A DNA stretch of 64,000 bases, taken from Thermomonas sp. GTDB taxonomy: Bacteria; Pseudomonadota; Gammaproteobacteria; Xanthomonadales; Xanthomonadaceae. The DNA is taken from NCBI RefSeq assembly GCF_023953935.1, contig NZ_JAMLIW010000009.1:1-64000 (forward strand). Reading direction: 5' to 3'. The position numbers were made by a program, and so were the translations under genes. The first letter of the stretch is position 1. Each line of letters starts with the position of its first letter. Positions 1-64,000 of this stretch are shown here, one piece after another. The notes beneath the pieces were generated by a model, which saw only the letters and a program-made list of their open reading frames with translations, was not told the origin of the DNA and did no database searches.

Positions 1-3000
1 ACTGGCCGAATTGCGCACGGTGTTCGGCGAAGACCTGCATCTGGAGCTGACCCGTACCGGCCGCGATGGCGAGGAGGCCTTCAACCACTTCGCACTGCAC
101 GCGTCCGGCCGGCTCGCCCTGCCGCTGCTCGCCAGCAATGACGTGCGTTTCCTCGACGCCGCCGGCTTCGGTGCGCACGAGGCGCGGGTGTGCATCGCCA
201 GCGGTCGGGTGCTGAACGATCCGCGCCGCCCGCGTGAATACAGCGCCCAGCAATTCCTGCGCTCGAGCGAGGACATGGTCGAGTTGTTCGCCGACGTGCC
301 TGACGCGCTCGACAACACGGTCGCGCTGGCGCAGCGTTGCAACCTCGAGCTCCAATTCGGCACCTACCATCTGCCGGCCTATCCGGTGCCGTCCGATGAG
401 ACGCTGGAAAGCTGGATCCGCAGCCAGGCGCGCGCCGGGCTGTCCGCGCGGCTGGAGAAAAATCCGCTGGCCCCGGGCAAGACCCGCGAAGACTACGACG
501 CGCGTCTGGAATTCGAGCTGGACACCATCATCAAGATGGGCTTCCCCGGCTACTTCCTGATCGTGGCCGACTTCATCCAGTGGGGCAAGAATCAAGGCAT
601 CCCGATCGGCCCCGGTCGCGGTTCCGGCGCCGGCTCGCTGGTGGCGTGGGCGCTGCAGATCACCGACCTCGACCCGCTGCCCTACAACCTGCTGTTCGAG
701 CGCTTCCTGAATCCCGAACGCGTGTCGATGCCCGACTTCGACATTGATTTCTGCATGGACCGGCGCGACGAAGTCATCGACTACGTGGCGCGCAAGTACG
801 GCCGCGATCGCGTCTCCCAGATCATCACCTACGGCACCATGGCCGCCAAGGCAGTGCTGCGCGATGTCGGCCGCATACAGAGCCTGGGCTATGGCTTCGT
901 CAACGACCTGGCGAAACTGATCCCGCTGCAACCGGCAGACCCATTGACGCTGGACGACGTCATCGGCCGCAGCAAACGCGCGCAGGATGATGAAAAACGC
1001 TGCGTCAGCGAGATCAAGGAGCGCTACGAAACCGACGATGTGGTCCGCGACCTGATCGATCTTGCGCTGCAGCTGGAAGGCCTGGCCCGCAGCGCCGGCA
1101 AACACGCCGGCGGCGTGGTGATCGCGCCGACCCCGCTGTCGGATTTTTGCCCGCTGTACGCCGAGCACGACCACGACAACCTCGGCAAGAACCCCGTCAC
1201 CCAGTTCGACAAGGACGACGTGGAAGCGGTGGGCCTGGTGAAATTCGACTTCCTCGGCCTGCGCACGCTGACGATCATCGACTGGGCGGTGAAGGCGGTG
1301 AACGGAAACCGTGATTCGTCATTGGTGATTGGTGATTCGAAAAAGCAAAGCTCCGGCACTTCCGAATCACCAATCACCAATCACCAATCACGCGCTCCCA
1401 TCGACATCACCGCCATCCCGCTGGATGACGCCAGCGTCTATCGCGACATCTTCGCCAAGGGCAACACCGGCTCGGTATTCCAGTTCGAATCCTCCGGCAT
1501 GCGCCGCTGGCTGAAGAAGGCCAAGCCAAGCCGGTTCGAGGATCTGATCGCGCTGAACGCACTCTATCGCCCGGGGCCGATGGACATGATTCCCTCGTTC
1601 GTGGAGCGCAAGCACCACCGGGAACGCTTCGACTATCCCGACCCGCGTACTGCGGCCATGCTTCGCGAGACCTACGGCATCATGGTCTACCAGGAGCAGG
1701 TGATGCAGATGGCGCAGATCGTCGGCGGCTATTCGCTGGGCGGCGCCGACCTGCTGCGGCGGGCGATGGGCAAGAAGGTGCCGGCCGAGATGGCCAAACA
1801 TCGCGAGATTTTCCGCGAAGGCGCGGCCAAGGGCGGCGTGGAGGCTGCCAAGGCCGATGAAATCTTCGACCTGATGGAGAAGTTCGCCGGCTACGGCTTC
1901 AACAAATCGCATGCCGCCGCCTATTCGCTGGTCGCCTACCAGACCGCGTGGCTGAAGCAGTACTACCCGGCTGAGTTCATGGCGGCGACGCTGTCTTCGG
2001 ACATGGACAAGACCGACAAGGTGGTCGGCTTCCTCGAAGAAGCGCAGGCCCTCGGCCTGACCATCCTGCCACCTGACGTGAACGTCTCCGGCTACATGTT
2101 CGAGGCCACCGCGCCCGACACGATCCGCTATGGCCTGGGCGCCGTGAAGGGCGTCGGCTACGGCGTCTGCGCGGCAATCGCCGATGCCCGCGCCGACGCC
2201 GGGCCGTTCAAGGACCTGCTGGATTTCTGCCAGCGGGTATCCGCCAGCGGGATGAATAAACGCACGCTCGAAGCCTTGATCCTCGCCGGCGCCATGGACG
2301 GTCTGGCGCAAAACCGCGCCACGCTGATGCTGCAGCTTCCGGAAGCGATGAAAGCCACCGAACAGATGACGAAGAATCGCGAGGCCGGCATGTTCGACAT
2401 GTTCGGCGGTGGCGGGAACAGCGCCGAGATTCGGATCGAGCTTCCGGAGTCCGCGCCGTGGCCGCTCGCGCAGCGGCTGCAGGGAGAACGCGCCACGCTG
2501 GGGCTGTACCTCAGCGGCCACCCCATGGACCCCTGGCGAGAGGACGCCCGGGCCCTGGTCGGACATGACCTGTCGGCTGCGTCCGAATTGCTCGAACGCG
2601 CGGCGGCGGGCGGCTCGACGCAAGACGGGCGCAACTGGCGTCCAGTGGTCCAGGCGGTGTTCGCCGGCTGGGTCGTCGGCGTGCGCCCGAACGGGGATTC
2701 ACAAATCGTCGTCCAGCTGGAAGATGGCGGCGGTCGGCTCGAATGCGGTTTTTTCGACGAACAGAAGACGACGTTCTCGCAGCTGCTCACCCGTGACCGC
2801 ATCCTCGTGATCGAAGGGGCCCTGCGCGAGGATTTCAACGGCGAAAACATCACCCTCAGGGTGTCCCGTTGCTGGGATTTCGCCCAGCTGTGCAGCCAGC
2901 AGGTGCGCGGCGTGGCGATTCGCGTTGACCTGCGCGAACCAACCAACGCGGCGCAGCTGGAGCAGACGCTTTCCGAGCACGCCGGGGACACGCCGGTACT

Positions 3001-3157
3001 GATCGAGGCCATGACCGCCGCCGGCATCGGCCGCCTGCGCCTGAACGGCGGGCGCGGCCTGCGCATGGATGAACGCCTCGCCAGCTTGCTGCGCAGCCTG
3101 CCCGGCGTCAGCAAGGTCAATCTGCGGTTCGACCGACCCTGGGCACCATCCCATTGA
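1..3157 (+). CDS. dnaE: DNA polymerase III subunit alpha, 5'-truncated by window edge
   Basis: Replicative polymerase catalytic subunit. The frame is open to the left edge (the TTG at 11 is an internal Leu codon), so the gene starts outside; about 1051 residues are visible and roughly the first 130-150 (most of the PHP domain) are missing. Catalytic Asp pair in PDFDIDF near visible residue 245 and the third Asp in KFDFLGLRTL near residue 416; helix-hairpin-helix and OB regions follow, and the C-terminus is intact. About 20 residues after the third catalytic Asp there is an insertion of roughly 22 residues relative to E. coli DnaE, encoded by a palindromic repeat at 1310-1392 that keeps the frame. 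accA follows 40 bp downstream, the usual xanthomonad order. Confidence 0.97.
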   Translation, partial: LAELRTVFGEDLHLELTRTGRDGEEAFNHFALHASGRLALPLLASNDVRFLDAAGFGAHEARVCIASGRVLNDPRRPREYSAQQFLRSSEDMVELFADVPDALDNTVALAQRCNLELQFGTYHLPAYPVPSDETLESWIRSQARAGLSARLEKNPLAPGKTREDYDARLEFELDTIIKMGFPGYFLIVADFIQWGKNQGIPIGPGRGSGAGSLVAWALQITDLDPLPYNLLFERFLNPERVSMPDFDIDFCMDRRDEVIDYVARKYGRDRVSQIITYGTMAAKAVLRDVGRIQSLGYGFVNDLAKLIPLQPADPLTLDDVIGRSKRAQDDEKRCVSEIKERYETDDVVRDLIDLALQLEGLARSAGKHAGGVVIAPTPLSDFCPLYAEHDHDNLGKNPVTQFDKDDVEAVGLVKFDFLGLRTLTIIDWAVKAVNGNRDSSLVIGDSKKQSSGTSESPITNHQSRAPIDITAIPLDDASVYRDIFAKGNTGSVFQFESSGMRRWLKKAKPSRFEDLIALNALYRPGPMDMIPSFVERKHHRERFDYPDPRTAAMLRETYGIMVYQEQVMQMAQIVGGYSLGGADLLRRAMGKKVPAEMAKHREIFREGAAKGGVEAAKADEIFDLMEKFAGYGFNKSHAAAYSLVAYQTAWLKQYYPAEFMAATLSSDMDKTDKVVGFLEEAQALGLTILPPDVNVSGYMFEATAPDTIRYGLGAVKGVGYGVCAAIADARADAGPFKDLLDFCQRVSASGMNKRTLEALILAGAMDGLAQNRATLMLQLPEAMKATEQMTKNREAGMFDMFGGGGNSAEIRIELPESAPWPLAQRLQGERATLGLYLSGHPMDPWREDARALVGHDLSAASELLERAAAGGSTQDGRNWRPVVQAVFAGWVVGVRPNGDSQIVVQLEDGGGRLECGFFDEQKTTFSQLLTRDRILVIEGALREDFNGENITLRVSRCWDFAQLCSQQVRGVAIRVDLREPTNAAQLEQTLSEHAGDTPVLIEAMTAAGIGRLRLNGGRGLRMDERLASLLRSLPGVSKVNLRFDRPWAPSH
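1310..1392. repeat. palindromic heptamer element inside dnaE
   Basis: Two 30-base arms (1310-1339 and 1363-1392) are inverted copies matching at 28 of 30 positions; the inner 19 bases are perfect. Each arm is made of TGATTGG-type heptamers around a 23-base loop. The element is read through in frame by dnaE and encodes a Ser/Gly/polar stretch. It resembles in concept the in-frame palindromic elements described in Rickettsia, but the sequence is different. It could form a strong hairpin in DNA or mRNA. Confidence 0.9.
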
Positions 3158-3185
3158 TCCGGGCCGGAAAGCGGCCCGCGACTGG

Positions 3186-3191
3186 TAAAAT
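3186..3191 (+). promoter_or_regulatory. candidate -10 element of accA (leaderless geometry)
   Basis: TAAAAT preceded by TGG (extended -10) lies exactly 6 bases before the accA ATG and no Shine-Dalgarno sequence is visible. A start site about 7 bases downstream of the hexamer would coincide with the start codon. No good -35 is seen. Functional assignment is inference. Confidence 0.45.
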
Positions 3192-3197
3192 CCGCGG

Positions 3198-4157
3198 ATG
3201 AACCCGAATTACCTCGACTTCGAGAAGCCCATCGCCGACCTGGAAGACAAGATCCAGGCACTGCGGCAGGCCGGCAACGGCACCGAGGTAAACGTCGATG
3301 CCGAAGTCCATGCCCTGCAGGAAAAGCTGCGCAAGCGTACCGCGGCGATCTTCCGCGACCTCACCCCGTGGCAGATTTCGCAGCTTTCGCGCCACCCGGC
3401 ACGCCCCTACACGCTGGATTACTTGCGGGTGATCTGCGATGAGTTCCAGGAGCTGGCCGGGGATCGCGCCTTTGCCGACGACAATGCGATCGTCGGCGGC
3501 CTCGCCCGCATCGATGGCCGCCCGGTGATGGTGATCGGCCATGAAAAAGGCCGCGACACCAAGACCAAGGTCCGCCGCAACTTCGGCATGCCCAAGCCCG
3601 AGGGCTACCGCAAGGCGCTGCGGCTGATGCAGATGGCCGAACGCTTCGGCCTGCCGATCCTGACCTTCATCGATACTGCCGGCGCCTGGCCGGGCATCGA
3701 CGCCGAGGAGCGCGGCCAGTCCGAGGCGATCGCGCGCAACCTGCTGGAGATGGCCGAACTGCGGGTGCCGATCCTGTGCACGGTGATCGGTGAGGGCGGC
3801 AGCGGCGGAGCGCTGGCGATCGGCGTCGGCGACCGCACGCTCATGTTGCAATACAGCACCTATTCGGTGATCACGCCGGAAGGCTGCGCCTCGATCCTCT
3901 GGCGCGACGCCGGCAAGGCCAAGGATGCAGCCGAACAGCTGGGCATGACCGCCCAGCGCTTGCTGGGCCTGGGCCTGATCGACAAGGTCGTGCGCGAGCC
4001 CACCGGCGGCGCCCACCGCAACCCCAGGCAGATGGCCCGGCGGCTGAAAGCCGTGCTGCTGAACGAACTGGACGCGCTCGAACACGTTCCGGTCGAGGTG
4101 CTGCTTGAACAGCGTTATCGCCGCCTGCGCGGCTACGGCGCTTACGACACCGCCTGA
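3198..4157 (+). CDS. accA: acetyl-CoA carboxylase carboxyltransferase subunit alpha
   Basis: Transfers the carboxyl group from carboxybiotin to acetyl-CoA as an A2D2 complex with AccD, the first committed step of fatty acid synthesis, in the cytoplasm. 319 residues, the usual family length. It begins [16 protein letters not shown] and shows the crotonase-fold oxyanion-hole glycines ([15 protein letters not shown]) and the conserved [13 protein letters not shown] segment. The ATG at 3198 is chosen because it matches the conserved N-terminus. It is probably transcribed from its own promoter (TAAAAT just upstream). Confidence 0.97.
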
Positions 4158-4301
4158 ACCTGCGGCATTTCGGCCCGTTTCCGTCCGCATCAGGCGGCTG
4201 CGCGCTGGCCCCGTTCCCGCCCGGTGCGCGCGGCCCGATGGCATGGCATCGCTTTGGTTATGCTGGCGCCGCCGCGACAGGTCGGCATCGGGGAGGTCAA
4301 C

Positions 4302-4607
4302 ATGATCATCAAGCGCATCGGCGTCATTTCCGCCGCCAAGATCGGTGGCATCATTGGCGCCGCCTTTGGCCTGATCATCGGCGTGATCTTCTTTCTGGTC
4401 TACAGCGTCATCGGGGTCGCGGCATCCAGCTTCGGTCCCGATCACGGCAGCGGCGCAGGCGCATTGCTCGGCGGGCTCGGGGTGATCAGCATCATCGCGT
4501 TCCCGGTCATGTACGGCATCGCCGGCTTCATCGGCGGGCTGCTTCAGGCCTTCATCTACAACCTCGCCGCCGGCTTTGTCGGCGGCCTGCAAGTCGAGAC
4601 GGAATGA
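4302..4607 (+). CDS. small conserved membrane protein
   Basis: 101 residues with two strongly hydrophobic, glycine-rich segments (about residues 15-42 and 52-80) separated by a short polar loop with Gly/Ser/His. The N-terminus is basic (MIIKRIGVISAAKIGG) and the C-terminus is charged. A good ribosome site (GGGGAGG) precedes the ATG at 4302. The stop overlaps the tilS start as ATGA, so the two are translationally coupled. No function can be assigned; the pattern is somewhat reminiscent of DUF3566-type membrane proteins, tentatively. Its loop contains no catalytic-looking residues. Confidence 0.8.
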   Translation: MIIKRIGVISAAKIGGIIGAAFGLIIGVIFFLVYSVIGVAASSFGPDHGSGAGALLGGLGVISIIAFPVMYGIAGFIGGLLQAFIYNLAAGFVGGLQVETE

Positions 4608-5890
4608 GCCCACACGGCCGCATCCGGCTGCCAGCCATTCCGGCTCCACGGCGCGGACTGCTGGTCGGGTTCAGCGGCGGGCTGGATTCCACCGTGCTGC
4701 TGCATCTGCTCCGGCCTCAACACGACGACCTGCGCGCGATTCACGTCCACCACGGCCTGCACGCCGATGCCGACGCCTGGGCGGCGCATTGCGAACGCGA
4801 ATGCGCGGCGCTGGGCGTGCCGCTGCGGGTCGTCCGCGTCACGGTGGAACGCGCTTCCGGGCTCGGCCTCGAAGGCGCGGCGCGCGCGGCGCGGCACGCC
4901 GCCTTCGCCGCCGCGCTGGGCGAAGGGGAACTCCTCGTGCTTGCCCACCACCTGGACGATCAGGCGGAAACCTTCCTGCTGCGCGCACTGCGCGGCTCGG
5001 GAACCGATGGCCTGGCGGCGATGCGGCCTTGGCGCCCTTTCCATCGCGGCCAGCTCTGGCGACCCTTGCTGGAATTCCCGCGCTCGGCGCTGCTGGCACA
5101 CGCCAGCCGCCACGGGCTGCGCTGGATCGAGGACCCCAACAATGCGGAAGATCGCCACGATCGCAATCTTCTGCGCAATCGGGTGTTCCCGCTGCTGCGC
5201 GAACGCTGGCCGCACGCCGCCGCCGCGCTGGCGCAAAGCGCCCGCCACTGCGCACAGGCCAGCGACCTGCTGCGCGAACAGGATCGCCGCCTGCTGGCAC
5301 AGGTGCGGCTGGACGCACCTTCGATCCTGGCCTGCGAAAAATTGCACGCGTTGGAGCCGGAGCAGCAGGCTCGCGTGCTGCGCCTGTGGGTACGCGAGCT
5401 CGGGCTGCCGCCGCTGCCGGAGTCCGGCATCCGCCACGTGCTCGCCGAGGTCGTTCTGGGCGCGCCGGACCGGCAGCCGCAATACGCCTGGCACGGTGCC
5501 CGCCTGATCCGCTGGCGCGATCAACTGCATGCGCAGGCCGGGTCCGCGGTCACCGCCGGCGCCTGGCAGCTCGACTGGGACGGCGCCGCCCCCCTGCCGC
5601 TGCCGGATGGCAGCCAGCTCCGCCTGGAAGGCATGGAGAAATTCGACGCTCCGGTTCGGGTCCGCCCGCGCACCGGCGGCGAACGGATCCGCCTGCCGGG
5701 CCGAGCCCATTCCAGCAGTCTCAAGCACCTGCTGCAGGAACGCCAAATTCCACCGTGGACGCGCAGCCGCCTGCCGCTGCTGGTCGCTGCCGATGGTGCC
5801 CTGCTGGCGGCCGGCGACGCCATTGTTTCCGACCGGCTCCAGCGCCGATTCAAGGAAACGTCCGGCCGGCTGGTCTGGCGGCAACGATGA
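4604..5890 (+). CDS. tilS: tRNA(Ile)-lysidine synthase
   Basis: ATP-dependent enzyme that converts C34 of the CAU anticodon of tRNA-Ile2 to lysidine, switching it from Met to Ile decoding; essential. 428 residues from the ATG at 4604, which overlaps the previous stop (ATGA). PP-loop ATPase motif SGGLDSTVLLHLL near residues 23-35, the HHLDDQAETFLLRALRGSG adenylation segment, then the TilS substrate-binding and C-terminal domains (GGERIRLPGR region). A longer open frame upstream from 4238 overlaps the small membrane gene and is not used. Confidence 0.95.
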   Translation: MSPHGRIRLPAIPAPRRGLLVGFSGGLDSTVLLHLLRPQHDDLRAIHVHHGLHADADAWAAHCERECAALGVPLRVVRVTVERASGLGLEGAARAARHAAFAAALGEGELLVLAHHLDDQAETFLLRALRGSGTDGLAAMRPWRPFHRGQLWRPLLEFPRSALLAHASRHGLRWIEDPNNAEDRHDRNLLRNRVFPLLRERWPHAAAALAQSARHCAQASDLLREQDRRLLAQVRLDAPSILACEKLHALEPEQQARVLRLWVRELGLPPLPESGIRHVLAEVVLGAPDRQPQYAWHGARLIRWRDQLHAQAGSAVTAGAWQLDWDGAAPLPLPDGSQLRLEGMEKFDAPVRVRPRTGGERIRLPGRAHSSSLKHLLQERQIPPWTRSRLPLLVAADGALLAAGDAIVSDRLQRRFKETSGRLVWRQR

Positions 5891-5907
5891 TCCTTCCGCC
5901 GGCGTAT

Positions 5908-5913
5908 TAGAAT
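5908..5913 (+). promoter_or_regulatory. candidate -10 element of xseB
   Basis: TAGAAT, 7 bases before the xseB ATG, with no ribosome-binding site between. This is the same geometry as at accA, parC and hemN in this window. Inference only. Confidence 0.35.
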
Positions 5914-5920
5914 CACGGTC

Positions 5921-6178
5921 ATGGCCAAGCACCCCGATACCGAACCCTCCGCCGTCGCCGACTTCGAAGCGTCGATGCAGGCACTGGAAGAACTGGTCGC
6001 GAAGATGGAGGCGGGCGGCATGTCGCTCGAAGATTCGCTCGCCGCCTACGAGCGCGGCGTCGGGCTGTACCGGCGCTGCCAGTCGGCGCTGGAACAGGCG
6101 GAGCTGCGCGTGCGTGCGCTGGACGACCCGGAGGCACCCGACAGCGGCCGGGATTTCGACCCGGACCGCGATGGCTGA
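5921..6178 (+). CDS. xseB: exodeoxyribonuclease VII small subunit
   Basis: 85 residues, typical for XseB, which wraps around the large subunit XseA to form the single-strand exonuclease VII. The family core is clear: [43 protein letters not shown], a helical hairpin. The ATG at 5921 gives a normal N-terminus. The 3' end overlaps ispA by 8 bp, a common arrangement (xseB-ispA). XseA is not in the window. Confidence 0.95.
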
Positions 6179-7055
6179 GCCAAGCTTCAACCGTTGGCGT
6201 GACCGCGTGGAAGCGACGCTCGAACGCCTCCTGCCCGACCCGACCCGGTCCCCCACCCGCCTGCACGCCGCGATGCGCCACGCCAGCCTCGGTGGCGGCA
6301 AGCGCATCCGGCCGCTGCTGGTCTATGCCACCGGCACCGCGCTGGGCGCCGTCGAGGCCGATCTCGACGCCAGCGCCGCCGCGGTGGAGCTGATCCACTG
6401 CTATTCGCTGGTGCACGACGACTTGCCGGCGATGGACGATGACGCCCTGCGTCGCGGCCGACCGACCGTGCATGTCGCCTTCGATGAAGCCACTGCGATC
6501 CTTGCCGGCGACGCCCTGCAATCCCTGGCCTTCGAAACCCTCGCCGCCGCGCCCCAGCCACCTGAACTGCGGCTGGCAATGCTCACGGAATTGGCGCAAG
6601 CCGCGGGCACCGCCGGCATGTGCGGCGGCCAGGCGCTGGATATCGACGCCACCGGTGCCACGGCCGGGCCCGGCGCACTCGCCGCCCTGGAGCACATGCA
6701 CGCGCTGAAGACCGGTGCCCTGCTGCGCAGCGCCGTGCGCCTGGGCGCGCTCGCCGCGGGTGCGAACGCGGCCACGCGCGCAGCGCTGGATCGTTACGCC
6801 AACGCCCTGGGGCTGGCGTTCCAGATCCGCGATGACCTGCTGGACGTCGAGCAAACCTCGGTCGCGCTTGGCAAGACCGCCGGCAAGGATGCCATTCAGC
6901 ACAAAGCCACCTTTCCCGCCCTGCTTGGCGTGGCCGCCAGCCATGACCGGTTGACGGCCCTTTTTGCGCTGATGCAGGAAGCTATCGCCCAGCCGGAGCT
7001 CCACGGCGATACCCTGTCCACGCTCGCCCGCAGGGTCGTCGAGCGCGACCACTGA
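6171..7055 (+). CDS. ispA: farnesyl diphosphate synthase (short-chain polyprenyl synthase)
   Basis: Condenses isopentenyl diphosphate with dimethylallyl/geranyl diphosphate to farnesyl diphosphate. 294 residues from the ATG at 6171, inside the end of xseB. First aspartate-rich motif [15 protein letters not shown] (around residue 83), second motif IRDDLLDVE (around residue 222), and the [15 protein letters not shown] substrate segment. In many xanthomonads dxs follows ispA; here a CHASE2/M48 pair begins 11 bp downstream, so this may be a rearranged operon tail. Confidence 0.94.
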
Positions 7056-7066
7056 CCCATCCGACC

Positions 7067-8944
7067 ATGGCCCGGAAGAAGTTCATTCGACGCCTGCTGG
7101 ACCATTTCGACGCCGCCATGGCGTCGCTGGCGGTCTGGTTCATGGACACCTGGTCGCTGGTCGAGCGCGGCTACCGGCGCCCGTTGACGCGGCTCGCGCT
7201 GCGTTTGAAGTTCCTGTTTTATCCCCTGCTCGCCGTCGCCGCGCTCGGCTGGTTGGGCTGGGACTACAGCCACGGCAACAGCCTGAGCGCGGCCGAAGAC
7301 AGCGTCTTCGACACCATCGTCCGCTGGCGGCCGGCCGAACCCAAACCCTCCGGCAAGACCGTGGTGGTGGAGATCGATGACTGCTCGCTGGAATGGACCC
7401 GGGCGCAGGGCGTCGGCGGCTGGCCCTGGCCACGTTCCATCCATGCCGACCTGCTCGACGCGCTGGATCGCGCCGGCGTGAAAGCGGTCGGCTACGACGT
7501 CCAGTTCATCGACCGCAACCCCAACGACCCCGACGGTGACGGCATGCTCGACGCCCTGGCCGGCGGCGGCCAGGGCCGGTTCCTGTTCGCTTCCGCGCGC
7601 CAAGCAGCGGGATACGACGCCGCTTCACCGCTGCACGCCGCCCAGGTGCCGGGCGCATTTCCGCTGGGCCCGCAGGCCGAGTCCCCGGGCCCGAAAATCG
7701 CCGTACTGCTGCCCTACGGCGACGCCATGGCCCGCTACTCCGCCCTGACCAACGTCAGCCGCGGTGAGGACGGGATCCTGCGCGACGTGCCGCTGCGCGA
7801 GGACAGCGGCGATTGGGGCCTGCCCACCCTGCCGCTGCGGATCGCCTCGCGGCTGCAACACCGCGCCCCGGCCTCCTACCCTGTCTCGGTGCGGGTGAAC
7901 TGGCGCGAGCACACGCGCATGCCCTACATCAGCGCCGCCGACCTGCTTTCCGGCGAGCGCGTCTGCGGCGACAAAACGGCGACCCCGCCCGCCCTGCGCG
8001 GCGCCGTGGTGCTGGTGGGCTACACCGCCTCCGGGATCAGCGACAGCAAGCCGACGCCGCTGAATTCAGCCATGCCCGGGGTCGAGGTCTGGGCCGAAGC
8101 CACCGACGCCCTGCTTCACAACGGCGCGATCTGGATGCCACCGACGGAGTTCAAATACCTGCTGGCCGCACTGCTGGTCATGCTGACCGCCTACGCGTTC
8201 TGGCGCGGCGAACCGCACGAGGACATGGATGCGATCTTCGTCGCGGTGAACGGGCTGATCCTGCTGATCGCCTTCATCGGCCTGACCTATTTCGGCATCT
8301 TCCTCGACATCTTCGTCACCATCGGCTTCGTCAGCATGTGCTTCGGCCTGTGCCGCACCTATGCTGCGCTGCAACGCGGGCGCGCGATCGGCAACAACGA
8401 CTACCGCGAGGAATACGATCCGGACAAATACCCGTGCATGGCCATGGCACGCCTGCGCTTTGTCGGCAATCCGGAGCTGGACGCTTTCGCGTCCGTGCGC
8501 GGTCGCCGCGAATATCGCAGGCTGCTGCGGCGCCAGCTCTACGGCGGCGGCGAGGCGGTGATGATCGAGGGCATCGTCGAGCGCAAGAGCTGGCTGCACG
8601 AGATCCTCGACGACCTGATGGTACTGGTCTGGACCGGCACCGACCACGCCAACGTGATGGCCACGGCCAAGCGCGAGCTGGACCTTCTCTACCGGAACCT
8701 GAATGAGGGTGACCTGCGGCTGGAAGATTATGGCCGGGTCATGGTATGCATTTCCGTTGCAGAAATAGATGACAACGATGACAGCACCAACCGCGGGGAG
8801 CGGCTGCGCCTGCGCGAACTGCTCGGGCAGGACCTGAACAACAACGACGAATCCCCCCTGGTCGCCAGCAACGCTTTCATCATTGCCTCGGCCCACACGC
8901 TGGATTTCAGCGACGAACCTTCCGACAACGAGGAAGAGCCATGA
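7067..8944 (+). CDS. CHASE2-domain membrane protein without recognised output domain
   Basis: 625 residues. Short cytoplasmic N-terminus, membrane segment at about 45-65, then an extracytoplasmic CHASE2 sensor domain (about 75-350; typical VVVEIDDCSLEW, WPWPRSIHADLLDALDRAGVKAVGYDVQF and GAVVLVGYTASGISD motifs), followed by three closely spaced membrane helices (about 360-430). CHASE2 is usually joined to a kinase, GGDEF or adenylate cyclase output, but the about 190-residue cytoplasmic tail here matches none that I recognise; it is rich in charged residues and ends with acidic stretches. The stop overlaps the ATG of the M48 protease gene (ATGA), so the two are probably co-translated and act together at the envelope. 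Confidence 0.85.
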   Translation: MARKKFIRRLLDHFDAAMASLAVWFMDTWSLVERGYRRPLTRLALRLKFLFYPLLAVAALGWLGWDYSHGNSLSAAEDSVFDTIVRWRPAEPKPSGKTVVVEIDDCSLEWTRAQGVGGWPWPRSIHADLLDALDRAGVKAVGYDVQFIDRNPNDPDGDGMLDALAGGGQGRFLFASARQAAGYDAASPLHAAQVPGAFPLGPQAESPGPKIAVLLPYGDAMARYSALTNVSRGEDGILRDVPLREDSGDWGLPTLPLRIASRLQHRAPASYPVSVRVNWREHTRMPYISAADLLSGERVCGDKTATPPALRGAVVLVGYTASGISDSKPTPLNSAMPGVEVWAEATDALLHNGAIWMPPTEFKYLLAALLVMLTAYAFWRGEPHEDMDAIFVAVNGLILLIAFIGLTYFGIFLDIFVTIGFVSMCFGLCRTYAALQRGRAIGNNDYREEYDPDKYPCMAMARLRFVGNPELDAFASVRGRREYRRLLRRQLYGGGEAVMIEGIVERKSWLHEILDDLMVLVWTGTDHANVMATAKRELDLLYRNLNEGDLRLEDYGRVMVCISVAEIDDNDDSTNRGERLRLRELLGQDLNNNDESPLVASNAFIIASAHTLDFSDEPSDNEEEP

Positions 8945-10302
8945 AACTCTCCATGCCACGCATCCTTCTCGCCACGCTCATTTTGACCTTTTCCGGTCTG
9001 GTGATGGCGGCCACCGGCGGCTCGCCGGCCACCGTCGCCAAGCCCAAGGTCGATGTCCATGCAGCGGCTTCGTTCGGCTCGCCTACCGTCACCACGCTCC
9101 GCAACAAGGCGGCCGTCAGCATCGTCGGCCAGGAGGGCTTGTGGTTCAAGATCGCCTTGGACGGCGGCCAGACCGGCTACGTCCGGGTCAACGAAGTGCG
9201 GGTCGCCTACGGCAAGAGCGACAGTGGCGGGATCGGCGCCGCGCTGTTCACCGGACGCGCCGGCCAGGGCCGGACCACCGAAACCGCGAGCGTGCGCGGC
9301 CTTGACGAAAGCACGCTGAAATCCGCCCATTTCGATGCGGCGCAGCTCGAACGCATGGAGTCCTACCGCGTCAGCGCGGCGGAAGCGCAGCGCGCCGCCG
9401 AGCGCAATCACTGGGTGGCGACGTCGGTGCCGTTCGCCAGTGAATTCAAGCCAAGCCAGGACTCGAACCAGAACGCCAGCAGCGGCAGCTCTTCACGCGC
9501 CAGCTCGCGCACCGGCCTGCGCGCGCTGGGCGGCGCACTCTCGTCCTTCCTGCCGGGCAGCAGCAGCGGTGTCGCCTCGGCGGCGGCCAATCACAGCGAT
9601 GCCATCGTCGGCAAATCCGATGCGGAGGTGTTGCAGGAAGAACTTGAACTCGGGCCGATGCTCGCCGGGCGTATCCTCGGTGCGGCGCCGCTGGTCAATG
9701 ACCCGGCCATCCAGCGCCGGGTCAACTTGATCGGCCGCTGGCTGGCCTCGCAAACCAGTCGGCCGGACCTGCCGTGGACCTTCGGCGTGATCGACGATGG
9801 TGAAGTCAACGCCTTCGCTGCCCCCGGTGGCTACATCCTGATCACCAAGGGCCTGTACGACCTGCTGACCAGCGACGCCGAGGTCGCCGCCGTGCTGGGC
9901 CACGAGCTCAGCCACGTGGTCCAGCGTGACCACTACGAGGTGATCCGCAAGCAGGAACTGCAGGCCGCCGGCCGCGAGGCGGTGATGAGCCAGGTCAATA
10001 CCGGTGGCGGCTTGGCCGGCAGCTTGGCGCGCGAGTTCATCGAACGCAACGGCGCCGCCATCATGATGACCCAGCTCGACCGCAACGCCGAGTATCGCGC
10101 TGACCAGGCCGCCGGCATCTACCTCGCCCGCGGCGGCTTCAACCCGCTGGAGCTGTACGCCGTGCTGCAGAAGATGGCCTCACTGGGCTCGTCCTCGTCC
10201 CGCATGGCCAGCCTCTACAAGACCCACCCGCCGCTGGACAAGCGTCTGGACGCCCTGGACAAGCGCGGCTACGGCGACTTGCAGGCTTATCTGGATCGGT
10301 GA
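8941..10302 (+). CDS. periplasmic M48 family metalloprotease with N-terminal SH3-like domain
   Basis: 453 residues. Sec signal peptide (about 1-23, ending VMAA), SH3b-like domain (about 27-78, VDVHAAASFGSPTV to TGYVRVNEV), a Ser/Ala-rich linker (about 170-215) and an M48 peptidase domain. Zinc ligands HELSH at 321-325 and the downstream EYRAD glutamate near 384; the VNAFAAPGGYILITKGLYDLL segment is typical of the BepA/YfgC and Oma1 group. Envelope quality control is the likely role by family. Coupled to the CHASE2 gene upstream and followed by a hairpin at 10316-10342. Confidence 0.9.
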   Translation: MKLSMPRILLATLILTFSGLVMAATGGSPATVAKPKVDVHAAASFGSPTVTTLRNKAAVSIVGQEGLWFKIALDGGQTGYVRVNEVRVAYGKSDSGGIGAALFTGRAGQGRTTETASVRGLDESTLKSAHFDAAQLERMESYRVSAAEAQRAAERNHWVATSVPFASEFKPSQDSNQNASSGSSSRASSRTGLRALGGALSSFLPGSSSGVASAAANHSDAIVGKSDAEVLQEELELGPMLAGRILGAAPLVNDPAIQRRVNLIGRWLASQTSRPDLPWTFGVIDDGEVNAFAAPGGYILITKGLYDLLTSDAEVAAVLGHELSHVVQRDHYEVIRKQELQAAGREAVMSQVNTGGGLAGSLAREFIERNGAAIMMTQLDRNAEYRADQAAGIYLARGGFNPLELYAVLQKMASLGSSSSRMASLYKTHPPLDKRLDALDKRGYGDLQAYLDR

Positions 10303-10315
10303 GGCTGCACGGCAA

Positions 10316-10342
10316 GGCAACGCTGGCGTGGCCAGCGTTGCC
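10316..10342 (+). terminator. hairpin after M48 gene
   Basis: Perfect 11-bp stem (GGCAACGCTGG with CCAGCGTTGCC) and 5-base loop, 13 bp after the stop codon. No T-tract follows, so it is an RNA-stabilising or weak termination hairpin rather than a classical terminator. Confidence 0.6.
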
Positions 10343-10476
10343 GCTTGACGCGAATCAACGGTTGTCCTCCGGAGTGTTGTCCGTGCCCTTTTGCATCTGG
10401 TCCGACAACTCTCGGCATGATGAACCAAGAAATTCGCCCAGTACGAGTCCTGAAAGCCCGCCCGCAATGAATCCGG

Positions 10477-10680
10477 AATCCCGTTCGTGGCGAACCAGAA
10501 GTCCCGCCCAAAATCCCGTTCGTGGTGAGCCTGTCGAACCATGAACGGGATTTGGCTGATTCCGTCCGTGGTGAGCCAGAAGTCCCGCACAAAAAATCCC
10601 GTTCGTGGTGAGCCTGTCGAACCATGAACGGGATTTGGCTGATTCCGTCCGTGGTTCGACAGGCTCACCACGAACGGAAT
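10477..10680. repeat. tandem REP-like array, intergenic
   Basis: Two direct copies of an 83-bp unit (cores CGTTCGTGGTGAGCCTG... at 10515-10549 and 10598-10632), a partial degenerate copy before them (10479-10510), and an inverted copy at 10643-10680. Each core is itself an imperfect palindrome (GTTCGTGGT / ACCATGAAC). The same core occurs twice inside metG (36461-36570). This type of short palindrome is scattered in many proteobacterial genomes. The gap 10303-10785 holds only this array and the hairpins listed; translated frames across it are repeat artefacts. Confidence 0.9.
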
Positions 10681-10726
10681 GGCAATGGCAATGCCATCAA
10701 CGCCGCTATCCCGAGGCCGGGAGCAG

Positions 10727-10761
10727 AAAAAAACTGCCGGCGATCTTGCGACCGCCGGCAG
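10727..10761 (-). terminator. Rho-independent terminator of DUF4870 gene
   Basis: On the minus strand a perfect 9-bp GC-rich stem (CTGCCGGCG / CGCCGGCAG, 10734-10742 and 10753-10761) with a 10-base loop is followed directly by seven T residues (plus-strand A at 10727-10733). It lies 24 bp after the stop of the gene at 10786-11127. Confidence 0.88.
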
Positions 10762-10785
10762 CCCTGTATTGCTGCGTCGGAATGC

Positions 10786-11127
10786 TTACTTGATCAAGCG
10801 CAGCGAGAACGGATAGCGATAGCTCTCGCCCTTGTTGACGGCAACGCCGGCGATGATGCAGAAGATCAGGTTGACCAGCCACACCACCGGCATCAGCAGT
10901 CCGCCGATGATGATGATCGCCAGGACCACACAGGCCACGTAGGCAATCGCGATCATGATCTGGAAGTTCAGCGCTTCCTTGGCCTGCTCGTTCAACCAGG
11001 CCTTGTCGGCCTTGTCCTTGTTCATCAGCCAGATGATCAGCGGCACGATGAAGCCCAGCAGGATGCCGGACAGGTGGGTCAGCATGGCGAGATTGCGGTC
11101 TTCGCTGGATGCGGTGACATCGTTCAT
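10786..11127 (-). CDS. DUF4870 (Tic20-like) small membrane protein
   Basis: 113 residues from the ATG at 11125-11127, preceded by GGGGA. Three hydrophobic segments (about 16-34, 50-70 and 75-100) with the family pattern NLAMLTHLSGILLGFIVPLIIWLMNKD and NEQAKEALNFQI. DUF4870 proteins are common, function unknown. An upstream extension in frame to 11220 lacks family similarity and is rejected. It lies 73 bp downstream of the DUF1501 gene on the same strand and ends at a strong terminator. Confidence 0.88.
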   Translation of the reverse strand: MNDVTASSEDRNLAMLTHLSGILLGFIVPLIIWLMNKDKADKAWLNEQAKEALNFQIMIAIAYVACVVLAIIIIGGLLMPVVWLVNLIFCIIAGVAVNKGESYRYPFSLRLIK

Positions 11128-11200
11128 GGTGTGGAATCCCCGAGTGAAGCGCAGGTGCGCGCCACAGCAGGATAACGCGAATTCCCGGAAAACACGGACA

Positions 11201-12352
11201 TCAACCGCGAAGCAGCCCATTCATCGGCACCAGCGCAGCGCTGTCAGGGAACACGCGGCCTGACAGCGCTGCCAGATCCAGGCCCAGATGGTCGCGCAGC
11301 ACGCCCTTGAACAGGGCGCGCATGTCGGTGGTGGCAAGCAGGTCGCGGCCTTCGTTGAGCTGGTTCTTCGCCAGGCCGGGCCAGTCACCGGCGATGCGCC
11401 CGCCCTTGACCGCACCGCCGGCCAGGAACGAGATCCCGCCGGTGCCGTGATCGGTGCCGCCGGTGCCGTTGATCGCCGCAGTGCGGCCGAACTCGGTGAC
11501 GATCGCGATCACGGTATTGCCCCAAATGGGGGCCGCGCCGTCGTGGAAACCCTTGAGCCCGGCATCCAGTTCAGCCAGTTTGCGATCCAGCACGGCCAGT
11601 TCGCCGCCATGGGTATCCCAGCCGGTGTCTTCGACAAAACCAATCCGCGGCCCGGTCGACGCGGACATGAATTTCGCCGCCGCCGCCATCGCCTGCGGCA
11701 GGCGCATCCCGCCGCGCTCGGCTGTCCCCATCGACTCCATCCGCGTGTCAATGGCGGCAAACGTGGGTGCCAGCACGGCATCGGCGGCATACAGCTGCTG
11801 CAACTGCCGCCACAGGATCGGATCCACGCCATTGGTCAAGGGCGGTGACCAGGTCGAGACATCACCGCTGCCACGCATCGCCAGCGGCATCACCGCCGAC
11901 AGCGCCAGGCCCTTGCTGCCCGGCAGCGCGGCCACGCAGCGATTGAGCCAGCCGGTGGTGCCACTGGTGCCGGTGGTACCATTTTCCACGCAGTCCTGCG
12001 CTTCGAAATGCGAGCGCTGCCGATACGGCGGCGCCACCGCCAGCACCGGCAGGAATTGCTTGCCGGCAAACAGCTCGGCGCAGAACTGCAATTTGCCGTG
12101 CAGGGCGAAATCGCTGTCCAGGCGCAGCGCCTGCGGCTGGCCCTGGGCTTGGGTGAAGGATCCGCGCAAACCGGCAAAGGCCGGATCGCCGATCGGCTGC
12201 AACGCGTGCAGGCCATCCAGCCCGCCGCGCAGCAGCACCAGCAGGAAGCGCGTATCCGCTGCCGAGGAAGCGGCCAGTGCGAATTTCGGCAAGGCAGCAC
12301 AAACCAAAGCACCGGCACCGAAGCCGAGAAAACCGCGTCGATTCAGTTGCAT
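11201..12352 (-). CDS. DUF1501 family twin-arginine exported protein
   Basis: 383 residues. Twin-arginine signal at the N-terminus (NRRGFLGFGAGALV, cleavage near ALA), so export in folded form is predicted. The body has the DUF1501 (sulfatase-like, alkaline phosphatase fold) features: LVLLRGGLDGLHALQP near residue 36, DTGWDTHGG and VTEFGRT toward the C-terminus, and the GTDHGTGG metal-binding-like segment. It begins one base after the stop of the DUF1800 gene, and the pair occurs together in many bacteria; substrates are unknown. Confidence 0.9.
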   Translation of the reverse strand: MQLNRRGFLGFGAGALVCAALPKFALAASSAADTRFLLVLLRGGLDGLHALQPIGDPAFAGLRGSFTQAQGQPQALRLDSDFALHGKLQFCAELFAGKQFLPVLAVAPPYRQRSHFEAQDCVENGTTGTSGTTGWLNRCVAALPGSKGLALSAVMPLAMRGSGDVSTWSPPLTNGVDPILWRQLQQLYAADAVLAPTFAAIDTRMESMGTAERGGMRLPQAMAAAAKFMSASTGPRIGFVEDTGWDTHGGELAVLDRKLAELDAGLKGFHDGAAPIWGNTVIAIVTEFGRTAAINGTGGTDHGTGGISFLAGGAVKGGRIAGDWPGLAKNQLNEGRDLLATTDMRALFKGVLRDHLGLDLAALSGRVFPDSAALVPMNGLLRG

Positions 12353-12353
12353 G

Positions 12354-13790
12354 TCAGGTCCTCCATTGGAAGGCGGGGCTGCCCAGCAGCAGGGCGACGC
12401 CCTGCTGCACCGATTCGGCGCGCCGCAGCGCAGTGGCGGTCTGCATGTCCAGCGCCGGTCCCAGCGCCGCCTGCCCGAGCGCCAGTGGCGTCGCCTCCGG
12501 CCCGACCTGCATGCGATCCGCCAGACGCTGCGCCGCCTGCACGCGCTTGAACAGCGCATCCGGGCCACCCCAGTCGGCCGCCACGTCACCGAAGCCGGCG
12601 GGAGAGCGCGGCTGGAACACCGGCTGCCCCAACTGCCCCTGCATCTGCATGGCCATCGCCAGATCGGCCTTGTCATCCAGCCTGCAGGCACGCAGCGCGG
12701 ACAGGCAGAAATCGTCCGGGTTCTTGAACTTGCGGCAGCCTTCGTCCCAAGCGAGCTCATCGCCGAGCATGGTGTTGCACACGCGCGCCAAGTCGCCGCC
12801 GGTATCGACCCAGGTGCGGGCCATCCGCTCGACCAGTGCCGGCGGTGGCTGGTCGGCGACGAAATGCCGGGCCAGCTTCAGCGAGACATGCTGCGCCGTG
12901 GCCGGATGCACCGCCAGCGCATGCAGAATGGCGATGCCTTGCTGTTCGCCCGCTTGCCGGTAGAAGTTGCCGAAGACGCGCCGATCCCCTGGCTCATGGG
13001 CCTGCGCGTGGAACACGAACCCGTTGCCGCCACCGGCCTCGTGCGGACGCGCCACGCTCCAACCGGTGATCGCTTTCGCGAACTCGATGACATCGGCCTG
13101 GGTGTAGCCGGCGTTCACGCCCAGCGTGTGCAGTTCCATGATCTCGCGGGCGAGGTTTTCATTCAGCCCGCGCCGGCGCGCATTCGGCCGGGCCTGCGTG
13201 CGCTGCGCCGCACGCTGCGCCTGCCGGGAACCGGCGCCCACCGACCGCGCATTGTCCAGGTACAGCAACATGCCCGGATGCCGCTCCACCGCCAGCAGCA
13301 GATCACCGAAACGCCCGGTCGCGTTGGGCCGGATCGCCTCGCGCTCCATCGGCGCGGCGAACAGCGAGGCGATGCGCTTATCCACCGAAATGGCGAAATG
13401 GTTCGACCAGAACCGCACCAGCCGCTCGCGGAAGCTGTCACTGCTGGCCACCGCCACGCCTTGCCGCAACACCAATTCGTTCAGCAGTGCCTTGCGCAGC
13501 TCGTTGCGCCCGCCGACCCGCTTCGGGCGGTCGTTGCTGGCGCCGGCGCCGCTCGCGCCACCTTCGGCCGCCATCCGTTCCCGCGCGGCGCGGCGCTGCT
13601 GCTGCACCTGGATGTACAGCGTCAGGTAGTCGCGACTGCCCGGCAGCCCGTCGAAGGCGGCGATGCGCGGCGGCGCGCCCAATTGCGCCTGCAGCCAGCC
13701 GCGTGGGTCTTGTCCAATCCTCGCCAGCTCACCCGCGCGTGCGCCCAAACCGAACCGATTGGCCGCCGCTGCCGCCTGCCCTGTCGCCAT
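12354..13790 (-). CDS. DUF1800 family protein
   Basis: 478 residues from the ATG at 13790; an in-frame start at 13817 would add nine residues. Family signatures: NRFGLGARAGELARI at the N-terminus, LVRFWSNHFAISVDK near residue 130, NLAREIMELHTLGVNAGYTQADVIEFAKAITGW in the centre and SLKLARHFVADQPP later. No clear signal peptide. Cotranscribed with the DUF1501 gene (gap of one base). The pair is often linked to secreted or surface matrix proteins, but the biochemical role is unknown. Confidence 0.9.
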   Translation of the reverse strand: MATGQAAAAANRFGLGARAGELARIGQDPRGWLQAQLGAPPRIAAFDGLPGSRDYLTLYIQVQQQRRAARERMAAEGGASGAGASNDRPKRVGGRNELRKALLNELVLRQGVAVASSDSFRERLVRFWSNHFAISVDKRIASLFAAPMEREAIRPNATGRFGDLLLAVERHPGMLLYLDNARSVGAGSRQAQRAAQRTQARPNARRRGLNENLAREIMELHTLGVNAGYTQADVIEFAKAITGWSVARPHEAGGGNGFVFHAQAHEPGDRRVFGNFYRQAGEQQGIAILHALAVHPATAQHVSLKLARHFVADQPPPALVERMARTWVDTGGDLARVCNTMLGDELAWDEGCRKFKNPDDFCLSALRACRLDDKADLAMAMQMQGQLGQPVFQPRSPAGFGDVAADWGGPDALFKRVQAAQRLADRMQVGPEATPLALGQAALGPALDMQTATALRRAESVQQGVALLLGSPAFQWRT

Positions 13791-13923
13791 GGCCTTGACT
13801 CCGTGTGGGATATCCACGCAAACGCAACGGGCTGCCGGGTCGTTGACAGGAACAAGATGACAGTTCGGTCATCCACCGCCGGGGACGATGGCGGAACGGG
13901 CCGGTCGGCGGAAAGGCCTGCGC

Positions 13924-13953
13924 TTGCCCGGCACCGGATTGGCCGACTACAAT
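13924..13953 (+). promoter_or_regulatory. sigma-70 promoter of tRNA-Asn
   Basis: TTGCCC (13924-13929), 18-base spacer, TACAAT (13948-13953), ending 12 bases before the mature tRNA 5' end. Good match to -35/-10 consensus and the expected spacing to a tRNA start. Confidence 0.75.
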
Positions 13954-13965
13954 GCGCGTCCCCCC

Positions 13966-14042
13966 GCCCGAATAGCTCAGCCGGTTAGAGCACTTGACTG
14001 TTAATCAGGGGGTCGTTGGTTCGAGTCCAACTTCGGGCGCCA
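13966..14042 (+). tRNA. tRNA-Asn (GTT)
   Basis: 77 nt including encoded CCA. Acceptor stem GCCCGAA/TTCGGGC is perfect, D-arm AGCTCAGCCGGTTAGAGC, anticodon loop CTGTTAA giving anticodon GTT, T-arm with GGTTCGAGTCC, discriminator G. Has its own promoter and a downstream hairpin. No integrated element is seen at its 3' end: an ABC transporter gene follows at once. Confidence 0.98.
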
Positions 14043-14050
14043 GAATTACC

Positions 14051-14078
14051 AAGGGCTTTGCCGCAAGGCTAAGCCCTT
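14051..14078 (+). terminator. hairpin after tRNA-Asn
   Basis: Stem AAGGGCTT/AAGCCCTT (8 bp) with 12-base loop, 8 bp after the tRNA CCA. Followed by CTCATG rather than a long T-run, so it is a weak terminator or processing hairpin. Confidence 0.6.
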
Positions 14079-14126
14079 CTCATGTCCGCGCTAGAATTCG
14101 GCTCTTGCGCCCAAGAAGCTGCGGAC

Positions 14127-14864
14127 ATGATCGAAGTTGATGCCCTGTGCAAGCGATATGGTGATTTCACCGCGGTGGAATCGCTTTCATTCAAGGTCGA
14201 GGCAGGCCAGATCATGGGGCTGGTCGGGCCCAATGGTGCCGGCAAGACCACCACCTTGCGCTGCCTCGCGGGGATCATTCCCGCCACCAGCGGGCAGGCG
14301 CGGATCGGCGGGGTCGACATCGCAGCCGATCCGGTGGCTGCCAAGCGCCAGTTGGCCTTCATCCCTGACGAGCCACGCCTGTTCGAGCATCTCACGGTGG
14401 AGCAGCACCTCAACTTCGTCGCCCGCCTCTACGGGGTCGCGGATTGGCAAGCGCGAGCGCAGCCGCTGCTTGACGATCTGGAGATGGGCGACAAGCGCAA
14501 GCTGTTGCCGTCGGAGCTGTCGCGCGGGATGAAGCAGAAGCTGGCGATCGCCTGCGGCCTGCTGCACGCACCGCGCGCGGTGATCCTGGACGAGCCGCTG
14601 ACCGGGCTGGATCCTTACGGCATCCGCCGGATGAAGAACACGATGCGCAAGCTGGCGGCCGATGGCGTGGCGATCATCCTGAGCTCGCACTTGCTGGATC
14701 TGGTCGAGGAAGTCTGCACCCACCTGTTGATCCTGAAGGAAGGCCGCAAGCTGGCCGATGGTTCGGTGGCCGAGGTGCGCGAACGCTACATGGCCGATGG
14801 CGCGACCCGCCTCGAAGATGTGTTCTTCCGTGCCACCGGCGAGGCCGAGGACCTGCACGCTTGA
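14127..14864 (+). CDS. ABC transporter ATP-binding protein
   Basis: 245 residues from the ATG at 14127 (MIEVDALCKRYGDF), the conserved start; an upstream ATG at 14082 adds residues unlike the family. Walker A GPNGAGKTTT (near residue 36), signature LSRGMKQKLAIA, Walker B VILDEPLTGLDP, H-loop SSHLLDL. It resembles the CcmA/YhaQ-like exporter ATPases of gliding, multidrug or Nat-type systems. The stop overlaps the TTG start of the permease gene (TTGA). Confidence 0.92.
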   Translation: MIEVDALCKRYGDFTAVESLSFKVEAGQIMGLVGPNGAGKTTTLRCLAGIIPATSGQARIGGVDIAADPVAAKRQLAFIPDEPRLFEHLTVEQHLNFVARLYGVADWQARAQPLLDDLEMGDKRKLLPSELSRGMKQKLAIACGLLHAPRAVILDEPLTGLDPYGIRRMKNTMRKLAADGVAIILSSHLLDLVEEVCTHLLILKEGRKLADGSVAEVRERYMADGATRLEDVFFRATGEAEDLHA

Positions 14865-16645
14865 GCGCACCGGCCAGCAATCGATTCACGGCGGTGGCGG
14901 GGGCCTTCGTCTATCTGCAGGTGACGTCGCTGGCCAACAACCTGCGCCGACGCCTGCAACGCCTGCGCCAGCCAAAATACCTGCTGGGCGCATTGGCGGG
15001 CGCGGCCTATCTGTACGCCTTCGTGATCCGGCACATGCTGCAGGGCGCGCAATCGCAATCGCAGGTGATGCAGCATGTGCCGGCGGTCTTGCTCTCCGAT
15101 CTGCCGATCGTGGTGGCGCTGGTCTTGCTGCTGTTCCTGTGGCTGGAATGGCTGTTCGCCGGCGATGGCGTGGAATTGGGATTTTCCGAAACCGAGATCG
15201 CCTTCCTGTTCCCGGCGCCGCTGACCCGCACCGCGCTGATCCAGTACAACCTGCTGCGCTCGCAGTTGCTGATTTTCTTCTCCGCATTCCTGCTCGGCCT
15301 GGTGTTCCGGCGCGGGGGTTCCCTGAACGGCCATCCATTGCAATACGCGACAGGGCTGTGGCTGCTGCTGTCGATGGGTCGGCTGCACCTGATGGCCGCG
15401 TCCTTCACCCGCGAACGCCTGCTGCTGGCGGGTCTGGGCTTGTGGCCACGTCGCCTGCTGGTGTTGGCAGCCGGCCTGGCACTGGCGGTGGCCAGCCTGT
15501 GGCCGATCCGTGATGTGCTGGTTCCGCCGTCGCTGTCGGGATGGTCGGATATTGCCCGCCTGCATCCATGGATTCGGGGCATCGTCGGGCAGACTCCGCT
15601 GGCGTGGTTGCTGCTGCCGCTGCAATGGGCGGTGGCGCCGATCTTCGCGACTGATGCCGGCAGTTTCCTGCGGGCCTTGCCGGCGTCCCTCGGGCTGCTG
15701 GTGCTGCACTACCTGTGGGCCTTGCGAGCGCAAGTTTCGTTCGAGGAAGGCTCGATCGCACATGCCCGCAAACGGGCCTTGCGACACGCCGCACGACAGC
15801 AAGGGCAGTTGCGCGAACGCCCGCCAGGCAAACCGCGAAGCGCCCCCTTCACCTTGCATGCAACCGGCGCTCCGGTCATGGCTTTCCTGTGGAAAGGCCT
15901 GCTGGCGATGGGGCCGCTGTACCGCCTGCGCAACTGGCTTGCCGCCTGCTTGATTACCTATGCCGTCATCCAGTGGACAGCCTTGCAGGCGTGGGGACGG
16001 CCCGTACTGCTAGCCTTTGGCGGCGGCTTCCTGATGATCGCCGGTTGGGGCCTGCTGTTCGGGCCGATGTTCATGCAACGCAGCGTGCAGCGTTTGCTGC
16101 AAACGCTCGATATCCAGAAGGCCGCGCCACTGGGCGGGCGCCAGATCGCCCTGGGCGAGTTGGTGACACCAACCGTGGTCATGACCGCCGTCTTGCTGTG
16201 GCTGCTGTGGATCGCCACGCTGTGCTTCGTGCTGGCCGGCGGCAGCGCGGCCTTCCCGGCAACCCGAATGATCGTGGCCGCACTGGGCATGGCCTTGCTG
16301 ATGCCGCCACTGTGCGCGCTGATGCTGTGCGTTCCGTTTGCCGGCAATCTGTATTTCCCGGCCTGGACCACGCCGAACAAGGGTGCAGGTCGTGGGGTCG
16401 AGGTGATGGGCCAGCGGATGATCTTCATGGCCGGCTACCTGCTGGCGCTGGTCGTGGCCCTGTTGCCGGCGGCACTGCTGGCGGGGCTGGTCTATTTGCT
16501 GGCCAACTGGATCGTCGGCCTGACCCCGGCACTGCTGCTGGCGGCACTTTGCGCCGCCGGCGTGCTGGTGGTGGAACTACGACTGGTGCTTGCGGTGCTG
16601 GGGCGCCGCATCGATGCGTTCGACCTGTCGCAGGAGCTGCGTTGA
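14861..16645 (+). CDS. ABC exporter permease-like integral membrane protein
   Basis: 594 residues from a TTG start overlapping the ATPase stop. About twelve hydrophobic segments spread over the length, with a basic cytoplasmic loop near 295-330 (HARKRALRHAARQQG). It looks like the large exporter permeases that pair with a single ATPase; the substrate is unknown. The next gene is convergent. I do not recognise a specific family, and the assignment as permease rests on topology and coupling to the ATPase. Confidence 0.8.
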   Translation: MSAPASNRFTAVAGAFVYLQVTSLANNLRRRLQRLRQPKYLLGALAGAAYLYAFVIRHMLQGAQSQSQVMQHVPAVLLSDLPIVVALVLLLFLWLEWLFAGDGVELGFSETEIAFLFPAPLTRTALIQYNLLRSQLLIFFSAFLLGLVFRRGGSLNGHPLQYATGLWLLLSMGRLHLMAASFTRERLLLAGLGLWPRRLLVLAAGLALAVASLWPIRDVLVPPSLSGWSDIARLHPWIRGIVGQTPLAWLLLPLQWAVAPIFATDAGSFLRALPASLGLLVLHYLWALRAQVSFEEGSIAHARKRALRHAARQQGQLRERPPGKPRSAPFTLHATGAPVMAFLWKGLLAMGPLYRLRNWLAACLITYAVIQWTALQAWGRPVLLAFGGGFLMIAGWGLLFGPMFMQRSVQRLLQTLDIQKAAPLGGRQIALGELVTPTVVMTAVLLWLLWIATLCFVLAGGSAAFPATRMIVAALGMALLMPPLCALMLCVPFAGNLYFPAWTTPNKGAGRGVEVMGQRMIFMAGYLLALVVALLPAALLAGLVYLLANWIVGLTPALLLAALCAAGVLVVELRLVLAVLGRRIDAFDLSQELR

Positions 16646-16685
16646 GCCGGCCTCTGCCGTTATCCCGGCAGACCGCGGCTGGCCT

Positions 16686-17048
16686 TCATTCGGCCAGCGG
16701 CTCCGCCCACACCGCGAATTCATTGCCACCGGGTTCGGTGAAGTGGAAGCGGCGGCCACCCGGGAAAGCAAAGATCGGCTTGATCACGCGCCCACCCGCC
16801 GCCTCGACCTTGGCCTGCGTGTCCTCCAGCCGCTCACTGAACAGCACGATCAGGGCACTGCCTTGCCTGGTGCTGGCCGCCAGGTCCGAACGAAAGAAAC
16901 CACCATCCAGACCTTGGTCGGAGAAGGCCACGTAGTCCGGTCCATAGTCGACGAAGGCCCAACCGAATGCGTCGGTGAAGAAACGTTTGGTGGCCGCCAA
17001 GTCACGCGACGGGAATTCGACGTAATTGATTTTCTCGTGTGCCGGCAT
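16686..17048 (-). CDS. VOC (glyoxalase/bleomycin resistance-like) protein
   Basis: 120 residues from the ATG at 17048. Two beta-alpha-beta-beta-beta halves: NYVEFPSRDLAATKRFFTDAFGWAF then YVAFSDQGLDGGFF, and VLFSERLEDTQAKVEAAGGRVIKPIFAFPGGRRFHFTEPGGNEFAVW. Typical of stand-alone VOC proteins of YdeN/PhnB-like type that may bind metal; substrate unknown. Convergent with the ABC permease gene, 99 bp from prmB on the same strand. Confidence 0.88.
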   Translation of the reverse strand: MPAHEKINYVEFPSRDLAATKRFFTDAFGWAFVDYGPDYVAFSDQGLDGGFFRSDLAASTRQGSALIVLFSERLEDTQAKVEAAGGRVIKPIFAFPGGRRFHFTEPGGNEFAVWAEPLAE

Positions 17049-17147
17049 GAGGTTTTCCTCCAGCTTGCAAACCCTGGCGTGCGTGCGCACACCGGTTCTG
17101 AACAATACGCCGTTCAGAACAGTAGTCCCTTCAGAACAATCTGCCGC

Positions 17148-18095
17148 TCAGAACAACCCGCCGTGCGCCTGCCCCGCCGCCGCGCGGGCATCGGCCATGC
17201 GGGCGATGTGGGTGTGGTGTTCGATCAGGTCGGCGCATTCGACCACGAACACGCCCATCTGCCCGACCTTGAATTCCACCCAGGCCATCGGCAGCTCCGG
17301 CAGCAGCGCCACCAGTGCGCGTTCGGCCTCGCCCACTTCGCAGATCAGCAGGCCGTCTTCGCTCAGGTGCAGGGGCGCGTCGCGCAGGATCTTCAGCACG
17401 ATGTCGAGGCCGTCGTCGCCGGCGCGCAGGCCAAGCTCCGGCTCATGCGCGTATTCGCGCGGCAGGGCGTCGGTTTCGGCATTGGTGACGTAGGGCGGGT
17501 TGCTGACGATCAGGTCATAGCGCTCGCCGGGCAGGTTGGAATACAGATCCGATTGCACGAAGCGGACGTTGCGCACCAGCAGGCGGGCTTCGTTCTCGTG
17601 GGCCAGCGCCAGCGCATCCTCACTGATGTCGGCGCCATCGACATGCCAATCCGGGTTGTAGTGGGCCATCGCAATCGCAATACAGCCGGAGCCGGTGCAC
17701 AGGTCGAGCGCACGGCGCACCTCGCGATCGCCGAGCCAAGGCTGGAAGCCGGCTTCGATCATTTCCGCGATCGGCGAGCGCGGCACCAACGCGCGCGGGT
17801 CGGACTTGAAGCTGAGGCCGGCGAACCAGGCCTCGCCGGTCAGGTAGGCGGCCGGCACGCGCTCTTCGATGCGGCGCAAAAACAGGCCAAGCACGTCTTC
17901 CTTTTCCGCCTCGGTGATGCGCGCATTGCCGTACACCGGCGACAGGTCGTGCGGCAGGTGCAGGGCGTGCAGGGTGAGCTGGGTGGCCTCGTCCAGCGCG
18001 TTGTCGTAGCCGTGGCCGAAGGTCAGCCCGGCCGCGTTGAAGCGGCTGGCGCCGTAGCGGATCAGATCGATGATGGTCTGCAATTCCAGCGACAT
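17148..18095 (-). CDS. prmB: ribosomal protein uL3 N5-glutamine methyltransferase
   Basis: Methylates a glutamine of ribosomal protein L3 with S-adenosylmethionine. 315 residues from the ATG at 18095 (MSLELQTIIDLIRYGASRF). AdoMet motif LDLCTGSGCIAIAMA near residue 140 and the catalytic NPPY in IVSNPPYVTNAE near 205. An in-frame extension to 18149 is not family-like. A TATACT hexamer upstream on the minus strand overlaps TATAAC on the plus strand, so divergent promoters with the SCO gene are plausible. Confidence 0.95.
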   Translation of the reverse strand: MSLELQTIIDLIRYGASRFNAAGLTFGHGYDNALDEATQLTLHALHLPHDLSPVYGNARITEAEKEDVLGLFLRRIEERVPAAYLTGEAWFAGLSFKSDPRALVPRSPIAEMIEAGFQPWLGDREVRRALDLCTGSGCIAIAMAHYNPDWHVDGADISEDALALAHENEARLLVRNVRFVQSDLYSNLPGERYDLIVSNPPYVTNAETDALPREYAHEPELGLRAGDDGLDIVLKILRDAPLHLSEDGLLICEVGEAERALVALLPELPMAWVEFKVGQMGVFVVECADLIEHHTHIARMADARAAAGQAHGGLF

Positions 18096-18175
18096 GGCGC
18101 ATGCATCCGCGGTGGATTGCACAGTATAACGGCGGTTGCCGGGTATCATCGCAGGCCCGGTTTCCGCAGCTTCAC

Positions 18176-18817
18176 ATGACCAGACGCACTGCCATCATCT
18201 TGTTGATCGTGATTTGCGCCGGCGCGCTGGGTCTGGTTGCCGGCCGCTTCCTGCTGCGTGCACCCGCAGTGCCAACGCTGCCGGCGCCGCAGGCCATCAC
18301 CCTGCTGCCTTCACCGCGCGCCCTGCCCGCATTCCAGCTGCAGCAGGCCGGCGGCGCGGTGCTCACGCCCGCAACGCTGCAGGGCCACTGGACCGTGGTC
18401 TTCCTCGGTTTCACCCACTGCCCCGATGTCTGTCCGACCACGCTGGCGCAGCTGTCCGCCGCGCAGAAGCAATGGGCGGCGCTGCCGGCGGCCACGCGGC
18501 CGCGGGTGCTGTTCGTGTCGGCCGATCCCGAACGCGATACGCCCGAGTTGGTCGCGCAGTACGCCCGCAGCTTCCACCCCGATTCGCTGGCCGCCACCGC
18601 GCCGGTGCCGGTGCTGGAAAAATTCGCGCGCGCGCTGTCTTTGGTGTTCATGAAAGTCCCCGGGCCCAGCGGCGCGGCCGACGATTACAGCATCGACCAC
18701 TCGGCCGCGCTGGTGTTGCTGGACCCGCAGGCACGGATGGCCGGCGTGGTGACGCCGCCGTTCGACATCAAGGGTCTTGCCGACGATCTCACGACGTTGA
18801 CCCCGGCCAGCCCATGA
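18176..18817 (+). CDS. SCO1/SenC/PrrC-type thioredoxin-fold protein
   Basis: 213 residues with an N-terminal membrane anchor (about 5-25) and a periplasmic thioredoxin-like domain. Copper-binding CPDVCP motif ([20 protein letters not shown]) and the conserved downstream His in [14 protein letters not shown] proteins deliver copper to the CuA site of cytochrome oxidase or act as thiol reductases. The stop overlaps the psd ATG (ATGA). No cytochrome oxidase gene is in the window. Confidence 0.92.
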
Positions 18818-19656
18818 ACGCATTGACCGCCCTCACCTACGTTCTTCCGCATCGCCTGCTGTCCTCGCTGGCGCGGCGATTGGCGTATTCACAAAACCGC
18901 GTGCTCAAGCAGTGGCTGATCGACACTGTAGCCCGCAAGTTCGGCGTCGATCTGTCGGAAGCCGCGCAGCCGGATCGCACGGCTTACCCGACCTTCAACG
19001 CCTTCTTCACCCGCGCACTGCGGCCCGACGCACGCACGCCCGACGCCGATCCGAATGCCCTGCTGATGCCGGCCGATGGCCGGATCAGCCAATGCGGGGC
19101 GATTGAGCATGGCCGCATTTTCCAGGCCAAGGGGCAGAGTTTTACCGCCGCCGAATTGCTGGGCAGTGTGGCCGATGCCGAACCGTTCCAGGAGGGCGTG
19201 TTTGCCACCGTCTACCTGTCGCCGCGTGATTACCACCGCGTGCACATGCCCTGGACCGGCACCCTGCGTGAAACCGTGCATGTGCCGGGGCGCTTGTTCT
19301 CGGTCGGCACCGATGCGGTGGCCAGCGTGCCGCGCCTGTTCGCCCGCAACGAACGGCTGGTCTGCCATTTCGATACCGATTTCGGGCCGATGGTGCAGGT
19401 GATGGTCGGCGCGCTGCTGGTCTCGGGCGTGGAAACCGTGTGGAGCGGGGTGGAAATCCCGGCCTATGGCGATGCCGTCAGCCGCAAGGACTGGCGCGAC
19501 AAGGGCATCACTCTGGAGCGCTTCGCCGAAATGGCGCGCTTCAACTACGGCAGTACCGTCATCACCCTGCTGCCCAGGGGCGTGGCGGCACTCGACCCGG
19601 GCTTGGCGGCGGAAACCCCGGTGCGGCTGGGCCAGCGGCTGGCACTGCGGGGCTGA
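18814..19656 (+). CDS. psd: phosphatidylserine decarboxylase proenzyme
   Basis: Makes phosphatidylethanolamine from phosphatidylserine at the inner membrane. 280 residues. Pyruvoyl-forming self-cleavage motif GSTVITL in [14 protein letters not shown] near residue 250, plus [16 protein letters not shown] with the catalytic His and [11 protein letters not shown]. The start overlaps the SCO gene stop, so translation is coupled. The variant YGST replaces the common LGST; the essential Gly-Ser is intact. Confidence 0.95.
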
Positions 19657-19659
19657 ACC

Positions 19660-19914
19660 TCAGCCCTCGGGGTGGGCGAACGACTCCAGCCGGCCGCAGT
19701 CGCGGCAGCGCCAAGTGGTGACCGGCAGGGTGTCGGTGACGATGTTCTGGGCGGCGCCCCGATTCCACAGCCCGCTGGCGAAGGAATCGTCCGGCGCTCC
19801 GCTGACCCAGCGCGCCTGCCGGGTGCGGTTGCTGCCGTCGCGGTCGAGCAGGAAGCCCGTCTCCAGTTCACCGCCGCAGCGCAGGCAGCGCCCCGGCGTG
19901 GTTGCATCACTCAT
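19660..19914 (-). CDS. small zinc-ribbon-like protein
   Basis: 84 residues from the ATG at 19914, which overlaps the stop of the transglycosylase gene (ATGA). Two CxxC pairs, CLRCGGELETG near residue 10 and WRCRDCGRLESF near residue 70, suggest a zinc ribbon. The region between them (DDSFASGLWNRGAAQNIVTD) is polar. Hypothetical; conserved-type small protein, no function assigned. A start nine bases upstream is possible. Confidence 0.75.
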   Translation of the reverse strand: MSDATTPGRCLRCGGELETGFLLDRDGSNRTRQARWVSGAPDDSFASGLWNRGAAQNIVTDTLPVTTWRCRDCGRLESFAHPEG

Positions 19915-21437
19915 CCTTCGCAACCCTTCAGTAGCAGGGTCTGCCCGGGCCGAATCGTGTATCTGGGCGCCTTCAGCCGGTTGGCCCGCGCCAGGGCGGC
20001 GAGATTGCAGCGGAACTTGTTGGCGATGGCGTGCACGCTGTCACCGCGTTTGACTCTGTAGGTCTTCGGACGGGCGGGCGCGGCAGGGGCCGCCGCAGGC
20101 GAAGATGCCGCATCCGTGGCCTGACCGGAGACCGGCACCGGCGCCCCGACCTGCACGATGGCGGCATTGACGTCGCTGGCGACCAGCTCGCGCGCCAGTT
20201 CGACCCGGCGCCCGCTGCGGCAATGCAGTGCATACAGCCAATTGATGCGGGTGGTGGCGTTGAGCGTGGTCCCGGCGGGAAGCGTGGTCGCCGGCGCCCA
20301 GCGCGGGTTGAGATTGCGCAAGGCGCGCAGATAGCCATCGCGCGAACCGTAATTGCCCAGACAGATCGTCAATTCGTACAGCGAAGCCGGCCGCGAAAGT
20401 TGCACCGTCGCCGGACGCACGCTCACCCGCGGCCAGCGGATGCCGTAGTCCTTGGGGTGCAGGAACAGCCAGGCCGCGGCGATCACCATCGGCACGTAAT
20501 CCTTGGTTTCGGCCGGGAACTGGTTGTAGACATCCGCATCCCAGAAGCTGCGTCCGCCGCTGGCCTGGAACACCCGCAGCGCGCGGCCCTCGCCGCCGTT
20601 GTAGCCCGCCAGCGACAGCTCGATGCTGTTGTTGAGCTGGGCCATGCGCTCGGATAGGTATTCGGCCGCGGCATCCGCCGACGCGCGCGGGTCGTAGCGC
20701 GTGTCGAACCCGGTGCCGTCATCACCCAACCCGAAGCGGCGGCCCGTGGCCGGCATGAACTGCAGCGGCCCGACCGCGCCAGCGCGCGAGCCGACGTGGA
20801 CCTTGCCATTGGACTCCTTGGCCATGATCCCGAACAGCAGCGCCTCGGGCAGCCCGCGGCGCTTGAACGATGGCGACATCAGGTGCTGCATGTAGCGATA
20901 GTTCTCGTAGCTGTCCATCAGTGATGGCCGCATGTCGGTCAACCAGCGGCGGATGCCCGCCTGCACCGCCGGGTTGAACTGGACCATGCGCACGAACCGG
21001 CGCCCTTCCTCGCTGAGCAGCACGTTGGCGCTGGCTTGGTCGGGGACATCGGTGCCGGCCAGCTCGGAAGCATCGATCGGATCATCCTCGAATTCACCCT
21101 CGCCGGTGGCCTCTGCGTCGGCTTCGGCGTTGGCCTTGAGCAGGCGCTCGTAGGCTTCCAGCATCGCCGCCACATTGCAGGCTTTCAGCTTGGCGCAATC
21201 GGCCACCACGCCCTGCATCTCGGCCAACGCCTGCTGCGCGGCCTTGGCCCCAGCATCTTCGTCCTCCATCATCTTCGCATCGCGGTAGTGCTTTTCCGCC
21301 GCATCCATGCGTTGCTGCAATGCAGCGACCGCGACTTCGTCGCGACGCGAAAGCGCATGAGCCGTGGAGGGAACCAGCGCCGCCAGCAGCGGCAGTGAAA
21401 GCAACAGGGAAGCGCAGAAAATGCGTGGCGTCATCAT
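19911..21437 (-). CDS. membrane-bound lytic murein transglycosylase, MltD-like, with LysM
   Basis: 508 residues from the first of two ATGs (21437/21434). Signal peptide (about 1-25, ending AHA), helical N-terminal region (30-150), SLT-type lytic transglycosylase domain with catalytic Glu in GIMAKESNGKV and GAVGPLQFMPATGRRFGL plus SLAGYNGGEGRALRVF, then an acidic/Ala-rich linker and a C-terminal LysM domain (YRVKRGDSVHAIANKF). Cleaves peptidoglycan glycosidic bonds to anhydromuramoyl products. No lipobox Cys is present, so periplasmic rather than lipoprotein. Coupled to the small zinc-ribbon gene. Confidence 0.9.
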   Translation of the reverse strand: MMTPRIFCASLLLSLPLLAALVPSTAHALSRRDEVAVAALQQRMDAAEKHYRDAKMMEDEDAGAKAAQQALAEMQGVVADCAKLKACNVAAMLEAYERLLKANAEADAEATGEGEFEDDPIDASELAGTDVPDQASANVLLSEEGRRFVRMVQFNPAVQAGIRRWLTDMRPSLMDSYENYRYMQHLMSPSFKRRGLPEALLFGIMAKESNGKVHVGSRAGAVGPLQFMPATGRRFGLGDDGTGFDTRYDPRASADAAAEYLSERMAQLNNSIELSLAGYNGGEGRALRVFQASGGRSFWDADVYNQFPAETKDYVPMVIAAAWLFLHPKDYGIRWPRVSVRPATVQLSRPASLYELTICLGNYGSRDGYLRALRNLNPRWAPATTLPAGTTLNATTRINWLYALHCRSGRRVELARELVASDVNAAIVQVGAPVPVSGQATDAASSPAAAPAAPARPKTYRVKRGDSVHAIANKFRCNLAALARANRLKAPRYTIRPGQTLLLKGCEG

Positions 21438-21636
21438 CCTGAATCTGTTCGACGGGAAATGGCAGGGTATCTGCCCGCCGCGCGTCGGGGCAACCCGCCG
21501 CCGGCACGAGTCCCCATTCATCGATTGCGCACATCCAACTCGTGGCCGCCACCAGACCTTGGCCGGGGCACATCAGGGCAAGGCCGACCAAGTCAGCATA
21601 GAATCCGGAATCCCGCGCACGGAACACTCACTGGAC

Positions 21637-23151
21637 ATGGATCCCATCCTTGTTGGAAAAGCCGTCACCACCGACACCAGCGGCAGCGTCGTGCTGCTGC
21701 CCGCCTATGGCAACCGCCACGGCCTGGTCGCAGGCGCAACCGGCACCGGCAAGACCGTCACCCTGATGACGCTGGCGGAAGGGTTTTCCCGGATCGGCGT
21801 GCCGGTGTTCATGGCCGACGTCAAGGGCGACGTCGCCGGCCTCGCCATGCCCGGCACCAGCAGCGACAAGCTCAAGCAGCGGCTCGAACGCATCGGCGTC
21901 AGCGATTACAGGAACGAGGCCGCGCCGGTGGTGTTCTGGGACCTGTGGGGCAAGGCCGGGCATCCGGTGCGGACCACGGTCAGCGAAATCGGCCCGACCC
22001 TGCTGGCGCGCATCCTCGAACTGAACGACACCCAGTCCGGCGTGCTCGACATCCTGTTCAAGCTGGCCGACGATCGCGGCCTGCTGCTGCTCGACCTCGA
22101 GGACTTCCGCGCCCTGCTCGGCCTGATCGCCGACGAACGCAAGGATATTTCCACCTCCTACGGACTGGTCAGCGCGCAATCGATCGGCGCCATCCAGCGC
22201 GCCTTGCTGCAGCTGGAACAGCAGGGCGCCGACCAGTTCTTCGGCGAGCCCGCACTGGAACTGGCCGAACTGATGCGGACCACCTACGACGGTCGCGGCG
22301 TGGTCAACATCCTCGCCGCCGATCAGCTGATCCTGAAGCCGCGCCTGTATTCCAGCTTCCTGCTGTGGCTGCTGTCGGAGTTGTTCGAGACCCTGCCGGA
22401 AGTGGGCGATCTGGACAAACCCAAGCTCGTCTTCGTGTTCGACGAGGCGCACCTGCTGTTCGACGATGCGCCGGCGGCGCTGCAGCAGCGCATCGAACAA
22501 GTGGTGCGACTGATCCGATCCAAGGGCGTCGGCGTGTATTTCTGCTCACAGTTTCCAGACGACGTGCCCGACGCGATCCTCGGCCAGCTCGGCAACCGCG
22601 TCCAGCACGCCCTGCGCGCCTTCACGCCGCGCGACCAGAAGGCTGTCAAGACCGCCGCGGAAACCTTCGTCGCCAATCCGGCGCTGGACGTGGCCGCCAC
22701 CATCAGCCAGCTCGGGGTCGGTGAAGCACTGGTCTCGACCTTGCAGGACAAGGGCATCCCGATGCCGGTGGAAAGGACCCTGATCGCCCCGCCGCGTTGC
22801 CGGATGGGCGCGATCACCGAGGCCGAACGCGCGCAGGTGCGCGCCGGCAGCCCGGTCGGCGCGAAATACGACACCCGCGTCGACCGCGATTCGGCGGCGG
22901 AAATGCTGGCGAAGAAGGCCGCCGACAAGGCCGAGCAGGCGCAGGCGCCGCCGGCCAAGACCCGCGCCGATGAGGCTGCCGGCTCGGAACACGGCTTCGG
23001 CGATGCGGTCAAGGACGCCATGTTCGGCACCAAGCGCCGCCAGGGCATGGTCGAGACCATGGCCAAGCAGACCGCACGCACGGTCGGCAGCCAGGTCGGC
23101 CGCCGGATCGTCCGCGGTATCCTTGGCAGCCTGTTCGGCGGCAGGCGCTGA
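21637..23151 (+). CDS. HerA-like DUF853 ATPase (YjgR family)
   Basis: 504 residues from the ATG at 21637 (MDPILVGKAVTTD); an upstream open frame from 21364 overlaps the divergent transglycosylase gene and is rejected. Walker A GATGTGKTVTLMTLAE near residue 40, Walker B LVFVFDEAHLLFDDAP near 270, and the arginine-rich FTPRDQKAVKTAAETF region. DUF853 proteins are HerA/FtsK-like NTPases of unknown role. The C-terminal 60 residues are Ala/Lys-rich then basic (GSQVGRRIVRGILGSLFGGRR), a usual family ending. A TAGAAT hexamer at 21599 could be the -10. Confidence 0.93.
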   Translation: MDPILVGKAVTTDTSGSVVLLPAYGNRHGLVAGATGTGKTVTLMTLAEGFSRIGVPVFMADVKGDVAGLAMPGTSSDKLKQRLERIGVSDYRNEAAPVVFWDLWGKAGHPVRTTVSEIGPTLLARILELNDTQSGVLDILFKLADDRGLLLLDLEDFRALLGLIADERKDISTSYGLVSAQSIGAIQRALLQLEQQGADQFFGEPALELAELMRTTYDGRGVVNILAADQLILKPRLYSSFLLWLLSELFETLPEVGDLDKPKLVFVFDEAHLLFDDAPAALQQRIEQVVRLIRSKGVGVYFCSQFPDDVPDAILGQLGNRVQHALRAFTPRDQKAVKTAAETFVANPALDVAATISQLGVGEALVSTLQDKGIPMPVERTLIAPPRCRMGAITEAERAQVRAGSPVGAKYDTRVDRDSAAEMLAKKAADKAEQAQAPPAKTRADEAAGSEHGFGDAVKDAMFGTKRRQGMVETMAKQTARTVGSQVGRRIVRGILGSLFGGRR

Positions 23152-23182
23152 ACACCGAACCCGATTCTCAGGAGGAACACCC

Positions 23183-23686
23183 ATGATGCGCAGGCTTTCC
23201 TTCATCGCAGCGCTTGGATTGACGGCACTGGCACTTGCGGGCTGCAAAAAACCGGCGAATTCGCAGGACACCCTGCTGCAGGAAGCGCGTGAGGCCGGCG
23301 ACGATCTGAGCGCCCTCCAGGCACCGCCGACATCACAGCTGCGCGTCGATCCGAACGATGCCCCGACCAAGGAACCGCCGCCCTCCACCTTCGCCGGTCA
23401 ATACCATGGTTCGATCCCCTGCGCCGGCTGCGACGGCGGCAATTCCACCCTGACGCTCTCCGCCGACGGCAACTACACCATCGAACGCCCGGCACCCAAT
23501 CCCGGCAGCAACGGGCACTGGGTCTCCGAAGAAGGTGGCACCCGGCTCCGCCTCGACCCGGTGCGTCGCGACGACGGCAGCCTGGTCTGGGCTGTCGCCG
23601 CGAACAACACGCTCCAGCGTCTGGACGAAGACGGCACCCCGCTGGCCCGCGACGTCCAGCCGGACGTGCTGACCCGCGCACGCTGA
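23183..23686 (+). CDS. NlpE-like N-terminal-domain lipoprotein
   Basis: 167 residues. Lipoprotein signal with lipobox LALAGC (Cys near residue 21), a Pro/Asp-rich linker, then an NlpE_N-type beta domain: GQYHGSIPCAGCDGGNSTLTLSADGNYTIE with its CxxC pair. NlpE is an outer-membrane lipoprotein linked to copper tolerance and Cpx sensing in enterobacteria; here only the N-terminal domain is present. A strong ribosome site (CAGGAGG) precedes the ATG. Lies 31 bp after the DUF853 gene. Confidence 0.85.
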   Translation: MMRRLSFIAALGLTALALAGCKKPANSQDTLLQEAREAGDDLSALQAPPTSQLRVDPNDAPTKEPPPSTFAGQYHGSIPCAGCDGGNSTLTLSADGNYTIERPAPNPGSNGHWVSEEGGTRLRLDPVRRDDGSLVWAVAANNTLQRLDEDGTPLARDVQPDVLTRAR

Positions 23687-23742
23687 CCCCCCCCGGCGTC
23701 CACGCGGCCTGCGGCCAGGATCACCGAATCGGCTCGCCCGCC

Positions 23743-25014
23743 ATGCCACGCGCGCCGCTTTCGATGCATTCGCCGCCGGTGCCTTTCTGGCAACGCTCCG
23801 GCGCGATCGCCAAGTATCCACTGCACCCCGCCGCACTGGCGACGCTGCTGCTGTTGACCATTCTGGGCATGCTGGGATGGCTGCCGAATTCCGGCTGGAT
23901 CTTCTCCATCATCATCTACTTCGCTGGCTACAAATACGCTTTCGAGATCCTGCTGCGCACGGCCAACGGCGATCTCCAACCGCCCGAGGTATCGATCGAA
24001 GCGCAAAACGGTTCGGTCTGGCGCCTGCTGGGCGTCCTGCTGGCGCTGGCGCTTGCCGTCAAGCTGACTTTCGTTGCCGGCTACGTTGCCGTCGGCGTGC
24101 TGATGCTGGTGCTGTTCACCTGTATCCAGCCCGCGCTGTTGGCGCTGCTGGCCACCGGTGACGGGCTGCTCACCGCCCTCAATCCGGCCAACGCCCTGCG
24201 CATGGTCGGCCGCATCGGTGTGGTTTATTTCGTCGTCGCGGCTGCGCTGCTGCTGATCCAGATCGCCGTGCTGCTGGCCAGCCGTTCGCTGGCGGCCACC
24301 CTGCCCGGCTTCCTGGCATCGCTGGTGATCGACGCGGTGTTCTTCTGGGGCCTGTTCGTCAGCTTCCACCTGCTGGGACTGGCGATGTACCAGTACCACG
24401 ATGCGTTGGGCTACACGCCGTCCCGGCACGCGGACGCGCTGCCCACTCCGCACGACCGCGATCAGGCGCTGCTGGATCGAGTGGAAGTCCGCATCGAAGA
24501 GGATGACCTGCCCGGCGCGATTGCCTTGCTGCGCGACGAACTGGGCGAACGCCCGGTCGCACCGGTCGTGCATGAACGCTATCGGCAACTGCTGCGCGAG
24601 GCCGGCGAGGCCGAGGCATTGGACGCGCACGCCGGCCGCTATATCGCGATGCTGGCGCAGAACGGGCAGGACCGATTGGCCTTGGGAGCGCTGCGGGATG
24701 CGCTGGACACCAATCCGCAGTTTTCCCGCCTCGATCCCGAGCATGGCACGGGCCTGGTACGCCGCGCGCTTGAACTCGGCCAGTTCCGGCTGGTGGTCGA
24801 TGCCTTGCGCGCCCTCCTGCGCGCCGACCCGCGCCATCCGCAGGCTCCGAAGTGGGCCCTGCACGCCGCGCAGCTGTTGCAAGTCCGCTTCGGTGACACC
24901 ACCGAGGCCCGCGCCGTGCTGCAGGCCACCCGCGAGACCTGCCGGAACGAAGCCGGCATCGTCGACCTCGATGCCGCGCTTCGGACGCTGCCCTCCGATG
25001 GTTCAAGCACGTGA
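23743..25014 (+). CDS. membrane protein with C-terminal helical-repeat domain
   Basis: 423 residues. Five or six membrane segments within about 30-225, with a DUF4013-like bundle look, then a soluble helical region (about 235-415) with TPR-like pairs such as [41 protein letters not shown]. Function unknown; a scaffold role is inference. The stop overlaps the GTG start of greB (GTGA), so expression of the two is coupled. Confidence 0.8.
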
Positions 25015-25514
25015 GCCGCTGGCGGCCACCCGGCGAAACAAGCACGGCGCTGATCACCCGCGCCGGTCATGACCGACTGAAGGCCGAACTGGACGAGCTT
25101 TGGCGCCGACGCCGGCCCGAGGTGGTGAAGGCGCTGGCGGCGGCCGCCGCCGAAGGCGATCGATCCGAAAATGCCGAATACACCTACCGCAAGAAACAGC
25201 TGGGCGAGATCGACCGCCGCGTGCGCTATCTCGGCAAGCGGCTGGAAGTATTGAAAGTGGTGGACACCGCACCGTCCGATCCGCAAGCGGTGTACTTCGG
25301 CGCCGATGTCGAATTGGAAAATGCCGAGACCGGCGAATGCGTGCGTTACCGCATCGTCGGCCCGGACGAAACCGATGCGAAGCGGGGTTGGATCAGCATC
25401 GATGCACCCTTGGCGCGGGCGATGCTGAAAAAACGCATCGATGACGAGTTCGAAACGACGCTACCGAGCGGCAAGGCCAGCTTCGTGATCGTGGCAGTGC
25501 ACTACCACGACTGA
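25011..25514 (+). CDS. greB: transcription elongation factor GreB
   Basis: 167 residues from a GTG start overlapping the upstream stop. N-terminal antiparallel coiled coil (about 20-85) with the acidic tip [10 protein letters not shown], whose Asp/Glu coordinate the catalytic Mg in the RNA polymerase secondary channel, and a C-terminal FKBP-like domain ending [13 protein letters not shown]. The basic patch around RRRRPEVV and length suit GreB better than GreA. Ends directly at the heptamer repeat before convergent rimO. Confidence 0.93.
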
Positions 25515-25575
25515 CCGTCTCCCGTCTCCCGTCTCCCGTCTCCCGTCTCCCGTCTCCCGTCTCCCGTCTCCCGTC
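25515..25575. repeat. heptanucleotide microsatellite between greB and rimO
   Basis: Eight perfect copies of CCGTCTC plus five bases fill the whole space between the greB stop (25512-25514) and the rimO stop (25574-25576). It is homopurine on the minus strand (GAGACGG units). Because it is 61 bp of perfect 7-mers it is likely to vary in copy number between isolates. It might act as a spacer or terminator region for the convergent genes. Confidence 0.95.
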
Positions 25576-26905
25576 AGTCGTTGTACTCGACCTCGCCGTA
25601 CAGGTCGTGCTCATCGCTGCCCATGATCCGCACCTGCACGAACTCGCCGGGGCGCAAACCGGCGTCGCGGCCGTCCTGGATCTGCACCAGCCCGTCGATC
25701 TCCGGCGCATCCGCCATCGAACGCGCAATCGCCAGCTCGCCGTCGATCGCATCCACCAGACAGGTCTGCACGCTGCCGACCTTGGCTTCCAGCTTGGCTG
25801 CTGAAATCTCCGCCTGCCGCTCCATGAAGCGTGCAAGCCGCTCTTGCTTCACCTCTTCAGGAACCGGATCAGGCAAGTCATTGGCTTTGGCGCCCGTCAC
25901 CGGCGAATAGGCGAACGCGCCGACGCGATCGAGCTGGGCCTCGTCGAGGAAATCCAGCAGCTGCTCGAACTCGTCCTCGGTCTCGCCGGGGAAGCCGACG
26001 ATGAAGGTGGAACGAATCGTCAGCTCAGGGCAGATGGCGCGCCAGCGGTGGATGCGCTCCAGAGTCTTGTCCACCGCACCCGGGCGCTTCATCAATTTCA
26101 GGATACGCGGGCTGGCGTGCTGGAACGGGATATCGAGGTAAGGAAGAATCTTCCCGTCCGCCATCAGCGGAATCACGTCATCGACGTGCGGATACGGATA
26201 GACGTAATGCAGCCGTGTCCATACGCCCAGTTCCGACAAACCTTCACACAGCGCTTTCATCCGGGTTTCGTACATCCCGGTGCGCCACAGCTTGGGCGCG
26301 TACTTCACGTCCACGCCATAGGCGCTGGTGTCCTGTGAGACCACCAGCAATTCCTTGACCCCGCCGCGCACCAGCTTCTCGGCTTCGCGCAGCACCTCAT
26401 CCACCGGGCGCGACACCAGATCGCCGCGCATCGACGGGATGATGCAGAACGTGCAGCGGTGGTTGCAGCCTTCGGAAATCTTCAGATAGGCGTAGTGCTT
26501 CGGGGTCAGCTTCAGGCCGTAGTCGGGCAGCAGGTCGACGAACGGATCGTGCCGCGGCGGCAGCGCCTTGTGCACCGCGTCCATCACGCTCTGGTAGTCC
26601 TGCGGGCCGCTGATCGACAGCACATCCGGGTGCGCCTCGCGGATCAACTCGGCGCGCTTGCCGAGGCAGCCGGTAACGATGACCTTGCCGTTTTCCGCCA
26701 GCGCCTCGCCGATGGTGTCCAGTGATTCGGCCACCGCCGAGTCGATGAAACCGCAGGTGTTGACTACCACCACGTCGGCATCGTCGTAGGTCTGCACCAG
26801 GTCGTAGCCTTCAACCTTGAGCTGGGTGAGGATACGCTCGGAATCGACCAGCGCCTTGGGGCAGCCCAGACTCACGAATCCGACCTTGGGTTGCTGCAGG
26901 GACAT
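25574..26905 (-). CDS. rimO: ribosomal protein uS12 methylthiotransferase
   Basis: Radical SAM enzyme that methylthiolates Asp88 of ribosomal protein S12. 443 residues. N-terminal UPF0004 domain with Cys ligands ([37 protein letters not shown]), radical [14 protein letters not shown] motif near residue 147, and a C-terminal TRAM domain ([19 protein letters not shown] onward). Usual length. TATAAT on the minus strand at 26932-26937, about 27 bases before the ATG, could be its -10. Confidence 0.96.
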
Positions 26906-26994
26906 GGCGCCGCATCCGGAAAAGGTGCGAAATTATAAGGCGCGGGGCCGGCAACGCTGCCACGCCCGCGACGACTCCACAGCGAGGTACCGCG

Positions 26995-27660
26995 ATGGGC
27001 GACTGGCACACACTGTTCACTCCCTGCGGCGCCGTGCAGGCCTGGTTGGCCAAGCCCGAAGGCGAAGCGCGCGGTGCGGTGGTGGTGGCGCACGAAATCT
27101 ACGGCCTGCTGCCGCATTACCAGCACCTGTGCGAGCGGTTGGCGCAGGTCGGCTTCATCGCCTTGGCTCCGGCTTATTTCGACCTGATCGAACCCGGCCT
27201 GGTCTTGGGCACCGATCGGGTTGGTTCCAACCGCGGCCGCGCCACGGTGGACCGGCTCGGGCTGGACTGCGCTGTGGACGTCACTGAAACCGCGGCCGAA
27301 TTTCTGGCGGATCTCGGGCACAAGGTCGGCGTGGTCGGTTTCAGCTGGGGCGGCACCGTGGCCCTGCTGGCCAACACCCGGCTCGGCCTGCCCGCCGTCA
27401 GCTATTACGCCACCCGCAACCTGCCTTTTCTCAACGAACCCGCCGGTGCACCGCTGATGTTCCACTTCGGCGCACTCGATGTGGCCATTCCGCCCGAAGC
27501 GATCGAACAGCACCGACAAAAACAACCGCAGGCGCAGGTGTTCGTGTATCCCGGCGCCGATCACGCCTTCAATCGCGATCCCGATCCCCCCTGGCAACCC
27601 GAGGCGGCGGCGCTGGCCTGGCAGCGCAGCCTCGAATTTTTCACGGAGCACCTGTCATGA
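26995..27660 (+). CDS. dienelactone hydrolase family protein, serine nucleophile
   Basis: 221 residues, alpha/beta hydrolase of DLH family. Nucleophile elbow GFSWGGT near residue 120 has Ser instead of the Cys of classical dienelactone hydrolase; Asp in GALDVAIP and His in GADHAFN complete the triad. Probable esterase/lactonase of unknown substrate. GCGAGG precedes the ATG. The stop overlaps the HIT-domain gene start (ATGA). Confidence 0.9.
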   Translation: MGDWHTLFTPCGAVQAWLAKPEGEARGAVVVAHEIYGLLPHYQHLCERLAQVGFIALAPAYFDLIEPGLVLGTDRVGSNRGRATVDRLGLDCAVDVTETAAEFLADLGHKVGVVGFSWGGTVALLANTRLGLPAVSYYATRNLPFLNEPAGAPLMFHFGALDVAIPPEAIEQHRQKQPQAQVFVYPGADHAFNRDPDPPWQPEAAALAWQRSLEFFTEHLS

Positions 27661-28067
27661 ATACATGGCTACTCGATCTTCGGCTTGCCGACGACACGGT
27701 TCCCGTCGCCGACCTGCCACTGTGCGAAGTGCGCTTGATGGACGATGCCAACCATCCCTGGCTGGTGCTGGTGCCGAAAGTGATCGACGCGGTTGAGATC
27801 ATCGACCTGACGCCCGCGCAGCGCACCCTGCTGGGTGCGGAAATCGCGATCGCCTCGCGCGCACTGAGGGCGCTGTTCAAACCGGACAAACTCAACGTCG
27901 CCGCACTCGGCAACCTGGTGCCGCAGCTGCACGTCCACGTCATCGCCCGCTTCCATGACGACATCGCCTGGCCGCGTCCGGTCTGGGGCGTCGCGGACGC
28001 GCGCCCGTACGAACCCGAGGCGCTGGTCGAGCGGGTCAACGCGCTGGCGCGCCAAATCCAGAGCTGA
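27657..28067 (+). CDS. HIT domain protein
   Basis: 136 residues. HIT motif HVHVIAR in LVPQLHVHVIARFHDD near residue 95, preceded by the KLNVAALGNLVPQ segment. Belongs to the short HIT-like branch of nucleotidyl hydrolases/transferases; substrate unknown. Translationally coupled to the DLH gene. The final expected H-x-H spacing is present, so catalytic activity is plausible. Confidence 0.92.
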   Translation: MNTWLLDLRLADDTVPVADLPLCEVRLMDDANHPWLVLVPKVIDAVEIIDLTPAQRTLLGAEIAIASRALRALFKPDKLNVAALGNLVPQLHVHVIARFHDDIAWPRPVWGVADARPYEPEALVERVNALARQIQS

Positions 28068-28081
28068 TCCGCGCCGGTCGA

Positions 28082-28504
28082 TCAAGCCAGCGCCAGGCCC
28101 ACCACTGCCAGAAACGCCAGCGTCGACAACCCCATCACGCTGACGACCAACTGCCGTGCGTTCCGGCCGCGCGCCCACATCCAGATGCCAGACAGGCCGA
28201 GCAGGAGCATGCCCACCGCGAAACTGTCGGCCAGCAGTGTCCAGAACGCGCCACCGCCCACGGCCTTGTGCAGGCGGTTGAAAGCAGCAAGCGGTGAATG
28301 TTCGCGGCGTTTGAGGGTCGCCTGCGCGCTGCCCACCGCATATTCGACCGACCAGGAATTGCCGGCCGTTCCGCCGCTGAAGGTCCACTTCATCGGGCCC
28401 TCGCCGCCGCGATCGCCTTTGCGGATGAGCTGCGCGTCCAATTGCTGCGTTTCGCGCAGCCAGGTGGAAAGTTCCTCTGGCGTCGTCCGGGCCTGAAATA
28501 GTCT
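28082..28504 (-). pseudogene. truncated PepSY-associated membrane protein
   Basis: The open frame (about 140 codons, up to a stop at 28505-28507) encodes TTPEELSTWL, a beta-rich segment MKWTFSGGTAGNSWSVEYA, then LNRLHKAVGGG-like text (FNRLHKAVGGGAFWTLLAD) and two membrane helices ending at the stop. This matches the C-terminal half of PepSY-associated TM-helix proteins, but the expected N-terminal membrane anchor and start codon are absent; only TTG at 28441 or an internal ATG are available. The 115 bp up to the divergent flavoprotein gene cannot hold the missing part. Likely a remnant; a short functional protein cannot be excluded. Confidence 0.5.
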
Positions 28505-28619
28505 TCAACACGGCACCAGCCAACGACCTGCCGCAACCCGGATCGAACAGGATCTGCTCGACATCGGCGCCGGGATCAAGCGCTGACATCCCCGCAGCCA
28601 TTCGCGGCATCATGTACCG

Positions 28620-29876
28620 ATGCCAGTGGCGCCCAGACACTCCATCCTTGCCGTGATCGGTGGCGGCCCGGCCGGCCTGATGGCGGCGGAAACCGCGCGT
28701 GCGGCCGGGATTGACGTTCACCTGTTCGAAGCCAAGGGCTCGGTCGGACGCAAGTTCCTGATCGCCGGCAAGGGTGGGCTCAATCTCACCCATTCCGAGC
28801 CGCGGCCCGGCTTCGATGCGCGCTATCGGGAGCGAGCGCGCGAGGTTGGCGCATGGCTGGATGATTTCGATGCCGACGCATTGCGGCAATGGGCGCGCGG
28901 GTTTGGCATCGAATCTTATATTGGCAGTTCCGGGCGCGTGTTCCCGAACGATCGCAAGGCGGCGCCGCTGTTGCGCGGCTGGGTGCGGCGGCTGAAGGAA
29001 TCCGGCGTGCAGATGCATGTCCAGCACCGCTGGCAAGGCTGGACGAATGATGGCGCGCTGTCTTTCGACACGCCCGATGGCCCGATGCCATTCAAGGCCG
29101 ATGCGGTGGTGCTGGCGCTGGGTGGCGGCAGTTGGCCGCAGTTGGGTTCCGATGGCGCATGGATGCCGCTGCTGGCCGCACGCGGCATCGACCTCGCCCC
29201 GCTGGCGCCATCCAACTGCGGTTTCGATATCGGTTGGAGCCTGTACCTTGCCGAGAAATTCGCAGGTGCGCCGCTGAAGCCGGTGCTGGCGCATTGGCAC
29301 GATTTCGAAGGTGTTGCGCACACCCTGCAAGGCGAATGCGTGTTGACCGAACACGGCATCGAGGGCAGTTTGATCTACGCGATCAGCGCCGACCTGCGCG
29401 AGGTGCTGGCACGCGATGGCCTTGCAACATTGCACCTGGATCTTGTCCCGGGCCGCGCGCTTGAACGGCTCTCCCGTGACCTCGCCAAACCGCGCAACGG
29501 CCGCAGCCTCGGCGAACACCTGCGCCGGCAGGCCGGGATCGAGGGCGCGAAGGCGGCGCTGTTGTTCGAAGTGCTGGACAAGGCCGCCTTGCAGGACATG
29601 CCACGCGTCGCCGCCACGATCAAGCACTTGCCATTGACCCTGCGCAGCGCCAGGCCCATCGCCGAAGCCATCTCGACCGCCGGTGGCGTGCGGCTGGACG
29701 CATTGGATGCACGCTTGATGCTGCGCGCCCTGCCCGGCGTGTTCTGTGCCGGCGAAATGCTGGATTGGGAAGCGCCCACCGGCGGCTACCTGCTGACCGC
29801 CTGCTTCGCCAGCGGACTGCGTGCCGGGCGTGGCGCGGCCGATTGGCTTGTCTGCAATCACGGCCGCATCGATTGA
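28620..29876 (+). CDS. HI0933-family NAD(P)/FAD-dependent flavoprotein
   Basis: 418 residues. FAD-binding GxGxxG-type motif VIGGGPAGLMAAETARAAG at residues 12-30, the family hallmark GRKFLIAGKGGLNLTHSE near 40-60, and a C-terminal GVFCAGEMLDWEAPTGGYLLTACFASG segment. Fits the TIGR03862-type (PP_4765-like) subgroup of BaiN/HI0933 flavoproteins; role unknown, possibly an oxidoreductase. Divergent from the degraded PepSY gene. Confidence 0.93.
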   Translation: MPVAPRHSILAVIGGGPAGLMAAETARAAGIDVHLFEAKGSVGRKFLIAGKGGLNLTHSEPRPGFDARYRERAREVGAWLDDFDADALRQWARGFGIESYIGSSGRVFPNDRKAAPLLRGWVRRLKESGVQMHVQHRWQGWTNDGALSFDTPDGPMPFKADAVVLALGGGSWPQLGSDGAWMPLLAARGIDLAPLAPSNCGFDIGWSLYLAEKFAGAPLKPVLAHWHDFEGVAHTLQGECVLTEHGIEGSLIYAISADLREVLARDGLATLHLDLVPGRALERLSRDLAKPRNGRSLGEHLRRQAGIEGAKAALLFEVLDKAALQDMPRVAATIKHLPLTLRSARPIAEAISTAGGVRLDALDARLMLRALPGVFCAGEMLDWEAPTGGYLLTACFASGLRAGRGAADWLVCNHGRID

Positions 29877-30002
29877 TTGCTCCGCGCAGCGCCAACCGCC
29901 GCCAGGGTCCGGCCAGCGTCCCGAGCACCGAATCCATCAGCCGCACGAGACGCTGCCCACGACATGGCTCCAGCCCGCGCCGCCATGGGAACAGAAGCCC
30001 GG

Positions 30003-30575
<573 letters not shown>

Positions 30576-30715
30576 GAGCCATTTCCAATGGGACAAGCCG
30601 CAATTGTAGCCGCCAAGCCACACGCGCCGACCGACATCGCCAAGGCCAGCTAGCGCCAACCGGCGTCGCCACGATGCGTGGACGGCCACAACGTCCTGAT
30701 GGATGGACACGCAAA

Positions 30716-30819
30716 GCCGTGTGGATGGACCGCGTGGGGACAATCGGCGCCAAGGATGGCGCCGATTAGCCTACAGGGACGTACTTGCGGCGTGTCCCCA
30801 CGCGGTCCATCCACACGGC
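30716..30819. repeat. long nested inverted repeat between apbC and dcd
   Basis: Perfect 26-base inverted arms (30716-30741 and 30794-30819) enclose a second hairpin with 11-bp arms (AATCGGCGCCA/TGGCGCCGATT, 30742-30767, loop AGGA) and a third weaker stem (GGGAC...GTCCC). The structure occupies the 293-bp gap between apbC stop and dcd start, both minus strand. It looks like a mobile-type or REP/BIME-like element; no gene is visible in the gap. Confidence 0.9.
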
Positions 30820-30868
30820 GATCAAGCAGCCTTGCTGGCTCGCAGCTGGCGCTGCTCGAAAGCCCCGC

Positions 30869-31714
30869 TCACTTCAACAGCGAGGCCATGATTCCGGTGC
30901 GGACCTTGGGGCGCGCCTTGAGGCGTTCCAGCAGCGCTTTGGCGGTGGCACGGTAGGCTTGGGCCGCAGCCGACTGCGGCTCGGCGACGACAATCGGCGT
31001 GCCGGCATCGCCATGTTCGCGGATGCCGACTTCCAGCGGAAGCGAGCCCAGCACCGGCACGCCATATTGGCCCGACATCCACTCGGCGCCGCCCTTGCCG
31101 AAGATATGTTCGACATGGCCGCAGTTGGAACACACATGCGCGGCCATGTTCTCGACCAGCCCGAGCACGGAGATTTCGACCTTCTCGAACATCTTCAGCG
31201 CCTTGCGCGCATCCATCGTCGCCACCTCCTGCGGGGTGGTGACGACCACCGCTCCGGCAACCGGAATGCGCTGGGCCATGGTCAGCTGGATGTCGCCGGT
31301 GCCCGGCGGCAGATCGACCACGAGGATGTCCAGATCGCCCCAGCGGGTGTCACGCAGCAGCTGGGTCAGGGCCTGCGTCACCATCGGCCCGCGCCAGATC
31401 ATCGGAGTGTCATCGCCGACCAGAAACCCGATCGACATGGCCTCGATCCCGTAGGCGCGCATCGGTTCGATGGTCTTGTTGTCAGGGCTGTCGGGACGCC
31501 CGGACAGGCCCAGCATGGTCGGTACGCTGGGGCCGTAGATGTCGGCATCGAGCACGCCGATCTTCAGACCTTCCGCCGCCAGCGCCAGCGCCAGGTTCAC
31601 CGCGATCGTGGATTTGCCCACCCCGCCCTTGCCGGAGCCGATCGCGATGACGTTGTGGGCATTGGGCAGCGGCTTGAGCTCACCCTGGACGGCATGGGAA
31701 GGCAGGCGCGACAT
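30869..31714 (-). CDS. apbC: Mrp/ApbC/NBP35 family iron-sulfur carrier P-loop protein
   Basis: 281 residues. Walker A GSGKGGVGKSTIAVNLALALA near residue 26, ILVVDLPPGTGDIQLT switch region, and the CSNCGH CxxC pair near 195 that binds a bridging 4Fe-4S cluster. The N-terminal DUF59 domain found in many Mrp proteins is absent or very short, as in other xanthomonad homologues. Role: iron-sulfur cluster assembly/transfer. Confidence 0.94.
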   Translation of the reverse strand: MSRLPSHAVQGELKPLPNAHNVIAIGSGKGGVGKSTIAVNLALALAAEGLKIGVLDADIYGPSVPTMLGLSGRPDSPDNKTIEPMRAYGIEAMSIGFLVGDDTPMIWRGPMVTQALTQLLRDTRWGDLDILVVDLPPGTGDIQLTMAQRIPVAGAVVVTTPQEVATMDARKALKMFEKVEISVLGLVENMAAHVCSNCGHVEHIFGKGGAEWMSGQYGVPVLGSLPLEVGIREHGDAGTPIVVAEPQSAAAQAYRATAKALLERLKARPKVRTGIMASLLK

Positions 31715-31911
31715 GGCGGAGATGAAAATCCATTCGGGCCTGCCAGTTTAGCGCCAGCACCTGTGGCATCCGGCGACATGGGTCAAGCCGCAATCAATTC
31801 GACCTCTTGCTGAACAGTGATCCCGGACATCTTCCATACGGTTCCGAATGGGGTATAAAGCGGGAGTCGGGGCGCGCCGCGTCCCGCACCATCCGTGGAG
31901 GGAGAAGGCAA

Positions 31912-32343
31912 ATGCGCAACTTGATCTTGGCAGCGGTGCTCACTTCGTTTGCGTTCGGCGCAAGCGCCCAGAACCATGCTTCGCCGATCGGCCATTGGCG
32001 GACGCTGGATGATGAATCCGGCAAGCCGATGACGGTCACGGAAATCTACGAGGCCCAGAACGGCACGCTGGCGGCGCGGATCACGGAGAACCTCGGCCTG
32101 CCGGCCACCTGCACCGGCTGCAGCGGCAAGTACAAGGACAAGCCCTTCGTCGGCATCGTCACGCTGTGGAACCTCAAATCCACCGGCAACGGCACCTGGG
32201 GCAACGGCAACGGCTACAAGCCTTCCGATGACCGCAACTTCAAGGTCAAGTCGGTGCGGCTGGTCGAAGGCGGCCGCAAGCTCGAGGTCAAGGGCTGCGT
32301 GGCCTTCTTCTGCAAGACCGCCACCTGGGTGCGCGTCGACTGA
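31912..32343 (+). CDS. DUF2147 exported protein (copy 1)
   Basis: 143 residues with a signal peptide (about 1-19, ending ASA). DUF2147 body: SPIGHWRTLDDESGKPMTVTEIYE, KDKPFVGIVTLWNLK, and a C-terminal KVKSVRLVEGGRKLEVKGCVAFFCKT. Two Cys pairs (CTGC; GCVAFFC) may form disulfides in the periplasm. Function unknown. GGAGGGAGAAGG precedes the ATG; TATAAA at 31854-31859 is a possible -10. Paralog at 34217-34681. Confidence 0.9.
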   Translation: MRNLILAAVLTSFAFGASAQNHASPIGHWRTLDDESGKPMTVTEIYEAQNGTLAARITENLGLPATCTGCSGKYKDKPFVGIVTLWNLKSTGNGTWGNGNGYKPSDDRNFKVKSVRLVEGGRKLEVKGCVAFFCKTATWVRVD

Positions 32344-32353
32344 TCCGGGCAGT

Positions 32354-32382
32354 GACGCGGGCGGCGGATGACCGCCCGCGTC
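32354..32382 (+). terminator. hairpin after DUF2147 copy 1
   Basis: Perfect 11-bp GC-rich stem (GACGCGGGCGG/CCGCCCGCGTC) with 7-base loop, 10 bp after the stop; no T-tract. Also lies downstream of the convergent DUF4034 gene. Confidence 0.6.
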
Positions 32383-32459
32383 TGCCGGCTCTCCACGGCG
32401 CTGGTGCGCAGCAGAACGTGCGGACAACAAGCCGCTGCGGATCGCCGCGACCGGGCGTG

Positions 32460-34091
32460 TCAATGCCGAGGCGCGGCCCGCGCTCGGTTCACCGTGTCAC
32501 GCAATCCAGGATTTTCCGCCATCCATGCGTCAAGCTTGCGCTTGAATTCCGCCTGCTTCGGGTCTTCCGGATTCATCCTGTCCAGGAACTCCTTGATCCA
32601 CTCGGCCCGAATCCTCCCGCCTTCGTGCAGCCCGCTGACGATGCGGTACATGAGCGCGCGGCCGCTGTCGGGGAATTCCCGGAGCATCCGGTCGAGGTCG
32701 GGCTTCACCTTCGCCGCCGCCTGCGGCCTCGACAGCCCGGCCCGGAACAGCCACATCGAAATCAGGGCGTCCAGCCCATCCTCCACGTAATCCGGATCCC
32801 GGATCGCAATCCGGAGATGCCGATCCGCCACCTCGATCCGGCCGAGGTTGAAATTGGCGCCCGCGAAATAGAAATTGGCGGCGGAATCATCCGGCTTCCA
32901 CGCCAGCACGCGCTGCGCGTAGCGCCAGGCCAAGGCAGGCTCCTCACGCAGCAGCATCCGCGAAATGTTCACGTCTTCCCAGCGACCGCCATCCTTGAAA
33001 CGCGATCCCTGCAGCAGGTACGCCAGGGCCTTCCACGGATCCCGGCTGTCGTCATGGGCATTGAGCAGCGCATTGGCGGCATCCGACAACGCATCTTCCC
33101 GGGAGCCCTTGCGCACGGCGATCTCCAGCAGCTCCACCGCTTCCCGACCAAAATCGTCCTCGCGCATGAGCGCGAGCCCGCGTTCGGCATACGGCTGGCC
33201 GACGTAAATCGCCAGTTGCGGGCGCTCCGCCACATACCGTTGTACCTCGGCTGCCAGCGTCAGCATGGCTTCCAAGGAACCTCCCCACTGCGGCCGCAGC
33301 GCGTCCATGCGCCGCATGAACAGCGTCTGGCACGCGGGGTCCTGCCGGCCCGCCGCCGTCACGGCTGCCTGAGCATCCGCAACGCTGCTGTCGTACATCG
33401 CGGCCAGGACCAGTTCCGCATATGCCGGCATCAGCCTGGGCTGCAGGCGGGTCGCCGCCTCCAGCTCGGGCACAGCCTGTGCCAGCAGCCGCTCCATCTC
33501 GCGGATCCTGTTGGCAGGGGTGTTCTGGATGAAGGCGGAACCGCGCGCGTCCGCGCCTGCGGCCAGCAAATACATTCCGCGCGCCAGATGCGCATGGGGG
33601 CTGTTCGGCCGCTGCTGCAGCCAGGCCAGCGTGCGCGCATCGGTCTGCGGACTTGTCCGCTTGAACCCGTCGAATGCGTAATCGATCTCCTCGCTGAAAT
33701 CGGAGGTCGAAAAATGCCGCTGCAGGAGCGCATCGAGGCGCCGCTCCACGTCATCATACTGCCCGGCATCCAGCAGTGCGTTCAGCGCATCGGCCGACAG
33801 AAACGTCTGCGTGTGCGACTTGCAGTGCGCCTCGGCATGGCCCGCCGGCCACTGATTGCCGGGAAGATCCGGGTAGGCGAGACAACGCTGCAGCGCATCA
33901 TCGATAGCCTCGGCCCTGCGCGCCGCCAGCAGGTACTCGCGCCAGGGCGCGGGGGCGTCCCGGAACAGTTCCGATTCGGGACGGCTCAAGAGAATCGGTG
34001 GCGGGTCGTCCGCCGCCACCGCCATCGCGGGAACCCACAGGGCCAACCCGAGCACCAGCCAACAACCGCGCAGCATCCTTCGCACCAGCAC
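32460..34091 (-). CDS. DUF4034-like exported helical-repeat protein
   Basis: 543 residues with a signal peptide (about 1-27, ending AVA). N-terminal part (about 90-125) LNALLDAGQYDDVERRLDALLQRHF resembles DUF4034; the rest is TPR-like helical repeats, e.g. GREAVELLEIAVRKG and ANFNLGRIEVADRHLRIAIRD. No catalytic motif. It sits on the opposite strand between two DUF2147 paralogs, so it probably inserted between a duplicated pair or the pair flanks it by duplication. Function unknown. Confidence 0.8.
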   Translation of the reverse strand: MLVRRMLRGCWLVLGLALWVPAMAVAADDPPPILLSRPESELFRDAPAPWREYLLAARRAEAIDDALQRCLAYPDLPGNQWPAGHAEAHCKSHTQTFLSADALNALLDAGQYDDVERRLDALLQRHFSTSDFSEEIDYAFDGFKRTSPQTDARTLAWLQQRPNSPHAHLARGMYLLAAGADARGSAFIQNTPANRIREMERLLAQAVPELEAATRLQPRLMPAYAELVLAAMYDSSVADAQAAVTAAGRQDPACQTLFMRRMDALRPQWGGSLEAMLTLAAEVQRYVAERPQLAIYVGQPYAERGLALMREDDFGREAVELLEIAVRKGSREDALSDAANALLNAHDDSRDPWKALAYLLQGSRFKDGGRWEDVNISRMLLREEPALAWRYAQRVLAWKPDDSAANFYFAGANFNLGRIEVADRHLRIAIRDPDYVEDGLDALISMWLFRAGLSRPQAAAKVKPDLDRMLREFPDSGRALMYRIVSGLHEGGRIRAEWIKEFLDRMNPEDPKQAEFKRKLDAWMAENPGLRDTVNRARAAPRH

Positions 34092-34216
34092 TCATCTCAC
34101 GGCCCTGCCATGGTGACATCGTCGCGCCGTCAGCGCCAGGCTGCAACCGCGCTCGACTCCAGCCCGATTTCACGGCATGCTTCGAAGTGGCGCATGAACC
34201 AACGCGGGGGTCTGCG

Positions 34217-34681
34217 GTGCACTGGATTTCGGGACTGTGGTCGAGGTTGCTGCAGTCGTTGTTGCTCGCTGCTCTCGTGTTGCCTGCAACTGCGCTCGCG
34301 CAAGCCCAGAATTCCCCCATCGGTCGCTGGAAGACGATTGATGATGCCACCGGCAAGCCCAAGTCGCTGGTCGAAATTTACCAGGCCAACGACGGCACGC
34401 TGGCGGGCCGGGTGGTCGAGATTCTCGATCTGAAGAACGGCCCGAATCCGCTGTGCACTGAATGTGACGGCCCCAACCAGGACAAGCCGATCCGCGGCAT
34501 GGTCATCCTGTGGGGCCTGCAGCCGGACGGCCAGCTGCGCTGGGCACGCGGTCGCGTGCTCGATCCGGAAAACGGCAAGGACTACAAGGCCAAGCTGGAG
34601 TTGCAGGGCGGCGGGCAGCGATTGGCCATGTCCGGCTGCATCTATTTCCTGTGCCGGCAGCAGATCTGGATTCGGGAATAG
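34217..34681 (+). CDS. DUF2147 exported protein (copy 2)
   Basis: 154 residues from a GTG at 34217 preceded by GCGGGGG; this gives a normal signal peptide (LLQSLLLAALVLPATALA). Body matches copy 1: SPIGRWKTIDDATGKPKSLVEIY, DKPIRGMVILWGL, and SGCIYFLCRQQIW, with Cys pairs conserved (CTEC; GCIYFLC). A longer open frame upstream overlaps the DUF4034 gene and has no family similarity. Function unknown. Confidence 0.85.
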   Translation: MHWISGLWSRLLQSLLLAALVLPATALAQAQNSPIGRWKTIDDATGKPKSLVEIYQANDGTLAGRVVEILDLKNGPNPLCTECDGPNQDKPIRGMVILWGLQPDGQLRWARGRVLDPENGKDYKAKLELQGGGQRLAMSGCIYFLCRQQIWIRE

Positions 34682-34769
34682 CCTCAACTCCGGTCGAACG
34701 GACACGCATCACGCGTCGCCGCCTTGGCGCATGCGACAATCGGCGCTTTCGCCCGAACCAGCACCGCCC

Positions 34770-36986
34770 ATGTCCCGCTCCGCACTCGTCACCAACGCCC
34801 TGCCCTATGCCAACGGCCCCCTGCATCTGGGCCATCTGGTCGGCTACATCCAGGCCGATATCTGGGTGCGGGCGCGGCGGATGCGCGGCGCTACGGTGCA
34901 CTACGTCTGCGCCGACGACACCCACGGCACGCCGATCATGCTGGCAGCGGAAAAGGCCGGCACCACGCCGGAGGCCTTCATCGCCGCCATCCAGCAAGGG
35001 CACGAACGCGACTTCGCCGCCTTCGGCGTGGCCTTCGACCACTACGACTCCACCAACTCGCCCACCAATCGCACCCTCACCGAGCAGATCTTCGCGCGCC
35101 TCGATGCCGGCGGCCACATCGCGCGCCGTAGCGTGGCCCAGCTGTACGACCCGGTCAAAGGCATGTTCCTGCCAGACCGCTACGTCAAGGGCACCTGCCC
35201 GAACTGCGGCGCGCCCGACCAGTACGGCGACAACTGCGAAGTTTGCGGCGCGGCCTATGCGCCGACCGAGCTGAAGGATCCGCGTTCGGCGGTTTCCGGC
35301 GCGACGCCCGAATTGCGCGACTCGGAACACTACTTTTTCGAAGTCGGCCGTTTCGACGCCTTCCTGCGCACGTGGCTGGCGGGTGACAGCGCCATCCCCG
35401 GCGTCAAGGCCAAGCTCAAGGAGTGGCTGGACGCCGAGGGCGGTTTGCGCGCCTGGGACATCTCCCGCGACGCACCGTATTTCGGTTTCGAGATTCCGGG
35501 CGCGCCAGGCAAGTATTTCTACGTGTGGCTGGATGCGCCGATCGGCTACCTGTCGGCCTTCCGCAACCTGTGCGACCGGCAGGGGCTCGACTACGACGCC
35601 TTCCTGAAGCCCGACAGCGCCGCCGAGCTGCACCACTTCATCGGCAAGGACATCGTCAATTTCCACGGCCTGTTCTGGCCGGCAGTCCTTCAGGGCAGCG
35701 GCCATCGCCCGCCCACGCGCCTGCACGTCAACGGCTACCTGACCGTGGACGGCGCCAAGATGAGCAAGTCGCGCGGCACCTTCATCATGGCCCGCACCTA
35801 TCTCGACAGCGGCCTCGATCCGGAAGCGCTGCGCTACTACTTCGCCGCCAAGTCCTCCGGCGGCGTGGATGACCTCGATCTGAACCTGGCCGATTTCGTG
35901 GCCCGGGTGAACAGCGATCTGGTCGGCAAGTTCGTCAACATCGCCAGCCGCTGCGCCGGTTTCATCGAAAAGCGCTTCGCCGGCCAACTGGCGGCGGCGC
36001 TGCCCGACGCCGCGCAGTACGCGCGCTTCGTGGCGGCGCTGGCCGAGGTGAGGACCGCCTATGAGGGCAACGATCCTGCCACCGCGATTCGCCAGATCAT
36101 GGCGTTGGCAGACGAGGCCAACCGCTACATCGACGAACACAAGCCGTGGGTGATCGCCAGGCAAGATGGCATGGAGACGCAACTGCAGGCGGTGTGCAGC
36201 CAGGGCTTGAACCTGTTCCGCGTGCTCGCCGCCGGGCTGGCCCCGATCCTGCCGCGCACCAGCGCCCAGGCTGCCGAGTTCCTCGCCGCGCCGGTCACCC
36301 ACTGGAGCGATCTCGATGCGCCACTGCTCGGACACGCCATCAATCCCTACCATCCACTGTTCACCCGCATCGACCAGAAGCAGATCGAGGCCATGGTGGA
36401 AGCCAGCAAGGACACCCTGCAGGCGGATGGCTCTCAGAGTGGCGCAAAGCAATCCTCGACCGTTCATGGTTCGACAAGCTCACCACGAACGGGCGAGAGT
36501 GCCTCCACGGGCGGAAGCACCGGCGCCACACGCTCAACCGTTCGTGGTGAGCCTGTCGAACCACGGACGGCCGCGACAGGCCTCACGCATGCTTCGTCGA
36601 ACTCCACCCCGACCGACAGCCGAAAGGCAGTCCAATCTCCAATTCCGAGTCCCGACCTCGTCACCATCGACGATTTCGCCAAGCTCGACCTGCGCATCGG
36701 TCGGGTGCTTGAATGCGACTTCGTCGAAGGCAGCGACAAGCTGTTGCGCTTCCTGCTCGACGCCGGCGAACTCGGCCAGCGGCAGATCTTCTCGGGCATC
36801 CGCGCCAGCTACGGCGAACCGGAAAAACTGGTCGGCCGCAGCGTGGTGTTCATCGCCAACCTCGCCCCGCGCAAGATGCGCTTCGGCGTGAGCGAAGGCA
36901 TGATCCTGTCGGCCGGCTTCGACGCCATCGCGCTGGCACTGCTCGACGCCGACCCCGCCGCCACACCGGGCATGCCTGTACGCTGA
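34770..36986 (+). CDS. metG: methionyl-tRNA synthetase with repeat-derived linker
   Basis: 738 residues, longer than the usual about 680-700. Class I signatures: HLGH in NGPLHLGHLVGYIQAD, zinc-binding C4 region CPNCGAPDQYGDNCEVCG, and KMSKS in GAKMSKSRGTF; anticodon domain, then a C-terminal EMAP-like tRNA-binding domain (IDDFAKLDLRIGRVLECDFVEGSDKLL). Between the last two (about residues 555-630) is a Ser/Thr/Gly-rich linker of about 75 residues, largely encoded by an inverted pair of REP-like repeats (36461-36570), versus about 20-25 residues in E. coli. Frame is maintained and both flanking domains look intact. Confidence 0.96.
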   Translation: MSRSALVTNALPYANGPLHLGHLVGYIQADIWVRARRMRGATVHYVCADDTHGTPIMLAAEKAGTTPEAFIAAIQQGHERDFAAFGVAFDHYDSTNSPTNRTLTEQIFARLDAGGHIARRSVAQLYDPVKGMFLPDRYVKGTCPNCGAPDQYGDNCEVCGAAYAPTELKDPRSAVSGATPELRDSEHYFFEVGRFDAFLRTWLAGDSAIPGVKAKLKEWLDAEGGLRAWDISRDAPYFGFEIPGAPGKYFYVWLDAPIGYLSAFRNLCDRQGLDYDAFLKPDSAAELHHFIGKDIVNFHGLFWPAVLQGSGHRPPTRLHVNGYLTVDGAKMSKSRGTFIMARTYLDSGLDPEALRYYFAAKSSGGVDDLDLNLADFVARVNSDLVGKFVNIASRCAGFIEKRFAGQLAAALPDAAQYARFVAALAEVRTAYEGNDPATAIRQIMALADEANRYIDEHKPWVIARQDGMETQLQAVCSQGLNLFRVLAAGLAPILPRTSAQAAEFLAAPVTHWSDLDAPLLGHAINPYHPLFTRIDQKQIEAMVEASKDTLQADGSQSGAKQSSTVHGSTSSPRTGESASTGGSTGATRSTVRGEPVEPRTAATGLTHASSNSTPTDSRKAVQSPIPSPDLVTIDDFAKLDLRIGRVLECDFVEGSDKLLRFLLDAGELGQRQIFSGIRASYGEPEKLVGRSVVFIANLAPRKMRFGVSEGMILSAGFDAIALALLDADPAATPGMPVR
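36461..36570. repeat. inverted pair of REP-like units inside metG
   Basis: An inverted copy (36461-36493, containing TTCGACAAGCTCACCACGAA) and a direct copy (36539-36570, TTCGTGGTGAGCCTGTCGAA) of the core found at 10.5 kb, about 45 bp apart. Arms pair over about 30 bases with few mismatches, so the mRNA can form a long hairpin inside the coding region. Encodes the low-complexity MetG linker. Confidence 0.9.
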
Positions 36987-37017
36987 CGGCAGGCGTTCCC
37001 GCGCAGCACATCCTCCC

Positions 37018-37168
37018 GTCGCCCCCGCGCAGGCGGGGACCCAAGCATCATCGAACCTTACCTGAGCTTCATCGGACCGTCGTCCCCGCGCAGGCGGGGA
37101 TCCATGGACGTTGCTCTTTTACGCATGGCACACAAACGTCCATGGATGCCCGCCTGCGCGGGCATGAC
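37018..37168. repeat. REP-like units downstream of metG
   Basis: Three copies of a 26-base palindromic unit (core CCCCGCGCAGGCGGGGA): 37018-37043 and 37079-37104 direct, 37143-37168 inverted. The last two, with TCCATGGACGTT/AACGTCCATGGA between them, form a roughly 90-bp inverted repeat. A different family from the 10.5-kb array. No gene in this stretch. Confidence 0.9.
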
Positions 37169-37238
37169 GCTTCGAACTGGGTGGCGCCCAGAGCGCACAG
37201 TACCCACGAAACCGAACCACATCCACAGTCGTCAACTC

Positions 37239-37436
37239 GCTGCGCTGCGGCGCCTGCTGTAGCGAAGTCAAGGAGGAGCTGCCGCCCTTCGGGCGGCAGC
37301 GGGGGACATGAGCGAAAGCGGGCGCCGCAGCGCAGCGGGCGTGCAACGATCTCGCCGGAATTGGCAACGCCAACCCCAGACCTGCCACCCGAAGGACGGT
37401 AGCAGAGAACGTGAGCGAACGCAGCGCAGCGGGCGC
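37239..37436. repeat. duplicated hairpin module upstream of the RnfB-like gene
   Basis: Arms 37239-37257 and 37318-37336 are inverted copies (18 of 19, the mismatch being a G-U pair in RNA) enclosing a 9-bp hairpin at 37279-37299 (CTGCCGCCC, loop TTC). A related imperfect hairpin follows at 37382-37405, and the 15-mer GCAGCGCAGCGGGCG after TGAGCGAA recurs at 37327 and 37421, so the module is partly duplicated with a period near 94-103 bp. The 507-bp gap 36987-37493 contains only these repeats; a structured leader or non-coding RNA is possible but unproven. Confidence 0.75.
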
Positions 37437-37493
37437 TGCGCCCCACAAAAGCACACACACAACGCGCCCGCATTTTTGCGCTACCGTGAACCC

Positions 37494-37991
37494 ATGCAAA
37501 AGCCGCCAGCCCCCGGCGCCGCCCGACAACCACCCGACGAAGACGAGCGGCACGCGCTGACCGAACGCCTCGACCGCCTCCTGCCGCAGACCCAGTGCGG
37601 GCAATGCGGCTATGCCGGCTGCCGCCCGTATGCCGAGGCCATGGCGCGCGGCGAAGCCGGGCCGAATCGCTGCCCGCCCGGCGGCGACGCCGGCGCCCAC
37701 GCACTGGCCAAAACGCTGGGCATGCCCGCCCGGCCCTACGACCGCAACCGCGGCGAATACAAACCGCATCAAGTCGCCTTCATCATCGAAGACGAATGCA
37801 TTGGCTGCACCAAATGCATCCAAGCCTGCCCGGTCGATGCCATCGTCGGCGGACCCAAGCACATGCACACCGTGCTCGACGACCTGTGCACCGGCTGCGA
37901 ACTGTGCGTGCCGGCCTGCCCGGTGGACTGCATCGTGATGGAACCGGTCGCAGCCGCTGCGCCAGCCGCAGGCGCGGATCCGAAGATCTGA
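37494..37991 (+). CDS. soluble RnfB-like iron-sulfur protein
   Basis: 165 residues. N-terminal Fe-S region CGQCGYAGC with a further Cys in RCPPGG (4Fe-4S type, as in RnfB), then two ferredoxin motifs [12 protein letters not shown] and [12 protein letters not shown]. The N-terminal membrane helix of true RnfB is missing and no other rnf genes are present, so this is the orphan RnfB-like protein seen beside metG in related bacteria. Electron carrier for an unknown partner. The tail is Ala/Pro rich. Confidence 0.9.
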
Positions 37992-37995
37992 AACC

Positions 37996-38955
37996 TCAGT
38001 GCGCCGCCTCGGTCACCGCGCAGCCGTCACAGACCCGCTCGACCTTGTAGCCCTTCGCCCGCAGCTGCTCGACCAGACCGTCGGGGCCAAGCAGATGCAA
38101 GGCACCGACCACCACCAGCGTGTTGTCCTTGTGCTCGTCGATCAGGCGTCGTTCCACCTGCGGCAGCCAGATGCGGTTGCGCTGCACCACCACCAGCCGG
38201 TAGGTGTCCGGTGACTTGTCCACCATTTCCGTCTGCATCAATCGCTCCAGCGCGACGGCATCGCCCGCGCGCCAATCGTCGTGCATCACCCGGATCCGGT
38301 TCACCACCTTCTGTGGATCATCCAGAAATTCATCCAGATCGCGCACCTGCTCCGGATACGGGATCGCATCCAGCGCCGCGAACCCGTCCGCTGCGGTTTC
38401 CAGCCCGCGCGCGGGTTTGCCCGCCTCGGTGGCGCGTTCGGCCAGCCAGCGATCCACGCCCAGGTCCTGGCGGAACCCGAGCGCCTGCATCAAGCCGATC
38501 GAGAGCATGGTGCTGACCGCCCACGGCTCGTATCGCTCCACCGCCTGCAGCGAATTGCCGCCGGCCGCCAGCAGGGTGCCGAGGCGTTCGGAGGTTTCCT
38601 TCGGGATCACCGAACTGAGCGTCACCTTGTCATCGTCGTAGCCCATGTAGCGCTGCGCCATCGCCGCCGTTTCCGGTGAGGTCAGCGCCGCCGGATCGAC
38701 TTCGAACAGCAGCGAACCGGCATCTTCAAACGCGCGATCCACATCCGCCGACAGCGGCAGGTCGGCCGGCTTGAGCATGTGGAACGAGCCCAGCAGGTAT
38801 ACCGAATTGTCGGCATCCGACACTCTCCACAGCAGCGGATGGCGCACCTCGACGGGCTTCACGGGCACTGCCGACTTGGCGGCCTGCTGCGCCAGTGACG
38901 GCCCTTGCGGCACCAGCAGCGCGCACAGCAGCAGCGCAAGCATGCGTGGCTTCAT
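37996..38955 (-). CDS. TraB/GumN family protein
   Basis: 319 residues with a signal peptide (about 1-23). Two conserved family boxes: YLLGSFHMLKPADLPL near residue 54 (GxxH) and VVVGALHLLGPDGLVEQLRAKGY near 285 (second GxxH), consistent with a metal-dependent protease-like or haem-binding TIKI/TraB fold. Function in bacteria unknown. Start overlaps the DUF1684 stop (ATGA); last gene of the mutL operon. Confidence 0.9.
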   Translation of the reverse strand: MKPRMLALLLCALLVPQGPSLAQQAAKSAVPVKPVEVRHPLLWRVSDADNSVYLLGSFHMLKPADLPLSADVDRAFEDAGSLLFEVDPAALTSPETAAMAQRYMGYDDDKVTLSSVIPKETSERLGTLLAAGGNSLQAVERYEPWAVSTMLSIGLMQALGFRQDLGVDRWLAERATEAGKPARGLETAADGFAALDAIPYPEQVRDLDEFLDDPQKVVNRIRVMHDDWRAGDAVALERLMQTEMVDKSPDTYRLVVVQRNRIWLPQVERRLIDEHKDNTLVVVGALHLLGPDGLVEQLRAKGYKVERVCDGCAVTEAAH

Positions 38956-39896
38956 TCGGCGTTTCCTTGCGTTGGAGCGGGTTTGACATAGGCCTTCTCG
39001 CCGGCTTCAACGCGCAGGTCCAGTCGATTCTCCGGTGGCGGCAGCGGGCAGGTCGCGAACAGGGTGAACGCGCAGGGCGGGTTGTAGGCTCGGTTGAAGT
39101 CGATCACGAGGTTGCCCTGCGCATCCGGCATTGGCGCATCGATGAAGCGCCCGGCGCCGTAGCTGCCGTGGCCGCTGGTGCGATCGGCAAAGACCAGGAA
39201 CAGCGTTCCCTCGCCTTCATCAAGCGCTTCGATCCGGTAGGTCTTGCCGTCGCGAGTGAATTCGACGACCCCGGGGTTGGCAATCCGGTCGGTGCTGCCG
39301 ATGATGTTGCCGATCTCCCGCGTGGTGTCCTTGGGATGGGCGATGAATCGCGCCTTCACCTGCCAGGCGCGCCCGCCCGGCCAATAGGTCAATCCGGTGA
39401 AATGGCGGCGGGTCGCGGCATCGGCATGCTTGACCCGCAGCCACAGCCGTTCGCCGCGTTCGATCACGGTCACCAGCCCACGGCCTTCGTCAAACCCGAT
39501 CACGCTCGCGCCATTCGGATCGGCATCGCTGCGCAGCTCGCCGCCCTTGCTGGGCTGGCCGTCCAGGGTGAGCTCGGCGTCGGCGCGAAAACCGACTTTG
39601 CCCTTGCGCAGGGTGAACAGGCCCAGGTGCGCCGGCCCCATCAACAGGCGAATGCCATTGTCCGCACCGCTGCCCACCCGGTGCACGCCGTCATCGAGCA
39701 AGTGCAATCCGATCAAGCTGGTCCAGCCGTCGGGTTTGGTCAGTTCGGCCAGGCGCTGCGCGCGCCAGGTGCGCTGCGCCGTCTGATAGGTGGCCTCGGC
39801 CCGCGCCCGCGCTGCCAGCTCCGACGCGCTCGGGTCTGAGTGGTGGTTGCAGCCGGCCAGCAGCACGCACCCCGTCGCGAGGAGTGCCGCCTTCAT
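38952..39896 (-). CDS. DUF1684 lipoprotein
   Basis: 314 residues from the ATG at 39896, overlapping the mutL stop (ATGA). Lipobox LLAGC at about residue 16. DUF1684 pattern: WRAQRLAELTKPDGWTSLIGLHLLDDGVHRVGSG near the N-terminus and VIDFNRAYNPPCAFTLFATCPLPPPENRL near the C-terminus. Conserved exported family of unknown function. Coupled at both ends (mutL upstream, GumN-like downstream). Confidence 0.9.
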   Translation of the reverse strand: MKAALLATGCVLLAGCNHHSDPSASELAARARAEATYQTAQRTWRAQRLAELTKPDGWTSLIGLHLLDDGVHRVGSGADNGIRLLMGPAHLGLFTLRKGKVGFRADAELTLDGQPSKGGELRSDADPNGASVIGFDEGRGLVTVIERGERLWLRVKHADAATRRHFTGLTYWPGGRAWQVKARFIAHPKDTTREIGNIIGSTDRIANPGVVEFTRDGKTYRIEALDEGEGTLFLVFADRTSGHGSYGAGRFIDAPMPDAQGNLVIDFNRAYNPPCAFTLFATCPLPPPENRLDLRVEAGEKAYVKPAPTQGNAE

Positions 39897-41695
39897 CAAC
39901 GTCCGCGCAGGAACCATTTGTCGATCTCCGCGAGCGAAAAACGCGTCCACGTGGGACGGCCATGATTGCATTGCCCGGAGCGCTCGGTGGCTTCCATCTC
40001 GCGCAGCAGGGCATTCATTTCCGGAAGGCTGAGCCGGCGATGCGCGCGCACCGCGCCATGGCAGGCCATCGTCGCCAGCAATTCATCGCGGGTTTCGGCG
40101 ATTCGACGCGTGCTGCCGTGTTCACGCAGGTCGCCGAGCACGTCGCGCAGCAAGGCTTCCACGTCGCCATGCGCGAGCAGGGCCGGCACGCTGCGCAGCA
40201 ACAGTGACTGCGGGCCGCTGCGCTGCACGTCGAAGCCGAGCTGGGCAAGGGTCGCTGCCTCGCGTTCGGCCAGGTCGGCCTCGCGCTCGGACACGGCCAT
40301 GCCCGCCGGCACCAGCAGTGGCTGAGTGCGCAGGCCACTGCCGTCGTACGCCGCCTTCAATTTCTCGTAGCCGATGCGCTCGTGCGCGGCGTGCATGTCG
40401 ACCACGATCAGCCCATCGGCGTTCTCCGCGAGTATGTAGATGCCGTGCAATTGCGCGATGGCGAAGCCCAGCGGCGGCAGGCCGTCCGGCGTTGCATCGG
40501 CAAGCGCGGGTGGCGGCGGTTCTGCGGCCAGCGTGTCACCGCGCGAGGCGTACAGCGCCGCGTATGCGGCAGGCGCATCCGCCACGCGCAGGCCGATGGC
40601 CTGCTGCTGTGGCAGCGAAGGCGACCAGCGCGGCGCGTCCGATGGCAGTGCGGCCTGCGCAGGCAGCGGCGTCGCCACGTTGCCGGCGCGCGTTTCCGCC
40701 AGCGCCGCATGCAGGCTGCGATACACGAAATCATGCACCAGCCGCGATTCGCGGAACCGCACTTCGTGCTTGGCCGGATGCACGTTGACATCGACCCCGC
40801 GCGGATCGAGCTCGAGGAACAGCACGAAGGCCGGATGGCGGCCGTGGAACAGCACGTCGCTGTAGGCCTGACGCACGGCGTGGGCGACGTTGCGGTCGCG
40901 CACGCTGCGGCCGTTGACGTACAGGTATTGCTGGTCGGCACTGGCGCGGTTGTAGGCGGGCTGGGCGATCCAGCCGTGCAGGCGCAGGCCGGCGCCGGCA
41001 TGGTCGATGCGCAGCGCATTGCGCGCGAACTCCTCGCCCAGCGCCTCGTGCAGCCGCAGCTCGGAGCGCATCGCATCATCACCGAGGCCGCCATCGCCCT
41101 TCCAGCGCCGGGTCGGCTTGCCGTTGTGGCTGACCCGCAGCTCCACGTCCGGCCGCGCCAATGCCAGCGTGCGCAGCCATTCCTCGATGTGGGAAAGCTC
41201 GGTGCGCTCGGCGCGCAGGAACTTTCGCCGCGCCGGCACGTTGAAGAACAGGTCGCGCACTTCCACGGTGGTGCCGGGCGGATGCGGATGCGGCGTCACC
41301 GCGCCGGCCTTGCCGCCATCGATGCGCAGCTCCGCGCCATGTTCGCCGTCGTGCCGGCGCGACGCGAGACGGAAGCGGCTGACCGAGGCCACCGATGGCA
41401 GCGCCTCGCCGCGGAAACCCAGCGTGGCCACCGCTTCGAGATCATCGATGGACGCAATCTTGCTGGTGGCATGGCGGCTGACCGCCAGCGGCAATTCCTC
41501 GGCCGCGATGCCGCCGCCGTCGTCACGGATGCGGATCAGGCGCACGCCGCCTTCTTCAAGGTCGATGTCGATGCGGGTCGCGCCGGCGTCCAGAGCATTT
41601 TCGACCAGTTCCTTGACCACCGAAGCAGGGCGTTCGACGACTTCGCCGGCGGCGATCTGGTTGATCAGGGTGTCGGGAAGCGCACGGATGCTCAC
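39896..41695 (-). CDS. mutL: DNA mismatch repair protein MutL with endonuclease motif
   Basis: 599 residues. GHKL ATPase motifs: [25 protein letters not shown], and [16 protein letters not shown]. The C-terminal domain contains [12 protein letters not shown], matching the DxHA(x)2E(x)4E metal-binding endonuclease motif, plus ACHGAVRA and CNHGRPT, so this MutL should nick DNA itself, as expected in organisms lacking MutH. Works with MutS, which is not in the window. First gene of a three-gene overlapping unit. Confidence 0.97.
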
Positions 41696-41786
41696 CCGGC
41701 GATTCTACGGCGTACCGAGCCCGCGCGGTCCCGGCTCCGCCACGACCGATCAGGTCGGCATTGCCTGCCGTCCAGGAATGGCCGGC

Positions 41787-41818
41787 CACGGATCATTCAC
41801 GCAAGTGATTGATCCGTG
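41787..41818 (-). terminator. hairpin between amidase gene and mutL
   Basis: 9-bp stem CACGGATCA/TGATCCGTG, one T-T mismatch, then a further TCAC/GTGA stem with a 4-base loop, 7 bp beyond the amidase stop. No clear T-run. May attenuate read-through from the amidase gene into mutL. Confidence 0.55.
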
Positions 41819-41824
41819 TGAGCC

Positions 41825-43246
41825 CTAAGGACTTCCACCGCCGCGGGTCGGCGTTTCAGCGCGGGCCGACTGCGCCGCCTGCGCGCGCGCCGCATACAGC
41901 GTGCCCGGTGGCGGCTGGCGGGTGAAATAGGCATCGATACCCGTCAGGATCGCGCGCGCCAAGGTTCGCTGGAACGCCGGATCCGCAAGCTGCTGTTCTT
42001 CGTCGGGATTGGAAATGAAGGCGGTCTCCACCAGCATCGCCGGCATCTTGTCGGAGGTGCGCAGGACGGCGAAATTGGCGCGCTCGATATCGGGTTTGTG
42101 GTTGTTGCCCACCTGCTTGAGACCGTCGAGGACGTGGCTTGCGGCGTCCTCGGAGGCTTTCAGGTTGCCGCTTTGGGTCAAATCGAGCAGGACCGAAGTC
42201 AGGGTGTCTCCGGCGGTGCGCACGCGGGCACCGCCGATGATGTCGGCGGCATTTTCGCTGTCGGCCAGCCAGCGCGCGCGCTGTGAGGACGCGCCGCGGG
42301 TCGAGAGGATATAGACCGAAGAGCCGCGGGCGCTGCGGTTTTCGGCCGCGTCGGCATGCACCGAGATGAAGATGTCGGCCTGATGTTGGGAGGCCCGGCG
42401 CGCGCGCAGGTTGAGCGGAATGAACACATCGGAATCACGGGTCAGGAAGGCCCGCAGCCCGGGGGTGGCGTTGACCTGGCGCGCCAGCTCGCGCGCGATC
42501 GCCAGCGTGACGTCCTTTTCCCGGGTCCCGTGCAGACCATGCGCGCCCGGGTCCTGGCCGCCGTGGCCGGCATCGATGGCGACCACCAGCGGTCGCATGC
42601 CCGCGCGCGGCAGCAGCGGCGGCCGCGGGTCGGAGAGATCGGGCGGGGCATCGGCCACCGGCGCGGACACCGCAGGTGCAGGCACGGCGTCAGGCGGAGC
42701 GACGACCGGCGCCGGCGCTGGTGCGGAAGCTGTCACCGGCGCAGACGATGACGCAGCCGCTGCGGAGGCCGGCATCGCTGCCGGCGCAGGCGCTGGCACC
42801 GGTGGCGCGGGACTGCGGGTGTCCGCCACCCGCGGCGGCGCGCCATCGCCAGGCCATTCCAACACCAGCCGGAACCCGGATGCTCCGGCATCCTGCCTGA
42901 CCGGGATCGCCACCACCGCCCGACTCAAATCGAACACGATCCGCACGGTGCCCGGCACTGGCTGACCGCTGCGCACGCCGGTCACTACACCGGCACCGGC
43001 AGGCAGCGTCAACCCACGCGCCAGGCGCCCGTCGGGAAAGTCCACGACCAGCCGCTCGGGGTTGGACAACCGAATCAGCTTGTACGGGCCGCTGCTGTCC
43101 AGCAGCACCTCGGCGCGGGTGCCGGTCGCCCCGGCATCAACACGCAATTCCTTGATTTCTGAAGCATTTACCGTGGAGAACGGCAACGCGAGCCACAGCA
43201 AAGCGGCTGCAACGACCCACCCATGGCGGCTCCCCGTGGTACGCAT
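41825..43246 (-). CDS. N-acetylmuramoyl-L-alanine amidase, AmiC-like with AMIN domain
   Basis: 473 residues from the ATG at 43246 (480 from 43267). Signal peptide, AMIN domain (about 30-130: EIKELRVDAGATGTRAEVLLDSSGPYKL) for septal targeting, a long Pro/Ala linker (about 150-215) and an Amidase_3 domain with zinc ligands in AIDAGHGGQDPGA, the Glu region TREKDVTLAIA, FISVHADA, and catalytic Glu in VETAFISN. Splits peptidoglycan during cell division; usually activated by an EnvC/NlpD partner. Confidence 0.94.
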   Translation of the reverse strand: MRTTGSRHGWVVAAALLWLALPFSTVNASEIKELRVDAGATGTRAEVLLDSSGPYKLIRLSNPERLVVDFPDGRLARGLTLPAGAGVVTGVRSGQPVPGTVRIVFDLSRAVVAIPVRQDAGASGFRLVLEWPGDGAPPRVADTRSPAPPVPAPAPAAMPASAAAASSSAPVTASAPAPAPVVAPPDAVPAPAVSAPVADAPPDLSDPRPPLLPRAGMRPLVVAIDAGHGGQDPGAHGLHGTREKDVTLAIARELARQVNATPGLRAFLTRDSDVFIPLNLRARRASQHQADIFISVHADAAENRSARGSSVYILSTRGASSQRARWLADSENAADIIGGARVRTAGDTLTSVLLDLTQSGNLKASEDAASHVLDGLKQVGNNHKPDIERANFAVLRTSDKMPAMLVETAFISNPDEEQQLADPAFQRTLARAILTGIDAYFTRQPPPGTLYAARAQAAQSARAETPTRGGGSP

Positions 43247-43336
43247 GGCCCGAGTAAACCACCGCATTCGCCGTTTCGCAAGTCTTTTTCCTTGTTAATC
43301 CGTAGCCTGCGTGAATTTTCTCGACATGCAGACAAC

Positions 43337-43816
43337 TCATTCACGCAAGTCGGGGGAATTGATCCCGGCACCCAGACCCTCCAGCCAGCGCTGGCCGCAG
43401 TCTGTCTGCGGCCGCAGCTGGCAGCGCCTGCCCTCACCTTCGACCGCCAGTTCAACGTCCAAATCCGCCGGCGGCAGGGCGCCCTGACCGCGTTCCGGCC
43501 ATTCCACCAGCCACAGCCGCGCCTCCTGCGGATCGAGACCGAGGAATTCGAGCTCACCGGGATGGCCAATCCGGTACAGGTCCAGATGCAGGGCCAATTC
43601 GCCGGAGGCCAGCGCGTAGGGTTCGACCAGGGTGTAGGTCGGGCTGCGGATCGCGCCGGTGACACCCAGCGCCTGCAGCAGCGCCCGCGCCAGCGTCGAT
43701 TTCCCGGCACCCAGATCGCCGTGCAGGTAGACCACGGCGCGTGCGGGCAAGCCGCGGGCAAGGCGGACACCCAGCGCTTCAGTGGCTTCGGCGCTGTCGA
43801 GGAAGCATTGAGTCAT
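43337..43816 (-). CDS. tsaE: tRNA threonylcarbamoyladenosine biosynthesis ATPase TsaE
   Basis: 159 residues from the ATG at 43816. P-loop HGDLGAGKSTLARALLQALG near residue 32, SPTYTLVEPY switch, LDLYR and the WPERG segment. Required with TsaB and TsaD for t6A37 of ANN-decoding tRNAs. Lies between nnr and the amidase gene on the same strand, the usual yjeE-amiB-mutL order, with nnr upstream. Confidence 0.95.
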   Translation of the reverse strand: MTQCFLDSAEATEALGVRLARGLPARAVVYLHGDLGAGKSTLARALLQALGVTGAIRSPTYTLVEPYALASGELALHLDLYRIGHPGELEFLGLDPQEARLWLVEWPERGQGALPPADLDVELAVEGEGRRCQLRPQTDCGQRWLEGLGAGINSPDLRE

Positions 43817-43820
43817 CCGC

Positions 43821-45302
43821 CTATCGTCGCACCGGATTGGCCAATCGGCGCAACCAGGGCAGCAAATCGGTGGGCAGCAGGCCGCGCTCGCCGTCGTCGA
43901 GGGCGGCTGCATCACCGGCCGCGGCGTGCAGCAAGGCGCCGGCGGTGGCGGCATCGCGCACGGAAAATCCTTGCGCCACCAGCGCCGCGACGCAGCCGGT
44001 CAACAGATCGCCCATGCCGCCAACGCCCATGCCGGGATTGCCGGCGCAGATCACGGCCGGCAGCACATCCGCGGCCTGCACGATGCTGCCGGCACCCTTC
44101 AGCACCACGGCGCAGCCAAATCGCTCGCGCAGGGCTGCCGCCGCGGCGAAGCGATCACGCTGGATCTCGGCCACATGGCATCCCAGCAGGCGCGCGGCTT
44201 CGCCCGGATGCGGGGTCAGGATGCTGCCCGGCGGCAAGGGAATCGCGTGGTCCGCCAACAGGTTCAGTGCATCGGCATCCACCACGCAGGGCTTGCCCGC
44301 CGCGAGTGCCGCGGCCAGCACCGCACGCCCCCACTCGCCCTGCCCAAGTCCGGGTCCGATGGCGATGACGCTGGCGCGATCGAGCAGGCCGGCCAGGTCG
44401 GCGCTGTCTTCGGCCGCATGCGTCATCGCTTCCGGGCAGCGGGCCAGCAAGGCCGACACGTGCGCGGCGCGGGTGGCCACGCTGACCAGGCCGGCACCGC
44501 AGCGCAAGGCCGCCTGCGCCGCCAGCAGGATCGCACCCCCGCTGCCGTGATCGCCACCGACGCACAAGACATGCCCATTGCGGCCCTTGTGGCCATCGCG
44601 TGGGCGCAGCGGGAAAAACGCCGCCAGCGCATCCGCACGAAACGCGGTGGCCGATGGCGCGATGCCATCAAATACACCCGCTGGCAAATCCAGCGCCGCC
44701 AGCTCCAGGCCACCGCAATGATCGAGCGCAGCGCCCGTGCGCAAGCCGCGGTGGCAGGCGAGGAACTGCAAGCTGCGATCGGCCTGCACCGCCACGCCGG
44801 GCGCGCTGCCACGGACGGCATCAATCCCACTGGGCACATCCAGCGCCAGCACCGGCGCCGGGTGTTCATTGATCGCAGCGATCGCCACGCGCATCTGCGC
44901 TTCCGGCGCACGCGACAATCCGATCCCGAACAGGGCATCCACCAGCAGGTCCGCCGCGTCGATGTCGTGTTCGAATGTGGCCACCTCGCCGCCGGCCGCT
45001 TGATACTCGGCGCAGGCCCGTTGCGCCAATGCACTGGCGGGCAGCGCCGCCTGCACCACGGTGACGCTGCGCCCCGCTTCCCGCGCATGTCGTGCCAGCA
45101 CGTAGCCATCGCCACCGTTGTTGCCCGGGCCGCACACCACCACGATTCGCATCGCCCGCGGCCAGTGCTTCAGCACGCAGCGCCAGCCTGCCTGCCCGGC
45201 CCGCGCCATCAGCGCGAAGGCATCGCCATCGAAGTGTGCGGTGCCGCGCGCTTCCAAGGCGCGGAGCGCGGAGGGATCGAACAATGGAAATGGACTGTGC
45301 AT
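43821..45302 (-). CDS. nnr: bifunctional NAD(P)HX epimerase/dehydratase
   Basis: 493 residues from the ATG at 45302, preceded by GGAG. N-terminal YjeF_N epimerase domain (VVCGPGNNGGDGYVLARH near residue 55, LDVPSGIDAV) and C-terminal YjeF_C dehydratase domain (GHVLCVGGDHGSGGA, LTPHPGEAARLLG, GNPGMGVGGMGDLLTG). Repairs hydrated NAD(P)H. The 4-bp gap to tsaE indicates one operon. The further 16 residues upstream in frame are unlikely to be used. Confidence 0.95.
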   Translation of the reverse strand: MHSPFPLFDPSALRALEARGTAHFDGDAFALMARAGQAGWRCVLKHWPRAMRIVVVCGPGNNGGDGYVLARHAREAGRSVTVVQAALPASALAQRACAEYQAAGGEVATFEHDIDAADLLVDALFGIGLSRAPEAQMRVAIAAINEHPAPVLALDVPSGIDAVRGSAPGVAVQADRSLQFLACHRGLRTGAALDHCGGLELAALDLPAGVFDGIAPSATAFRADALAAFFPLRPRDGHKGRNGHVLCVGGDHGSGGAILLAAQAALRCGAGLVSVATRAAHVSALLARCPEAMTHAAEDSADLAGLLDRASVIAIGPGLGQGEWGRAVLAAALAAGKPCVVDADALNLLADHAIPLPPGSILTPHPGEAARLLGCHVAEIQRDRFAAAAALRERFGCAVVLKGAGSIVQAADVLPAVICAGNPGMGVGGMGDLLTGCVAALVAQGFSVRDAATAGALLHAAAGDAAALDDGERGLLPTDLLPWLRRLANPVRR

Positions 45303-45418
45303 CGCGATCACTCCATGCCCGCCAGATGGCCGCCAGCGAGGATTGTGCACCGCACTTGCCTGAGGACGCGGCGTGCGGGCGCATGAAGCAGACCGTCATG
45401 GACACGCGTGATTCAATG

Positions 45419-45440
45419 TTGTAATATTCGTTATAACTTG
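45419..45440 (+). promoter_or_regulatory. AT-rich candidate promoter/operator of the toxin-antitoxin pair
   Basis: A short AT-rich island in GC-rich DNA. TATAAC (45432-45437) is a good -10 candidate 19 bases before the antitoxin ATG; GTTATAAC is itself palindromic and an imperfect copy (GTTGTAAT) precedes it, a plausible site for antitoxin autorepression. No convincing -35. Confidence 0.4.
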
Positions 45441-45455
45441 CTGAAGAGGCTGGCC

Positions 45456-45677
45456 ATGAAACTGAAAATCACCGCCATCGGCAATTCCGCTGGCGTCATC
45501 CTGCCCAAGGAGCTGCTGGCGCGCCTGCATCTGGAAAAGGGCGATGAACTGTTCGCGTTGGAAACGCCGGACGGGGTGCGCCTGACCGCTTACGACCCGG
45601 TACTGGCCGCGCAGATGGAAGTGGCCGAGCAGGTCATGCGGGATCGTCGCACCCTGCTCAACAAGCTTGCGCAATAG
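45456..45677 (+). CDS. AbrB/MazE-type antitoxin
   Basis: 73 residues from the ATG at 45456 with AGAGG upstream. SpoVT/AbrB swapped-hairpin pattern MKLKITAIGNSAGVILPKELLARLHLEKGDELF, followed by a C-terminal helix (MEVAEQVMRDRRTLLNKLA) likely to bind and neutralise the toxin. The toxin start lies 7 bp downstream. It likely represses its own promoter with the toxin as co-repressor. Confidence 0.9.
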   Translation: MKLKITAIGNSAGVILPKELLARLHLEKGDELFALETPDGVRLTAYDPVLAAQMEVAEQVMRDRRTLLNKLAQ

Positions 45678-45684
45678 GTGCGGA

Positions 45685-46113
45685 ATGATCATCTGGATCA
45701 GCCGCGAACTCGCGCTGGCCATCCACGACCGCCAACTGGCCGAACATGGCGGTGGCAGTGGCGTGCGCGACGCCGGCCTGCTGGACTCGGCGTTGGCGCG
45801 CCCGCAGCAGTGGTATGCCTACGGCGATCCTCCGCCTGACCTGGCGGATCTGGCCGCCGCTCTGGCATTCGGGCTGGCGCGCAACCACCCGTTCGTGGAC
45901 GGCAACAAGCGGACCGCTGCGGTGGCCTGCGAAGTATTCCTGGTGCTCAACGATGCCAGCCTTGACGCCACCGACGTGGAACTGTATCCGGTGTATTTGG
46001 GCTTGGCCGAAGGCCACCTCGACGAAGCTGCCTTCGCCGACTGGCTGCGCCCGCACCTGCGCAGCCGCCACACCAGCACCGTGCAGGAACCTCGCGCTGG
46101 CAAGCGGCGCTGA
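45685..46113 (+). CDS. doc: Doc-type Fic-domain toxin
   Basis: 142 residues from the ATG at 45685 (AGG at -10); a TTG at 45667 is less likely. Fic/Doc core HPFVDGNKRTA near residue 68 with the invariant His and GNKR, and the VRDAGLLDSALARPQQ helix typical of Doc. Doc phosphorylates EF-Tu in phage P1. The partner here is AbrB/MazE-like rather than Phd-like, a known alternative pairing. Directly upstream of parC. Confidence 0.92.
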   Translation: MIIWISRELALAIHDRQLAEHGGGSGVRDAGLLDSALARPQQWYAYGDPPPDLADLAAALAFGLARNHPFVDGNKRTAAVACEVFLVLNDASLDATDVELYPVYLGLAEGHLDEAAFADWLRPHLRSRHTSTVQEPRAGKRR

Positions 46114-46126
46114 AGCGCATTGCCCG

Positions 46127-46132
46127 TAAAAT
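46127..46132 (+). promoter_or_regulatory. candidate -10 element of parC (leaderless geometry)
   Basis: TAAAAT six bases before the parC ATG, identical in hexamer and spacing to accA. The GCGGGG between is too close to the ATG to serve as a ribosome site. Confidence 0.4.
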
Positions 46133-46138
46133 GCGGGG

Positions 46139-48385
46139 ATGACCGACGATCTCTTCCGCGCCACCTTCCACGGCTTCGAACAAATCCCGCTGCGCGAGTA
46201 CGCCGAGCGCGCCTACCTCGATTATTCGATGTACGTGGTGCTCGACCGCGCCCTGCCTTTCATCGGTGACGGCCTCAAGCCGGTGCAGCGCCGGATCATC
46301 TACGCGATGAGCGAACTGGGCCTGGCCGCCACCGCCAAGCCCAAGAAATCCGCGCGCACCGTCGGAGACGTGATCGGCAAGTACCACCCGCACGGCGATT
46401 CGGCCTGCTACGAAGCGATGGTGCTGATGGCGCAGCCATTCTCCTACCGCTATCCGCTGATCGACGGCCAGGGCAATTTCGGCAGCAGCGACGACCCCAA
46501 ATCGTTCGCGGCGATGCGCTACACCGAATCCAAGCTGGCGCCGATCGCCGACGTGCTGCTGGGCGAATTGACCCAAGGCACCGTGGACTGGACGGCGAAT
46601 TTCGATGGCACCCTGGAAGAACCCGCGTGGATGCCGGCACGGCTGCCGCACCTGCTTCTGAACGGCACCACCGGCATTGCCGTCGGCATGGCGACCGACG
46701 TGCCGCCGCACAACCTCAATGAAATCGTCAGCGCCTGCGTGCGCCTGCTCGACGACCCCGACGCGAGCGTGCGCGACCTGTGCGAGCACGTGCGCGGCCC
46801 GGATTACCCGACCGGCGCCGAAATCATCACACCTGCCGCCGACCTGCAGGCACTGTACGAAACCGGGCTGGGCAACCTGCGCACGCGCGCCGTGTACGTG
46901 CGCGAGAACGGCAACATCGTGATCACCGAACTGCCGCACCAGGCCTCGCCGGGCAAGGTGATCGAACAGATCGCCAACCAGATGCGGGCGAAGAAGCTGC
47001 CGTGGCTGGAAGACCTGCGCGACGAATCCGACCACGCCAACCCGACCCGCATCGTGCTGGTGCCGCGCAGCAACCGGGTCGACGTCGAGCAACTGATGGG
47101 GCATCTGTTCGCCACCACCGATCTGGAAAAAAGCTTCCGGGTCAACATGAACGTGATCGGTCTGGACGGCCGTCCGCAGGTGAAGAACCTGCGCCAGCTG
47201 CTGTCCGAATGGCTGGGCTTTCGTCAGACCACCGTCACGCGCCGCCTCCAGCATCGTCTGGAAAAAGTCGAACGCCGGCTGCACCTGCTGGAAGGCCTGC
47301 TGATTGTCTTCCTCAACCTCGACGAGGTGATCCGCATCATCCGCAGCGAGGACGAGCCCAAGCCGGCACTGATCGCGCGGTTCCAGCTGAGCGAAGAGCA
47401 GGCCGACTACATCCTCGACACCAAGCTCAAGCAATTGGCGCGGCTGGAGGAAATGAAGCTGCGTGGCGAACAGGACGAACTCGACCTTGAGCGCGACCGC
47501 CTGATTGCCACGCTGGGCAGCAAGGCCAAGTTGAAGAAGCTGATCAAGGATGAACTGCTGGCCGATGCGAAGAAATACGGCGATGCCCGCCGCAGCCCGC
47601 TGGTGGCGCGCCAAGCCGCACAGGCGCTGGATGAAACCGAACTGGTCGCCAGCGAGCCGATGACCGTGGTGCTCAGCGTCAAGGGCTGGGTGCGCGCCGC
47701 CAAGGGCCACGACATCGACGCCACCGCCGTGTCCTACCGCGAAGGCGACGGGCTGCTGGCGGCCGTGCGCACCCGCAGCAACCAGCAGGTGGCCTTCATC
47801 GATTCCACCGGACGCAGCTACTCCACGACCGTTCACACCCTGCCTTCGGCGCGCGGCAACGGCGAGCCGCTGACCGGGCGCTTCGCACCGCCAGCGGGCG
47901 CGGCGTTCGAAGCCATCGCCAGCGGCGAGGCCGACACCCGGCTGGTGATCGCCTCCAGCCACGGTTACGGCTTCGTCACCCGCTTCGACAACCTGACCGG
48001 CCGCAACAAGGCCGGCAAGGCGCTGCTGTCGCTGTCCGACGGCGGCCACGCGCTGCAACCGGCGACGGTGGCCGATGCGGCCTCCGACCGCATCGTGGCC
48101 GTCACCAGCGCCGGCCACATCCTCGCCTTCGCGCTGGCTGACCTGCCCGAACTGGACAAGGGCAAGGGCAACAAGATCATCGAGATCCCGAAGGCCAAGC
48201 GCGGCACTGAAAAGGTCGTGGCGGTGGCGGCGGTGCCCGAGGGCGGCAAGCTGCTGGTGCGCTCGGGCGCGCGCACGATGACGCTGGCCTTCCGCGATCT
48301 GGAACCCTATCTGGGCAGCCGTGGCAGCCGCGGCGGGCTGCTGCCGCGCGGCTGGCAGAAGGTGGATGGACTCAGCGTCGAGTGA
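46139..48385 (+). CDS. parC: DNA topoisomerase IV subunit A
   Basis: 748 residues. Catalytic Tyr in [10 protein letters not shown] (Tyr128); winged-helix QRDR segment [15 protein letters not shown] with Ser88 and Glu92 in the positions of E. coli Ser80 and Glu84, the quinolone-sensitive residues, so no resistance substitution is seen. C-terminal beta-pinwheel repeats ([45 protein letters not shown]). Decatenates daughter chromosomes with ParE, which is not in the window. Confidence 0.97.
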
Positions 48386-48420
48386 CTCCGGCGGCTGTCC
48401 CGCCTGCGTCCTTCAGGTCC

Positions 48421-48442
48421 TTCGTCCCGCATGCGGGACGAA
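48421..48442 (+). terminator. perfect palindrome after parC
   Basis: 22-base perfect palindrome built on TTCGTCCCGC and its complement, 35 bp after the parC stop. A strong hairpin but without a T-run; could also be a protein-binding site. Confidence 0.55.
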
Positions 48443-48508
48443 AGATTGACCGCGCAATGGCCGGGATGCAGTAGGCTCGACCCTTCACCCCCGCATCAGC
48501 ATCATGCA

Positions 48509-48937
48509 ATGGGCAGTAAAATCACCCGCCGGAGTCTCTTTCTTTTGCTCTTCCTCCTGGCGAGCCCGGTGTACTTCGGAATCCCGGCCTATTTCGTATG
48601 GCACGACGCTATGTTCATCCGTTCCGGGCAATCCGCCCAAGGCGTGGTGGTGGGCTACGAGGCACAAGACATCCTGCGCGGCGGGCAACGGTACTGCGCC
48701 ATCATCGAATTCACGCACCAAGAAGCCACGGTCCGGTTTACCGATGACTGGTGCCATCGAAGCCAAACCGATTTTCGTCAAGGGACGCGCGTGCCGGTGC
48801 TGTTCAACCCCGACGATCCATCCGATGCGCAGATCGATGATTCCAAACCGCTGTTTCGGAGCAGTCTCATCGTCGGCATCCTCACGGTCCCCTGGCTGCT
48901 GGTGGGCATCTTCGGCCTGATCACCCTCAAGCGCTGA
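48509..48937 (+). CDS. DUF3592-type membrane protein
   Basis: 142 residues from the ATG at 48509. Two membrane helices (about 8-30 and 118-138) flank a soluble extracytoplasmic loop with the DUF3592 look: AQGVVVGYEAQDILRGGQRYCAIIEFTHQEATVRFTDD and VPVLFNPDDPSDAQID. Function unknown. Start choice is uncertain because the ribosome site is weak. Confidence 0.8.
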   Translation: MGSKITRRSLFLLLFLLASPVYFGIPAYFVWHDAMFIRSGQSAQGVVVGYEAQDILRGGQRYCAIIEFTHQEATVRFTDDWCHRSQTDFRQGTRVPVLFNPDDPSDAQIDDSKPLFRSSLIVGILTVPWLLVGIFGLITLKR

Positions 48938-48982
48938 ACCAGCCCCGCTGCCCGGCAGAGGCATTCACACCCAAGGACTGCC

Positions 48983-49648
48983 ATGCACCCCGAATTCTGG
49001 CAACAACGCTGGGCCGCCGGCCAGATCGGCTTTCACCAAAGCGAACCCACCGCACTGCTGCAAAAGCATTGGCCGGCATTGGGCATCCCCGCGCAGGCGA
49101 AGGTGCTGGTGCCGCTGGCCGGCAAGTCGCTGGACATGCTGTGGCTGGCGGCGCAGGGCCATCAGGTGTTGGGCGTGGAACTCACCCAGCGGGCGGTGGA
49201 CCAGTTCTTCGCCGAGCACGCGCTCAGCCCGCAGGTCCATAGCAGCCGCTACGGCCGCCACCACGTCGCCGGCAACATCGAATTGATTTGTGGCGACGTG
49301 TTCGCGCTCGACGCCGCGCTCTTGGCTGATTGTTCCGCCGTGTTCGACCGCGCCGCAATCATTGCCCTGCCGCCCGATCTGCGGGCGCGCTATGCGGCTA
49401 CGCCCTACGGCCTGCTGCCCGCGGGCTGCCAAGGACTGATGATTACGCTGGAATACGCGCAGGCGGAGCGTGACGGCCCACCGTTTTCGGTCCAGGAAGA
49501 GGAAGTCCGCAGGCTCTTGCAGCCGCGCTGGGAGGTCGAATTGCAGGAGCGGCGTCCAATCCCCCGCGATCACCCCGGCCACGTTGCCGGCACCTCGCTG
49601 CTCGATACGGTGGTGTATGGCCTGCGGGCGCGTCTTCCCGAAGATTGA
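48983..49648 (+). CDS. tpm: thiopurine S-methyltransferase
   Basis: 221 residues. Family start MHPEFWQQRWAAGQIGFHQ, AdoMet pocket VLVPLAGKSLDMLWLAAQGHQVLGVEL, and DRAAIIALPPDLRARYA. Bacterial Tpm methylates selenite/tellurite and thiopurines. AAGGACTGCC precedes the ATG. Its stop codon lies inside the FNR box of hemN (49645-49658). Confidence 0.95.
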   Translation: MHPEFWQQRWAAGQIGFHQSEPTALLQKHWPALGIPAQAKVLVPLAGKSLDMLWLAAQGHQVLGVELTQRAVDQFFAEHALSPQVHSSRYGRHHVAGNIELICGDVFALDAALLADCSAVFDRAAIIALPPDLRARYAATPYGLLPAGCQGLMITLEYAQAERDGPPFSVQEEEVRRLLQPRWEVELQERRPIPRDHPGHVAGTSLLDTVVYGLRARLPED

Positions 49649-49658
49649 TTCGGATCAA
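49645..49658 (+). promoter_or_regulatory. FNR/ANR box upstream of hemN
   Basis: TTGATTCGGATCAA is a perfect match to the FNR consensus TTGAT-N4-ATCAA, overlapping the tpm stop codon. Its centre (49651.5) is 41.5 bases upstream of 49693, the hemN ATG, the distance expected for a class II FNR-activated start site; TAAGCT at 49681-49686 is a possible -10. The adjacent gene encodes an FNR-type regulator with the matching recognition residues. Confidence 0.9.
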
Positions 49659-49692
49659 TTCGCGTTCGTGATCGTGCGCCTAAGCTGCCGTG

Positions 49693-51093
49693 ATGCCTCA
49701 GCAGCAAATCGCCTTTGACGCCGAGCTTTTGCGCCGCTACAACCGGCCAGGGCCGCGCTATACCTCGTATCCAACCGCCCCGCAGTTCAATGCCGACTTC
49801 GGGGAAATGCAATTGCGCGACGCCATCCAGGCCAGCAACGAGGAGCCCATCCCGCGCCGGCTGTCGTTGTACGTGCACGTGCCGTTCTGCTTCAGCCCCT
49901 GCTTCTACTGCGGCTGCAACCGCATCATCACCCGCGACAAGGCGCGCGGCGAAGCCTATCTGGCCCGCCTGCACCGCGAAATTGCGCTGTACGCACCGCT
50001 GTTCGACCGCGACCGCGAGGTGATCCAGCTGCACTTCGGCGGCGGCACCCCGAATTTTCTCGCCCCCGACCAGCTCGGCGATCTGGTCGATGCGCTGCGC
50101 CGGCAATTCCACTTCGCCGACAGCGGCGATCGCGACATCTCGATCGAGATCGACCCGCGCTTCTGCGATCCGGAATGGATGGCCGCGCTGGCCCGGATCG
50201 GCTTCAACCGCGCCAGCCTCGGCGTGCAGGATTTCGATCCGGTCGTGCAGCAGGCCGTCAACCGGATCCAGAGCGTCGAGGACACCCGCGCGGTGATCGA
50301 CGCCGCGCGCAACGCCGGCTTGCGTTCGATCAACGTGGATTTGATCTACGGCCTGCCCAAGCAGAACCTGGAAGGATTTTCGCGCACCCTGGACGTGGTG
50401 ACCGGGATCCGCCCGGACCGGCTGGCGGTGTACAGCTACGCCCACCTGCCGCATCTGTTCAAGGCGCAAAAGCAGATCAAGGACGATGACCTGCTCGACG
50501 GCGAAGCCAAGCTCGCGCTGCTGCAGCTGGCGGTCGAGAAACTGACCGCCGCAGGCTATCTCTACATCGGCATGGACCACTTCGCCCTGCCCGGCGATGA
50601 CCTTGCGAAAGCGCAGGCGCGCGGCGGGTTGCACCGCAATTTCATGGGCTACACCACCCACGCCAACAGCGACCTGCTCGGTCTGGGCGTTTCGGCAATC
50701 AGCCACATCGGCAACACCTTCAGCCAGAACCCGCGCGACCTGCCGTCCTGGGAAGGTGCGGTGGACGCGGGCAACCTGCCGGTGTTCCGCGGCATGCGGA
50801 TGAGCGAGGACGACGAACTGCGCGCCGACCTGATCCAGGCCTTGATGTGCCAGGGCGAAATCCCGGTGACGGCGCTGGAACGGCGCTACGGCATCCGCTT
50901 CGACGAGTATTTCGCTGCCAGCCTCGAGCAGCTGCAGCCTCTGGTCGAAGACCAGCTTGTCGAAATTGAGCCCGGGCAAATCACCGCGACCTCGCGCGGT
51001 CGCCTGCTATTGCGTAATATTGCAATGTGCTTCGACCGCTATCTGGACCCGCCCGCCGCCGACACGAGGCCGCGCTACTCACGCGCGATCTGA
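49693..51093 (+). CDS. hemN: oxygen-independent coproporphyrinogen III oxidase
   Basis: 466 residues from the ATG at 49693 (a GTG directly before it is in frame). Radical SAM CxxxCxxCxC motif in VPFCFSPCFYCGCN near residue 65, GGGTPNFL, and the HemN N-terminal RYNRPGPRYTSYPTAPQF. Converts coproporphyrinogen III to protoporphyrinogen IX without oxygen. Preceded by a perfect FNR box whose spacing implies transcription starting at or next to the start codon; no ribosome site is seen. Confidence 0.96.
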   Translation: MPQQQIAFDAELLRRYNRPGPRYTSYPTAPQFNADFGEMQLRDAIQASNEEPIPRRLSLYVHVPFCFSPCFYCGCNRIITRDKARGEAYLARLHREIALYAPLFDRDREVIQLHFGGGTPNFLAPDQLGDLVDALRRQFHFADSGDRDISIEIDPRFCDPEWMAALARIGFNRASLGVQDFDPVVQQAVNRIQSVEDTRAVIDAARNAGLRSINVDLIYGLPKQNLEGFSRTLDVVTGIRPDRLAVYSYAHLPHLFKAQKQIKDDDLLDGEAKLALLQLAVEKLTAAGYLYIGMDHFALPGDDLAKAQARGGLHRNFMGYTTHANSDLLGLGVSAISHIGNTFSQNPRDLPSWEGAVDAGNLPVFRGMRMSEDDELRADLIQALMCQGEIPVTALERRYGIRFDEYFAASLEQLQPLVEDQLVEIEPGQITATSRGRLLLRNIAMCFDRYLDPPAADTRPRYSRAI

Positions 51094-51142
51094 GCCGTCG
51101 ACGGTGGCGTTCGGACGGCCCGCATCCGGATCCTTCCTTGCG

Positions 51143-51895
51143 ATGAGCAACCTGCCGTTCCCGCGGCTCAGCCCGCAGGTCATGGCGGACGACGGCGACG
51201 CGCTGACGTTCTGCAGCACCTGCGCTTTTTCGCACGCCTGTCTGTCGCGCGGGATGGACAAGTCCGCGCTGCGTGAACTGCATGTGCTGGTCGAACACGT
51301 CGGCCCGTTCCACGCCGGCGACCCCATCTTCCGCGAGGGCGAGCCGTTCGAGGCGATCGCGGCGGTGCGTGCCGGCTCGGTCAAGACCCGGGTGATCGAC
51401 CGTGACGGCCACGAACACGTGCTCGGTTTCTATTTCCCCGGCGAAGTCATCGGCCTGAGTGCGATCGACGGTCACCGCTACCCCTGCGACGCCATCGCGC
51501 TGGACACGGTGATGCTGTGCCGGTTCTCGTTCCCGAAGATTTCGGTGCTGGCGGCGCGGGTCCCGGGCATCCAGAGCGAACTGTTCCGCCTGCTCAGCCG
51601 CGACATCGGCCGCGCCACCCTGCTCGCCGGCGACTGGTCGGCCGACCAGCGGGTGGCCGCCTTCCTGGTGGGAATGTCGCGGCGGTTGGCGGCACGCGGG
51701 TTTTCCGCAACGCGTTTTGCCCTGACCATGGCCCGCACCGACATCGCCAACTACCTGCGGCTGGCGCCGGAGACGGTCAGCCGGGTGCTGCGGCGGATGC
51801 AGAACGACGGTCTGCTGGCGGTGGACCGGCGCGACGTCGAATTGGTCGACCTGCCCCGCCTCGACGCGCTCGCAGCACCGATCCTGCGCGAGTGA
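51143..51895 (+). CDS. fnr: FNR/ANR-type oxygen-sensing transcription regulator
   Basis: 250 residues from the ATG at 51143. Cys24, Cys27 and Cys33 (FCSTCAFSHAC) plus Cys115 (HRYPCD) correspond to the four 4Fe-4S ligands of E. coli FNR. CRP-like sensor domain, dimer helix, and a C-terminal helix-turn-helix with E210-T-V-S213-R214, the residues that read TTGAT. Predicted global activator under low oxygen, acting on the hemN box 1.5 kb upstream and probably on nnrS. Lies 49 bp after hemN on the same strand. Confidence 0.94.
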   Translation: MSNLPFPRLSPQVMADDGDALTFCSTCAFSHACLSRGMDKSALRELHVLVEHVGPFHAGDPIFREGEPFEAIAAVRAGSVKTRVIDRDGHEHVLGFYFPGEVIGLSAIDGHRYPCDAIALDTVMLCRFSFPKISVLAARVPGIQSELFRLLSRDIGRATLLAGDWSADQRVAAFLVGMSRRLAARGFSATRFALTMARTDIANYLRLAPETVSRVLRRMQNDGLLAVDRRDVELVDLPRLDALAAPILRE

Positions 51896-51918
51896 GCGGG
51901 CCCGGTGCGGCGGCGGAA

Positions 51919-51932
51919 GTGACTTGAATCAA
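51919..51932 (+). promoter_or_regulatory. degenerate FNR-like site before nnrS
   Basis: GTGACTTGAATCAA: perfect right half ATCAA, left half 3 of 5. Centre about 44 bases before the nnrS ATG, a geometry similar to hemN. Weak on its own; supported only by context. Confidence 0.4.
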
Positions 51933-51969
51933 TGCTGGAACGGCGCGCGCGCGCGACACTGGACGCCTC

Positions 51970-53220
51970 ATGAATACGCCTGCTCAGCCCCAGCCGGGGG
52001 CCGGATTTTCGTTCGCACTGCTGGCGGTCAAACCGCACCGCATCCTGTTCTTCGTCGGCGCGCTCAACGTGCTGCTGGCGATGAGCTGGTGGCTGCTGTG
52101 GCTGATTGACACCCGCTGGCACGTCCTGCACCTGCCCGGCGGCACGCCCTACGGCGGCTGGATCCACGCCTTCGTCATGCAGTACCAGCTGTTCCCGCCG
52201 TTCATGTTCGGCTTCCTGCTGACCACCTTCCCGCGCTGGATGGGCTTCCCCGATCTCAAGCGCGCGCACTACCTGCCGGTGGGGCTGGGGCTGCTGGGTG
52301 GGCAGGTGCTGGTGGTCGCCGGTATGCTGACCGGTTTCAACCATTTCGTGCATCTGGGCGTGGTGTTGTCGATCCTCGGCTGGGGCTATGGCCTGATCCA
52401 GCTGCTGCGGGTGCTGCTGGCCGAGCGCCGCGCCGGCAAGGGGCCCACCTGGCACGCGTGGTCGTGCTTTGCCGCACTCAGCTTCGGTCTGATCGGCCTG
52501 CTGCTGATGGCCGCATCGCTGCACGGCGCCGGGCCGTGGACGGTGTTCGTTTCGATCAAATTGGGCACTTTCGCGGTGCTGCTGCCCGTCTACACCACGG
52601 TCGCCCACCGCATGTTCCCGTTTTTCGCCAGCAATGTGGTCCCCGGCTATCGACCCTGGCGCCCGTTGCCCCTGCTGGTGGCGCTGTGGACGCTGCTGCT
52701 GGCGCATCTGGCGCTGGAATTGACCCACGAAAACGCCTGGCTGTGGCCAATCGACGCCACGCTGGCGCTGGGCAGCGCGTATGTGCTGTACCGCTGGTGG
52801 CCGCGTGGCAAGTCGCCGGGCATCCTGTGGGTGCTGTTCGCGGGCTTTGTCTGGCTGCCGGTCGCCTTCACCCTGTTCGCGCTGCAAAGCGCGGTCTACG
52901 CCTTCGGCGGTGAGTTCCTCCTCGGGCGCGGGCCGCAGCACGCCGTCTACATCGGTTTCTTCGGCAGCCTGCTGGTGGCGATGGTGACCCGCGTCACCCA
53001 GGGCCATTCCGGGCGCCCGATCGAGATGCCGGCGGCAGGGTGGTTCGCCTTCGCCCTGCTGCAACTGGTCGCCGTCACCCGCATTGCCGCCGAAGCCGCA
53101 CCCGACACCTACGTCTGGCAGACCATCGCCGCCGCCGGCTGGCTGATCGCCTTCCTGCCCTGGGCGCTGCGCTCGCTGTCGATCTACCTGCACCCGCGCG
53201 CCGACGGCAAGCCGGGCTGA
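51970..53220 (+). CDS. nnrS: NnrS family haem/copper membrane protein
   Basis: 416 residues with about twelve membrane helices. NnrS hallmarks: KPHRILFFVGALNVLLAMSWWLLWL, GGWIHAFVMQYQLFPPFMFGFLLTTFPRWMG and a VAHRMFPFFASN segment with conserved His residues, and a late GHSGRPIEMPAAGW box. NnrS proteins protect against nitrosative stress and accompany denitrification. No nitrite or NO reductase genes are in the window. Confidence 0.94.
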   Translation: MNTPAQPQPGAGFSFALLAVKPHRILFFVGALNVLLAMSWWLLWLIDTRWHVLHLPGGTPYGGWIHAFVMQYQLFPPFMFGFLLTTFPRWMGFPDLKRAHYLPVGLGLLGGQVLVVAGMLTGFNHFVHLGVVLSILGWGYGLIQLLRVLLAERRAGKGPTWHAWSCFAALSFGLIGLLLMAASLHGAGPWTVFVSIKLGTFAVLLPVYTTVAHRMFPFFASNVVPGYRPWRPLPLLVALWTLLLAHLALELTHENAWLWPIDATLALGSAYVLYRWWPRGKSPGILWVLFAGFVWLPVAFTLFALQSAVYAFGGEFLLGRGPQHAVYIGFFGSLLVAMVTRVTQGHSGRPIEMPAAGWFAFALLQLVAVTRIAAEAAPDTYVWQTIAAAGWLIAFLPWALRSLSIYLHPRADGKPG

Positions 53221-53231
53221 GATCGGACCCG

Positions 53232-53633
53232 ATGGCGCTGCTGGAGTTCTATCCGCAGATCAAGTGGCTGCATGTGCACGCCGTGCAGTGCAGCGGGCTG
53301 ATCTTCGCGCTGCGCTGCGGCGCCGCGCTGCTGGGCGCAAAATGGCCACAGCACCGGCTGCCGAAATACGGCAGCTATCTGGTCGATACCACCCTGCTGG
53401 CCACCGGCCTCACCCTGATCGCGATCCTGCCCTGGGGCGTGTTCGCCAACGGCTGGCTGGCGGTCAAACTGCCGCTGGTGGTGGTCTACGTCGCGCTCGG
53501 CGTGTTCGCAATGCGGCCCAAGCGCACCCGGCCGGTGCGGTTCGGCTTCTATCTCGCGGCGCTGGCCACCTTCGGCTTCATCTACGGCATCGCCAGGATG
53601 CACAATCCACTGGGCTGGCTGCTGCTTCTGTAA
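53232..53633 (+). CDS. SirB family membrane protein
   Basis: 133 residues, four membrane helices. Family features: KWLHVHAVQCSGLIFALRCGAALLG, LPKYGSYLVDTTLLATGLTLI, GWLAVKLPLVVVYVALGVFAM, and the final YGIARMHNPLGWL. Begins 11 bp after nnrS, so it is cotranscribed. SirB2 proteins are of unknown biochemical role; pairing with NnrS suggests a part in anaerobic or nitrogen oxide physiology, which is inference. Confidence 0.9.
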   Translation: MALLEFYPQIKWLHVHAVQCSGLIFALRCGAALLGAKWPQHRLPKYGSYLVDTTLLATGLTLIAILPWGVFANGWLAVKLPLVVVYVALGVFAMRPKRTRPVRFGFYLAALATFGFIYGIARMHNPLGWLLLL

Positions 53634-53656
53634 TTCTTCATTTCGAGGACACCGTC

Positions 53657-55630
53657 ATGGCCGCGACACCCGCACCGTCCGACCACAGCGGCAGCTTCGA
53701 CCCGTTCGATGCCGCGCACCCGCACATGCTGGATGCCTGCTTCCTCGGCCCCTATGCGCAGAACGACACCCTGCTGGAAAAGCTCGTGGTCGAATTCCTG
53801 CGCGACCACGTCTATTGGCGGCGCAACTTCCATCCCGAAGATCCGCTGGCGATCTCCACCACCGCCGCACTGCACCCGGACTACCTCGCCTTCGAGGCGA
53901 AGATGCGGCGCGAGCTGCACCTGCTGTCGGCGGCGCTGAAAAAATCCGTGCCTTTCCACAGCCCGCGCTACATCGGCCACATGGCCTCCGACCTGCTGCT
54001 GCCGGGGCTGGCCGCGCAAATCCTCACCCTGCCCTACAACCCCAACAACGTCACCGAGGACACCGCGCCGGTGACGGTGGAGCTGGAGGTCAAGGTCGGG
54101 CTGCAGCTGGCGCGGATGCTGGGCTACGTCAACGATCCGGCGCAGCCTGACTGCGCTTTCGGGCATCTCACCTCCGGCGGCACCGTCGCCAACTATCAGG
54201 CGCTGCGGCTGGCGCTGGCGCAGAAAGCCTTCCCGGTGGCACTGCGCGCTGCCGGCATCGGCGAACTCGACCTTCCGGATGATGACTGGGCCGCGTTCAA
54301 CCTGCATCCGCACGCGGCCACCGCGCTGGTCGACCGCTGGGGCCGCTGGCTGGCCCAGGCTGCGCCGGCCGAGCGCAAGCGCTGGCAAGCGAAGGTGGCG
54401 GCGGCGCGGATCGAGCAGCTTGGACTGGTCGATTTCTTCGCCACGCATCCGGAGCTCAAGACGCCCAAGGTGCTCGCGCCCGTCACCGCGCATTATTCCT
54501 GGAGCAAGGGCTGCAAATTGCTCGGGCTGGGCCGCAGCCAGCTCGAACGCCTGCCCGAGCGCGGCATGAGGATCGACGTCGACGCACTGGAGGCGACCCT
54601 GGAGCGCTGTCTGCGTCAGCGCCAGCCGGTGTTGATGGCGGTGGCGGTGCTGGGCACCACCGAATACGGCACGGTCGATCCGATCGACGCCGTGGTGGAC
54701 GCCCGCGAGCGCTACGCCGCGCGCGGTCTGGGCTTCGCCGTCCACGTCGATGCGGCCTGGGGCGGGTATCTGGCCAGCCTGCTGCGCAACGAGGATGGCA
54801 GCCTGCGCCCGCGTGCAGAGGTCGCGCTGGAGTTCGAATCGTTCCCGACCCCGGGCGTCCATGCCGCGATCGCCGCGGTCGGGCGCACCGATTCGGTGAC
54901 GGTCGATCCGCACAAGCTCGGCTACCTGCCCTACGGGGCCGGCGCCTTCGTCTGCCGCGACCACCGCGCCACCGCGCTGCTGACCGAGGCGGCCGACTAC
55001 GTGTTCCACGGCGAGGCCGCGCCGGATTACATGACCCGCTACCGCCGCCTTGGCCAGATCATCCCGGAAGGTTCCAAATCCGGCGCCGCCGCCGCCGCGG
55101 TCTACGTGACCCATCAGGCGCTGCCGCTCGACCACGCCCATTTCGGCCTGCTGTCGGCGCAGACCATCCGCGCCGCCGAGCACTTCCGCGCGCGCGCGCA
55201 GCGCTTCGCCCGCGAGAACGAAGACGTGGTCCACGCGCTGATGCCGTTCGACCCCGACAGCAACCTGGTTTGCCTCGCCCTCAATCCCGCCGGCAACCGC
55301 TCGGTGCCCATCGCCAACGCCTTCGTTCGCCGCCTGCACGACGAGCTGCGCATCGATCCCCGCCATCCGGTCCAGGACAAGCAATTCTTCGCCTCGGCCA
55401 CCACCCTCAAGCCGGAGGCGCTGGGCGTGGAAGGCGTGGACCGCATCTTCGACGCACTCGGGCTGGACCCGGCAACGCTGGACGACGAGAACGACGACAA
55501 GCTGGTCCTCCTGCGCCACACCCTGATGAACCCGTATCTGATCGACCACGAAAACCGGATCAGCTACATCGACCTGTACTTCGACCATCTTGCCCTGCGC
55601 GTGCGCGCGCTGTTGGCAAGTGCCCCTTGA
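53657..55630 (+). CDS. group II PLP-dependent decarboxylase, tyrosine decarboxylase-like
   Basis: 657 residues from the ATG at 53657, 23 bp after the SirB gene. PLP lysine Lys420 in TVDPHKLGYLPYGAG; the DPHK-x-GYxPY box is that of bacterial tyrosine decarboxylases. Also SPRYIGHMASDLLLPGLAAQ, HLTSGGTVANYQALRLA, HVDAAWGGYLASLL. Likely decarboxylates an aromatic or acidic amino acid, consuming a proton; the exact substrate is not readable. Position in an FNR-linked run hints at use under oxygen limitation or acid stress. Confidence 0.9.
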   Translation: MAATPAPSDHSGSFDPFDAAHPHMLDACFLGPYAQNDTLLEKLVVEFLRDHVYWRRNFHPEDPLAISTTAALHPDYLAFEAKMRRELHLLSAALKKSVPFHSPRYIGHMASDLLLPGLAAQILTLPYNPNNVTEDTAPVTVELEVKVGLQLARMLGYVNDPAQPDCAFGHLTSGGTVANYQALRLALAQKAFPVALRAAGIGELDLPDDDWAAFNLHPHAATALVDRWGRWLAQAAPAERKRWQAKVAAARIEQLGLVDFFATHPELKTPKVLAPVTAHYSWSKGCKLLGLGRSQLERLPERGMRIDVDALEATLERCLRQRQPVLMAVAVLGTTEYGTVDPIDAVVDARERYAARGLGFAVHVDAAWGGYLASLLRNEDGSLRPRAEVALEFESFPTPGVHAAIAAVGRTDSVTVDPHKLGYLPYGAGAFVCRDHRATALLTEAADYVFHGEAAPDYMTRYRRLGQIIPEGSKSGAAAAAVYVTHQALPLDHAHFGLLSAQTIRAAEHFRARAQRFARENEDVVHALMPFDPDSNLVCLALNPAGNRSVPIANAFVRRLHDELRIDPRHPVQDKQFFASATTLKPEALGVEGVDRIFDALGLDPATLDDENDDKLVLLRHTLMNPYLIDHENRISYIDLYFDHLALRVRALLASAP

Positions 55631-55653
55631 GCACGACCCCGGTTGCGGCAATC

Positions 55654-56763
55654 ATGGACACCATGAGCAACGATTCCCCGATCCGTACCGATCCCGGCAA
55701 ACGCGGCTGGGTGCACGCCGCGCTGGCGCGGCTCGAACAGGAAAGTGCACGCTCGGCCGACACCCACCTGCTGCGGCTGGACTTCCCCGGTTTTCCGGGC
55801 ATCGCCTTCTACTTCAAGGACGAGGCCAGCCATCCCACCGGCAGCCTCAAGCATCGGCTGGCGCGTTCACTGTATCTGTACGCGCTTTGCAACGGCCGGC
55901 TGGACGAAGGCCAGACCGTGGTCGACGCATCCTCGGGCAGCACCGCCATCTCCGAGGCCTGGTTTGCGCGCCTGCTCGGCCTGCCCTTCATCGCGGTGAT
56001 GCCGGCCTGCACGGCGCCGCAGAAAATCCACGCGGTGCAGGCGCTGGGCGGCCAGTGCGACCTGGTCGAAGATCCCGCGCAGGTCCACGCCCGCGCCGCC
56101 CGCCACGCCGCCGAAGGCGCCTGCCATCTCGATCAGTTCGGGCTGGCCGAACGCGCCACCGACTGGCGCGGCAACAACAACATCGCCGAGTCGATCATCG
56201 GCCAGATGTGCCGCGAGGCGCAGCACGAGCCCACCTGGATCGTCTGCGGCGCCGGCACTGGCGGCACTTCGGCCACCATCGGCCGCTACCTGCGCTACCG
56301 CCGCCTCGACACCCGCCTGTGCGTGGCCGAGCCGACCGGCAGCGGCTACGTCCACGGTTGGCGCAGCCGCAGCCGCGAGGCGGTGGCCAGCCAGCCCACC
56401 GTGATCGAAGGCATCGGCCGTCCGCGGGTGGAGCCGGGCTTCCTGTTCGCCGTGGTCGATGCCGTGGTCGAGGTCGACGATGCCGCCTCGATCGCGGCCG
56501 CAACCCAGCTGGAAACCCTGCTCGATTCACGCTACGGCGGTTCCTCCGGCACCAACTTCGCCGCCTGCCTCACGCTGGCCACGCGGATGCGCGCCGCCGG
56601 TGAGCGCGGCAGCATCGTCAGCCTGCTGTGCGACCGCGGCAAGCGCTACAGCGACACCCTGTTTGATGCCACCTGGCGCCGCGACCACGGCCTCGACATC
56701 GCACCTTGGCAGACCGCAATTGCCACGGCGCTGGAGCGCGGGGAACTGGTCGCGCCGGATTGA
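55654..56763 (+). CDS. Cds1-like PLP-dependent cysteine desulfhydrase
   Basis: 369 residues from the ATG at 55654; ATG 55663 or a TTG at 55627 that overlaps the previous stop (TTGA) are alternatives. PLP Lys66 in HPTGSLKHRLARSLYLYALCNG, SSGSTAISEAWFARLLGLPF, CGAGTGGTSATIGRYLRYRRL phosphate loop and EGIGRPRVEPGFL. The pattern closely follows mycobacterial Cds1, which releases H2S from cysteine, more than CysK/CysM. Follows the decarboxylase by 23 bp, likely same transcript. Confidence 0.88.
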   Translation: MDTMSNDSPIRTDPGKRGWVHAALARLEQESARSADTHLLRLDFPGFPGIAFYFKDEASHPTGSLKHRLARSLYLYALCNGRLDEGQTVVDASSGSTAISEAWFARLLGLPFIAVMPACTAPQKIHAVQALGGQCDLVEDPAQVHARAARHAAEGACHLDQFGLAERATDWRGNNNIAESIIGQMCREAQHEPTWIVCGAGTGGTSATIGRYLRYRRLDTRLCVAEPTGSGYVHGWRSRSREAVASQPTVIEGIGRPRVEPGFLFAVVDAVVEVDDAASIAAATQLETLLDSRYGGSSGTNFAACLTLATRMRAAGERGSIVSLLCDRGKRYSDTLFDATWRRDHGLDIAPWQTAIATALERGELVAPD

Positions 56764-56895
56764 TCTCCGAGATTGATCTCCGGGCCCGCGTGGACACCGG
56801 CGCGGCGCCGCAATGTCGGCGCCCGCGCAATGCGCCAGGACGCCCGCCTGCGTGAACCGCTGGCAACGCGTCCAACCTGTGCAGCGGCGACGGTT

Positions 56896-57366
56896 TCAGG
56901 CCCGGTGATAGGGGTGGTTGGCCAGCAGCGCGCAGGCGCGGTAGAGCTGCTCGGCCAGGACCAGCCGCACCAGCATGTGCGGCAAGGTCAGCGGCCCCAG
57001 CGACCACAGTTCGTCCGCCCGTGCCAGCACTTCGGGCGCGTGGCCCTCGGGGCCGCCGATCAGGAAGGCCAGATCGCGGCCCTGGCCGCGCCAGTGCTCC
57101 AGCCGCAGCGCAAGCTGTTCGGAAGAATGCGGCTTGCCGCGGCCGTCCAACGCAATCACGTGGGCATTTTTTGGCAGTGCGGCCAGCACACGCGCGCCCT
57201 CATCGCCCATTGCCCGTGCGGTATCGCGGCCCTTGCCGCGCACGCCAGGTTCGACTTCCACCAGTTCCAGCGGCAGCCAGTTCGACAGGCGCTTGCGGTA
57301 CTCGGCAAAGCCTTCGGCCACCCATCCGGGCGGATGCGCGCCGACGGCGATCAGGCGGGTCTTCAT
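56896..57366 (-). CDS. rlmH: 23S rRNA pseudouridine-1915 N3-methyltransferase
   Basis: 156 residues from the ATG at 57366. SPOUT-class enzyme: MKTRLIAVGAHPPGWVAEGFAEYRKRL, FLIGGPEGHAPEV knot loop, and LPHMLVRLVLAEQLYRACALLANHPYHRA, the conserved C-terminus. Last gene of the leuS-lptE-holA-nadD-rsfS-rlmH run. Confidence 0.96.
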   Translation of the reverse strand: MKTRLIAVGAHPPGWVAEGFAEYRKRLSNWLPLELVEVEPGVRGKGRDTARAMGDEGARVLAALPKNAHVIALDGRGKPHSSEQLALRLEHWRGQGRDLAFLIGGPEGHAPEVLARADELWSLGPLTLPHMLVRLVLAEQLYRACALLANHPYHRA

Positions 57367-57406
57367 CGCACTCCAACCCGGCCGGCCCGGGCCACGCTCG
57401 CGCGGC

Positions 57407-57805
57407 TCAGGCGTCCGCGCCGTCGGGATGCTGGTCGCCCACCGTCCACAGCCGCTCCAAGGCGTAGAACTCGCGCACCCGCGGCAGCATGACGTGCACC
57501 ACGACATCCCCCAGATCCACGAGCACCCATTCGGCCTCGCGCTCGCCCTCGACGCCCAGCGGCTGCACGCCCAGCGTCTTGGCAAAGCGCACCACTTCAT
57601 CGGCGACCGCTTTCACGTGCCGGGTCGAGGTGCCCGACGCCACGACCATGAAATCACAGACGCTGCTCCGGCCCCGCACGTCGATTTCAACCACGTCCTT
57701 CGCTTTGAGTTCCACCAGCCCGGCGTGCACGGCTTCGAGCAGGGCGTCCACCGCCGGCGGCGGCACGGGCAGGATCGGTTTGATGACTTGGGCGGCAGTG
57801 GTCAA
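57407..57805 (-). CDS. rsfS: ribosome silencing factor
   Basis: 132 residues from a TTG at 57805, which overlaps the nadD stop (TTGA) and gives MTTAAQVIKP, a family-like start; no ATG is available near it. DUF143 core: ELKAKDVVEIDVRGRSSVCDFMVVASGTSTRHVKAVADEVV and GVEGEREAEWVLVDLGDVVVHVMLPRVREFYALERLW. Binds L14 and blocks subunit joining during starvation. Confidence 0.93.
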   Translation of the reverse strand: MTTAAQVIKPILPVPPPAVDALLEAVHAGLVELKAKDVVEIDVRGRSSVCDFMVVASGTSTRHVKAVADEVVRFAKTLGVQPLGVEGEREAEWVLVDLGDVVVHVMLPRVREFYALERLWTVGDQHPDGADA

Positions 57806-58497
57806 GGGCGAGCGCTCGATGGGGATGCGGGCAGTATAGCGGTGGAAACGCCATACAAACCTTGCTGCACGATATGGGCCGTCACCGCGGGCTGCACCCA
57901 GTCGCACCAGCGGGGATCCGCTGCGGCGATGCGCCGGCGCAGCTCGCTGGAAGACTCGGGCCGCAGCTGCGGCAGCTCCAGCAGGGCAAATCCACCGGCC
58001 GGCGAAGCCGCCAGCGTTTCGGGGTCACGCCGGCGCGCAGCGACCTCGGCCAGCACCGCCGGCGCCTCGGTACGCAGCGCGGCCGTCTCCAGATCGAATC
58101 CGGGGCGGGCGACGGCCACGATGTGGGCCAGCGCGAACAGCTGTGTCCAGCGGCTCCAGGTGTGCAGCTGGCGCAGTGCATCGGCGCCGATCAACCAGGC
58201 GATCGGCGCCTGTGGGCCATATTCGGCGCGCAGCGCGATCAGGGTATCGACCGTGTACGAGGGCCCCGGCCGCGCCAGTTCGCGCCGATCCACCCGCAGC
58301 CCGGGCTCCCCGACAATCGCCAGTTCGAGCATTTCCGCGCGCTGTTCGGCGTCGGCGCCGGTCGGTGGCTTGTGCGGCGGGTCGCGGGCCGGCACCAGCG
58401 CCACCTGCGCGTGCAGCCGGTCGCGGGCCGCACGGGCGATCGCCAGATGCCCGTTGTGCACGGGGTCGAAGCTGCCGCCGTAGTACACCCGCAGCAT
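57802..58497 (-). CDS. nadD: nicotinate-nucleotide adenylyltransferase
   Basis: 231 residues from the ATG at 58497. Nucleotidyltransferase GGSFDPVHNGHLAIAR near residue 8, SYTVDTLIALR, WLIGADALRQLHTW and the SSSELRRRI ISxSxxR-type motif. Makes deamido-NAD. The start lies 5 bp after the holA stop. Confidence 0.96.
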   Translation of the reverse strand: MLRVYYGGSFDPVHNGHLAIARAARDRLHAQVALVPARDPPHKPPTGADAEQRAEMLELAIVGEPGLRVDRRELARPGPSYTVDTLIALRAEYGPQAPIAWLIGADALRQLHTWSRWTQLFALAHIVAVARPGFDLETAALRTEAPAVLAEVAARRRDPETLAASPAGGFALLELPQLRPESSSELRRRIAAADPRWCDWVQPAVTAHIVQQGLYGVSTAILPASPSSARP

Positions 58498-58502
58498 GTC
58501 GC

Positions 58503-59552
58503 TCAGGCCAGCAGCCGCAGCGCGCCGCGCTCGGCCACCGCCAGCAGCAGGCGCTCGAACTGCACCCAGGCATCGAAGGACTCCCGCCCCGGCCGCACCC
58601 GTCCCTTGGAAATCCGGTCCACGGCCCCGGCCTCCCGCAGCAGGTGCTGCCAACGCTCCGGCGGATGCCGTGCCAGCGCCCGTTTGTACACGGCCTGCTT
58701 GGACTCCCAGATTTTCAGCGTCTTGCATTCAGCGGCGAAATTGCGCGCCCTGGACAACGCGAGCACCACGGTCAATTCCCTGACCAGCATCCCCATCAGC
58801 GCGGGAATCACGCTGCCCTCGGCGCGCAGGCCGGTCAGGATGCGCGAGACCTGCGCGGCCTCGCCATTGAGGGCCGCGTCGGTGAGGCGAAACACGTTGA
58901 ACCGGGCGGAGTCGGCGACCAGGGCCTCCATCCGCGCCACGTCGAGCGTCCCGGTCTCGCCCTGCAGCAACAGGGCGAGCTTGTCGATTTCCTGGGCGGC
59001 CGCCAGCAGGTTGCCTTCCACCCGCTGCGCAAGATGCGCGATGGCGTCCGGGCTGGCCTTCAAACCGCGCTGGCGCAGGCGATGGCCGACCCAGCCCGGC
59101 AGCTCGTGGAGTTTGACCGGCCAGATCACGGTGGCGTGGCCAAGCTTGGCGATCGCCTCGCTCCATTTGCCGGCGTGGTCCTTCTTCCAGTCATTGGCCA
59201 CCACCAGCAAGGTCACATCCGGCGGCGGATCGGCGCAGAACCGGGCGATCCGCTTGGCGCCGTCCTGACCCGGCTTGCCGGTCGTCAGGCGCGCTTCGAT
59301 CAGGCGGCGGCTGGCAAACAGGCTGGGGGCGTGGATCGTTGCTTCCAGCGCATCCCAATCGGGATCGTTCGCGTCGAGTTCGTACACCTCGCGTTCGCTC
59401 ACCCCCTGGGCACGGGCAGCGGCACGGATCGCGTCGGCGGCTTCAAGCACCAGCAAGGGTTCGCTGCCTGCGACCAGGTAGACCGAACGCAGCGGTTCGG
59501 CCTGCAGTTGCGCGGTCAGGCGATCGACATTCAGTTCCACGGCCGCCGACAC
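58503..59552 (-). CDS. holA: DNA polymerase III subunit delta
   Basis: 349 residues from a GTG at 59552. Clamp-loader wrench subunit: VYLVAGSEPLLVLEAADAIRAAARAQG at the N-terminus, PSLFASRRLIEARL, and C-terminal collar domain (ALARHPPERWQHLLREAGAVDRISKG). Opens the beta clamp. Part of the lptE-holA-nadD run. Confidence 0.95.
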   Translation of the reverse strand: MSAAVELNVDRLTAQLQAEPLRSVYLVAGSEPLLVLEAADAIRAAARAQGVSEREVYELDANDPDWDALEATIHAPSLFASRRLIEARLTTGKPGQDGAKRIARFCADPPPDVTLLVVANDWKKDHAGKWSEAIAKLGHATVIWPVKLHELPGWVGHRLRQRGLKASPDAIAHLAQRVEGNLLAAAQEIDKLALLLQGETGTLDVARMEALVADSARFNVFRLTDAALNGEAAQVSRILTGLRAEGSVIPALMGMLVRELTVVLALSRARNFAAECKTLKIWESKQAVYKRALARHPPERWQHLLREAGAVDRISKGRVRPGRESFDAWVQFERLLLAVAERGALRLLA

Positions 59553-59598
59553 CGGCGCGCCGCGCCCGCCTCCGCCTGTTTCTGCACCCGAGCCCGCT

Positions 59599-60114
59599 TC
59601 ACTGCACGATGTCCCCCGCGCTCGACGTCACCGCGTCGGTCCGGCGCAGGATGGCGGTCGCCATTTCCCGCTGCAGCTCCTGGACCAGCCGCTCGCGCTC
59701 GCTGAGTCGACCGACCGAATCGAGCACCGGGGTCAGGTAATCGCGCGACAGTTCCACCGCCTGCTGCGGTACCGCCACACCGCCGTCGGCGCGCTTGAGG
59801 CTGAACACCACCGCATACCGCAGCATGTACTCCTGCGCCCGACCGTTCGGATCGTGGCTGATGGGCGTATCGGCCCAATGTTCGGAGACGATCTGCAGGG
59901 TCGCGACCTGCTCGCCGTCGGCCGCGGTTGCCGCCTGCGCGCCGGCGCGCCGCAGCCCCTGCGCCAGCAGGTCGCCCAGCGGGCTGTAGCGGTCGGCGGC
60001 CACCACCCGAACCGGGCCAAGGTGGGCCGGCAAGTTCAACGCCCCGCGCAGGTGGAAGCCGCAGCCGGCGAGCAGCGCGGCGATCAGGGACAACACGAGG
60101 AAGCGAAGTTTCAT
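59599..60114 (-). CDS. lptE: LPS-assembly lipoprotein LptE
   Basis: 171 residues from the ATG at 60114. Lipobox LLAGC (Cys18), followed by GFHLRGALNLPAHLGPVRV, the family start, and a C-terminal helix (LSERERLVQELQREMATAILRRTDA). Plugs LptD at the outer membrane. LptD is elsewhere. Confidence 0.95.
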   Translation of the reverse strand: MKLRFLVLSLIAALLAGCGFHLRGALNLPAHLGPVRVVAADRYSPLGDLLAQGLRRAGAQAATAADGEQVATLQIVSEHWADTPISHDPNGRAQEYMLRYAVVFSLKRADGGVAVPQQAVELSRDYLTPVLDSVGRLSERERLVQELQREMATAILRRTDAVTSSAGDIVQ

Positions 60115-60176
60115 CGCGCGCAGTCTAGCCTGTCCGGGGCGGTCGCGGCAGTGACTACCGCAGCCTGCCCGGTGCT

Positions 60177-63008
<2,832 letters not shown>

Positions 63009-63010
63009 TC

Positions 63011-63262
63011 ATGACCCTGGAATGGCTTGGCTACCTGGCCGCCACCTGCACCACCCTGTCGTTCGTGCCGCAGGCGATCAAGACCATCCGCAGCCGCGAC
63101 ACCCACGGCATCTCGCTGTGGATGTACCTGATCTTCACCTTCGGCATCGTGTGCTGGTTCGGCTACGGGATTTTCCTGAATTCGTGGCCGATGATCGTCT
63201 CCAACGCCATCACGTTCCTGCTGGCGACGACGATCCTGGGGCTGAAGTTGAAGTATCGGTAA
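63011..63262 (+). CDS. SemiSWEET/PQ-loop transporter
   Basis: 83 residues, three-helix half transporter. PQ motif SFVPQAIKTIRSRDTHGISLWMYLIF, then IVCWFGYGIFLNSWPMIVSNAITFLLATTIL. Forms a dimer that carries a sugar or similar small solute. Its last 53 bp overlap the 3' end of the convergent DUF998 gene. Confidence 0.92.
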   Translation: MTLEWLGYLAATCTTLSFVPQAIKTIRSRDTHGISLWMYLIFTFGIVCWFGYGIFLNSWPMIVSNAITFLLATTILGLKLKYR

Positions 63263-63824
63263 GCGTCCGCGCCGCCAGCAACCACCAGCAGAACCAGAGC
63301 AGGAAGGCAAACCGCTGCGGCAGGCCCACCCAGATGCCGGTCGGCACCAGCAGCGCCAGCAGCGGCACCAGCAGCCCGGCGCCGAGGCACAGGCCCGCAA
63401 ACCCTTTCCCGCGTTTGGCGGATGCCGTCAACAGGAGCATTGCGGGAAGGAAAGAAATCCACCACAGCATCCACATCGAGATGTGCAGGCGTCCCGCCGG
63501 CCCGTCCAACTCTTGCAGGTCCAGCCGGAACACGCCCTGCAGCGCGAATGCGAGCGCCGACAACTGGGCCAGGGTCATCCCCATGCGCGCCACCCAACCG
63601 GCCGGCGCCAGCACCCGGTACATGGTCTGCTGCGCCAGCAACAGGCAGATCCCGGGCAGGATGAAGGCGTCGAGATTGAACAGCTCGGCCCCGTGCACGC
63701 CGCGTGCGCCGTTCACGGCCAGCGGAAGCCGAAGCGAGTAGGCCGGCATGACCATGCTGGCGAACACCTCGGCCAGCGCGAACAGGGCGGCGGCGACCAG
63801 CGCCAGCTTGAATGGGGCTCGCAT
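63210..63824 (-). CDS. DUF998-type membrane protein
   Basis: 204 residues from the ATG at 63824. Six membrane segments over about 5-185 with a LHISMWMLWWISFLPAMLLL stretch. DUF998 integral membrane protein of unknown function. The last 18 residues are a Ser/Thr/Gly/Pro tail encoded entirely within the overlap with the SemiSWEET gene, so this tail may be a run-on of the frame. Confidence 0.8.
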   Translation of the reverse strand: MRAPFKLALVAAALFALAEVFASMVMPAYSLRLPLAVNGARGVHGAELFNLDAFILPGICLLLAQQTMYRVLAPAGWVARMGMTLAQLSALAFALQGVFRLDLQELDGPAGRLHISMWMLWWISFLPAMLLLTASAKRGKGFAGLCLGAGLLVPLLALLVPTGIWVGLPQRFAFLLWFCWWLLAARTLTDTSTSAPGSSSPAGT

Positions 63825-63866
63825 GCCCCCATCCTACCCGCTACCACCTGCTTCCATGGACCTGCC

Positions 63867-64000
63867 ATGACCGACGCCTCCGCCTCCGCGCACGTGTTCG
63901 ACGCCACCGCCGCCCGCTTCGAGGAGGAAGTGATCGGCCGCTCGCAGCTGGCTCCGGTGCTGGTGGACTTCTGGGCCACCTGGTGCGGGCCGTGCAAGAC
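63867..64000 (+). CDS. thioredoxin-domain protein, CnoX/YbbN-like, 3'-truncated by window edge
   Basis: 44 codons visible. MTDASASAHVFDATAARFEEEV then VLVDFWATWCGPCK, the thioredoxin active site. The N-terminal extension before the fold is like that of co-chaperone CnoX (YbbN), which has a TPR tail, rather than TrxA; the rest is outside the window, so this is provisional. Confidence 0.75.
   Translation, partial: MTDASASAHVFDATAARFEEEVIGRSQLAPVLVDFWATWCGPCK

Follow-up and report, generated by a model that had tools for sequence, protein, structure and literature searches.

Tandem heptamers have been called the most abundant intergenic periodic repeats of prokaryotes, and their function is left without a clear clue in the consulted passages of the SPADE study (PMC6344855). 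Closest to the locus treated here are the GGGNATC heptamers of Xanthomonas and Nostoc (Rehm et al. 2015, PMC4692102), which are arranged in tandem and found genome-wide; two Xanthomonas genomes contain 70 and 75 inverted pairs of them, which are mostly intergenic (89-93%), and dnaE is named among the repeat-associated genes marked on the map, the consulted parts of that paper not stating whether the repeat lies inside or outside of the gene. Palindromes residing within genes have been described, as far as the consulted parts of the respective sources go, for Rickettsia, the palindromic elements of which (~150 bp) encode a conserved peptide and lie in frame in ORFs (PMC10969869), and for the mitochondrial genes of Nematomorpha, where coding inverted repeats have been gained and lost while their arms were kept alike, with template switching being discussed (PMC6649704). 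The consulted passages on the stem-loop families of PMC2267715 include no Xanthomonas, and a literature search, from the scope of which supplements and most subscription papers fell out, retrieved no publication describing a heptamer palindrome within either dnaE or purL.

Results

A heptamer-armed palindrome within dnaE of Thermomonas sp.

The dnaE gene at the start of the window, i.e., the whole 64,000-nucleotide stretch of Thermomonas sp. DNA analyzed here, encodes a product matching E. coli alpha (5fku) at an E-value of 4.4e-290 and showing PF07733, PF17657, PF14579 and PF01336 matches, the first of which lies upstream and the second downstream of the insert described below. The gene is apparently single-copy and complete, but divided over two contig ends: its N-terminus is found at the end of contig C9, the last ~100 bases of which repeat the start of C16, two mismatches being counted by eye.

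Table 1. Features of dnaE and of its palindromic element (window coordinates).
Feature	Position	Strand	Basis or remark
dnaE, DNA polymerase III alpha subunit	2..3157	+	open to stop; N-terminus on another contig end
Codon of Asp416, third catalytic Asp	1247..1249	+	invariant in 50 aligned DnaE
Heptamer-armed palindromic element	1310..1392	+	residues 437-464 of the dnaE open frame
Left arm, TGATTSG-type units (one being TCATTGG)	1310..1342	+	inverted-repeat search
Codon TCA, in place of the TGA stop of a canonical TGATTGG unit	1319..1321	+	codon listing
Centre, between the arms	1343..1359	+	box AAAAAGC straddles the left edge; centre varies between copies
Right arm, made of CCAATCA-type units and reverse-complementary to the left arm	1360..1392	+	inverted-repeat search

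The element is 83 bp long, and the inverted-repeat search delimits two 33-nt arms (91% complementary, 17 nt apart), the right one comprising two identical 13-nt copies 14 nt apart; the 30-base arms with a 28/30 match of the original prediction are the same structure. The TGATTGGTGATTGG dimer has six matches in the window when two mismatches are allowed, all of them inside 1312-1390, as opposed to a mean of 0.32 and a maximum of 3 in 100 shuffled windows. The mRNA hairpin thought possible for the element is supported as a strong predicted fold, with window positions 1300-1405 folding as RNA at -47 kcal/mol vs. -21.0 kcal/mol (sd 2.9) for 200 shuffles, none of which were as good (z -8.9). A known RNA family as the identity of the element was discarded, the search of the window having returned tRNA alone above the threshold.

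Between the VKFDFLGL and FQFES motifs, the host DnaE has 80 residues, while 57 or 58 are found in 20 of the 25 Thermomonas (host counted), and the net gain of 22 residues is just the addition that had been anticipated. The first inserted codon (CGT, residue 437) lies 21 residues past Asp416, which corresponds to the third catalytic Asp of E. coli alpha, a distance of about 20 residues having been claimed. Being “near the active site”, as the original prediction had it, is thus true of the sequence and not of the structure as modelled: in the predicted DnaE model (alignment of 50 sequences, mean pLDDT 85.7), the catalytic strand (414-419) is followed by a 22-residue helix (421-442), the insert being placed at the far end of the latter, and residues 442-463 have a pLDDT below 50. 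According to the model, the insert is a floppy loop beyond the helix, between the PF07733 and PF17657 stretches, that does not adjoin the active site. E. coli alpha has a short loop at this place.

Long loops between the same two motifs are also found in Thermomonas G022 and G015 (73 residues each), G023 (74) and G016 (102); that of G016 contains a different heptamer palindrome of the GGGAACC type, and that of G022, by eye, a GC-rich palindrome of another kind, the arms of which did not beat shuffles. An alignment to dnaE of the sister G021, judged by eye, shows ~17 nt of the host loop replaced and neither a clean empty site nor a target duplication at the insert; beside the dnaE copy, no target site duplication is evident by eye, the loop having diverged from that of the sisters. 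The idea of an ancestral protein sequence with a chance palindrome was rejected, as the residues are absent from most Thermomonas, and, with relatives differing at the loop rather than sharing identical residues throughout (the observation named beforehand as speaking against an insert), the insert reading stands.

A dispersed family in the host genome

The in-frame element proved, as had been suggested, to belong to a genome-wide heptamer family: TGATTGGTGATTGG has 138 exact matches in the 2.59-Mb host genome, and its reversed control has none. The stretches around the first 100 listed of these 138 matches contain 46 clusters of at least three units and, together with the window, 30 two-armed clusters, hence close inverted pairs are present in the family. 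Copies are usually arranged as CGT(GATTSGT)n followed by a box resembling AAAGAGC, a middle part that varies, a complementary box and finally (CCAATCA)m. In 18 of 27 cores (4.9 on average and at most 11 in shuffles), the box A[AG]{1,3}GC is located no more than 20 nt past the left arm, and read from the right side it is present in 22 of 27 (a count made without shuffles); it recurs across dnaE loops of differing heptamers, the observed 15 of 22, as compared to 7.1 when shuffled, being reached by 1 of 2000 shuffles. Outside dnaE and purL, 22 of 28 two-armed copies have no open frame in any of the six, and the remaining six have an open frame of some length, one of these (L072, minus strand) being open for at least 60 codons on each side of the copy, whereas the two-armed copies in dnaE and purL lie in long open frames. 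Arrays of three units of the broader KGAWYSG pattern are seen in only 4 of the 25 Thermomonas, and the host genome has 34 matches to GGGATTS arrays and none to GGGAATS arrays.

As for other heptamers in the window, there is one tandem CCCGTCT array (25515-25575, 61 nt), located exactly between two ORFs that presumably correspond to greA/greB and rimO. Inverted repeats at 10599-10677 and 36478-36552, the arms of which have CGTTCGTGGTGAG in common, are probably another dispersed palindrome family, and additional inverted repeats, the arms of which match exactly over 14 nt or more, lie at 11235-11272, 15028-15083, 30716-30819, 37085-37162 and 37238-37337.

Avoidance of in-frame stop codons by the coding copies

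In long TGATTSG arms, TGA arises in every forward frame. All 12 coding TGATTSG copies inspected (dnaE of the host G000, G267 and G140, purL of the host, and the eight purL loci that have two or more T-type units) avoid it in frame, having TCA (5), GAA (5) or CAA (2) instead, although the register is less sure for purL of G144, where the arm is interrupted by another segment. The TCATTSG unit is present in 5 of the 30 two-armed copies, including both coding ones (dnaE and purL). Such differing fixes to one and the same stop constraint argue, at the sequence level, that the coding element is translated.

purL as a second coding site

The second coding copy of the host genome resides in purL (FGAM synthase), the frame of which is open through the heptamer element. 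Another in-frame heptamer piece, consisting of a right arm only, is seen at 1760-1787 of the host purL locus (L059). The purL site was matched in 383 of 395 genomes, and at least four heptamer units were found in 57 of the 59 purL loci read (host not counted), which represent the top of ~87 genomes (hand count) whose match crossed the insert; the shorter matches among these may be insert-free. The arms are of the GATT (36), GAAT (20) and GACC (3) types, and their distribution over the purL tree requires 17 changes (10 for GATT and 9 for GAAT being forced by starred branches), as compared to 19.7 for shuffled labels, which were as low in 17 of 200 cases; arm types are thus weakly clustered. Within genus g18, GGGATTS-armed and GGGAATS-armed copies have a common length and much of the core in common, and it is possible that purL alleles have spread between species by recombination. 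Arms pair better with their own partners than with swapped ones both in dnaE (20.6 vs. 12.2, 23 loops) and in purL (19.4 vs. 14.6, 34 loops; p at most 0.0002).

The same dnaE loop across the family

A dnaE match was obtained for 386 of 395 genomes of the family (taken as Lysobacteraceae), less than one third of which were read at the DNA level. The 109 loci are a non-random set for which loci with a match running through the loop were fetched first; L129, L134 and L137 (loop not located by pattern) and L109, L117 and L120 (repeats of other rows) are kept out of it. The loop is shorter than 36 nt in 69 of the 109 loci, while 24 have period-7 inserts (z of at least 3) with loops of 48 to 630 nt, of which 16 show inverted arms above all 40 shuffles and eight do not. 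By eye, their heptamers include TGATTSG, GGGATTS, GGGAATS, GGGACTC, GGGACCC, GGGGACC, GGGAACC, GGGAGCC and others, with at least seven types represented, and the host insert, called unusual beforehand, is not a one-off.

On a DnaE tree built with the loop removed, the period-7 label needs at least 17 changes, gains or losses alike, of which 15 are forced by starred branches, vs. 21.9 for shuffled labels; the tree was built quickly and carries a warning of long branches (L133 with L223), and the in-family number is slightly lower, since L133, one of the 24, is an out-of-family outgroup on a very long branch (a MAG with a period-7 loop lacking significant inverted arms). Close relatives may differ in the heptamer, as in the pairs L189 (TGATTSG) and L197 (GGGAATC) or L190 (GGGATTC) and L198 (GGGAATC), or in the presence of an insert, as in L207 (GGGGACC), which stands beside Lysobacter enzymogenes without one; L194 (GGGAATC) stands beside L224, the KGRDSNHGP loop of which resembles what a deletion would leave behind of a TGATTC copy.

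The 210-residue dnaE loop of G371 (L222) contains, by eye, a GGGACCC-rich block of 93 nt repeated some six times in tandem, having grown by this block to ~200 extra residues. GC-rich palindrome-like inserts of the CTTCTCCC type are found in L010 (G022), L202 (G104) and L212 (G078), only the last of which beat shuffles for inverted arms, and in genus g46 (L209-L211, L214, L217-L219), the loop found here is longer, conserved and devoid of a palindrome. Outside the family, a Nitrosomonadales MAG (L129) has, by eye, a GGATTGA heptamer palindrome in the same loop, with only three array matches in its genome, which makes for a weak genome match.

Insert type and the resident genome heptamer

Among 16 carriers of the three countable types (one of them a remnant, and eight carriers of other types being uncounted), the dnaE insert type tops the three counts of the respective genome in 12 cases (permutation mean 5.5, p 0.0013) and fails to be so in four, G186 and G216 having counts of just 3 and 5 matches; leaving out the remnant gives 11 of 15 (p 0.004). 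The mean genome share of the insert type is 0.64 vs. 0.34 (p 5e-5), although the dnaE copy itself may enter the genome counts where it matches. Heptamer typing from ~40 kb per genome is too sparse alone. At least 30 TGATTSG array matches are found in 24 of the 395 genomes (hand count), which include all three TGATTSG dnaE carriers as well as the G119 remnant.

Discussion

The best explanation, and one that we consider rather probable, is that the dnaE element is a dispersed heptamer-armed hairpin tolerated in a disordered loop, with its arms being kept complementary by concerted evolution. It would be one copy of a family defined by tandem-heptamer arms and a short core, in which an A-R-GC box and a complementary box enclose a variable middle. 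Such copies may land in, or be copied to, many places, and among the coding ones those would survive that preserve the frame and lie in a disordered part of the protein. The dnaE copy would persist by being in frame and by having TCA for the single in-frame TGA of its arm, within a loop between palm and fingers that tolerates extra residues. Both the dnaE and the purL loop bear inserts of this kind repeatedly across the family, usually of the host-resident heptamer, with recurrent gain, loss or replacement at the dnaE site, and the arms might stay alike via slippage and template switching or via conversion from resident copies. The copies would be selfish or neutral, probably the former, and would spread from those already resident; a search for a gene mobilizing them, in which PF01797 was examined across the 25 Thermomonas, found none.

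Against this explanation stand the eight of 24 period-7 loops devoid of significant inverted arms, the lack of a clean empty site or target duplication in the by-eye comparison with G021, the four of 16 carriers in which the insert type does not follow the genome, the negative outcome of the search for a mobilizing gene, and the trees, as 17 changes are not many fewer than the shuffled 21.9 for dnaE, and the purL type changes are little below the shuffled ones, with interspecies recombination being possible there.

A lesser, yet real, possibility is that one or a few old insertions in the family ancestor have mostly been lost, with the heptamers of the remaining ones turning over in place. The inserts do occupy the same loop, and the first unit starts 9 nt past the conserved Asn codon in seven loops and 6 nt past it in five, so that 12 of 21 lie one codon apart or less, a regularity that, for a part of the loops, speaks for an old insertion and against the dispersed hairpin; the core common to the differently armed purL copies of g18 and the deletion-like remnant in G119 favour it too. 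The other nine loops start anywhere from 2 to 31 nt (two more could not be safely placed), which is a weak counterargument, since any unit added would move the start as well. Weighing more are the short loop in most loci read with carriers scattered among them, and the insert type tracking the resident genome heptamer, which means that the turnover is not purely local. The codon phase of the arms, initially used as proof of independent insertion, was withdrawn, as each 7-nt unit gained shifts the phase, and because of this our confidence in the dispersed hairpin was lowered a little and that in an old insertion raised a little.

Movement of the element between species within dnaE or purL segments by homologous recombination, instead of fresh insertion, is likewise only a tentative option. 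G000, G267 and G140, representing three genera, have CGTGATTCGTCATTGGTGA at the same place, and their near-identical left half, fitting the transfer of a dnaE segment as it does, has to be counted against the dispersed hairpin; arm types are also patchy among close purL. However, G000 clusters with Thermomonas by its DnaE flanks, the few TGATTSG-rich genomes include that of the G119 remnant and those of all three TGATTSG carriers, and a single spreading allele cannot supply several heptamer types.

Going further than the dispersed hairpin as set out above, heptamer-armed hairpins might form a distinct mobile or self-converting class, recognized by shape, 7-nt period and A-R-GC core whatever the sequence of the heptamer. 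In each lineage, older copies, those within dnaE and purL among them, would then have their two arms actively converted to the heptamer prevailing there; we find this unlikely, albeit worth stating, and such a conversion would resemble the turnover of satellites or telomere repeats.

That the hairpin is kept for the regulation of dnaE (pausing, mRNA folding) or for the tuning of the polymerase would suit the very stable predicted fold and the better pairing of own arms, but we deem it improbable, considering that most loci, sisters included, make do with the short loop, that the period-7 loops vary more than tenfold in length and in a third of cases have no significant arms, and that arm matching would follow from template switching, too. 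Even less is to be said for a REP-type element that owes its movement to a RAYT (Y1) transposase: PF01797 matches are present in G000 and the other three heptamer-carrying Thermomonas (4/4), but also in 14 of the 21 others (18/25 overall), which is no specific association and speaks against RAYT as the mover, and REP elements do not usually have arms built of heptamers. A G-quadruplex repeat of the kind suggested for the GGGNATC heptamers is hardly credible: the period and the inverted pairing are as in Xanthomonas (PMC4692102, as far as consulted), but the TGATTSG units have no GGG run, and only period 7 and the hairpin are common features.

What makes the dispersed hairpin worth pursuing is, arguably, the site itself: a fixed, alignable coding position at which repeats come, go and change their unit between near-sisters amounts to a “natural assay”, in which every event has to respect reading frame, stop codons and flanks, and candidate donors are to be found in the genome itself. 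This loop of a replicative polymerase, which can accept from ~5 to ~200 extra residues, is a useful place to study the spread of common, but unexplained, heptamer repeats.

Compared with the described systems, as far as the consulted parts of the sources allow, the family resembles the GGGNATC repeats (PMC4692102) in its tandem 7-nt units dispersed over the genome and in its close inverted pairs, and differs from them in the TGATTSG unit of the dnaE copy, which is without a GGG tract; in-frame residence at the fixed dnaE and purL sites, unit turnover and stop avoidance appear to be new with respect to Rehm et al. (2015). As with the Rickettsia palindromic elements (PMC10969869), a palindrome lies in frame inside genes, here dnaE and purL, but it is 83 bp long, both heptamer and peptide vary by species, and one gene site has been occupied repeatedly. 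Unlike the palindromes of Nematomorpha (PMC6649704), those seen here are built of heptamer units and have a dispersed intergenic family behind them, and the inverted arms and in-frame copies treated here go beyond the consulted SPADE passages (PMC6344855).
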